Shown here: positions 1 to 39,426 of the stretch, piece by piece
Position numbering within the stretch: position 1 is the first letter of the stretch
Layout of the letters: each line of letters opens with the position of its first letter
DNA from: Pirellulales bacterium
GTDB lineage: Bacteria > Planctomycetota > Planctomycetia > Pirellulales > Lacipirellulaceae
Direction: 5' to 3'
NCBI GenBank assembly: GCA_020849945.1
Contig: JADZFK010000227.1
Location: 1 to 39,426 of the forward strand
DNA: 39,426 nucleotides
Position numbers and translations under genes: made by a program
Notes under the pieces: model-generated
The model's input: only the letters and a program-made list of their open reading frames with translations
What the model was told of the DNA's origin: nothing
Databases searched by the model: none

Positions 1-261
1 GGCGATCCCCCGCTGCGAGCCGAGACCCTCGAAGTACCCCACCAGCAGCATCCGGAAGTAGACGCCCGGCGGAATCCCGGGGCGGCCCATGGTGCCGTGA
101 TAGTACGGCTCGCACAGCGACTCGACGAACGCATCGAAGCCCGCTTCTCGCAGCAACTCGTTGAGCTTGCGGTAGAAGACATGCCCTTCCGAACGCGGCA
201 ACTCGTCGGCCGCGATCCAGAACGACGTCTGCTGCTCCTGGTTGCGGTGACCCAACGCCAT
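1..261 (-). CDS. Transposase, N-terminal part (DUF772 / IS1182-like), cut by window edge
   Basis: Reading leftward from the ATG at 261, 87 codons stay open to the window edge. The translation begins MALGHRNQEQQTSFWIAADE and contains GRPGIPPGVYFRMLL followed by GYFEGLGSQRGIA. This is the conserved N-terminal block of DUF772-type transposases of the IS5/IS1182 group, which lies before the DDE catalytic domain. The catalytic residues are beyond the window, so activity cannot be judged. The upstream 170 bases carry a likely element end near 374-396, about 35 bases past the 3' end of the neighbouring membrane-protein gene. Family-level call is firm; the exact IS family is a recollection of similar proteins. 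Confidence 0.85.
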   Translation of the reverse strand, partial: MALGHRNQEQQTSFWIAADELPRSEGHVFYRKLNELLREAGFDAFVESLCEPYYHGTMGRPGIPPGVYFRMLLVGYFEGLGSQRGIA

Positions 262-373
262 CACGAATCCTCCTCAATTCGACTTCGCGGATGCCTCAGC
301 AATCCAACCAACCACGGCATCCGCTGGCAACAATTTAGCGCCACGCCGTCACGAAGGAAAGACCACCCCAAGA

Positions 374-396
374 GACTTTTTCAACAGGCTGTTAAG
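374..396. mobile_element. Probable terminal inverted repeat of the insertion sequence
   Basis: The stretch contains TTTTTCAACAGGCTGTTAAG, a form often seen at the tips of transposons of this kind, and lies upstream of the transposase start at 261. If correct, the element runs from before base 1 to about here. The other end and any target duplication are outside the window. Confidence 0.5.
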
Positions 397-432
397 ACGC
401 CATCTGATCCAAGACGAGTGTTGAGACAAAGC

Positions 433-2688
433 CTAATTTTCGCCGCGGCCGCCGCGCGCCCTGCCACCTCCCCGTGGCGGTCGGAAGCCGGGGCCTCCCT
501 CCATCATGCCGCCTTCCATGCCGGGCATGCCATATTTCTCTTTCGTAAACAGTTGACGGTGGTACTCAACATCCATCTGGTCATCAAGCTCATTCCGAAT
601 ATAAAGCTCGCCGGATGGCCCCATCAGCAGGACCCGACCGGGGGCATTGTAATCCTTCGATAGCTTATCCCCGCCATCGGCGTCGAGCATCGTCATGCCC
701 GTGACGAATCGAAACGCTTCGCGCGTGTCAATCGCCAGGGGGGCCGTCACAAGATACTCGACCTTTTCAACCATGTTCGCCACGTTGCCTCGCCGCAGCT
801 CCTTCTCGATGGCGGCTTGAATTGCATTGCCTTCATCGTCGGTATCGAACGAATGGACCAACAGCGTGGCCGTCGGCTCGTCATTAAACTTTTCATCGGA
901 AGCCGCCTTTACCTGCGCCAATTGCGCGCCGCCACCCAGCGGAATCCCGACGGTCGGGCTCGGGTCGCTCCAGCCTTCGATGCGTCGGAAATCGGGCATC
1001 GGTTGTTTCTTGGCGCGGGCAGCCTGAGCTTCCGTTCGCTGCCGATCGAGCACACTGGCGGCCAGCACGTTGGCCGGTAGCCCAACGTTCGGGTCTCCGA
1101 GCACCAGGGTTACGCGATACTTGTACTTCTTACCAGGTTCCACAGTGAAATCAAAAAATCGTAGCAGCAGATGATCGACGCCCTTCGGCAAACTTGTCCG
1201 CGCCGTGGCAGCGCCGGGCATGGCCCCGCCTCCGCCGTAACCGGGGCCGCCTTCCATCTCGCCACGACCTCCCATCATTCCGCCGCCAAAACGACCCGCC
1301 ATGCCATAACCCGGCCCGCCCATGCTCCCGGGGCCTCCGCCGAATCGGCCGGGGCCACCCATCATCGCGCCATATTCGCCCATGCCCATGCGACCGGCCC
1401 CAGGCCCCGCGCCCGGGCGCATCCCAGGTACCATGCCGGGCATGACTCCTGGCCCTGCGGCACCTGGTGCCGCTGCCGAAAAGGGCGAGGTCTCTCCACC
1501 TTCGGTCGGCTGCGACGGCGAGCCGGCGGCCGGAACTTCGGGCATCGTTTCCTCTTCCAGCGGCGGCGTATCGGCAATTAAGGGGATGTCTGGATGGGTC
1601 GCTTCAGCGCCCCAGTTGCGCCCCACGAGCGGCGGCAGGGGGAACGTTAGAACGTAGTCGAAAAATCGCTGATCGATGACATCCGGCGCCATCCCTGCCC
1701 AAAATTGGCTAGCGGCCGTATAGAGATTCGTCATGATCGTCGTTGCCACGGCCGACGAGTGAAGCGGCTTATTCGCCCGGATGGACTGCCGCTGGCCCTC
1801 ATACACGGGCACGGGTTTCCACTCCAGTTCCTTGCCCGGCACGACCTCGGCCCGCTGCACGAGGAAACCCTTGTATTGTGGGAAGTCGCGCATGGGGTCG
1901 AAGCCCAATTTGGCGTTTTCAAAGGCATCTTGGTAAAGCTTCAATTGATCGCGGATCGGTACCTTGGCCGTCACAATCGCCCAGTACGCTTGTTCGATAC
2001 GTTCACCTCCTTGTAGTGGAACGCCTAGGGCAGTTGTCATGTTGGTGATCTGACGGCGCTTGGGATGATTCGGGTCGAAAGGTTCTTGGCCCATGCTGAA
2101 CTCGCCTTCTCCGCGTGGCCCGCCGGGGCCAAGGTTCCGACGCCCTCCCGCCCCTTCACCCGCGCGATTGGGCGGATTGTTGGCCTCGCGTTCCGCGCGA
2201 TCCTGTTCTTTCTTCGCGGCTTCCGCCGCTTCTTTCACGCGTTGCAATTCTTGCTTCTTGCGGATCGACTCGTCGATGAACGCGAAGAGGCCCGAGCCTC
2301 CGGTCGCGCGCACGTCCACCGCGTTGAGCAGCACCGGATCGGTGCGACGCACGGCAGGCGCGATGACGGGCTGATCCATCTGCGCCGAAGCGTAGGACGC
2401 GGGGTCGACCGCCGTATCCGCCTTGATATCGAGCGGTTTGGATGGTTTGACCTCTGCCGCTAGTTCGTTACCGGGTTCGGGCCAGTGGGCATCGCGCACG
2501 GCGGCGGATGTTTCGGTGATGACGTTATGAAGTTTCTCGGGCTTGTACTTTTCATCGAGTCGCGGGAGGGCTGTCGTTTTGTAGAGCAACCACACCACGA
2601 CAAATCCCACGAGCGCGATCGCGGCCTTCTCGCCGTGCTTGAGCAGCAGCCCTTTGATGCCACCTAATCCCTTCAGATTGCCAGACAT
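433..2688 (-). CDS. Single-pass membrane protein with Gly/Met/Pro-rich linker, pilus-platform neighbour
   Basis: A 751-residue protein. The ATG at 2688 is preceded by AGGAG at good spacing. Residues about 22-40 form one membrane segment (AAIALVGFVVVWLLY) after a short Lys-containing cytoplasmic end, so most of the chain is probably outside the cytoplasmic membrane. Residues about 140-175 are charged and helix-prone (KKQELQRVKEAAEAAKKEQD). Residues about 400-500 are a low-complexity linker of Gly, Met, Pro and Arg. The flanking regions look folded. The C-terminus is again Gly/Arg-rich. It is the third gene of a leftward series starting with a PilM-PilN-like fusion, so a role in an inner-membrane pilus or secretion platform is inferred from context only. 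I do not recognise its family. Confidence 0.75.
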   Translation of the reverse strand: MSGNLKGLGGIKGLLLKHGEKAAIALVGFVVVWLLYKTTALPRLDEKYKPEKLHNVITETSAAVRDAHWPEPGNELAAEVKPSKPLDIKADTAVDPASYASAQMDQPVIAPAVRRTDPVLLNAVDVRATGGSGLFAFIDESIRKKQELQRVKEAAEAAKKEQDRAEREANNPPNRAGEGAGGRRNLGPGGPRGEGEFSMGQEPFDPNHPKRRQITNMTTALGVPLQGGERIEQAYWAIVTAKVPIRDQLKLYQDAFENAKLGFDPMRDFPQYKGFLVQRAEVVPGKELEWKPVPVYEGQRQSIRANKPLHSSAVATTIMTNLYTAASQFWAGMAPDVIDQRFFDYVLTFPLPPLVGRNWGAEATHPDIPLIADTPPLEEETMPEVPAAGSPSQPTEGGETSPFSAAAPGAAGPGVMPGMVPGMRPGAGPGAGRMGMGEYGAMMGGPGRFGGGPGSMGGPGYGMAGRFGGGMMGGRGEMEGGPGYGGGGAMPGAATARTSLPKGVDHLLLRFFDFTVEPGKKYKYRVTLVLGDPNVGLPANVLAASVLDRQRTEAQAARAKKQPMPDFRRIEGWSDPSPTVGIPLGGGAQLAQVKAASDEKFNDEPTATLLVHSFDTDDEGNAIQAAIEKELRRGNVANMVEKVEYLVTAPLAIDTREAFRFVTGMTMLDADGGDKLSKDYNAPGRVLLMGPSGELYIRNELDDQMDVEYHRQLFTKEKYGMPGMEGGMMEGGPGFRPPRGGGRARGGRGEN

Positions 2689-2860
2689 TTGCTAAACTCC
2701 TAATTCGCGTTATGCACCTGCGCCCGTGGCGAAGCACCAACCTACTCGAATGACGATGGATAACGGCATGTTAAATAAGCCCTTGCAGCTCGTTCGACCT
2801 CTAGGAAGACTCGTTGTTAGCTCATCGTTTGATCGGCGTTTCTCTTCCACGATCCGAGCC

Positions 2861-3036
2861 CTCACTCCTAATTCCATATCTTCCGGCTCCCTCCCCTCGG
2901 TGGGGAGGGGAGATTTGTTGGCAGTTCCGCGCTCCGCTCTGCGTCGCGGCTAAACACTCAACCCATACTCAACATCCGTTCCGCAACTCACTCCTCACTC
3001 CTCACTCCTCGCAACTCGCAACTCGCAACTCGCAAC
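2861..3036. repeat. Dispersed repeat R1, copy a (inverted partner at 10533-10693)
   Basis: This intergenic stretch between the two Gly/Met-rich protein genes matches the reverse complement of 10533-10693. Shared blocks include CTAATTCCATA, GGCTCCCTCCCCTCGGTGG, TTGGCAGTTCCGCGCTCCGC and GGCTAAACACTCAACCCA. It ends in short tandem runs: CACTCCT repeats, then four CGCAACT-type units. It encodes nothing evident and fills most of a 352-base gap. Confidence 0.85.
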
Positions 3037-3040
3037 TCCA

Positions 3041-4654
3041 TTACAGCTGCGCCGTGGCCGCCCCAGCAGTTGGTTCGGCGGGTTGCTCCAAGCTATTCAG
3101 GTTTGGTTTGTTGTAGAGATAGATCGTACCTTGAATGACGACGTTCTTCACATGCGGTTGCAAATTGAACTGCTGAATTCCGGTTCGATCGGGGAATGGG
3201 CTGGCCTGCCCGCCGGCACCGCCCATGCCGGGGCCGCCGAAGCCGCGTTCGCCGCCGAAGCCTCCGAAGCCAGGGCCGCCGCCGCCGCCCGCTTCCATTC
3301 CTGCCAACCCAGGTGGGTTGATTCGAACTTCTTGCACTTCGACCCGCAACGGTTGGCTTCCGCAGATCGCGATGAAATGCTGGAGCCAGCGCACATCCAC
3401 TTGCATGACCATGCGGACGGGCAAACGCTTGTACCCTTTGCCGAACAGGCTCAGGTCGAGCGGGGGTGCCGGTGCGGCGAGAGCCGCTGGGTCTGCTGGT
3501 ACCGGTCCCGGGCCCATCGGTCCTTCGCCACTTGCCTCGCCGCCGGCCGAACCGACCGCAATTGGCAAGCCTTTATCGTCTAGATAGCGCCACGAAAGCA
3601 GGGCCGTTTGTTCTTGTGCCGGGGTCATCGCGGTTTGGCCGCCGCCCGGGCCAAAGCCCCCTTCCATGCCGCGCATGCCACCTGGCCCGCTCATTCCTGG
3701 CGGGCCGCCCATTCCCGGAGGAGCCCCCGGCATTCCTCCTGGGCCAGCGGCACCTGCTTCGCCTTCCACACCAGGGGCCGCCGCTGCCACGGGCGGGGCG
3801 ATCAAGAGCCGCCCCGGCTGACGGCTATACTGAGCCGCCCGCTGCCCAACCTCCAACGAATAAACGACCTTCACCGCGGCGTTCGACATTCGGGTTGCCC
3901 CCGCCGCGCTGTTTGTTTTGGCGATCACATCGAGCAAGGCATGGTAGACCCACAGGTCTTCTTGCGTCACCCAAATACGCAACGAGGAAGGCCGTTGAGG
4001 GAAATTCAATTCGTCGCGAATGTACTGTTGATCCAACCACTCGCAGATGTAATCGTCGTCGGGAACCATCCCGGGCATTGCGCCGGGCACGCCGCCGGGC
4101 ATTGCACCGGGCATGGCCCCTGGCAAACCGCCCTCCAAACCGGCCCCATAACCGGGTCGTCCCAGCTCTCCGCCAGCACCGGTCGTGGCGTTGATATCGA
4201 GCGGACGCGCGCCAATCTTTTTGGGCAATTCGGGAAAGTGCTGCTCGATGTAGTTCTGGTAGTTATTTCGCAAGGGGGTCGGAATTTCATCGTTGAATTG
4301 CAGCTTCTCGATCGTATTCCGAAAATCCTGGCTCAGTGCGGTGGGCCATTTCAATGCTTGTTCTCGTTGGCGATCGTACACGCTACGCCAAATCTCGGCC
4401 ACGTTCGCTAACTGTTTCTTGTTTTCCTCGGCTTGCCGGGTATTGATGGGTTCATTGGGGTGGAATGAAGCATTCCTCACCCCTTGAACATTGTTGAATT
4501 CGTCGGTGATTGTTTTTTGGTTGGCTTGGTAAGCCGCACTCGTTTTTTGCGTTGCCATCCACCAGCAGCCGATGGGGATCAGCGCAACCAAACCGGAAAG
4601 CACCCAGAAATGGTGCTGCTTCAGCCAGGCCAGCGCGACGCGTATTTGGTCCAT
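3041..4654 (-). CDS. Single-pass membrane protein with Gly/Pro/Met-rich linkers, pilus-platform neighbour
   Basis: A 537-residue protein starting at the ATG at 4654. Residues about 16-35 (FWVLSGLVALIPIGCWWMA) are the only clear membrane segment. The topology (short cytoplasmic tail, one helix, long outer part) resembles PilO-type partners of PilM/PilN, but I see no diagnostic PilO signature. Three low-complexity linkers rich in Gly, Pro and Met (near residues 165-190, 295-345 and 455-490) separate segments that look folded. It lies 267 bases downstream of the PilM-PilN-like gene and 352 bases upstream of another protein of the same design. Both gaps hold dispersed repeats. A shared envelope complex is an inference from order and architecture. 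Confidence 0.75.
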   Translation of the reverse strand: MDQIRVALAWLKQHHFWVLSGLVALIPIGCWWMATQKTSAAYQANQKTITDEFNNVQGVRNASFHPNEPINTRQAEENKKQLANVAEIWRSVYDRQREQALKWPTALSQDFRNTIEKLQFNDEIPTPLRNNYQNYIEQHFPELPKKIGARPLDINATTGAGGELGRPGYGAGLEGGLPGAMPGAMPGGVPGAMPGMVPDDDYICEWLDQQYIRDELNFPQRPSSLRIWVTQEDLWVYHALLDVIAKTNSAAGATRMSNAAVKVVYSLEVGQRAAQYSRQPGRLLIAPPVAAAAPGVEGEAGAAGPGGMPGAPPGMGGPPGMSGPGGMRGMEGGFGPGGGQTAMTPAQEQTALLSWRYLDDKGLPIAVGSAGGEASGEGPMGPGPVPADPAALAAPAPPLDLSLFGKGYKRLPVRMVMQVDVRWLQHFIAICGSQPLRVEVQEVRINPPGLAGMEAGGGGGPGFGGFGGERGFGGPGMGGAGGQASPFPDRTGIQQFNLQPHVKNVVIQGTIYLYNKPNLNSLEQPAEPTAGAATAQL

Positions 4655-4698
4655 ATTTCTCGAATCCTATCTACGACTCTTCAATCCCAATTATCTGA

Positions 4699-4776
4699 GG
4701 GTGCCTGGGAAATGGAACCGCCTTCAGGCCCCGGCAAAGCCGGGGGATGTGCATCCAATTTCCGAGCACTCTCAAG
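4699..4776. repeat. Dispersed palindromic repeat R3, single-core copy (reverse orientation)
   Basis: The core CCCCGGCAAAGCCGGGGG forms a hairpin. The flanks (GGAAATGGAACCGCC on one side, ATCCAATTTCCGAGCACT on the other) match, on the opposite strand, the flanks of the copies at 27743-27867, 30040-30217 and 33369-33478. It lies in the gap between the PilM-PilN-like gene and the next gene of that series, where it could act as a transcript-stabilising or attenuating hairpin. Confidence 0.8.
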
Positions 4777-4921
4777 TATCTAAAACGTTGACGAAACGCG
4801 ACCTTTCTTCGACAGGAACACAGGGCTTCGCCAATTCTTTGAATGGATTCCAACCCCTTGCACCTTCGTGTGGGGCATGCGTATTTCTTCCAGAGCCAAA
4901 CGGCTCCGGTTACCGATGCAG

Positions 4922-7426
4922 TTACGAACTTGGCTCGGTGGTTGCGGGTTCGGTGGTGGTTGCCGCCGTCCCGGCGGGGGCGGTTTCAGCAGGCGGGGGC
5001 GGCGCGGGGCCGGTTGACGCGGGGGTCGTACCGGTCGGGGCGGTTTCGATGGCGGGCGGTACGGCGGGGGCCTCGCCCGTGGGCGAGGAAGCGGCCGCTG
5101 GAGAAGCGATCGGTTGGGCCTCGGCGGTAGCGGGAGCCGTTGCCGGTTCCGTTGCCGTCGCGTCGGTTGCAACCTCGCCTTGAGGAGCGGGAGCCTTTTC
5201 CTTTGCCGCCAACTTCAACATGCGTTCGGTGCGTGGCTTGGGTTGCCAGCAAAACTGGACGACGAAATCGTATTGACGGAGCTTGAATGTTTTTGGTAAT
5301 TGCTCGCCCGCCGCGCCTGTGCCGTAAGGCAAACCGCCGGCTTCCTCGCCCATGCCTCGCGGGCCCATTGCCATGCCGGCGGGGCCGATGCCGCCCGTGG
5401 CCGTCGCGTCCATGGCCTCGGCCATGTAGGTAACGGTCTTTACCTTTTCGCTCGTCACCACGACGGGATACTGAACGCCAAGTTCCGAGATTGGCATCTC
5501 GATGAGCTTGCCGCTCGGGCCATCGGGTAGCATCACCTTTCCCTCTTCCAGGTGTTTGATCAGCGTGTTGCGAACGAACTGCTCGCCCTCGTCCCCCACG
5601 TCGATTTTTGAATTGGGTGGGTTGTTGTGCAGGTGGAAGCCTTTGATTTCAATGACCCACCCGCCGGCTGCCAAACCGGTGCCGGTCGCGCCGTCAGCCG
5701 GTGGCGGCGCATTGGGATCGGTTCCCACCGTGGCCGATGGATCAAGAGGAGGTGCTCCGGCGGGATCGGCTGGCGGAGCGGCTGCGGAGGGGTCGGCAGG
5801 GGGCGAGGCGTTGGGGTCGGTAGGCGCGGAACCATCGCTGGGCGATGCACCCGGCTTTTGCGTTAAGTTGGCGGCAACGCTCGTGTGCCACGGCGTCAGA
5901 TCGGCAAAGTACTCGCAGTCTACCGAATCGATGTGTAACTCGTTTCGCTTGGCGATGTCCTCTTCCGTTTCTTGCCGTTCGGCTGCCGGGCGGGGGTCTT
6001 TCGGCAACGAAGCATCGAGCGCCTTCAACAGTTCCAACCACAAGAGCCGACCTTCCACGTTGCTTTGCAGGCTGTTGCCCACCTCGTTGATTGCATCGAA
6101 CTTTGTTTTGAGTTCGGAGAGTTCCCCTTCAAATCGCTTTGCTTCGGAAACCGCGTTCTTGGCGGCGGAGAGTTCGCGAGCCATCGCGGGGGCGGCCACG
6201 TCGGCGGTCATCAGCGCCGAGTAGTGGCCAAAGTAATTGATCGTCAATCCAAGCAGCAACAGTGCGGCGGCCCCCACGGCCCACGGCTTCTTCGCCTTGA
6301 CCAAACGCGTTGTAACGATTTCCTCGGGAAGCAGATTCGTGCGGAGCTGCGAGTTGCCCAACGCTTGCACGCACAAGCCGTACGCCACGCCGAAGGTCGG
6401 CTGATTTTCTTTGAACTGCGGTCCGGCAACCGCCGTGCCGCCAACCAGGTTGTTGAACTGGTCGATGAGCTTGACCTCTTGATCGAGGTTCTGCGAAAGG
6501 AATCGCTGAAGGCCGGGCAGCTTCATGGGGTTGCCAAGGGCGACCATATCGCCCAACTTGGCGTTGCGGTTGTTGCTTGTAAAGAAGCCGATCGAGCGTT
6601 GAATTTCGGCGACCAGATCGCTGAACACGGGCCGCATCGCTTGGAAGACGGCCTTCGGGTTCTCGGCCTTCATTGCATTTCGCTTCAGATGCTCGGCCTT
6701 GGCGAACGTGAGTTTGAGTTCTTTCGTTAGCGATTTGGTGAAGTGGTTGCCGCCGATCGGGATGCTGCGTTGCCACACGCGATACCCATTCGTAATCACC
6801 AGGTCGGTCGTGTCGGTCCCCAGCGAGATGATCACGGTTGAAGGCGGGGGATTCGAGGGATCGTATGGACCCGATATCTGAAGCCGGTCGTAGCAAATGA
6901 AGTTGTAAATGGCGAGCGGCGCGAGTTGGATAATCTCCACCGCGATACCGGCCGATTCGAGCGGTTTTAGGTGCCTCGCCACCTGGTCGCGTTTCATGGC
7001 GAACAAACCGACTTCGGTTTCGAGCGCGTACCCTTCTTCTTCGTTGCCGATCAGCGGTTGATAATCCCACACCACGTCTTCGAGCGCGAAGGGGATTTGC
7101 TGGCGAGCCTCGTACTTGACGATGTCCGGTATTTTCTTTCGCTCGACGGGCGGTAGCTTGATGAACCGCGCCAAGCCGCTTTGGCCCGGAACGGCCACCG
7201 CCACGCTTTCGCCCGCGATGTCGTTTCGCGAAACGAACAGTTCCAGCGCTTCGCGGACCAACTCGTCGCGATTTGCCTCGGGCTGCGTGAGAATCTTGGG
7301 GTATTCGATATAATCAAAGGCTTCGACAACCATGCGGCTGTCGTCCTTTTCGTGCGGCCGACAGCGGAGCGCCTTCAGCGCGCACTGGCCGATATCGATG
7401 CCCCAAACGGCGTTGCTCTTCGCCAT
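4922..7426 (-). CDS. pilM: PilM-PilN-like fusion, type IV pilus / secretion inner-membrane platform
   Basis: I chose the ATG at 7426 (834 residues); AGAGG lies 9 bases upstream, and an in-frame TTG 6 bases earlier is less likely. Residues about 5-345 are a PilM domain, an actin-like ATPase fold: the phosphate-1 loop is WGIDIGQCALKAL, the second is SLGTDTTDLV, and VALGNPMKLPGLQRFL closes the fold. After a basic stretch, residues about 381-400 make one membrane helix. A coiled-coil segment follows (SAAKNAVSEAKRFEGELSEL), the layout of PilN. PilM and PilN are normally separate, and PilM binds the PilN N-terminus, so the fusion makes sense structurally. Residues about 555-600 and the last 80 are Pro/Ala/Thr-rich. 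PilM and helix are clear; the PilN assignment is inferred. Confidence 0.85.
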   Translation of the reverse strand: MAKSNAVWGIDIGQCALKALRCRPHEKDDSRMVVEAFDYIEYPKILTQPEANRDELVREALELFVSRNDIAGESVAVAVPGQSGLARFIKLPPVERKKIPDIVKYEARQQIPFALEDVVWDYQPLIGNEEEGYALETEVGLFAMKRDQVARHLKPLESAGIAVEIIQLAPLAIYNFICYDRLQISGPYDPSNPPPSTVIISLGTDTTDLVITNGYRVWQRSIPIGGNHFTKSLTKELKLTFAKAEHLKRNAMKAENPKAVFQAMRPVFSDLVAEIQRSIGFFTSNNRNAKLGDMVALGNPMKLPGLQRFLSQNLDQEVKLIDQFNNLVGGTAVAGPQFKENQPTFGVAYGLCVQALGNSQLRTNLLPEEIVTTRLVKAKKPWAVGAAALLLLGLTINYFGHYSALMTADVAAPAMARELSAAKNAVSEAKRFEGELSELKTKFDAINEVGNSLQSNVEGRLLWLELLKALDASLPKDPRPAAERQETEEDIAKRNELHIDSVDCEYFADLTPWHTSVAANLTQKPGASPSDGSAPTDPNASPPADPSAAAPPADPAGAPPLDPSATVGTDPNAPPPADGATGTGLAAGGWVIEIKGFHLHNNPPNSKIDVGDEGEQFVRNTLIKHLEEGKVMLPDGPSGKLIEMPISELGVQYPVVVTSEKVKTVTYMAEAMDATATGGIGPAGMAMGPRGMGEEAGGLPYGTGAAGEQLPKTFKLRQYDFVVQFCWQPKPRTERMLKLAAKEKAPAPQGEVATDATATEPATAPATAEAQPIASPAAASSPTGEAPAVPPAIETAPTGTTPASTGPAPPPPAETAPAGTAATTTEPATTEPSS

Positions 7427-7846
7427 AACCAAGAACCTCTATTCCTCAAAACCGCCCAACTCTCGAATGCGGGCAGCTGCCTCGTGATTGCGAATCGTAG
7501 TTGCGCAGTCGCCAACGACCCATTCAGCGCGGGACATGGAACGGCGCGCGAAGCACGGCCATTCCTATCCATTGTACTGAAAAGACGTTATGACTAGCGA
7601 TGCACGTCCCAATGCATGCGTACCCGGGCATCTGAAATGCCCGATATCCTCCATTCTACTCGTTGTTTTTCTCTTGAATAGCAACTTCCCTGGCGGCTCG
7701 GGCAATCTGCCGAGGACTTTGGCCCGGCCGTTGCCGCGCCGACCCCCGAATGGGATTCGGCCGAAAGCCAGAAATGTCTTCCCGGATCGAGAAGAAACGC
7801 GGCACGGCTTTCGCCGTAACGTGTGGGGAAATATAATGTTACGGCA
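7427..7846. other. Divergent intergenic region with small hairpin and -10-like boxes
   Basis: This 420-base gap separates the leftward pilM-type gene from the rightward GH38-like gene. No convincing gene is seen. A perfect 7-bp hairpin (CGGGCAT, loop CTGAA, ATGCCCG) lies at about 7625-7643. TACAAT on the minus strand at 7571-7576 could be a -10 box for pilM, but no good -35 box accompanies it. TATAAT on the plus strand at 7832-7837 lies ten bases before the ATG at 7847. Confidence 0.5.
7832..7837 (+). promoter_or_regulatory. TATAAT -10-like box just before the GH38-like gene
   Basis: The hexamer matches the sigma-70 consensus exactly and ends nine bases before the ATG at 7847. The start would then lie within a few bases of the transcription start, giving a leaderless mRNA. 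No clear -35 box is visible 16-18 bases upstream, so chance is quite possible. Confidence 0.3.
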
Positions 7847-10534
7847 ATGGCTATCTACAAAACATCGTTGATTCTGCCCTGCCAGGGTTGGGATGACTTC
7901 CCAACCCACCTGGACGATGACTCTTCGGCTGAAATCCTTGCGGGTTGGACTTCGTTGTGGCATCCGAGCCTGATTGCCGCCACGAAAGGGGTACCCGGGG
8001 CGTTGGCCGCCACCAACTTGCCCGGGCCCGAGGAGATGGCGGATCACCTCGTGGTGGCCCCGAAGGCAAGCCGGCAGATCATGCCCAGCGATTGGTGCGA
8101 CCGCGTGCGCGAGGTTGGCCCGGCGGGGCCGTGGCCCGTCGAGCCGACGACCTCGCGAGCTTCGACCTTGGTGGCCACGTTGGCCGCGGCCTCGGTTGCT
8201 CACTTGCCACTGGATGTCGAAACGACCGCCGATTTTTTCGCGCTTGGGTTCGCGTACTTGCAGGTGGAGTTACTTACGAAGGCGATGCGTTACACCTCGG
8301 TGCTGGATACGGCCCAGTTTGAAGCGGCGGTGGTTGCCGCCGCGAAAGAAGCCGTTGCCGGTCGAAACCAACCGGCCCACGAAGAGCTGGCAAGGGCCTT
8401 TGATCTCCTTGCCGATACGCGAAATCATGCCTACGCCGTGGATTACTACGCGATCGACCTCGCGCTGCTCGCCGACGCAACGCTGGGCGAAGCACTTCGA
8501 ACACGACTGGCCGGCAGCGGGCCAACGAACCTCCTCATCACCGGCCAGCAACTGGAACGATTGGCGCAACAGCCTGAAACGCTTGCCGCGTTGCGAGCCG
8601 CGCTGGATGCTGGTACGGTTTCGTTGGTGGGGGGTAAGTATCGGCATGAACCCTTTTCGCATGTCGGTCCTGAAGGCCTGCTCGCGGACCTGCGCGGTGG
8701 CCAGGAGGTTGCCCAGCGTTTGCTGGGGCACAAGTACGAGGTGTACGGCCAGTTTGATTCGGCGTTCACGATCCTGTTGCCCGCGGTGCTTCGCGGATTG
8801 GGATATCGAGGCGCATTGCATGCCGCATTTGATGGCGGAAAATTGCCTCGCCCCGAACAACGAAAGACGAATTGGGGAGCCGATACCGACGCCTCGATCG
8901 AGACCCTTGCCGTGATGCCCTTGGATGCCGCGCGGCCAAGCGTTTGGCTCTTGCTGGCCGAGCGTGTGGCCGACACGATCGCGCGCGACCATGTGGCAAC
9001 GATTCTGCTGGCCAGTTGGCCGGGCGCGGAAGCGGAGTCATTCGGCGATTTGCGTCGAGCGGCGAAGTTCAACAACGTTCTCGGCAAATTGGTGACGTTG
9101 GAGGAGTACTTTGAAATCACACGCGAGGTAGACGATTGGATTCACTTCCGCCCGAGCGAATACCCGAATCGAACGATCGGCTCGACGTCTTGCCCTGCCG
9201 ATTCAGTTTCCTCGCAGGTGGAAGGGTATCGGAGCGATGCGCGGGGCGTGTATCGCCGCGTTGCGGCCGGGTTATCGGCCCTCGCTGGTTTTTCCGTGCA
9301 AGACGGCAACGGATGTGCGACCAACGACCGGCCGGAGCCGTGCGTGGTGATGAACCCGTGGAACTTCTCGCAATCGTACCTGATAGGAATGAACCCCTTG
9401 GCTCGTGGTGGCGATTTCGCCCTTTCCGCCGAACTGGATGCACCTTCGCGGACTGCCAATCTGCAGGTTACGCACGTGCAAGAGGTGCCGGGGTGCGGGT
9501 TTCGCAAGGTGCCGAGAGAAGTGACGGCACCCGCCGCTGTTGGAGCCGCCCAATCTGCTCGGCTGGCGGAAGGGCTGACGCTGCGCAACGAACACTTGGA
9601 AGTGTCCATCTCTCCGAAGTCTGGCGGCATTCAATCGATTCGAACCCATCGCGATCGCGGTACGCGAGTTTCGCAGCGGCTTGTGTTTCGTTCGGGAGTG
9701 GTTGCTGAAGACGGCGAATCGCAAATGGTTGCCGAACGAGTCGAGATCACGCGGAACGATTCGTCGATGGGCGAAATTACTTCGCGTGGCAATGTGCTCG
9801 ATGCGAAAGGGGAATTGCACTCTCATTTCGTTCAGCGCGTTCGAGTGATCCGCGGTTTGGCGCCGATCGTGGTCGAAGTGGAGTTGGAACCGCGTCGCCT
9901 GCCCGAGGGGGCGATCTGGGACTCGTATTTCGCTAGCCGCCTGGCTTGGCGCGACGATGCGTTTGCCGTGCGACGCGGGCTGGAATGGACGGCCTGCCAA
10001 GCGGCCCACGAACGGATCGAGTCCGTCGAATGGGTTGAGATCGACGATGCCCTGGGCCGCATCACATGCCTGGCACTCGGGTTGCCATTTCATCGCCGCG
10101 TGGCGAGCAATCGACTCGATTCGTTGCTCTTGGTAGAGGGCGAATCGGTTCGGCGGTTTCAGTTTGGGCTTGGCCTGAATCTGAAGTACCCGACTCAAAC
10201 AGCCCTCGAGTTGCTATTTGCGGGCGAGCCGTGTTTTGCCGAAATGCGAACGCGTTGCACGGAGGCGGCGGGGTGGCTCGTGCATGTGGGAGCACGCAAC
10301 GTGTTGATAACGCATCTCGAACCGCTGGCCAAGGAAGGCTCAGGGGTTCGCGTTCGGTTGCGCGAAACCGAAGGCGTTGATACGCAAACCGTTCTCACGG
10401 CCTTCCGACCTTTTCGCTCGGCCCGCATTACCGATTTTCGGGGGGAGCGGCTTGAAGTATTATCAGTAGTGGAAGGAAGTGCCCAGGTAGATCTCGGGCC
10501 GGGGCGTTGGATCCAGGTTGAAGCAGAATGGTGA
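7847..10534 (+). CDS. Large GH38-like (alpha-mannosidase superfamily) carbohydrate-active protein
   Basis: 895 residues from the ATG at 7847; an in-frame GTG at 7823 would add eight. Residues about 180-420 resemble the N-terminal domain of GH38/GH57-type enzymes: TNLLITGQQLERLAQQPE, then ALRAALDAGTVSLVGGKY, then YGQFDSAFTILLPAVL with LGYRGALHAAFDGG. Residues about 580-620 (LRNEHLEVSISPKSGGIQSI) resemble the start of the C-terminal beta-rich domain of alpha-mannosidases. No signal peptide is visible, so the protein is probably cytoplasmic. I could not pin down the nucleophile aspartate with confidence, so the enzyme may be divergent or inactive. It stands alone, divergent from the pilus-type genes, and repeat R1b begins at its stop codon. 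Confidence 0.6.
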   Translation: MAIYKTSLILPCQGWDDFPTHLDDDSSAEILAGWTSLWHPSLIAATKGVPGALAATNLPGPEEMADHLVVAPKASRQIMPSDWCDRVREVGPAGPWPVEPTTSRASTLVATLAAASVAHLPLDVETTADFFALGFAYLQVELLTKAMRYTSVLDTAQFEAAVVAAAKEAVAGRNQPAHEELARAFDLLADTRNHAYAVDYYAIDLALLADATLGEALRTRLAGSGPTNLLITGQQLERLAQQPETLAALRAALDAGTVSLVGGKYRHEPFSHVGPEGLLADLRGGQEVAQRLLGHKYEVYGQFDSAFTILLPAVLRGLGYRGALHAAFDGGKLPRPEQRKTNWGADTDASIETLAVMPLDAARPSVWLLLAERVADTIARDHVATILLASWPGAEAESFGDLRRAAKFNNVLGKLVTLEEYFEITREVDDWIHFRPSEYPNRTIGSTSCPADSVSSQVEGYRSDARGVYRRVAAGLSALAGFSVQDGNGCATNDRPEPCVVMNPWNFSQSYLIGMNPLARGGDFALSAELDAPSRTANLQVTHVQEVPGCGFRKVPREVTAPAAVGAAQSARLAEGLTLRNEHLEVSISPKSGGIQSIRTHRDRGTRVSQRLVFRSGVVAEDGESQMVAERVEITRNDSSMGEITSRGNVLDAKGELHSHFVQRVRVIRGLAPIVVEVELEPRRLPEGAIWDSYFASRLAWRDDAFAVRRGLEWTACQAAHERIESVEWVEIDDALGRITCLALGLPFHRRVASNRLDSLLLVEGESVRRFQFGLGLNLKYPTQTALELLFAGEPCFAEMRTRCTEAAGWLVHVGARNVLITHLEPLAKEGSGVRVRLRETEGVDTQTVLTAFRPFRSARITDFRGERLEVLSVVEGSAQVDLGPGRWIQVEAEW

Positions 10535-10693
10535 GGAGTGAGTTGTGAGTTGTGTGGGGCGGAACGAATGTTGAGTGTGGGTTGAGTGTTTAGCCTCGAC
10601 GCGGAGCGGAGCGCGGAACTGCCAACGGATATCCCCTCCCCAGCCCTCTCCACCGAGGGGAGGGAGCCTGAAGTTATGGAATTAGGGGTGCGG
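10533..10693. repeat. Dispersed repeat R1, copy b (inverted partner of 2861-3036)
   Basis: Its reverse complement follows copy a closely over about 165 bases, with a small insertion near the CCTCCCC run. It starts at the stop codon of the GH38-like gene and occupies over half of the 308-base gap before cmk. No coding potential is apparent. Confidence 0.85.
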
Positions 10694-10736
10694 TGTGATT
10701 TGATTTGGTGCGGTTTGTGCCGTAATGCGATGTACG

Positions 10737-10763
10737 TAGCACGGACTGAAGTCCGTGCCACGA
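10737..10763. repeat. Short palindromic repeat R4 (GCACGGACTGAAGTCCGTGC)
   Basis: Perfect inverted arms GCACGGACT and AGTCCGTGC form a hairpin with a tiny loop, followed by CACG. Related sequence occurs at 33851-33923 (TACGGAC...GTCCGTA, and CTGAAGTCCGTGCCACG). It lies about 80 bases before the cmk start. Confidence 0.75.
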
Positions 10764-10842
10764 GAGGACGCTAACAGGGTTGTTACTTTGCGGCTGCGGT
10801 TGCTGGTCGATCGTTTTCGTATTGGATGGATTTCGAATCGCA

Positions 10843-11490
10843 ATGATTGTCACGATAGATGGTCCGGCTGGTGCGGGGAAGAGTAGCGCGGCGCGCGAGT
10901 TGGCGCGGCGGCTTGGGTTTCGATTTTTGGATACCGGGGCCATGTATCGAGCCGTTACCCTGGCGGCGCGCGAGCGGGGCCTAAACCTAGCCGATGGCGA
11001 GACACTTGCCAAGCTTGTTGCGGAGATTCGAGTTGAACTGGTTGGAGACCGTGTGATGCTGGACGGGCAAGACGTGTCTTCCGCGATCCGCAAGTTTGAG
11101 ATCACGACCGCGATCCACTATGCGGCCGACAACCCGGCCGTTCGGCGGCAATTGGTTGAGTGGCAGCGGGCCGCCGCCGCCCGGGAAAACGTGGTGACGG
11201 AAGGCCGCGATCAAGGGACCGTTGTCTTTCCCGATGCCGAGTGCAAGATATTCCTTACGGCCGACGAGCGTGAGCGGGCGCGTCGGCGTCATGCCGACTT
11301 GGCCACTCGGGGCGAAACGATCCCTTTCGACGAAGTGCTTGCGAACCAGCGATTGCGAGACCATCGCGACGAGTCGCGGCCGGTCGGGGCGCTGACGAAA
11401 GCGGCCGACGCCATCGAAGTTTCCACTGACGGACTTACGCCCGAGCAAGTCGTCGATACCCTTGAAAAGATCGTGCGATCCAAGCAATGA
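10843..11490 (+). CDS. cmk: Cytidylate kinase
   Basis: Phosphorylates CMP and dCMP from ATP in the cytoplasm, recycling pyrimidine nucleotides for RNA, DNA and phospholipid synthesis. The 215-residue product has the family's usual length. The P-loop GPAGAGKS is at residues 7-14, and LDTGAMYRAVTL and TEGRDQGTVVFPDA are hallmark cmk segments for nucleotide and substrate binding. An upstream in-frame TTG would add 21 residues ahead of the strongly conserved MIVTIDGPAGAGKS start, so I take the ATG at 10843. Its last four bases overlap plsC (ATGA), which points to translational coupling. The rpsA gene that often follows cmk elsewhere is absent here. Confidence 0.97.
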   Translation: MIVTIDGPAGAGKSSAARELARRLGFRFLDTGAMYRAVTLAARERGLNLADGETLAKLVAEIRVELVGDRVMLDGQDVSSAIRKFEITTAIHYAADNPAVRRQLVEWQRAAAARENVVTEGRDQGTVVFPDAECKIFLTADERERARRRHADLATRGETIPFDEVLANQRLRDHRDESRPVGALTKAADAIEVSTDGLTPEQVVDTLEKIVRSKQ

Positions 11491-12140
11491 ACATGCGCGA
11501 GTGGTTGGCCTGGTTGTGGTACGCGGTACTGTGGTGCCCCTGTTTCGCGCTGGGCCAATTGCTGTTTGGATACCGATATACGGGCAAGCAATTCGTGCCG
11601 CGCACGGGGCGCGTGCTTCTGCTTGCCAATCATCAGAGTAACTTGGACCCTGTGTTGGTGGGGCTGGCGTGCCCGCGGCAACTCAAGTACCTTGCGCGGC
11701 AAGGCCTCTTTTTCTTTCCGTTCAACCTTTGGATTCGCGCGTTGGGAGCCGTGCCGATCGACCGCGAACGCGGTGCCTTGGCCGGCATCCGCGCAACGCT
11801 TGAACTGCTGAAGCAAGAAAACGCCGTCCTTGTGTTTCCCGAGGGTTCTCGAACCACGGATGGCGAATTGCACGAGATGCTTCCCGGCTTCTGTTTGCTG
11901 GCGAGAAGAAGCCGGGCGACGATCGTGCCATTGGCGTTCGAAGGCGCGTTTGCCGCCTTGCCACGTGGCAAGGCCCTCATTCGCCCCCATTCCATCGCGC
12001 TTACGTTTGGCGAGGCCATTCCTTACTCTCAAGTCGAACATTTGACCGACGAGCAACTAACCGAGCTTGTGACGGAGCGAATCCGAGAGGCCCTTGGTAG
12101 ATCGCGTGCCGAACTCGGGTGGGAATCTTGCCCGAGTTGA
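11487..12140 (+). CDS. plsC: 1-acyl-sn-glycerol-3-phosphate acyltransferase (PlsC family)
   Basis: Adds the second acyl chain to lysophosphatidic acid to form phosphatidic acid at the cytoplasmic membrane. The 217-residue protein has a hydrophobic N-terminus (residues about 5-28). The catalytic HX4D motif is NHQSNLD (His49, Asp54). The phosphate-binding motif FPEGSRT is at residues 117-123. The intermediate block ALGAVPIDRERG also fits the family. The gene begins inside the stop codon of cmk, so the two are almost surely cotranscribed; CMP recycling and phospholipid synthesis are loosely linked through CDP-diacylglycerol. The acyl donor (acyl-ACP or acyl-CoA) cannot be read from sequence. Confidence 0.95.
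   Translation: MNMREWLAWLWYAVLWCPCFALGQLLFGYRYTGKQFVPRTGRVLLLANHQSNLDPVLVGLACPRQLKYLARQGLFFFPFNLWIRALGAVPIDRERGALAGIRATLELLKQENAVLVFPEGSRTTDGELHEMLPGFCLLARRSRATIVPLAFEGAFAALPRGKALIRPHSIALTFGEAIPYSQVEHLTDEQLTELVTERIREALGRSRAELGWESCPS
12112..12138 (+). terminator. Hairpin across the plsC stop codon, no U-tract
   Basis: AACTCGGG and CCCGAGTT form an 8-bp perfect stem with an 11-base loop covering the last codons of plsC. No run of T follows, so it is not a classical intrinsic terminator. It may protect the mRNA 3' end or be incidental. Confidence 0.3.
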
Positions 12141-12532
12141 CGCCCCCGTGCCTTTCGACTGCAATAAAAACCAATCGAAGGGCGGAATTGTTTTCCGATG
12201 TGGAATCGGTTGGCGGCCCTCGGCGGGGTCCGGTGGTACCGCGGCGGCCACCCCGCCGGCTTCCGCCGGTGGCTTGGGGGTAGCACGGGGGAACTGGAAA
12301 ACCGGGGGCCGAGATAGTCGGGGTTGGTCATTTTTTCGGCCAATTGGCTTCGCTTTTTCACATGCCCGCGAGACCGGAAAAGGGCCCCGCCCCCTTTCGT
12401 TAGAGTCGCTTCGGTTCTCGCGGTCGTATTCGAAAAACGCTTGGAAAACGTCATTCGCCCGACTATGCTGAAGATTGCCTTCAAAAGGCTTTCGTTTTGG
12501 ACCCGTTCATGCTTGCCTCCCCAAAAAACACT
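12141..12532. other. Intergenic region upstream of the glycine-rich secreted protein
   Basis: 392 bases without a credible gene. The left half is very GC-rich with small self-complementary runs of GCCGCC and GGCGG type. The right half becomes less GC-rich and holds a promoter-like pair at 12441-12469. Confidence 0.5.
12441..12469 (+). promoter_or_regulatory. Sigma-70-like promoter for the glycine-rich secreted protein
   Basis: TTGGAA (-35) and TATGCT (-10) are separated by 17 bases. Each matches the consensus at four or more of six positions. The site lies about 60 bases before the chosen ATG at 12533. Confidence 0.4.
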
Positions 12533-13468
12533 ATGATTGCCAAGAAACTGTTTTCTGTTTTGGCCGTTTCATCGTTCTTTGTAGTAGCGACCCAAGTGGG
12601 TGCGTTGGCGGCGGATTCCGCTTCGCCCGATCGCAGTGCCAATCCGCCGGCGGTTGATCTGTTCGAGGCGATGAGCGACCATCGGGTGGACGTGATGTTC
12701 ATTGCGAAGAGTGACCGCGATGCCCGGGTCATAATCAAGAACAACACACAGCAACCGCTGAACGTGAAGTTGCCGCAGGCTTTTGCGGGTGTGCCCGCGT
12801 TGGCACAGTTCGGTGGTGGTGGACGTGGTGGCGGCGGGTTTGGCGGCGGCGGACGTGGCGGCGGTGGTTTTGGTGGTGGCGGCGGCGGTCAGCAAAGTGT
12901 TGGTGGTAGCTTCGGCGGCGGTGGCGGCGGTGGAATTGGCGGTGGCGGCGGCGGTGGCGGCTTCTTCAGCATCCCTCCCGACCAAGCAGCCAAGCTCGAT
13001 GTCAAAGTCGTGTGCCTCGATCACGGGCTTCGCACACCGAATAGTTCTTCTGCCTACAATATCGTACCCGCGGAAGAGTTCTTGGAAGATCGGCCGGCGG
13101 TGGTCGAACTTCTCAAGGCTTTCGGTTCAGGCGAGTTGCAACAGGGTGCGGTCCAAGCGGCCGCTTGGCATCTTAACAACGGGCTTACGTGGCAAGAACT
13201 TTCCGCGAAGCTGCAGGGGACCCGGCGCAGTGTGAGCCGCGCGTCTTACTTTACGCAGGAAGAACTGCGTGCGGGGCTTGCGTATGCGAACGAGGCGACC
13301 CGGCTCGCGCAGGAGAATGCATCGCAATACGCAGCCGCCAAGAAAGCCCGTGGCGAAAAAGCCGCCAAGAAGGAGCTCGAAAGCAGCGATTCACGCAGCA
13401 CGACCGATCTCGATTCGGTGGAGCCGGAATCTGCCCGAACGGAAAAGGCAACTTCCACGGAAGGCTGA
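12533..13468 (+). CDS. Secreted protein with a long poly-glycine linker, unknown function
   Basis: 311 residues from the ATG at 12533. I chose this start because it gives a clean Sec signal peptide: Lys-Lys, then a hydrophobic core (LFSVLAVSSFFVVAT), then ALA at residues 24-26 before ADSA. Residues about 40-90 look folded and include VDVMFIAKSDRDARVIIKNN. Residues 94-143 are almost only Gly with Phe, Arg, Gln and Ser. Residues about 150-240 look like an alpha-helical domain with Trp and Leu (AAWHLNNGLTWQELSAKL). The C-terminus is charged (Lys, Glu, Ala). I do not recognise either folded part. The polar glycine segment suggests a flexible spacer between an envelope-facing and a second domain. 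Confidence 0.8.
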   Translation: MIAKKLFSVLAVSSFFVVATQVGALAADSASPDRSANPPAVDLFEAMSDHRVDVMFIAKSDRDARVIIKNNTQQPLNVKLPQAFAGVPALAQFGGGGRGGGGFGGGGRGGGGFGGGGGGQQSVGGSFGGGGGGGIGGGGGGGGFFSIPPDQAAKLDVKVVCLDHGLRTPNSSSAYNIVPAEEFLEDRPAVVELLKAFGSGELQQGAVQAAAWHLNNGLTWQELSAKLQGTRRSVSRASYFTQEELRAGLAYANEATRLAQENASQYAAAKKARGEKAAKKELESSDSRSTTDLDSVEPESARTEKATSTEG

Positions 13469-13540
13469 TCGGGCTGGCACAACACTTTGCGTGTCGTTGG
13501 CCCAGTGGGCTTCTTTGCCTTTCGCGTTGGCGGCGGATTT

Positions 13541-13693
13541 CACCACGGAGACACGGAGTCACGGAGAAAGCAGAGAAGCGGATTTGTCATTGCAAATTGG
13601 TCATTTGTCATCGGCCATTTCAGAAATGACCAAATTTCAAATGACAAATTTGCAATGACCAATTCTTCTTCGTGTCTTGGTGTCTCTGTGGTG
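13541..13693. repeat. MITE-like palindromic repeat R2, copy A
   Basis: The left end reads CACCACGGAGACACGGAG and the right end, on the other strand, CACCACAGAGACACCAAGAC. The interior is AT-richer and self-complementary around ATTTCAGAAATG, with several GTCATT/AATGAC units. Copy B (20457-20611) shares both ends and interior; copy C (23530-23684) shares the ends. It sits in the gap between two convergent genes. Confidence 0.85.
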
Positions 13694-13725
13694 CATGAAT
13701 TGTGAAGTTGAACCGCGGGGGGCGT

Positions 13726-15438
13726 TTATGCCGCGCGGGCTTCTTGAATTTCCAGGTCGCGGATCGATGCCAGCAATCGGCGGATTTCGGCCTGGTAGTC
13801 GGAACGTTCGAGATGCCACTGCGATTCCATCTTTTCGTAGTGGTACTGTTGTCGATCGAGTTCCAGTTCTCGTGCCACGAGTCGCGCTGCCTGCGTTTCG
13901 ATATCCACGTGTCGGCGCTCGGCCCAGGCGTTAAGCTCGTTGCGACGTTCCTCGATGAGTTGCAGTTGCTTCGCCAGGTCGCCGCGCACGAGTTCCAACT
14001 CATCCGAGCGTTTGGATAGTTCATCGAGTGTGCTGCGATAGTGATCGGCCAGGCGGCCTCGAACTTGCGAAATGGACCGTGTCAGGCTCGCGGGCGCGAG
14101 CGCGCCAGAAAGCTGGGCCCACGTTTCCTCGGTAGCCAAACGCATTTCGAGCACCTCGCGTTGGGTCGAGCGCAGCTCGGCCTGCAGTTGTGCCAAAGCG
14201 TTTTCGCGGGCGTCTAGCTCGCGTTCGCGTTGTTCCATATCTCGAGAGCGGTGTTCTAGTTCTTCCTGGGCGATCTGTTGTTGGGCCGCGATCGTCCGGC
14301 GGTCTCGCACGGCTTGTTCTTCCTGCTGGCGGCGAACATTCATCAGTTCGGCGCGCTGCTGATCCAGCTCGGCCTTCTCACCCGCCAGTTGCGATTCGGC
14401 TTCATCCAAGTACCGGCGGCGGGCCGCGTACTTCCGCGCTTCTTCTTGAAGGGCTTGCATCCGTTCTTCGGTCACGCCAAGCCGCGCGTACCGTTCGAGT
14501 GCCGTTTCGATCTCCTGTTGGCGATACTCCAGTTGACGGGCCGCCGCTTCCAACTCGGCTTCTCGCGTCGAAATATCCGCCAACGACTTTCGCAACTCGG
14601 CACGCTGGATTTCCACTTCCCCCGCCCGTTGGCGGAGGGCCTCTTCCTGTTCGTCCAATTCCTCGGTGCGGCATTGCAGCCGAGATTCCCAGTCGGCCAC
14701 CTGCGTTTCGCGCCGGTCGATTTCGGCCAATCGATCCTCGGCCCGCGATTTGTCGGCCACCAGTAGTTCGATATCGGCATAAAGCTGCGCCTGGCGGTTG
14801 TCTAGCTCTCGATGCCGAGACTCCACCGCCGACTCGCGGGTTTGAAGTCGCTCGTTGCGTTGGTCCCAGGCCGCTCGGTCAGCATCGAGCGAGGCCAGGC
14901 GCTGTTGGATGTCGGCCTTCGCTTGTTCGATTTCGGCGAGTTGCTGCTGAATCCGCAGTTCGCGCTCGGTGAGCGATTCTTCACGCACGCGCGTCAATTC
15001 GCGGGATCGTGTTTCGGTGGTGGCTTCACGGCGGGTAATTTCTTCTTCTCGTGCCGCGAGCGATTCGGTGCGTTCTTCCAATTCCTGTTGCCGCTCGGCA
15101 AGCCATTGGCGCGCGCCTTCCCATTTCGCTTCCAGGTCGGCTTCTTGCGCCGCTAACTCGTTGTGTTTGCGATCGAGGGTTGCTTGCTCGTGTTGCAGGC
15201 GATCGGCCAGTTGGGCCGCATGTTCTCTCAACCGATCGAGCGAATGCTCGACAACCTGGACGGCCGCGGCCGGTTGAACTTCGTCGGCCACGAGCGCTTC
15301 GTTTCCCGCGTGTGCAGGAACGCGTTCGCCAGCCGCTTGCATCGCTCGGCGCGGAGCGGCATGAGGCGGATCAACGCGAAATTCGCTGGAAGAGAAGGCG
15401 GGACCTTCTGGCGGATTAGCTTCTACGGGGCCGGCCAT
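13726..15438 (-). CDS. Long coiled-coil protein, unknown function
   Basis: 570 residues from the ATG at 15438; GAAGG lies about 9 bases upstream, and an in-frame TTG at 15504 gives a Pro-rich extension that looks untranslated. After about 90 residues of Pro/Ala-rich sequence, residues 95-560 are nearly pure coiled coil, dominated by Glu, Arg, Gln, Ala and Leu in heptads (for example LNDRQQELEERTESLAAREE-like stretches). No membrane segment or signal peptide is seen, so it is probably a cytoplasmic structural protein. It resembles SMC-arm or FlaA-like coiled coils only in composition. It faces the glycine-rich secreted gene and lies downstream of trxA on the same strand. Function unknown. Confidence 0.8.
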   Translation of the reverse strand: MAGPVEANPPEGPAFSSSEFRVDPPHAAPRRAMQAAGERVPAHAGNEALVADEVQPAAAVQVVEHSLDRLREHAAQLADRLQHEQATLDRKHNELAAQEADLEAKWEGARQWLAERQQELEERTESLAAREEEITRREATTETRSRELTRVREESLTERELRIQQQLAEIEQAKADIQQRLASLDADRAAWDQRNERLQTRESAVESRHRELDNRQAQLYADIELLVADKSRAEDRLAEIDRRETQVADWESRLQCRTEELDEQEEALRQRAGEVEIQRAELRKSLADISTREAELEAAARQLEYRQQEIETALERYARLGVTEERMQALQEEARKYAARRRYLDEAESQLAGEKAELDQQRAELMNVRRQQEEQAVRDRRTIAAQQQIAQEELEHRSRDMEQRERELDARENALAQLQAELRSTQREVLEMRLATEETWAQLSGALAPASLTRSISQVRGRLADHYRSTLDELSKRSDELELVRGDLAKQLQLIEERRNELNAWAERRHVDIETQAARLVARELELDRQQYHYEKMESQWHLERSDYQAEIRRLLASIRDLEIQEARAA

Positions 15439-15700
15439 CACGCGTGCCTTCGATCGAGTGGGTGGAAGAGAGGGGTAGGGAGGAATGCCGCAAAGTTTGA
15501 CCAATCGTTACGGATTATTCCTGTCAATCGACCAGCGAACCGGAAAACTCCACACAACCTGTCCAATTCCCCAGCGGCTCGTGCTTTGGGGAAATTGGGG
15601 GCAATGCGGCGGAGCTTGCATGAACGAAGCGGTTGCTGGCGCGCGGGGTGACGGCAGTGCAAGCAGGGCATCTGGCGCTCAGAAGCAGCCGAGCCAGGCG

Positions 15701-16024
15701 CTACTCGTTGGCGGCGTCGATGGCTTGCTGTAGCCGCGACTTCGGTTGAAGGCCGACGAACCGGTCGATTACTTCGCCGTTCTTGAAGAGCATGAGTGTG
15801 GGGATGCTGCTGACACCATAGCTTTGGGCCGAGTTGGGGGCGTCATCGACGTTCAGTTTGCCGACCTTGACGATGCCTTGATTTTCGCCGGCCAACTGTT
15901 CGATCAGCGGAGCGATCTGGCGGCAGGGCCCACACCACGGTGCCCAGAAATCTACAAGAACGGGCACACTGGATTGCAGAACTTCTTGTTCAAAGTTGTT
16001 GTCGTTAAATTCGGGTACGCCCAT
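15701..16024 (-). CDS. trxA: Thioredoxin
   Basis: General cytoplasmic protein-disulfide reductase, regenerated by thioredoxin reductase. The 107-residue length is standard. The active site WCGPC has Cys31 and Cys34, preceded by VLVDFWAP. The cis-proline loop is SSIPTLMLF, and the buried Asp is in VDFWA. AGGAG lies seven bases before the ATG at 16024. No second Cys pair or signal peptide is present, so this is an ordinary cytoplasmic form. The 262 bases after its stop hold nothing recognisable before the coiled-coil gene. Confidence 0.97.
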
Positions 16025-16193
16025 TTGAAACTCCTGGTCGAACTCCAGCCGCGGTACGCGAAACGGGCCATGCCTTGCAAACGTGCATGGTAAACCTAGA
16101 CGCGATATAGAGTTGGATTATAGGGATACTTTGAGGCGGGTGTCAACGACCAGCGTGGATAAGTACATGGGAAACTGCGGCACGGACCGGTAG

Positions 16194-17585
16194 TTAGGTT
16201 TCTTCGCCTTGGACGTACGTGCCGCCGCGGTAGAACCGGATGGAAACGAGGAAGAGGCACGCCGTGACGAACATCGCGGCGGCAAAGAACCAGTAATAGG
16301 ATGCACCTGGGAGGCGCGATTTTCCTTCGGGCAGTTGGATCGCGTGATTGACGAGTGCCGTTACAAGGTTCCCCAACGAAACGGAGAGCAGATAGGCGGA
16401 CATGATGAACGACTTCATTTTCTTGGGGGCCTGCGTGTAGGAGAATTCGAGTGCCGTGATCGAGACCATCACCTCGCCCATTGTAAGGATGAAGTAAGCC
16501 ACGATCTGCCAGATTATGTGGGGGGTTGCTCCCTCGGTAATGCGATGTTCCACCCATGCGGAAATCACGAATGAAAACGCGGTGAAGAAGAACCCCATCG
16601 CAATTTTTCGAAGTGGTGTAAGCTGAAAGAGTCTTCCCAATGCGGGGTATACGACAAACGAGCAGAAGGGGATGAAGGCCATCACCAGGATGGGGTTAGC
16701 CGCCTGGAGTTGCGAAGAGAGAGCTTCCCAACGAAGTTGGAGTTCGCCTAGCTTGAAATCGAACATGACGCGATTCATCTTCTCGGCCTGCAGCACCCAT
16801 GCGGAAGAAGTTTGATCGAACAACGACCAGAACATGGCCACGCAAAGATACAGCGGAACTAAATTGAGAATCGCGCGCCGGCCTTCGGGGCTGAAGGTTT
16901 CGCGAAAGAACGCGGAGCCGGCAGGCGGAATGTGAACAAATCGGTGTCGGCCCGCCCAAAACACGAGTGTGGCAATGGCCATCAAAATACCGGGTACGCC
17001 AAATGCCCAACCGGGACCGAACTCTTCCAGAAGCACGGGCGTCAGCAGCGTTGAGAAAGCGGAACCCAGGTTGATCGAGAAATAGAACCAGCTATACACC
17101 TTCGTCAAAAGGTGTTGGTTCATTTCGCCGAATTGGTCGCCCACATGGGCTGAAACACAAGGCTTGATTCCGCCAGCACCGAGCGAAATGAAACCCAATC
17201 CGACCACGAGCAGCATCTTGGGCGCAATTTCATGGGCCAGCGGCGAATCGATGAGTGCCAACACGCCATGCCCCACGCAGTAGAACAGGGATAAGCCGAT
17301 GATGGTCGGGTATTTTCCAAAGAGCCAATCGGAAAGGATGGCCCCCAGCACGGGCGTTGCGTAGACGGCGCAAATGAAATAGTGCATCCATTCCTTGGCG
17401 ACCGCTTCGGGCAGATAATCCGGTACACCGCTCGTATTGAGCAAGTGCTTCGCCATGAAGATGGTCAGGATGGCCTTCATGCCGTAAAAGCTGAACCGCT
17501 CTGCTGCTTCGTTACCGATGATGAACGGGATGCCCGTGGGCATCCCGCTTGTTTGAACAGGGACGGTGCGGTAACGAGTTGACAT
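16194..17585 (-). CDS. POT/PTR-family proton-coupled oligopeptide transporter
   Basis: A 463-residue membrane protein of the major facilitator superfamily. The POT signature ExxER lies at residues 26-30 in the first helix ([17 protein letters not shown]), where it takes part in proton coupling. About twelve or more hydrophobic helices follow, including [17 protein letters not shown] and [22 protein letters not shown], the family's second signature. It is expected to import di- and tripeptides with protons. I take the ATG at 17585; an in-frame TTG at 17606 would add seven residues. The gene is third in a leftward row after icd and a Ser/Thr kinase (84-base gap), so it may be cotranscribed with them. 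Substrate is not proven by sequence. Confidence 0.92.
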
Positions 17586-17669
17586 GATGATTCGTGGACC
17601 TGGCAATGAAAATGAAACGGCCGAAGGCAGGAGGCTTGCCGTGAAGGTTAGAAGATAACGGGCTATCCG

Positions 17670-18947
17670 TTATCGCGTAATTGCGGCCCGGTTTCTAGTC
17701 GGATTACCTGTTCCACCTTGTTCGGTCGAGGGGGGGGCGAGGGTACTCTTCGGGGTACGCAGTTCCTTAAATGTTGGCGACGTGGCATCACGTTTCCAAA
17801 TAAGGCCCAGCAGGGTCACGATCAACAGCAGGAGCGAAAAGGGCACAACCCACGGCAAGTGACGGCGCCACCAGCCCGACGACGCGGACCATAAGCCCGC
17901 GACTCCCGGATTCACTTGCGTTACCGCTTTCAAGCCCAGTTGTTCGGCGCATCCTGCCAGGGCGGCCGAGAGGTCGAGTGGCGTTTGGAACCGCTCGGAG
18001 GGGTTCTTCGCAAGCATCATTGCGAGGATCGCGGCGGCTAGCTCGGGCACGTCGGGGCGGAGTGTCCGCACGTCGGGCGGGGCTTCGTTCTGGTGCGCGA
18101 GCAGCTTCTGAACCACCGTGCCCTCGAGGAACGGTGGCCGACCGGTCAGCATAAAGAAGAGTGTGCAGCCGAGTGAATAGATGTCGCTTCGGATATCGGC
18201 GTCGCGCGGGTTTCGAGCCTGTTCGGGGCTGATGTAATCGAAGGTTCCCAGGGTTACGCCGGTGGCAGTTTTTTCCTCTTCGCCCGATTCCACATGTTCG
18301 AGCCGAGCCAAGCCCATGTCTACCAGTTTGGCGACACCCTCGGGGGTGAGAATGATGTTCGAGGGTTTGATGTCGCGGTGAACGACTTCCCGCTCCCACG
18401 CATGAGCCAGCGCGCCGGCGATTTGGTGGGTGATGTTGAGCGCATCGGCCAAACCGAGCGGGCCGTTGCCGTACACCAAGTCGCGGACGTTCGTGCCTTC
18501 GATGTACTCGAACACAATGTACGGCACGCCGCGTGATTCGCCCACGTAATGAACGCGGGCAATGTTCGGGTGGTCGAGCCGGGCGGCCGACCGGGCTTCG
18601 GTCTGAAACCTGCGGAGGCTCTCGCCGTCGTCGGGCTGGCGCAACGAGAGCACCTTCACCGCCACGGTGCGATGCAGGGTCGTATCCCAGGCTCGAAACA
18701 CGGCCCCCATGCCGCCGCCGCCCACGAACTTCTCGAGCAGCACATGATCGAGCTGCTGCCCCACCAAAGCCTGCCCGAGCTGATGCGGATCCAACATCGC
18801 GGCCACCGCGCCAGCCTGCATCGGCGGATCGGAGGAAGCGATTGTGATATCGTTCTGCGGCTGTTCTGCAGACGTGGGAGGGCTTGGAGGCTGCTGTGAG
18901 TCCTGTGATCCAGCGTTGGAATTAGTAGGCGAGCGACCGGTTCCCAT
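17670..18947 (-). CDS. Membrane-anchored Ser/Thr protein kinase (Hanks type)
   Basis: 425 residues. The kinase domain runs about 70-335: glycine loop VGGGGMGAVF (75-84), catalytic lysine Lys98 in VAVKVL, HRDIKPSN with Asp192, and DMG at 210-212 replacing the usual DFG, which is tolerated in many bacterial kinases. ISPEQAR marks the APE position, and DIRSDIYSLGCTLF follows. One membrane helix at 363-384 anchors it, with a short Thr/Pro/Ser-rich tail of about 40 residues, too small for a sensor domain. The disordered Ser/Gln/Pro-rich N-terminus (1-40) may be regulatory. It begins 41 bases after icd ends and precedes a peptide-transporter gene. All catalytic residues are present, so it is probably active. 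Targets unknown. Confidence 0.95.
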   Translation of the reverse strand: MGTGRSPTNSNAGSQDSQQPPSPPTSAEQPQNDITIASSDPPMQAGAVAAMLDPHQLGQALVGQQLDHVLLEKFVGGGGMGAVFRAWDTTLHRTVAVKVLSLRQPDDGESLRRFQTEARSAARLDHPNIARVHYVGESRGVPYIVFEYIEGTNVRDLVYGNGPLGLADALNITHQIAGALAHAWEREVVHRDIKPSNIILTPEGVAKLVDMGLARLEHVESGEEEKTATGVTLGTFDYISPEQARNPRDADIRSDIYSLGCTLFFMLTGRPPFLEGTVVQKLLAHQNEAPPDVRTLRPDVPELAAAILAMMLAKNPSERFQTPLDLSAALAGCAEQLGLKAVTQVNPGVAGLWSASSGWWRRHLPWVVPFSLLLLIVTLLGLIWKRDATSPTFKELRTPKSTLAPPSTEQGGTGNPTRNRAAITR

Positions 18948-18988
18948 GGCTCCATTTTAGGCAGCACACAAAGCGGAATGATAGGCCG

Positions 18989-20305
18989 CTACCCCATGTG
19001 CTTGACAATCGCCTCGCCGAAATTGCTGCATTTTACTTCGGTGGCATCGGGCATCATGCGGGCGAAATCGTAGGTGACGGTTTTGGCGGTGATGGCGCCT
19101 TCCATGCCGCGGAGGATGAGGTCGGCCGCTTCATTCCACTTCATGTAGCGCAGCATCATTTCGCCCGAGAGGATGAGGGAGCCGGGGTTGACCTTATCTT
19201 GCCCCGCGTATTTTGGCGCGGTGCCGTGGGTGGCTTCGAAGATGGCGTGGCCGGTGACGTAGTTGATGTTCGCCCCCGGCGCGATGCCGATGCCGCCGAC
19301 GCATGCGGCCAGTGCGTCGCTGATGTAATCGCCGTTGAGGTTCGGCGTGGCGACGACATCGTACTCGGCAGGCCGAGTGAGAATTTGCTGTAGGAAAGCA
19401 TCGGCAATCACATCCTTGATGATGATGCCCGCGCCGGGCTTGCCCTCGGGGATGCGGCACCACGGGCCGCCGTCGATCTCGACCGCTCCGAACATCTCGC
19501 GGGCAACGCGGTATCCCCAATCGCGGAAGCCGCCTTCCGTGAACTTCATGATGTTGCCTTTGTGGACAAGCGTCACGCTCTTGCGACGGTTCTGAATTGC
19601 GTAGCCGATCGCGCTGTGAACAAGTCGCTCGGTGCCCAGGTAACTCATGGGTTTGATTCCAATGCCAACCTCGACCTTCAACCCGCGTTTCGCGCCACCG
19701 ATCGATTCCAACAGTTTCTGCCAGGCGTCGGTCTTTTCTTGCGTGCCGAAGCGTACCTTCTCGGAAAGTTTTGGGAACTCGCGGGCGAGGAAGTCGAGCA
19801 TTTTTTGGCTCTCGGCCGTCCCCCCGGCGAATTCAATTCCCGCGTAGGTGTCTTCCGTGTTCTCGCGGAAGATTACCATGTCTACGAGTTCCGGTTGCTT
19901 CACGGGGCTTGGCACGCCTTGGAAGTAACGAACCGGGCGAAGGCAAACGAACAGGTCGAGCATTTGGCGCAGGGCAACGTTGAGCGAGCGAATGCCGCCG
20001 CCGACGGGTGTCGTGAGCGGGCCTTTGATTCCGACTCGCAGCTCTCGGAACGCGTCGAGCGTTTCATCGGGCAACCAGTTTCCCGAGGCATCGAACGACT
20101 TTTGGCCGGCCATCACCTCGCGCCAGACAATCTGCCGCTTTCCTCCATAGGCTTTCGCCACCGAGGCATCCAGCACGCGTTGGCTGGCACGCCAGATATC
20201 CGGCCCCGTGCCATCGCCTTCAATAAATGGAATGATGGGGCGATCGGGAACCTGAAGGTTACCGTTTTGCATTTGAATTGATTCACCGTTACCTGCGCTG
20301 GCCAT
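18989..20305 (-). CDS. icd: NADP-dependent isocitrate dehydrogenase
   Basis: Decarboxylates isocitrate to 2-oxoglutarate in the TCA cycle, producing NADPH in the cytoplasm. 438 residues, close to the E. coli type enzyme over its full length. [13 protein letters not shown] contains Ser107, equivalent to E. coli Ser113, the substrate-binding and regulatory serine. Other matches are [51 protein letters not shown] and [25 protein letters not shown] lies upstream of the ATG at 20305. The Ser/Thr kinase gene follows after 41 bases. The canonical AceK kinase is unrelated to that kinase, so a regulatory link is only a possibility. Confidence 0.97.
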
Positions 20306-20977
20306 ATCAAGACTCCTCGGGAGCAGTAGTTGAATTGGATTGAGTATCTGTGCCGAAACCGGCTATCGAATTGCCGGTCATCCACAAGTGGTCGTCATTG
20401 TCTCAAGACCTGTTCTGGATCGAATAGCGGTTCAAGCGAGGCTAGCCCGGATTTCTCACCACGGAGCACACCGAGGTCACGGAGGTGGAGGTGATTTGTC
20501 ATTGGTCATTGGTCAGTTGAAATTGGGTCATTTCTGAAATGGTCTAATGACAAATGGCAGATTTGCAATGACCAATCTGCTTTCTCCGTGTCTAGGTGCC
20601 TCCGTGTCTTGTATGTAGCTAGCCGAGCCGTCTCGGCTCGGCGAACTGGCATGGGCTCCTGCCCCCGGTCCTCCGGCGCAGCGGGCCGGGCTATTTAGAA
20701 TCAACACAGCCGCTCCGTGGTTTTGATTGTGAGTAAAGCGGACTACGAATCCAGCAGTCCTTGAACCCTCCCCCAACCCCTCCCTCAAGGGGAGGTGAGT
20801 TTTCGGAGACAAAGACGATCACCAGTAATTGCGAAGCCCAAATATAAGGGAAAGGCGCAACGCCATCAATTTGGTTGCTATCGCTCTATCGCCGCTCGAT
20901 AATACAGGCCCTTTCATCGACCGGCCTGCCCATCAGCCGGCCTTGCCCATTTCCACCAATCTTGGGAATCTTCCGCC
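20306..20977. other. Long intergenic region between divergent icd and Tat-exported TIM-barrel gene
   Basis: 672 bases with no credible gene. It contains repeat R2 copy B (20457-20611) and, near 20760-20800, a fragment like the CCTCCCC/GGGGAGG part of R1. Promoters for both flanking genes should lie here, but I see no strong -10/-35 pair. Confidence 0.6.
20457..20611. repeat. MITE-like palindromic repeat R2, copy B
   Basis: Starts CACCACGGAGCACACCGAGG and ends in TCCGTGTCTAGGTGCCTCCG, its inverted counterpart. The interior TTTCTGAAATGG and the GTCATT/AATGAC units match copy A at 13541-13693. Non-coding. Confidence 0.85.
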
Positions 20978-21907
20978 ATGAACACACGTGTTGGCCGACG
21001 TTCTTTTCTGAAATCGAGCATCGCCGCTGGGGCGTCGCTGGGGCTGGGGGCGGCCACCCAAGGCAAAGCCGTTGCCGAGGCAAAAGGCCCGGCCCACTTC
21101 AAGATTTCCTTGGCCGAGTGGTCGTTCCACCGCACCCTGCAAAGCGGGAAGATGTCCAACCTGGACTTCCCGGTCGTCGCCAAACGCGATTTCGACATTG
21201 ATTGTGTGGAGTACGTGAACCAGTTTTTCATGGACAAAGCCAACGATGCCGCGTATCTGAAAGAACTGAAACAACGCTGCAGCGATCACGGTGTTACCAG
21301 CGGGCTAATCATGTGCGATGGCGAGGGGCACTTGGGAGCCCCCGACGAAGCGGAAAGAACAAAGGCTGTCGAAAATCACTACAAATGGGTCGAAGCCGCC
21401 AAGTTCTTGGGGTGCCATTCGATTCGCGTAAATGCCCACTCCAGCGGTTCCCCCGAAGAGCAGCAGAAATTGGCTGCCGACGGCCTGCACCGGCTGAGCG
21501 AATTCGGTGCCCGGCACGGGATGAATGTTATCGTCGAAAACCACGGCGGGCTTTCCTCAAATGGCAAGTGGCTTTCGGGAGTCATCAAAACGGTCGGGCT
21601 TCAGAACTGCGGTACGCTGCCCGATTTTGGTAACTTCCGGGTTAGCCCCGCGGAAACTTACGACCGCTACATTGGCGTACGCGAACTCATGCCCTTCGCC
21701 AAAGGCGTGAGTGCGAAAAGCCACGCCTTCGACGCCGCCGGAAACGAAACCGAGATCGACTACTTGAAAATGATGAAGATCGTTCTCGATGCAGGCTATC
21801 ACGGCTACGTGGGAATCGAGTGGGAAGGGGGGCAACCAGGGGAGGCTGAGGGCACTAAGCTAACCAAGCAGCTTCTGGAACGCGTCCGCGAGCAACTGGC
21901 CCAGTAA
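20978..21907 (+). CDS. Tat-exported sugar-phosphate isomerase/epimerase-like TIM-barrel protein
   Basis: 309 residues. The N-terminus GRRSFLK is a twin-arginine motif, followed by a hydrophobic, alanine-rich stretch and a likely cleavage after AVA near residue 33, so the protein should be exported folded. The rest is an AP-endonuclease-2/xylose-isomerase-type TIM barrel. Candidate metal ligands are Glu in VIVENHGG, Asp in LPDFGNF, His in AKSHAFD and Glu in VGIEWEGG, the usual E-D-H-E set of these families. Planctomycetes carry many such proteins, some near sugar-degradation genes. No sugar-specific partner lies nearby, and the substrate cannot be read. A second barrel protein without a signal lies at 28916. 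Confidence 0.9.
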
Positions 21908-22333
21908 AATGAAGAACGGATCGGCCCGGCGGTTCTAGGTTAAGCTCTTGCTCTTGCTGCCGTTGGTCACTTCTTACGAGCCCCTTGCCTTGGCGTGGGA
22001 TGCCCTGGCACCACGGATTGGGTTTTCTGGCCAACCTTGGTTTTTTTCGAGATTTTCCACTCTTGCGGCCAACCGGACACACCCCACGGCGGGACAGGTG
22101 GCTGTGCTCAAATGTTAGGCACGGCCGGGCTGCTCGATTCTTGGGCACGACCTGCTTTTCTATAGGCATTTGCTAGCTGCTAGCGTAAGTGCAAGCAGTG
22201 CAAGGAGATGCATGATTGCACTTGCCGCATTATGAAAATGCTACTACATATCGCCCCCGAATCGTTGGCCTCGTGGGCCTTGCAACCCACTTGGCCTCTC
22301 GTTATCCGCACGACCTGGAAGGAGACAATTGCC
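21908..22333. other. Intergenic region upstream of the ribbon-helix-helix protein
   Basis: 426 bases. The first 280 hold nothing clear. Near its end are TTCTTG and TATAGG (17 bases apart, around 22138-22166) as a weak promoter guess, a doubled GCTAGCTGCTAGC, and an inverted repeat at 22187-22223. Confidence 0.5.
22187..22223. promoter_or_regulatory. Inverted repeat AAGTGCAA ... TTGCACTT, possible operator
   Basis: Two exact 8-base arms are separated by 21 bases, and a further GTGCAAG direct repeat (GTGCAAGCAGTGCAAGG) overlaps the left arm. The site lies about 110 bases before the start of a DNA-binding-type (ribbon-helix-helix) protein, which makes autoregulation a plausible guess. Confidence 0.3.
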
Positions 22334-22849
22334 GTGCTAACCCAATCGACGGAAAAGTATCAACAAGTTCTTCAAACCGCCAGCCAGCTCTTTCATTCGG
22401 AGCCAGACTGGGTCACGTTCTTCCGCGAGATACTCGGCGTGGACGGAATTGTCCGTCGCGAGTTCACGCGGCTCGAAGAGCTCTCGGCCTTTGAAAAAAG
22501 CCCCGAGTACGAGCAAATCCAAAAATGGCTCGTTAAGCTTCGCGAGCAGAAGAATGCCACCGACACCGAAAGCGAGCCGACCCGGGTGATCACCGTTCGG
22601 CTGCCGAAGAGCATGCACGAGTACTTGCGGACCGAGGCCCATGACCTTCGGACCAGCATGAACAAGCTGTGCATCTCCAAGCTGTTGCAGGTGATCGAAC
22701 AGGAAATGGTTCCGACCGAGCGCACCAGCGCTCCTACGAACCGGATCCACAAGCCTGCACCACAACCTGTGGTTGGCAGCATTAGCGGCGGAAGCTCGAC
22801 TTCGTTCAGCACCAGCCAACCGACCTTCCGCTCGGCCTCGGGCTTCTAG
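22334..22849 (+). CDS. Ribbon-helix-helix domain protein, unknown function
   Basis: 171 residues from the GTG at 22334, chosen because a strong AAGGAG lies nine bases upstream; no credible ribosome site precedes earlier starts. Residues 1-75 form an alpha-helical domain (STEKYQQVLQTASQLF, WVTFFREILGVDGIV) that I do not recognise. Residues 83-120 (TRVITVRLPKSMHEYLR, then LRTSMNKLCISKLL) look like an Arc/MetJ-type ribbon-helix-helix: a short strand, two helices and a conserved Ser/Asn turn. The last 45 residues are Ser/Thr/Gly-rich and probably disordered. It is probably a dimeric DNA-binding protein. It stands alone, with a strong intrinsic terminator 39 bases after its stop. No toxin partner is nearby, so a toxin-antitoxin role is not supported. 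Confidence 0.8.
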   Translation: MLTQSTEKYQQVLQTASQLFHSEPDWVTFFREILGVDGIVRREFTRLEELSAFEKSPEYEQIQKWLVKLREQKNATDTESEPTRVITVRLPKSMHEYLRTEAHDLRTSMNKLCISKLLQVIEQEMVPTERTSAPTNRIHKPAPQPVVGSISGGSSTSFSTSQPTFRSASGF

Positions 22850-22887
22850 TAGCTCGTGCCCCCTTACGTACCCACGGCAAGAATCGA

Positions 22888-22918
22888 ACGCCCCGGCTAC
22901 CGCGGCCGGGGCGTTTTT
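22888..22918 (+). terminator. Intrinsic terminator of the ribbon-helix-helix gene
   Basis: ACGCCCCGGC and GCCGGGGCGT form a perfect 10-bp GC-rich stem around TACCGCG, followed by five T. Confidence 0.85.
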
Positions 22919-23000
22919 GGTGTTTGCATACCTGCCAAGCACAACGTCTTGAGCCGGTTCGACAATGCCAGGCGGGGTACGAACGGGTTGCAAAAAAAAC

Positions 23001-23447
<447 letters not shown>

Positions 23448-23453
23448 CCATTC

Positions 23454-23459
23454 ATTATA
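23454..23459 (-). promoter_or_regulatory. -10 box of the rnpB promoter
   Basis: On the minus strand the hexamer reads TATAAT exactly and ends about seven bases before the estimated 5' end of the RNA at 23447. No good -35 box is visible 16-18 bases further up. Confidence 0.65.
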
Positions 23460-23529
23460 CTGCACACTTGTGTGGCTCAGGACCCATGAACCCGTTGTTT
23501 CTCGCGCAAGAAACTTCGCACGGGTTTCT

Positions 23530-23684
23530 CACCACAGAGCACACAGAGGTCACGGAGAACAAGCCAACAGATCGTTTGAAGCAAGGTCGATCGCCCGTAG
23601 CTACGAGACAGGGTATTTCCACTGTTCATCGGGGCAGGGGTACTTGCGACTGGTTTTCTCCGTGGCTCCGTTGCCTCCGTGGTG
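23530..23684. repeat. MITE-like palindromic repeat R2, copy C (different interior)
   Basis: Left end CACCACAGAGCACACAGAGG; right end, read on the other strand, CACCACGGAGGCAACGGAGC. The outermost TTTCTCAC and GTGAGAAA extend the inverted ends by a few bases. The interior is unlike copies A and B, so only the ends are conserved. Just after it lie tandem TTAGCTGTTGGC-type units (about 23705-23735). Confidence 0.8.
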
Positions 23685-23825
23685 TCGATTGTGAGAAATG
23701 CGGATTAGCTGTTGGCTGTTAGCTGTTGGCGGTTGGATGTTACTTGGGGGATCGTATTTCGTTCCGGATGGTAAACTTTGCGGCTTAGCTTAAGTTTGCG
23801 GGCTGGCGGGTCGATGATAGGTGCG

Positions 23826-23909
23826 AGGATATGGCTTAGAGCGTTCCCCTGTGCGTTTTGAGTCATAAGTCCTTTTCCTGAAGGAAGTTAAGGGACATGC
23901 GGCCATCCT
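23826..23909 (+). ncRNA. Possible structured RNA upstream of the HU-like gene
   Basis: The outer arms AGGATATGGC and GCCATCCT pair apart from an AT bulge. An inner hairpin at 23869-23896 (GTCCTT, TTCC, loop TGAA, GGAA, AAGGGAC) stacks above. An open region lies between, giving a long interrupted rod. Such a shape would suit a 6S-like or leader RNA, but I cannot match it to a known family, and the structure was worked out by eye. Strand is undetermined in principle. Confidence 0.25.
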
Positions 23910-24047
23910 GAAAGCGTGTTCTTGAACTGAGATCGGGTACTAAGTTCTTTGACAATCAGGATTTAGTCACTTTGCGCCACGAGAAATGGTCTGGCGTTGT
24001 AAGGGGCAAATTCGCAGTCGAAAGTGGTTGTAGATTCGCCCCCTATA

Positions 24048-24076
24048 TTGACTCTAGTGCTTGGCACAATTACACT
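24048..24076 (+). promoter_or_regulatory. Sigma-70-like promoter for the HU-like gene
   Basis: TTGACT (-35, five of six) and TACACT (-10, four of six) are spaced by exactly 17 bases, 74 bases upstream of the GTG start. Confidence 0.5.
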
Positions 24077-24149
24077 TGGGACATGAAGCCACCGCTTTTT
24101 TGGGGCCTTGGTTTCTTGCCTGAAACCGCCTCTCAGAGGGGAGCGAACC

Positions 24150-24518
24150 GTGACCAAGAAAGAGATCGTCAAAACCATCTCCGAGGAGATCGGCCTGACG
24201 CAGTTGAAGACCAAGGAAATCGTTCAGAAGACGTTCGATGCGATTGTAGAAACGTTGGTGGAAGATCACCGGATTGAGCTAAGAAACTTCGGTGTTTTTG
24301 AGGTCAAACGGCGGGCTGCCCGGAAGGCCAGGAACCCCCGAACGGGTGACAAGGTCTTTGTCCCCGAGAAGTTTGTGGTCACGTTTAAGCCGGGCAAGGA
24401 GATGGAGGAACGGGTCCGCGAGATGGAGCGTCGAGCGGCCGAGGAGGCTGGGTACAAGTATCCGGAAGACTTGAACGGCGATCCTTCCGACGAAAGTCCT
24501 TCCCAGGCAATGGGTTAG
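24150..24518 (+). CDS. hup: HU/IHF-family DNA-binding protein with C-terminal extension
   Basis: Nucleoid-associated protein that bends or coats DNA as a dimer. I chose the GTG at 24150, with AGAGGGGAG upstream; it gives the expected [16 protein letters not shown]-terminus. Residues 1-90 are a standard HU fold: [21 protein letters not shown] (about 42-62), then RNPRTGDKV, the DNA-contacting arm with its proline, then [15 protein letters not shown]. The 122-residue length exceeds the usual 90. The added tail (about 91-122) begins with charged residues and ends acidic and Ser/Pro-rich, a feature I cannot assign. It could be HU or an IHF-like paralogue. A promoter-like pair and a possible structured RNA lie upstream. 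Confidence 0.93.
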
Positions 24519-25035
24519 GGCGATTCTTTTTTCTGCCTGCTTGCAGGCGAGTGCGGAGTAAACGGTAGCTGTGGTTCGCCATTGGCGGCGAATCTGGTAA
24601 CGCTTCGAAAAGTTTTCGTTCCCGGGCCATTATAGGAAATAAACTTGCTCTGGGCGCTGGCAGTTGGAAACGCTAAGTTTCCGCCACTTTTCACCGAACA
24701 CTTTTCCAAGACTGGCAGCCTGCCCCGTAAACCAGGGCTGCAACGCGCGTTCGCGCGGCGGCTGTGTTGTGACGAATCCGACGTTGGCCTCGCTGCCCTC
24801 GGCAACCTAGCCAAGGGTGTGAGTGAATGTACTTGGCCCCCATTGGCCTCGACCATTTGCCGCGAGCCGTTCGATAAACTTATCACCGAAACATCAACGA
24901 GTTTGGCGTTCTCGCCCGAAAGAGAATCACACTGAGGATTTCGCCCTACCGTACCCAGTTCGTCGCGAAGACAAAGGTGTACAACGACCGGGATTGCGTG
25001 GTGGCGAAGGAATTGCTCAGGGAGGAGTAGTTCGC
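24519..25035. other. Intergenic region between HU-like gene and small lipoprotein gene
   Basis: 517 bases. Near 24537-24552 there is a GCCTGC/GCAGGC hairpin, but its T-run lies on the wrong side for a plus-strand terminator. The remainder shows nothing recognisable. Open frames on both strands lack ribosome sites and look random. Confidence 0.5.
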
Positions 25036-25254
25036 ATGCGAAAGGTACTATTGTCACTGGTGGCGGCACTGTGGTTGACGACCGGCTCGGGATGCTTGAT
25101 CCCGATGTATTCGGCCGACCCGGCTCGCCGCGCCCAAGAGTTGATCTACACGTCCGAAGACTTGCGGGCGTTTCTCGATGAATGGGAACGGATTTGGTTC
25201 CTTGATCAACCGTCGCATATGGTTCCGTTGCGAACCCACGGTGGCATCATCTAA
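25036..25254 (+). CDS. Very small lipoprotein, planctomycete-type, unknown function
   Basis: 72 residues from the ATG at 25036, preceded by AGGGAGGAG. The N-terminus MRKVLLSLVAALWL is a short signal sequence, and GSGC at residues 17-20 acts as a lipobox, with Cys20 the lipid-attached residue; the -3 Gly is not the usual Leu. The mature part is only about 52 residues: helix-prone with Tyr and Trp (SEDLRAFLDEWERIWFLD), ending PSHMVPLRTHGGII. From memory, similar tiny proteins with this C-terminus occur in other planctomycetes, which would mean strong constraint, but I could not check. It lies alone between hup and pyrD. Confidence 0.85.
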   Translation: MRKVLLSLVAALWLTTGSGCLIPMYSADPARRAQELIYTSEDLRAFLDEWERIWFLDQPSHMVPLRTHGGII

Positions 25255-25638
25255 CCAGGGCTTTGCCAGGTTAGGCTTTGCGTGAAACCTATCTTGATCC
25301 GGTGGCGGTTCAAGCAAGGGCAAGAATCTAGCAATCATCGAACCCTGCCGCCAACGCCTCCCGAAAGAAGGGAGGGGAGCAACCTGTTAATTTGCCGCCA
25401 GGCTTGCCGAGTTCGCCGAAGTGGATTCCCAGCGTAGGCCCCACGGCGTTCTCGGAGTGCTTGGCGGTTTTGCTTTGGCTAATCGCAAAGTGCTTTGGAA
25501 GGCTGCCTATTTTGGCGGTGGCCCGCGCTCGGGGCATTGCCAGCAGGGAAGGCTTTGGGGGAGAATCCTCAAGACATCCCCCTCCATCAACCTTTGTATC
25601 CGGTCGGATGCGAATAGGCCGATTCGACGAACGCCACC
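25255..25638. other. Intergenic region upstream of pyrD
   Basis: 384 bases. The first part has a short GCCTCCC...GGGAGGGGAG inverted pair near 25354-25380, reminiscent of the R1 centre. No gene, strong promoter or terminator is evident. Confidence 0.5.
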
Positions 25639-26598
25639 ATGAATGAACCATCACACCAAGGCGTTCCGGAGCTTGCGGTCGAGCTAGGAAGGTTGAGGTT
25701 GCCGAACCCGGTATTGGTGGCGTCGGGTACGTTCGGTTATGCCCGCGAGATGGCGGGGCTGGTGGAACTTGGACGGCTGGGGGGGATCGTACCAAAAACA
25801 ATTACGCAGGAACCTCGCGTCGGCAATGCTCCGTGGCGAACGGTGGAAACCGCCGCGGGGATGCTCAACTCCATCGGGCTGGATAATGACGGCATTGAAG
25901 CCTTCATCGTGCAACACTTGCCGTACTTGGCAGGCCTTGGGGTTCCCCTCGTTGTGAGCATTGCCGGACGAACGTGCGAGGAGTTTTTCCAGATGGCGGC
26001 CCGGCTCGATGGCTTGGCGGGCATCGCGGCTTTGGAGCTGAACGTTTCCTGCCCAAACGTATCGGGTGGCGTCGATTTCGGCACCGATCCGCGATCGTGT
26101 GAACAGCTTGTCGCGGGTTGCCGCGCGGCCACGCAGACGCCGATCATCGCCAAGCTCACGCCGAACGTAACGAGCATTGCGGCTATTGCAAGAGGGGCCG
26201 AAGCGGGCGGGGCCGACGCCATCTCGCTGATCAATACATGCCTGGGGATGGCGATCGACTGGCGGCGGCGCCGCCCCCTATTGGGGAACGTGCTTGGCGG
26301 CCTTAGTGGCCCCGCCATCAAGCCGATCGCCCTGCGCGCGGTCTACCAAGCGGCCCAGGCCGTGAAAACTCCGCTGATCGCCATTGGCGGCATTGCCACG
26401 ATCGACGACGTGATGGAGTTTTTCGTTGCCGGTGCATCGGCCGTTCAACTCGGCACCGTAAACTTCTACAATCCAAGGGCGTCGATGGAAGTGCTGGATG
26501 CACTGCCGGGGGCGCTAGCCGAGGCGGGCATCCGGCGAGTTGCCGATCTCGTAGGTAGTTTGGAGGTATTGCCCCGGAGTTCTCATACGGCGAAGTAG
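25639..26598 (+). CDS. pyrD: Dihydroorotate dehydrogenase, class 1B type
   Basis: Oxidises dihydroorotate to orotate in pyrimidine synthesis, with FMN in a TIM barrel. 319 residues. The catalytic cysteine is Cys138 in LELNVSCPNVSGG, which marks class 1 (class 2 has serine). FMN and substrate segments are LVASGTFGYA, GIVPKTITQEPR, AGMLNSIGLDNDG, AISLINTCLGMAIDW, GGLSGPAIKPIALR and IGGIATIDDVMEF. Class 1B enzymes use NAD through a PyrK partner; no pyrK gene is in the window, so it should lie elsewhere. trpS follows after 53 bases, likely in the same transcript. The start ATG has no strong ribosome site. Confidence 0.95.
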   Translation: MNEPSHQGVPELAVELGRLRLPNPVLVASGTFGYAREMAGLVELGRLGGIVPKTITQEPRVGNAPWRTVETAAGMLNSIGLDNDGIEAFIVQHLPYLAGLGVPLVVSIAGRTCEEFFQMAARLDGLAGIAALELNVSCPNVSGGVDFGTDPRSCEQLVAGCRAATQTPIIAKLTPNVTSIAAIARGAEAGGADAISLINTCLGMAIDWRRRRPLLGNVLGGLSGPAIKPIALRAVYQAAQAVKTPLIAIGGIATIDDVMEFFVAGASAVQLGTVNFYNPRASMEVLDALPGALAEAGIRRVADLVGSLEVLPRSSHTAK

Positions 26599-26651
26599 GT
26601 AATCGATAGGGCGTTGCCGCCGACGCTAACAAAAAACACGGACTTTCAACG

Positions 26652-27620
26652 ATGCGCGTTCTTAGTGGCATACAACCGACCGGCCCCATCCACTGGGGCA
26701 ATTATTTTGGCGCGATCCGCCAATACATCGCCTTGCAAGATAACGAACAGGCGTTCTACTTTATCGCCAATTTGCACGCGCTCACCACCGTGCGAGACGC
26801 CACCAAGTTGCGTCAGTACACATTTGATATCGCGCTCGACTTGTTGGCGCTTGGCCTCGACCCGTGCAAGGCCACGTTGTTCGTTCAATCGGACGTGCCT
26901 GAAGTGAGCGAATTGTGTTGGCTCTTGATGACCGGCGCGCCGATGGGATTGCTCGAGCGATGCCATGCGTACAAGGATAAGAAAGCCAAAGGGCTGACGG
27001 CCGACGCGGGCCTGTTCGCGTACCCCGTGTTGCAGGCGGCCGATATTCTGGCCTACGACAGCGACACGGTACCCGTCGGCGAAGACCAGGTGCAGCACAT
27101 CGAGGTGTGCCGCGATCTGGCGGGCAGCTTCAATCACCATTTTGGCGATGTATTTGTGATGCCGAAGGCGTACGTTCTCGATCACTCGGCGCGCGTGCCT
27201 GGCATTGACGGCGAAAAGATGTCGAAGAGCTACAACAACACGTTGGCCGTTTTTGAAGACGCCAAGGTGCAGCGAAAGCAGATCATGCGGATCGTGACCG
27301 ACTCGCGGCCGATGGAGGAAGCGAAGGAACCCGCGGGCGACGTGCTTTATGATTTGTATGCGTTGGTAGCCCCGGAAGCCGACCGCGAGGCGATGGCCGC
27401 CATGTACCGCCGTGGCGGTTTTGGGTATGGCGAAGTGAAGAAGGCGTTGGCGGACGCGGCGGAGAAGTATTGGATCGAGCCGCGTGCCCGACGAGCCGAA
27501 TTGGCTGCCCATCCCGATCGGGTCCGCGAAATCTTGGCCGAAGGAGCGGCAAAGGCGCGCAAGAAAGCGGCTGAGGTGTTGAATCGGGTCCAAAAAGCGT
27601 GCGGGATTCGTGGAGGTTAG
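26652..27620 (+). CDS. trpS: Tryptophanyl-tRNA synthetase
   Basis: Class I aminoacyl-tRNA synthetase charging tRNA-Trp. 322 residues, the normal bacterial length. The HIGH-like motif is PTGPIHWGN (residues 9-17) and the KMSKS motif is at 189-193. Other family segments are [49 protein letters not shown] and HIEVCRDLA. The second ATP-site motif is complete, so the enzyme is expected to be active. It follows pyrD by 53 bases, with no promoter or terminator seen between them. Confidence 0.97.
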
Positions 27621-27742
27621 TGGCCACGCAAGAAAGAAATGGTGGGCCATCTTAGGAATCCGAGATAGGATAGAAATAAGAGCCTATCCCAGAACCGTCC
27701 ACAGAAAGGGGGACAGGCCCATTTTGCTACGCAGACTCCGCG

Positions 27743-27867
27743 TGTCGAACAAGTTGAGCGTGACAGGGCAATGGATAGACAGCCCCCGGCTTTGCCGGGG
27801 GCTGAACGCGGTTCCAATTCCCGAACACTTTCAACTGGTTTGTTGCCATTGATATTTGAATTCACCG
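27743..27867. repeat. Dispersed palindromic repeat R3, single-core copy
   Basis: TGTCGAACAAGTTGA, then CAGCCCCCGGCTTTGCCGGG, then GCGGTTCCAATTCCCGAACA and TTGAATTCACCG. Nearly the same order and flanks recur at 30040-30217, with a doubled core. Upstream (about 27660-27735), a further segment includes GGGGGACAGGCCCATTTTGC, a type of sequence I associate with REP-like repeats. The gap between trpS and the DUF433 gene is otherwise empty. Confidence 0.85.
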
Positions 27868-27959
27868 AGGCAAGGAATCGGCGTGTTTGGGCGAAACGCA
27901 GAGTGTACCCTAAGTTGAGTCGGATCCGAAACTTTCACATGCAAATAAGAGATCGAAAG

Positions 27960-28289
27960 ATGCCGCTTAGCATTCAAGCCGCCGCGCCACCACTTCAAGA
28001 AGACGCCTCCGGAGCAATGCGAGTAGGCGATTCACGCGTTTTGTTGGAATTGGTGATTCGTGCCTTTCAAGATGGTTCGACCCCAGAAGCAGTCGTGCAA
28101 CGTTACTCAACGTTGGCGTTATCCGACGTGTATGCCGTGATTGCTTACTACTTAGGGCACCGTGTGGAAATTGAAGAGTACTTGGCTCGTCGAGAGCAGG
28201 TGTCTCAAGAAGTGCGGCAACGCATTGAACTCCAGCAGGGCGACCTGAGCGATATTCGTAATCGCCTTCAGGCTGGTCGACAGCCATGA
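27960..28289 (+). CDS. DUF433 protein, likely antitoxin
   Basis: 109 residues from the ATG at 27960. The section MRVGDSRVLLELVIRAFQDG, followed by STPEAVVQRYSTLALSDVYAVIAYYL, is the DUF433 pattern: a winged helix-turn-helix-like DNA-binding fold of antitoxins. The N-terminal 20 residues are unstructured-looking and the last 40 are charged and helical (EEYLARREQVSQEVRQRIEL), perhaps binding the partner. The next gene, 9 bases downstream, is a DUF5615 PIN-like protein, the usual partner of DUF433 proteins. Together they form a VapBC-like pair. Autoregulation is typical for such pairs; no operator was identified here. Confidence 0.85.
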   Translation: MPLSIQAAAPPLQEDASGAMRVGDSRVLLELVIRAFQDGSTPEAVVQRYSTLALSDVYAVIAYYLGHRVEIEEYLARREQVSQEVRQRIELQQGDLSDIRNRLQAGRQP

Positions 28290-28298
28290 GGGTGACCT

Positions 28299-28649
28299 AT
28301 GTTGAGGCTGCTATCGGACGAGAACTTTAATGGCGACATAGTTCGCGGCTTGTTCTTGCGAGAGCCAAGTCTTGATCTTCTTCGCGCCCAGGATGTGGGA
28401 CTCAAGGGAATGGCTGACCCAGCGATCCTGGGTTGGGCCGCTCACAATAATCGCATTATCTTGACGCACGATCGTGCTACCCTGGCCGACCACGCTTTTC
28501 AACGCGTACGGACGGGAAACGAAATGGCTGGCGTATTTCTCCTGAATGATCGATTTCCAGTCGGGCAAGCGATTCATGAAATCCTGCTCATGGTGGCATG
28601 TTCTGAACAAAGTGAATGGAGAAATCGAGTGATCTACGTGCCACTTTGA
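28299..28649 (+). CDS. DUF5615 PIN-like protein, likely toxin nuclease
   Basis: 116 residues from the ATG at 28299, with GAGGGTGACCT just upstream and a 9-base gap from the DUF433 gene. The N-terminus LRLLSDENFNGDIV carries the acidic pair Asp7-Glu8, and ILTHDRATLADHA supplies Asp58, as expected for a PIN-like nuclease centre. GMADPAILGWAAHNNRIILTH is typical for DUF5615. The protein has the normal family length and no frameshift, so an active toxin-antitoxin module is plausible. RNA cleavage has not been shown for most DUF5615 members, so the toxin role is inferred. Confidence 0.87.
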   Translation: MLRLLSDENFNGDIVRGLFLREPSLDLLRAQDVGLKGMADPAILGWAAHNNRIILTHDRATLADHAFQRVRTGNEMAGVFLLNDRFPVGQAIHEILLMVACSEQSEWRNRVIYVPL

Positions 28650-28915
28650 AGGTTATGACCTGTGCGGCCGGTCTAATTTGTGCTTCATCATTATGTTGGT
28701 GAACCACAAAGAGGACGAAGAACATTAAGCAAGCCAGGAAATTCGTGATTCAGGCCTCGACTGGCCGCATTGCAGGCTTGCCGCGGCGAGTCCGCAAGGC
28801 CCTAGAAAGTGGTTTTGGGGCTTATTCAGCCCGGCGAAGTTCTTGATAACATGGTGTTTGATGTCGTTGTCTGTATCGTACTCGTTCCTTGGAAATTGTG
28901 TGACGGTGTATTCGC

Positions 28916-29833
28916 ATGAAGCTAGGCTTTGTAAGCGCCATTCTTGGCGAGTTATCACTAGAGGAAGTTTTTTCGATTGCATCTGCCGAGGGGTACGAGT
29001 GCGTCGAAGTGATGTGCTGGCCGAATGCGAGGGAAGACCGGCCATACGGAGGCGTGTGCCACATTGATGTGGCTGGCTTGACGCAGGCTCGGGCCGACGA
29101 CGTGCGGGCGTTGTGCGCGAAACAGGGCGTGGGCATTTCGGCACTGGGGTACTATGCCAATTCGCTTGCCGAAGATGCGAACGAAGCCCAAACCGTGCGG
29201 GCCCACTTTCGCAAGGTGATCGATGCGGCGCCGTTGTTGGGGCTTGAGAATGTGAACGGTTTTATCGGAGCGAATCGGCAATTGCCGCTCGAAGAGAACA
29301 TGAAGTTGTTCGCCGAGGTGTGGCCCGACGTTATTCGTTATGCCGAGGACCGCGGCGTGAAAGTGGGCATTGAGAATTGCCCGATGCTCTTTCCTCACAC
29401 GTGGCCATTTGGCGTGAACTTGGCGCGAACGCCGGCGATATGGCGGCGGATGTTTGAAACGATTCCATCATTGAACTTTGGGCTTAATTACGATCCCTCG
29501 CACTTGGTGATGCAGTTGATCGACCCGGTGGTGCCGATCGCGGAGTTTGGCCCACGGATATTCCACACGCATGCGAAAGATATGCGTGTGAATCGAGATC
29601 AGCTCAACGAGATAGGCAGCCTTGAGCTGCCGATGGATCGCAGCACGGCCAAGGTGCCTGGGCTGGGCGACGTGCCTTGGGGCCAATGGATTGGGGCGCT
29701 TACCGGCGCGGGTTACGACGGCCCTGTGTGCGTGGAGGTCGAGGATGAGGCCCCGGCACTGCACAGCACGCTCGAAGGGCGGCGAAAGGCCCTGCGAATT
29801 AGCCGGCGAGTGCTGCGGCCGCTGATTGCTTAG
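28916..29833 (+). CDS. Sugar-phosphate isomerase/epimerase-like TIM-barrel protein (cytoplasmic)
   Basis: 305 residues with no signal peptide, so cytoplasmic. The xylose-isomerase-like AP-endonuclease-2 barrel is shown by GFVSAILGELSLEEVFSIA, GYECVEVMCWP, VGIENCPMLFP, LNYDPSHLVMQ, IFHTHAKDM and PVCVEVEDE. Likely metal ligands are Glu in VGIENC, Asp and His in NYDPSH, His in HTHAKD and Glu in VCVEVE, the usual set. The AYDGPV-like closing strand and VPGLGDVPWGQW are common in the family. The substrate is unknown. It follows the toxin-antitoxin-like pair after a 266-base gap and has no obvious operon partner. The ATG at 28916 lacks a strong ribosome site. Confidence 0.92.
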   Translation: MKLGFVSAILGELSLEEVFSIASAEGYECVEVMCWPNAREDRPYGGVCHIDVAGLTQARADDVRALCAKQGVGISALGYYANSLAEDANEAQTVRAHFRKVIDAAPLLGLENVNGFIGANRQLPLEENMKLFAEVWPDVIRYAEDRGVKVGIENCPMLFPHTWPFGVNLARTPAIWRRMFETIPSLNFGLNYDPSHLVMQLIDPVVPIAEFGPRIFHTHAKDMRVNRDQLNEIGSLELPMDRSTAKVPGLGDVPWGQWIGALTGAGYDGPVCVEVEDEAPALHSTLEGRRKALRISRRVLRPLIA

Positions 29834-30039
29834 TGCATAATGGGAGTGGGGATACTTGGCTGATTGCCGGTGCCTGGGCCGCGGCCCCTGGCCACTGGCC
29901 AGGGGCTAAATGGGTGGAAGTCACGGTCTTGGGTGGGGTGAATTCAAACTTCAAATGCGACAGACAATATCGGATTGGAGTTACGATACAGAGTGGGATG
30001 ATGATGGCTCCGAAGGGGAATGTCCTTGCTATCCTTGCT

Positions 30040-30217
30040 TGTCGAACAAGTTGAAAGTGACCTGCCAATGGCTAGACAGCCCCCGGCTTTGCCGGGGGTT
30101 AGCCGCAGTGTTACGATGCGTGGATCGCTAACCCCCGGCAAAGCCGGGGGCTGACTGAGGTTCCAATCCCCGGACACGCTCAAGGGGTTTGTTGCAATGG
30201 ATATGTGAATTCACCGT
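30040..30217. repeat. Dispersed palindromic repeat R3, double-core copy
   Basis: Two inverted CCCCCGGCTTTGCCGGGGG cores (near 30080 and 30140) face each other around TTAGCCGCAG ... ATCGCTAA. The outer ends TGTCGAACAAGTTGAAAGTGA and TGTGAATTCACCG match the copy at 27743-27867. This 455-base gap contains no gene. Confidence 0.88.
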
Positions 30218-30288
30218 GGGTATAAATGGCCTGGGGATTACAATGAGGGGGTAGAGGGCGATCCCGATAACTTTTCTTGAGGTGAGCG

Positions 30289-31281
30289 ATGGCTGCCAGC
30301 GCGAAATGGATCGAGGGGCTTGCGGCCGATTGCACGGTTGAAGAGGCGGCTCGGCGATCGGTCGGGCCGAGGTTGTCGTCGGTCGTACACCTCTTGCCGT
30401 TGGCGGCCCACTTGGCCGGGGAAGATGTCGAGCACGTCCACCGGTTGCGGGTTGCGACGCGGCGGGCAACGGCGGCGCTCAAACTTTATTGCCACGTTTT
30501 TCCGAAGAAGCGAGTTCGGTGGATGAAAAGGCGGCTGCGGGCCATTCGCCGGGCCGCTGGCGATGCTCGCGATCTCGACGTGTTGGCAGCACGCTTGACA
30601 CGCGAATACGGTCAGGCCGTCGCACCGATTCTGACCCATATTGCCCGCGAGCGAGCAGCCGTACAGCCGGTGATCGTCGAGGTTGCCGACCTTTGTCGAA
30701 GCAACGACCAATTCGTTCGCAAAGTGGCGGGGCTTCTGCGGAAGCTCGATGGCGACACAGGCGATAGGTGCTCACAAGTATCAAGCGACTTTGGCCAATG
30801 GGCGCGCGAGCAGTTCGGCCGGGTGACGAAAGACTTTCTCGCGGTGATGCCAAACGAAACCTCGACCGCTGCCGAATTGCATCAGTTTCGCATTCGCGCG
30901 AAGGCGGTGCGGTATGTCATCGAATTGGTGGCCGACGTGCTGGATGCCGATTTGCGGAAGCGAGCGTATCCTGTCGTAGAGGAGTTGCAGGAGCGTCTTG
31001 GGAACGTGCAGGATCACGTGGCGGCGATCGAACGCTGCCGCGGCTGGCGAGAGGCCACGCAGGATGACACTTTACGCGAGGCCCTGGTTGAGCTCACGTT
31101 GGCCGAGGAGCGGAAAATGACCGATTCGATTCGGGCGTATCACGAGTGGTGGAATGCTGACCGGGCTCGGGGGATCGTGTCGGTGCTTGGGCGAGATGAT
31201 TGTGCCGCTTGGTTGGCGAGCCACGGGGAGGGTGCTTCAGAAGACGACATGTTGAGAGAGGGCGTCGGCGAGTCGCCGTAG
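30289..31281 (+). CDS. CHAD domain protein
   Basis: 330 residues. CHAD is a conserved-histidine helical domain that binds polyphosphate. The pattern is a tandem of helical repeats: VEHVHRLRVATRRATAALKLY (about 47-68), KRRLRAIRRAAGDARDLDVL, and later ELHQFRIRAKAVRYVIELVADVL with LQERLGNVQDHVAAIE. The histidines and arginines line a basic surface. Many relatives carry a CYTH domain; this one does not. A GAGGTGAG lies just before the ATG at 30289. Its 3' end overlaps the convergent aat gene by 45 bases, both frames being intact. A link to polyphosphate metabolism is from the family, not from neighbours. Confidence 0.92.
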   Translation: MAASAKWIEGLAADCTVEEAARRSVGPRLSSVVHLLPLAAHLAGEDVEHVHRLRVATRRATAALKLYCHVFPKKRVRWMKRRLRAIRRAAGDARDLDVLAARLTREYGQAVAPILTHIARERAAVQPVIVEVADLCRSNDQFVRKVAGLLRKLDGDTGDRCSQVSSDFGQWAREQFGRVTKDFLAVMPNETSTAAELHQFRIRAKAVRYVIELVADVLDADLRKRAYPVVEELQERLGNVQDHVAAIERCRGWREATQDDTLREALVELTLAEERKMTDSIRAYHEWWNADRARGIVSVLGRDDCAAWLASHGEGASEDDMLREGVGESP

Positions 31282-32013
31282 ATATTCGGAGCGGGGAAGT
31301 TCGGCCGCCCCCAAGCGGCCCGTGTGAGGTGTCCACTGCTGGATGTCGAGCAGTAGGAAGCCGCGATCTTTCAGGTGCTTGACCAAGTGGACGAGTGCCA
31401 CTTTCGAGGCATCGCGTTCGAGGTGGAACATGCTTTCGGCGGCAAAAAGCCCGCCCATGGCAAGGCCATAGGTTCCGCCAACCAGTTGTTCGCCCGACCA
31501 TACCTCTACACTATGGGCGTGTGCGAGCGCGTGCATCCGTTGGTAGGCCGCGATCATGTTTGGCGTGAGCCAGGTGTTTTCCGCACGATCGCCGACGGTG
31601 GCGCAGGCAACGATCACCTGGTCGAAACACCGATCGCGAGTCACGCGAAACTTGCCGCTGCGCAGCGTTCGCTGCAATCGCCGCGAGATATGCAGGCCGC
31701 CAACAGCGTGTTGGAAAACGCCCTCGTGGTTTTCAACCTCGCTAAGCTCGATGATTGCCCGCGGATCGGGCGACCACCAGGCGATCGGATCGTCTGGCCA
31801 CATGGGCCACGGAAAGATGCCGTGCCGATAGGCGTCTAAGAGCCACTCGGGCGAGAGCCGTCCGCCAAGGCACACGAGGCCGTCGGGCGTCGTCGAGGTC
31901 GGGCAAGGAAACCGCGATGGCGGGAATCTCACACTTGGCGGCAAACTGCTTTCGGGCACACTGACCGGCACCAGTAATTCGTCGAACTCATTCTCGCCGG
32001 CATCGAGGTCCAT
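31237..32013 (-). CDS. aat: Leucyl/phenylalanyl-tRNA--protein transferase
   Basis: Transfers Leu or Phe from charged tRNA to N-terminal Lys or Arg of proteins, marking them for ClpS/ClpAP (N-degron pathway). 258 residues, slightly longer than usual through a Ser/Pro-rich N-terminal extension of about 30. Signature parts are LVCLGGRLSPEWLLDAYRHG, IFPWPMW, IAWWSPDPRAII, TWLTPNMIAAYQRMH, HAHSVEVWSGEQLVGGTYG and MGGLFAAESMFH, all in family order. The ATG at 32013 has no clear ribosome site. No clpS or clpA is nearby. The 3' end runs into the 3' end of the CHAD gene (antisense overlap 31237-31281). Confidence 0.95.
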   Translation of the reverse strand: MDLDAGENEFDELLVPVSVPESSLPPSVRFPPSRFPCPTSTTPDGLVCLGGRLSPEWLLDAYRHGIFPWPMWPDDPIAWWSPDPRAIIELSEVENHEGVFQHAVGGLHISRRLQRTLRSGKFRVTRDRCFDQVIVACATVGDRAENTWLTPNMIAAYQRMHALAHAHSVEVWSGEQLVGGTYGLAMGGLFAAESMFHLERDASKVALVHLVKHLKDRGFLLLDIQQWTPHTGRLGAAELPRSEYLRRLADALSQHVVF

Positions 32014-32128
32014 GCGATTGAGAATATCGCGGGAGAAGGTGGGGGAGTAGGGGAGTGGAGTGGAGAAGTGGAGTAGGGGGCGAGGACGGCGGAGTTTCCG
32101 GTAAGGGTTTGATGTTGTGCCGTGGAAG

Positions 32129-33253
32129 CTACTCGACGCGCAACGTGCCGAGCAGTTCCTCCCATTTCAGACCTCGCAAACGGCCGTTTGATGATTGCTC
32201 GTCGAAGGTTACGCGACACGTGATGGCGGGCTTTACCCAGATTCCGCTTTCCCCTCCGACAGGCACGAACGGCTGCTTGATCACCAAAGCCTTGAGAGCG
32301 GCGAGCATCTCGGCCTTTTCCTCGGGCGACAGTGCTGGCGTTACGCGACCCGCGTAGACCAACGCGCTTCGCTGGGCTGTGCCAAGTAGCAAGTCGCCGA
32401 GCTGTCCATCGCGGTCGAGCTGGAAGCCGAGCACGACGCAGTCGGCCCGCTCGGGAGCCTTCGGCGGTTTCGGCAGGGGCTTGGTTTGTGGTTTGTTCTC
32501 TGGCTCCAGGTTCTGTGAGCCGGCGAAATCGCTGACGGCGTCTTCCAAGTTGTCGCTTTTATCGGTGGTTTCAATTTCCTTCATGCGGTCCATCACCGCG
32601 CCCATCAAGTTTTGTTTCGGCGGCGCTTTGAATCCCCAATCCCACAAGCGCTCGTAGGGGAGTGAACCGATAATCACGACCGACCCAAGCACGGCCATGA
32701 TGCTGCAAGCCGCCGCGTTGACGAGCGTCAACCTCTTCGGCAAGCGTTGGCATGTGCGGATCCAAAGTCGCAGTGGTTTTAGGAACAGGTCGAGTAGCCC
32801 GATCTCGGCATCCGAAGCCGCCAACACGAGAAAATTAAAGATGTGGCAGCCCAAGGCAAGGATCAGCCCAATCGCGAGTTGCACGATCGACCAGATCATC
32901 CGCAACGAGCTTCCCACAGGCGTTGCGAAACGGACCGCGACGCTCTCCATTGCAACCGCAACCACGCTGCCAAGGATGATCCATCCCCAGCGAGGGATGA
33001 GGTTCATCCACACGCCCAAGTGCGAGGTGGCGGGCTGTTGCTTTAGACTCGGTGCTTCACTCGTTGCCACTTCCCAGGCCTGATCGACCTCGACAAACAT
33101 GCCCAGGCTGGCATACCAACCGCAACTTCGGCAGACCGTAACAACGCCCGACTTGAGCGGAGCGGCGCACTTCTCGCAGCAAGGGTCGGTGCTCTCCGCC
33201 ACCGCGAGTGCGGATTCTCCCTCGGTGAATGGCGGTTCGTTTGAATGGCTCAT
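32129..33253 (-). CDS. Membrane protein with N-terminal zinc ribbon, unknown function
   Basis: 374 residues. Near the N-terminus Cys26, Cys29, Cys41 and Cys44 (CEKC and CRSC) make a zinc ribbon. Three hydrophobic helices follow (about 91-109, 121-146 and 179-197), the second long enough to span twice. The remainder, from about 200 on, is soluble: an acidic low-complexity stretch with Pro/Lys (KPQTKPLPKPPKAPERAD) and then a compact domain (VLGFQLDRDGQLGDLLLGTA, ALSPEEKAEMLAALKALV). I do not recognise this last domain. The gene is 115 bases downstream of, and on the same strand as, the start of aat. Function unknown. Zinc ribbon proteins of this design are frequent in planctomycetes. Confidence 0.8.
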   Translation of the reverse strand: MSHSNEPPFTEGESALAVAESTDPCCEKCAAPLKSGVVTVCRSCGWYASLGMFVEVDQAWEVATSEAPSLKQQPATSHLGVWMNLIPRWGWIILGSVVAVAMESVAVRFATPVGSSLRMIWSIVQLAIGLILALGCHIFNFLVLAASDAEIGLLDLFLKPLRLWIRTCQRLPKRLTLVNAAACSIMAVLGSVVIIGSLPYERLWDWGFKAPPKQNLMGAVMDRMKEIETTDKSDNLEDAVSDFAGSQNLEPENKPQTKPLPKPPKAPERADCVVLGFQLDRDGQLGDLLLGTAQRSALVYAGRVTPALSPEEKAEMLAALKALVIKQPFVPVGGESGIWVKPAITCRVTFDEQSSNGRLRGLKWEELLGTLRVE

Positions 33254-33368
33254 AAAGTAACTCGTGAAGTTGTTCTCGAACGGAGCCGAGAGCGATCTTG
33301 GTTCATGGTTCTTTGCGCGGGTGCGCGATCACCCTGGTGTTAACTGGGGTGTCGGGGTATTGATTTGT

Positions 33369-33478
33369 CGGCCCCCGGCTTTGCCGCGGGTTTTTTGCAT
33401 TGCCGCAATGCGTGGATGAATGAACCCCCGGCAAAGCCGGGGGCTGAATGCGGTTTCGATTCCCGAACATCCTCAGAT
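33369..33478. repeat. Dispersed palindromic repeat R3, double-core copy with one damaged core
   Basis: CCCCCGGCTTTGCCGCGGG (one mismatch in the core) and AACCCCCGGCAAAGCCGGGG face each other around GCATTGCCGCAATGCGTGG, then GGTTTCGATTCCCGAACATC. It shows the order of the 30040 copy with mutations. Confidence 0.8.
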
Positions 33479-33850
33479 AACCTGAACAAAGGCTGCAATC
33501 CGGCACATCATCGGGGTTCAAGGAAATTGCCGGACTTGGGGAGTAATGTGCCCACCCCGAGTCGATCCACCCTGGAACTCGGTTAAGCAACACTACATTG
33601 CGGATGCGCCTCTGGACCAATTCGTGGGGTGGGGCGGTTTCCAAGGTGTCCGGATAAACCGATCGTGCGGATTGCCGGGCCGCATTTATGCGGGGAATCG
33701 CCTTTTCGGAAGGATCGCTTTATAATGGAGAGGTGGTGCAACAGCGCTGGCTCGATATCGCTACCTGTTTTGATTACCGCGCGGCGAGTGCATCATCGTG
33801 TTTCGTAGCGGTTGGCTCTGTGCTAATCGAGTTGGAAGTCTCACTCGCCA

Positions 33851-33923
33851 CGTGGTACGGACTTTTGTCCGTACTAACGCACACTGAAGGTGGACTGAAC
33901 ACAGACTGAAGTCCGTGCCACGA
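33851..33923. repeat. Short palindromic repeat R4-like pair
   Basis: CGTGGTACGGACTTTTGTCC plus GTA gives one hairpin (TACGGAC/GTCCGTA). About 45 bases on, CTGAAGTCCGTGCCACG matches the end of the R4 copy at 10737-10763. The outer CACGTGG- and -CCACG parts may make a larger inverted structure. Confidence 0.65.
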
Positions 33924-34007
33924 TTGCGTGCGATATGCGGTGACAGCAGGCGCTATCCAAGGTAAACAATCCGACATTCGGAACATCGATTCGGAAGTTT
34001 GTAAACC

Positions 34008-35309
34008 ATGGACGAAACTCTTTTCGATCTGCCGCAGGCTCCTTTGCAGGTTTCCGAGCGAGCGACCCTCGTCCATTCGTCTGTAGAAATGCTTGGTGGG
34101 GGCACGCCGCAAACGACGACGCCTATCCAATCGAGTGCAAGCAGCCAGGCTTCCGAGGGATCGAATGCGGTGGTGGCCTCGTCGGCCAAGGCGTCGGGCT
34201 CGCAATTTGCCGTTTCGAGCGGGTTATTGTGGCTGATGCTGTTTGGCCTTCTCGCGTTGCTTGCTGGGCCGATTGTCGTGGGCCGATTCGTTTACGAAAT
34301 GCGGTACAACGAACTCAAAGCCGGCTACGACATCTCCTCGACCACGCTTACCCAAGTCAAGTCGAGGCTTAACGACCTGGAACTTGCGTCGCGGCTTGTG
34401 GCGAAGCGGGCCGAGCCGAGTGTCGTAAGCATCACGCGCCCCAGTGGCCGCAACCTCGATGGCCAAGGCTCGGGCGTCATTGTCGATAAGTCTGGCTATA
34501 TCGTTACGAATTTCCATGTCGTCAACGGCATGAATAAGGTGCAAGTTCGCTTGAGCGATCGCCGCGTGGCCGAGGCCAAGGTCGTCGGCACCGATGCGAT
34601 GAACGACATCGCGGTTCTGAAGATTGAGTTGGACAATCTCATCCCAGCCGAGTGGGGCAACAGCGATCGACTTGAAGTTGGCGACTTGGTGTGGGCGCTG
34701 GGAAGCCCGTACGGGCTAGAACGGAGCCTGACTTTCGGCATCATCAGCGCCAAAGCGCGCCGCAGTAGCAGCTACGTTAGCCGTAGCCCGTATCAGGAGT
34801 ACCTTCAAACCGATGCCGCCGTGAACCCGGGCAACAGTGGCGGGCCGCTGGTGAATATCGAAGGGCAGGTTGTGGGCATCAATGCGGCCATATTCGGCAC
34901 CGCCTACCAGGGGATCAGCTTCTCGATACCGAGTTCCATTGCTCGTGCCCGTTACGAAGAGCTGAAGGCGAAGGGCCACATCGATCGCGCCTGGTTGGGC
35001 ATCTTGCCGCTCGATGTGCCCGAGGACCTTCGTGCCCGGTTTGGCCTGGAACTTGGCGAAGGAGTGCTTGTCGGCACGGTTGAGCGCGGGGCACCGGCCG
35101 GAAGAGTGGGCGTTCAGCCGGGGGATATCATTCTCAAGTGGAACGACCATGTTGCGAGCGACCCCACGCTGCTGAGTCGGACGATTGCCGCGACCGACAT
35201 CGGTTCCACTGCGAAACTTGTGCTTGTGCGATACACCGGCAAGAATAAAGAACAACTTGCCTTCGACGTGAAAGTCGAACGCCGCCCCCAAGACGAAGAC
35301 GAGCGATAG
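34008..35309 (+). CDS. HtrA/DegP-type serine protease, membrane-anchored
   Basis: 433 residues. One membrane helix at about 72-92 (GLLWLMLFGLLALLAGPIVV) follows a disordered Ser/Thr/Gln-rich N-terminus, so the protease domain faces the periplasm-like side. The catalytic triad is present: His170 in IVTNFHVVN, Asp200 in MNDIAVLK and Ser277 in NPGNSGGPL. Conserved strands GSGVIVDKSGYIVTN, VGDLVWALGSPYGL and GQVVGINAAIF fit HtrA. One PDZ domain (about 325-425) ends the chain (DLRARFGLELGEGVLVGTV, AGRVGVQPGDIILKWN). It is expected to degrade misfolded envelope proteins. dnaG follows after 40 bases on the same strand. Whether the two share transcripts is open. Confidence 0.95.
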   Translation: MDETLFDLPQAPLQVSERATLVHSSVEMLGGGTPQTTTPIQSSASSQASEGSNAVVASSAKASGSQFAVSSGLLWLMLFGLLALLAGPIVVGRFVYEMRYNELKAGYDISSTTLTQVKSRLNDLELASRLVAKRAEPSVVSITRPSGRNLDGQGSGVIVDKSGYIVTNFHVVNGMNKVQVRLSDRRVAEAKVVGTDAMNDIAVLKIELDNLIPAEWGNSDRLEVGDLVWALGSPYGLERSLTFGIISAKARRSSSYVSRSPYQEYLQTDAAVNPGNSGGPLVNIEGQVVGINAAIFGTAYQGISFSIPSSIARARYEELKAKGHIDRAWLGILPLDVPEDLRARFGLELGEGVLVGTVERGAPAGRVGVQPGDIILKWNDHVASDPTLLSRTIAATDIGSTAKLVLVRYTGKNKEQLAFDVKVERRPQDEDER

Positions 35310-35349
35310 TCGCCGCTTTCGGCGTGGGCGGTCACCGGAGGACCACCTC

Positions 35350-37311
35350 GTGAGTTTCGGCCCCGCCTTCGATGCCAAGGAGCAAATCCGGCAGGCGATT
35401 GACATCGTCGATCTGGTTGGCGGCTACGTGCAGTTGCGGCGGCAAGGGCGCAATTTCGTCGGCATCTGCCCCTGGCACGACGACAGTCGCCCCAGTTTGC
35501 AAGTCAACCCCGATCGCCAATCGTTCAAATGCTGGGTTTGCGATTACGGCGGCGATATCTTCAGCTTCATCATGCGGGCCGAGAACCTCGAGTTTCGCGA
35601 AGCCATCGAGCTTCTGGCCGAGCGAGCGGGCGTTGTGCTCCGTCCGACCCCTCGCCATTTTTCGGAAACCGAACCGGGCGGCCCTTCGGTTCCGTCGGGC
35701 GGTGCGGCCGATCGCCCCGACCCCCTCAACGACAAACGCGCCTTGTTGCGTGTGCTTTCGTGGGCGGAAGAGCAATTCCACCGCTTTCTCGTCTCGGCCG
35801 CCGAGGCCGAGCCTGGCCGCGCCTACTTGGCCGATCGCAAGCTCAACGACGAAACCGTCCGCCGCTTCCGCCTCGGGTTTGCACCGAACCGGTGGGATTG
35901 GCTCCTCGAACAAGCCCGCCGCGAGAATCTGCCGATCGCGTTGCTCGAGCGCGTCGGGCTCTTGCGTCGTCGGGAACTTGAAGGCGGTGGCGTCGGCGGC
36001 GGCTCGGGCCATTACGATTGGTTCCGCGGCCGCGTGATGTTCCCCATACGCGATGCTCGATCGCGGTGCATCGCGTTCGGAGGCCGCGTGCTACCACAGC
36101 TAGCAGATGACCGGAGTGCCAAATACATTAACTCGCCCGAAACCCCCCTGTTTTCCAAGAATCGCGAGTTATACGGCCTGGATGCCGCTCGCGAACACTT
36201 CAAGAACGCGGGAGGCGCGATCGTCATGGAAGGCTACACGGATTGCCTAATGGCCCATCAGCACGGCATTCCGAATTGTGTGGCCGTCCTTGGCACAGCC
36301 CTCGGCGATCGACACTTGCAACTGCTGCGGCGATACACCGATAGCATTACCCTCGTGCTCGATGGCGATGCGGCCGGGCGGCGCCGCACGAACGAAATCC
36401 TGGATGCCTTGCTGGCACTGTTTGAAAAAAATTCTGTCGATTTGCGAATACTGACCTTGCCAGAAGGGATCGATCCGTGTGATTTTATAGTTGAGCATGG
36501 AAGCCAACAGTTCCTGCAACTGGTCGACGAAGCGGTCGACGCGCTGGAACACAAATTCAACACGGTGACCAACGGATTGGACACTCTCACCGATACTCAT
36601 CGAGCCTCGCAAGCCGCCGAGCAGTTGCTGGCCGCGCTGGCGCAAATACGGCCAGCCGGGGGCGGCGCTTCTTCGCAGGTGTTACTGCGTGAAGAGCAGA
36701 TGCTGAGCCGTATTGCTCGCAAATTTCACTTGCAAGAGGAAATGTTGCGGAGCCGGCTTCGGGCAATTCGTCGCGGGGCGCAAAAGCAACCTGCCGCTCA
36801 GCGAGCGGCCGTTTCGACCTCGGCAGCCGAGGAGACGGGCGAAGGCGGGCCGGCCACTTCCCTACCTGCCGCCGAGTTGCCAACCTGGGATCGCGAGGTG
36901 ATCGAGCTGATGCTGCTCGATGCCGCCATGGCGACCCGGCTCATTGCCGTGGTGGCCCCGGCCGCATTTACGTCGCCGGTCGCACGGCGGATATTCGTCG
37001 GCTATTGTCGCCTTGCCGAGCATGGAATCCACGGTGATTTTGGCCGACTTCTCGCCGCGTTCGACGAACCTTGGATCAAGAACATCCTGGTGGAATTCGA
37101 CGAATCGGCTTCCGCGAAGACGGCCGCCGATCGTGAGCGTTGGCTTGCGGACCTGCTCGAATCGCACCGCCGCCGCGACGAGGAAGTCGCCCGTCGCACG
37201 TCGCTGGCCGCCGCCCGACAAGATCAAACCAATGCCGAACAACTCTTGGCCCAATTCTGTCAGCAATCCTCCAACCAACACCGAGCTGAATACGAAAGGA
37301 GGAAGAAGTAG
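35350..37311 (+). CDS. dnaG: DNA primase
   Basis: Makes RNA primers for DNA replication with the DnaB helicase. 653 residues from the GTG at 35350, preceded by CGGAGG. The CHC2 zinc finger is Cys40, His43, Cys61 and Cys64 (CPWHDDSRPS, then CWVCDYGG). The core follows: GRAYLADRKLNDETVRRFRL, FRGRVMFPIRDARSRCIAFG, and the Toprim domain with VMEGYTDCLMAHQHG near 292 and LVLDGDAAG near 337, where acidic residues bind magnesium. The C-terminal 200 residues, Ala/Gln/Arg-rich and variable, should contact the helicase. It precedes rpoD with a 254-base gap, the classic macromolecular synthesis pair. rpsU is not in front of dnaG. Confidence 0.97.
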   Translation: MSFGPAFDAKEQIRQAIDIVDLVGGYVQLRRQGRNFVGICPWHDDSRPSLQVNPDRQSFKCWVCDYGGDIFSFIMRAENLEFREAIELLAERAGVVLRPTPRHFSETEPGGPSVPSGGAADRPDPLNDKRALLRVLSWAEEQFHRFLVSAAEAEPGRAYLADRKLNDETVRRFRLGFAPNRWDWLLEQARRENLPIALLERVGLLRRRELEGGGVGGGSGHYDWFRGRVMFPIRDARSRCIAFGGRVLPQLADDRSAKYINSPETPLFSKNRELYGLDAAREHFKNAGGAIVMEGYTDCLMAHQHGIPNCVAVLGTALGDRHLQLLRRYTDSITLVLDGDAAGRRRTNEILDALLALFEKNSVDLRILTLPEGIDPCDFIVEHGSQQFLQLVDEAVDALEHKFNTVTNGLDTLTDTHRASQAAEQLLAALAQIRPAGGGASSQVLLREEQMLSRIARKFHLQEEMLRSRLRAIRRGAQKQPAAQRAAVSTSAAEETGEGGPATSLPAAELPTWDREVIELMLLDAAMATRLIAVVAPAAFTSPVARRIFVGYCRLAEHGIHGDFGRLLAAFDEPWIKNILVEFDESASAKTAADRERWLADLLESHRRRDEEVARRTSLAAARQDQTNAEQLLAQFCQQSSNQHRAEYERRKK

Positions 37312-37421
37312 TTGTGTTAGTTTTTAGTCGTTAGTTGTTAGGTGGAAGGAGGAAGGTGGAAGGGATTAGCGGCGGCTTCTGTTGATTTGCCGTGGCGAGC
37401 CACACTTTCTGCCATCACCCG

Positions 37422-37465
37422 CCGCAATCCCGAATCCGCAATCCCGAAATCCGCAATCCCGAAAT
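37422..37465 (+). repeat. Short tandem repeat between dnaG and rpoD
   Basis: Three units in a row: CCGCAATCCCGAAT (14 bases), then CCGCAATCCCGAAAT twice (15 bases). Unit length is not a multiple of three and no reading frame uses it. It lies about 100 bases before the rpoD start. Confidence 0.85.
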
Positions 37466-37565
37466 CCCCGCCACAGCCTACCCTGTTTACGGATGAGCAG
37501 GACCTTTGGCGGTTGTTCTTCGCCCCCTCATGACCAGCCGCACACGACGTGCGGGAGGAGCCGAA

Positions 37566-39227
37566 ATGATATCGCAAATCGTTGATCCCACCCTTCAGCA
37601 ACTCTTAGCCAAAGCCAAGTCTCAAGGACATCTCACGTATGAAGACGTGAGCGCGGTGCTGCCTGATGAAATCGAAGGCACCGACTGTATCGACACCGTT
37701 CTCAGCGAGATCGATCGCCTGGGGATCGAGCTGGTGGATGGCCCCAACTCGCACCGCCGGGAACTTGCCGAGCAACCCGTGGAAGTGGCCGACGGCGATC
37801 GCTCATTCCTGTTGTCCGAGGGCATATTCAGCGGTTCGAGCGATCCGATTCGCATGTACCTTGCGCAGATGTCGCACATCCCGTTGCTCACGCGTGACGA
37901 GGAAATCCGGCTGGCCAAGAAGATCGAACTTACACGCAAGCGATTCCGCCGCAACTTGTTGCGGTCGTTCTTTGCATTGGAATCGACGGTGAAGGTGCTC
38001 GATCGCGTTCATCGGGGCGAATTGCCGTTCGACCGGACGATCAAAGTATCGCTGACCGAACGGCTGACGAAGGAGCAGGTACAGGCCCGCATGCCGCATA
38101 ATCTGCCTTTGCTGAGCCATCTCATGGAGCAGCAGAGGGGAGATTTTGCCGTGCTCACAAGCCGCAAGGCAACGAGCGACGACAAGGCCTCGGCCCGTAC
38201 TCGCTACCTTCGCCGCCGGGAAAAAATGCTGGTGCTCGTCGAAGAGCTTAGCCTGCGGACCCGACGTGTACAGCCGCTCATTCGCCAACTCGAAGAGATA
38301 TCGAACCGCATGAATGAGTTGCGGCACGAACTGGAAGACCTGCGCGCGACGGGGGCCCCGGCCGACAAAATCGCCTCGGTTCGTCACGAGCTCAAAGTGC
38401 TGATGCAACGCACGCTCGAAAGCCCCGAGAGTTTGCGTCGTCGCTGCCGCCAACTGCGCGCGCAGTTCCAGCAGTTCGAGGATGCCAAGCGAGAGCTTTC
38501 CAGCGGCAATCTGCGGCTTGTCGTGTCGATCGCCAAGAAGTACCGCAACCGCGGCCTTTCGTTTCTCGACCTTATTCAGGAAGGCAATACGGGGTTGATG
38601 CGGGCGGTCGATAAATACGAGTACCGCCGCGGCTTCAAGTTTTCCACGTATGCCACGTGGTGGATCCGCCAGGCGATTACCCGGGCGATTGCCGACCAGG
38701 CTCGCACGATCCGCATCCCGGTTCACATGATCGATGTGCTGATGAAGCTTCGCAACGCGGCCAAGAAGTTGCAGCAGGAAATGGGCCGCGAACCCACGAC
38801 CGAAGAAACGGCCCTGGCAGCCGGAATTTCGATCGAGGAGACCGAACGCGTGCTCGATATCGGCCGACACCCGATCAGCCTCGACCGGCCCATCGGCGAA
38901 AGCGATGACGGCAACTTCGGCGAGTTTGTGCAAGATACGACCACCGAATCGCCCCACAAGTTGGCGAACATCGGTATGCTCCGCGAGCGGATCGAAGAGC
39001 TGCTCAAGACACTCACCTTCCGCGAACGCGAAATCATCCGCCTGCGATATGGCCTGGCCGACGGGTACTCGTACACGCTCGAAGAAGTGGGCCGCATCTT
39101 CAAAGTGACCCGCGAACGCGTGCGGCAGATCGAGGCGAAGGCCGTGGCCAAGCTGCAAAACCCGGTTCGCAGCCGATACCTGGAAGCCTTCGTGCCGGAA
39201 GCCGTCGCATCGGCGGCGGCCGCTTGA
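37566..39227 (+). CDS. rpoD: Primary sigma factor (sigma-70 family)
   Basis: Directs RNA polymerase to housekeeping promoters. 553 residues from the ATG at 37566, chosen for the GGGAGGAG eight bases before it; upstream in-frame starts lack a ribosome site. Residues about 10-55 resemble region 1.1 ([21 protein letters not shown]). Region 1.2 contains [21 protein letters not shown]. The stretch up to about 315 is the variable insert. Regions 2.1-2.4 follow: [57 protein letters not shown]. Region 3 has RTIRIPVHM, and region 4 has [15 protein letters not shown] with a helix-turn-helix [18 protein letters not shown] clear intrinsic terminator lies 48 bases after the stop. Confidence 0.97.
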
Positions 39228-39275
39228 TTTCCTTTTCCGCGTGAACAAACGACGATTCCGCGGCAAACTTCACAT

Positions 39276-39304
39276 GGCCGCCGGTCAATGACTGGCGGCT
39301 TTTT
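39276..39304 (+). terminator. Intrinsic terminator of rpoD
   Basis: GCCGCCGG pairs with CTGGCGGC (one G-T pair) around TCAATGA, followed by five T. The first base of the intron-like sequence comes straight after the T-tract. Confidence 0.85.
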
Positions 39305-39426
39305 GTTTGCCAGGCATGTTTTGTTTCTGGGAGGTGTAAGTCCTCTGGGTGCCGTGATGACCGGAAGCTCAAGGCTAGGCAAGGGTGTCCGCCGCGAGGT
39401 GGGATCTGAAGGAAGCCGATGCCATA
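39305..39426 (+). mobile_element. Group II intron, 5' end, class IIC-like, cut by window edge
   Basis: Begins GTTTGCCAGGCATG, similar to the start of the Oceanobacillus class IIC intron (GUGUGCCCGGCAUG), with GTTTG instead of the usual GTGYG. GGGAGGTGTAAGTCC lies at 39330-39344. GCAAGGGTGTCCGCC starts at 39379 and GGGATCTGAAGGAAGC follows at 39401-39416; this is the domain I core as I know it from group IIC introns. Class IIC introns typically insert just behind terminator hairpins, exactly as here. The reverse transcriptase and domain V lie outside the window, so completeness is unknown. Confidence 0.88.

Follow-up and report, generated by a model that had tools for sequence, protein, structure and literature searches.

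What machine, if any, do three long open reading frames near one end of this planctomycete contig encode, when one of them joins an actin-like PilM domain to what appears to be PilN? The window, by which we mean the whole stretch of DNA analysed, is a contig of 39.4 kb (C227) from a genome of 4.09 Mb in 265 contigs that is 93% complete. The earlier note had read the locus as a PilM-PilN-like fusion with two one-helix partners carrying low-complexity linkers, which could be divergent PilO and PilP or parts of a lineage-specific envelope machine, with no pilin, pilB, pilC or pilQ gene nearby. The three reading frames, all on the minus strand, fill positions 433-7426, and the main features of this end of the window are as follows:

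1..394, minus strand: end of an insertion sequence (transposase N-terminus, PF05598/DUF772) at the contig edge, where relatives have a secretin gene
433..2688, minus strand: P0003, 751 aa, the protein in the PilP/GspC place, with a membrane helix at residues 23-41 (from position, conservation and predicted model)
3041..4654, minus strand: P0002, 537 aa, PilO/Amuc_1100-like protein with a membrane helix at residues 16-34 and a core at residues 224-514 (predicted model)
4922..7426, minus strand: P0001, the PilM-PilN fusion, 834 aa from the ATG at 7426, above cut-off for PF11104 and TIGR01175

Counted from an in-frame TTG at 7432, upstream of this ATG, the reading frame of P0001 spans 4922-7432 and 836 aa; because of the alignment with relatives, we set the start at ATG 7426. 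P0001 was found in 56 of the 59 relatives searched, and because all 20 of the loci that we picked from these matches hold the same three genes in the same order, the trio is not a chance arrangement. On the other side of the trio, a divergent upstream gene (window 7823-10534, plus strand) gave no Pfam match at 1e-5; G001, a genome of the same genus, conserves this gene, and the copy there shows a weak match to glycosyl hydrolase family 38.

P0001, the only PilM of the genome, could be divided as follows (residues in 836-aa numbering):

6353..7426, minus strand: actin-like PilM domain, residues 3-360
6326..6337, minus strand: 'NLLP' motif, the peptide with which the PilN N-terminus binds PilM and which here belongs to the PilM chain itself, residues 366-369
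6227..6283, minus strand: single membrane helix past the PilM domain, residues 384-402 (hydropathy)
5198..6226, minus strand: putative PilN-like periplasmic part, made of conserved stretches and a Pro/Ala-rich insert

The PilM assignment comes from two models, PF11104 (121 bits, cut-off 27) and TIGR01175 (145.9, cut-off 133), and the model NF045709 (Amuc_1101_fam) spans residues 3-478, past the end of PilM, with 231 bits. When a profile of P0001 built from 21 relatives (alignment A3) was compared with the engineered PilM-PilN chain 5eou, the alignment continued from the end of PilM into the NLLP peptide of PilN; a relaxed form of this motif is present in 20 of the 21 relatives and in 62 of a wider set of 80, being absent from the other 18. 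Hydropathy places one hydrophobic segment just past PilM (384-402) and a further one within the PilM domain. Two elements of an alignment complex are thus present in one chain, the actin-like PilM and the PilN peptide followed by a membrane helix, and the fusion proposed by the earlier note is borne out. The periplasmic part is conserved among relatives (alignment A5); its profile did not match a PilN structure in the PDB, but it is weakly similar to the PilO family when the three trio families are compared with each other (hhalign, 25%). None of the 21 relatives per trio family matched Pfam PilN, PilO or PilP. Joining PilM- and PilN-type parts in one chain is in itself not new, given that GspL of type II secretion is a counterpart of PilM plus PilN (PMC4471445). 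As a separate observation, many relatives encode, in addition to the trio, a second, distant PilM-like protein (e.g. G049:C10:1655661-1656620), which is absent from the source genome.

P0002 had no Pfam match of its own, and no family recurred meaningfully among its 21 relatives; the NCBIfam model Amuc_1100_fam weakly matched 11 of the 21 (best E 7.8e-4), with the window protein itself at 13.5 bits (cut-off 180), and one relative weakly matched GspM (E 0.13). The fold was more informative. For an AlphaFold2 model from 21 sequences (pLDDT 69, pTM 0.62), the first 14 of 20 Foldseek matches were all PilO or Amuc_1100 structures (E 0.096-0.70). In VIA-align, the same model superposed on Amuc_1100 6lad_F with Z 10.9 (176 residues, 6.8 Å), in two further Amuc_1100 alignments with Z 10.1 (163 residues, 3.6 Å) and Z 9.9 (167 residues, 3.7 Å), and on PilO 2rjz with Z 6.5 (96 residues, 3.3 Å). 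Going by the predicted model, P0002 is a PilO/Amuc_1100-type protein.

P0003 is the least conventional of the three, and the predicted model divides it as follows:

937..2337, minus strand: predicted FN3-like domain with long insertions, residues 118-584
1201..1524, minus strand: Gly/Met-rich linker within the FN3-like domain, residues 389-496 (pLDDT <50, composition)
547..930, minus strand: predicted second, C-terminal beta domain, residues 587-714

Neither Pfam (with relatives included) nor NCBIfam matched it, and its profile found nothing useful in the PDB. A model from 73 sequences (pLDDT 75.9, pTM 0.69) gave, in its best eight VIA-align rows, Z 6.1-6.9 over 91-103 residues at rmsd 2.5-3.0, and these Z values, below 8, are at a level that suggests FN3 likeness. 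We take the matched structures to be FN3-bearing chains (neogenin, contactin, LAR and cytokine-receptor domains), with a muscle filament chain in the sixth row. A distant relative of 312 aa in the same place (L212), which lacks the long linker, was matched to FN3 structures in four of its five PDB matches (best E 0.0021); it shares the membrane-anchor stretch with P0003 (hhalign 57%), and for ten deep relatives the comparison with the P0003 family gave 99.7% over its C-terminal half. In the model, then, P0003 looks like an FN3 domain that a Gly/Met linker interrupts. The matches listed for its fold included neither PilP nor GspC. PilP proteins carry a lipoprotein signal; P0003 has none, and because its N-terminus is a membrane helix without a cysteine, we do not file it as PilP.

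These results bear on the two partners as the earlier note described them. A single strongly hydrophobic segment lies close to the N-terminus of each (16-34 in P0002, 23-41 in P0003, by hydropathy), and composition confirms the Gly/Pro/Ala/Met linkers, so the one-helix description with low-complexity linkers stands. The proposal that they are divergent PilO and PilP was upheld in part: both sit in the PilO and PilP places and P0002 has a PilO-like model, but P0003 is FN3-like and is not recognisable as PilP. The single-protein structure predictions that the earlier note had suggested split in the same way, with P0002 resembling PilO/Amuc_1100 and P0003 resembling FN3 and not PilP. Across the P0003 family, length (486-858 aa) and Gly content (6-19%) vary widely (n=73). 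We considered the Gly/Met linkers as the functional core and rejected this, since they vary and shrink in relatives.

Conservation of the locus was followed at two depths. For gene-order counts we kept the 80 best of 506 candidate relatives among GTDB genomes; P0002 is the next gene in all 57 of these loci with at least 3 kb downstream and P0003 follows in all 51 with at least 6 kb downstream. The synteny check named in the earlier note thus came out in favour of a conserved trio, in these informative loci as in the 20 loci above. Across the phylum, a PilMN profile matched 166 of 195 genomes, and 20 loci taken from these contain the fusion in every case, an FN3-like gene in 17 and a PilO-like gene detectable by HMM in nine. 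In the 17, the PilMN and FN3-like genes enclose a single middle gene; as a group, the middle genes of the ten deepest (395-486 aa) are homologous to P0002 (hhalign 98.6%, E 6.9e-16), compared with 0.2-3.7% against the other three families. The remaining three loci have the fusion, then one or two short reading frames, then a secretin. Read from sequence, the order of the trio is that of the classical pilMNOPQ with M and N fused.

What should follow in such an order is the secretin. A secretin of 1119-1556 aa lies directly downstream of the trio in 14 of the 20 relative loci and is not adjacent in six; in the best-80 set it lies at most 739 bp downstream in 27 of 49 loci and is not adjacent in 22. 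All 12 genomes searched have one, next to the trio or elsewhere. In G001 the gene after P0003 encodes a 1328-aa secretin, and its ortholog in the source genome is on another contig (C126; 68% identity over 1013 aa), where synteny ends ~170 bp upstream of the secretin. At the edge of the window, positions 1-394 match PF05598/DUF772 with 23.4 bits (cut-off 23.1), and this element is repeated on C11, C21 and C172. An insertion sequence at a contig end fits two origins of the split between trio and secretin, a genuine rearrangement and an error of metagenome assembly, and we admit either. The absence of PilQ, which the earlier note had treated as a feature of the system, is therefore not one: a giant secretin is the usual next gene in relatives, and the source ortholog lies past an IS-associated break. 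The nearest NCBIfam models to such secretins are PilQ, GspD and MshL, all below cut-off, and their C-termini match Amuc_1098_fam with 48.9-55.1 bits (cut-off 750). We also observed short repeats of 25-31 bp (97-100%) at window 2927-2957, 10586-10616 and 10739-10763 that recur on C126 just upstream of the secretin (L073 5206-5322).

Motor genes are likewise encoded away from the window. C227 was free of matches when the whole genome was searched for secretins, PilB-type ATPases, PilC and prepilin peptidases, and to that extent the statement that no pilB, pilC or pilQ lies nearby held; the genome does, however, encode PilB, PilT, PilC, a prepilin and prepilin peptidase elsewhere. C92 carries pilB, pilT and the start of a second pilB (pilB2), whose end lies on C150 together with pilC and a prepilin; prepilin peptidase genes were located on C97 and C135. 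Secretin and motor are both encoded in the source genome, and the idea of a platform that lacks them was rejected. The order pilB-pilT-pilB2-pilC-prepilins was found in all three genomes examined (G001, G034 and G014); in this conserved cluster two PilB-type ATPases flank PilT (L191 3717-11605, L189 2464-10159, L192 5392-12985). In G034 the motor cluster lies ~20 kb from the trio, past the secretin and on the same strand. Among 12 genomes with trio and pilT on one contig, the two are more than 100 kb apart in nine and close in three (the contigs of G035 and G024 are short), and because these three belong to one genus, the closeness may reflect one event. Co-occurrence of trio and PilT tests little, since PilT is nearly universal (194 of 195 phylum genomes). 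Looking for the trio together with pilB, pilC and pilQ, as the earlier note had advised, thus gave a secretin in 12 of 12 genomes and the motor cluster in three of three, but also one exception: G037 (99% complete) has a secretin and pilT, on contigs C48 and C52, with the PilMN fusion undetected and no trio genes beside the secretin.

Because of the PilM domain, the fused PilN peptide and membrane helix, the PilO-like P0002, the M/N-O-P-(Q) gene order and the motor genes in the genome, we conclude that the trio very probably forms the PilM-N-O-P part of a type IV pilus machine, its alignment complex in the inner membrane. Type II secretion offers the closest competing identity, that of a GspL-GspM-GspC platform for protein export without a pilus: GspL itself is a chain of PilM plus PilN type (PMC4471445), the single-pass partners are shared, and GspD and PilQ models fit the secretins about equally well. 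P0001, however, exceeds the PilM cut-off and its sequence goes to PilM rather than GspL, no GspL or GspM family matched P0001-P0003 at E 1, and G034 has pilB-pilT-pilC near its trio and secretin. Type II genes, moreover, form a cluster of their own in the source genome: C121 encodes E, F, pseudopilin-type reading frames, K (a T2SSK match) and two reading frames at the positions of L and M, and a further secretin, encoded on C117, contains five Secretin_N stretches; we consider the export reading very unlikely. (On C121, L074 813-3310, the L- and M-place reading frames were assigned by position and had no Pfam match.) We find it barely credible that the trio forms a pilus-free envelope scaffold specific to the lineage, for instance an FtsA/MreB-like cytoskeletal anchor: the actin-like domain does match FtsA and MreB, if more weakly, as is expected of any PilM, yet the PilM score is far higher, the neighbours are PilO-like and secretin genes, and the gene order is phylum-wide.

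If the trio is a type IV pilus alignment complex, then, by analogy to PilMNOPQ systems, P0001 would form a cytoplasmic PilM ring with the PilB/PilT ATPases and the PilC platform as its docking partners, and its fused PilN part would span the membrane and pair with P0002 as PilN does with PilO. P0003, on the same analogy, would extend across the periplasm and reach the giant secretin encoded on C126 at its N-terminal domains, and the whole complex would couple pilus extension and retraction to the outer-membrane pore. The fusion may provide a permanent PilM:PilN link, as in type II GspL. Because the Gly/Met linkers are strongly variable and shrunken in some relatives, we suggest that they act as spacers.

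Compared with the PilMNOPQ of type IVa pili (Myxococcus, Pseudomonas, Thermus), the planctomycete system shares the PilM domain, NLLP, the PilO fold, the M-N-O-P-Q order and genomic PilB/PilT/PilC, but has M and N fused, an FN3-like single-pass protein in the PilP place and a secretin that is often unlinked. A nearer parallel is Amuc_1098-1102/MUL2 of Akkermansia muciniphila, which has the same parts in the same order: a PilM-type protein longer than PilM, the Amuc_1100 fold, Amuc_1099 and a long secretin. The Akkermansia order 1101-1100-1099-1098, which equals that of the planctomycete loci, is deduced from locus-tag numbers (in the accessible part of PMC5332112). The products of this cluster are abundant in Akkermansia membrane fractions (PMC5332112), and the PilQ has been located to the outer membrane (PMC4960237). 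The relationship is remote, planctomycete scores being far under the NCBIfam equivalog cut-offs (231 against 650 for Amuc_1101); the planctomycete trio has Gly/Met linkers, no Amuc_1102-like pilin gene was recognised beside it, and the secretin in the planctomycete loci (1119-1556 aa, 14 loci) is larger than the 907 residues given for Akkermansia (PMC4960237). With conservation across the phylum and this resemblance to Amuc_1101-1100-1099-1098, the idea of a lineage-specific envelope machine falls away. The much-studied Amuc_1100 comes from the Akkermansia locus to which fold and gene order tie the trio, and this link suggests for Amuc_1100 a structural role of the PilO type.

A different question is what the pilus would do. 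One answer, which concerns role and is compatible with the identity of the parts as an alignment complex, is that the machine serves mainly for polysaccharide capture and periplasmic uptake via the giant secretin, at crateriform structures, and not for motility or DNA uptake. The MUL2 part 1099-1102 has been tied to glycan attachment and uptake in Akkermansia (PMC13174399), and the machine is phylum-wide. Crateriform structures join outer and inner membrane and bear 12-nm pili-like fibres that bind gold-dextran, planctomycete uptake is halted by CCCP, and the accessible text of the same source calls the whole-polysaccharide uptake system 'still to be characterized' (PMC5394234); crateriform structures have also been likened to type IV pili before (PMC8303584). 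Against this, no gene was linked to crateriform structures in the literature surveyed, the locus has no recognised substrate-binding protein, and a triple pilQ deletion mutant of P. limnophila exists and is described, in the accessible portion of its source, without an uptake phenotype (PMC11958385). We therefore regard an uptake role as possible but doubtful.

Tentatively, and with similar reserve, we speculate that the PilMN-PilO-FN3 complex and the giant secretin might underlie the crateriform structures genetically, together with the pili-like fibres on them, as a retractile pilus that draws polysaccharides through the oversized secretin into the periplasm; it might be an ancestral PVC device, of which MUL2 would be one branch, with FN3 replacing PilP. 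We found no description of the trio in Planctomycetes in the open-licence PMC literature, and it seems that the machine type is known while this version is apparently undescribed in the phylum. The trio provides concrete, phylum-wide conserved genes for a putative envelope-spanning retractile machine.
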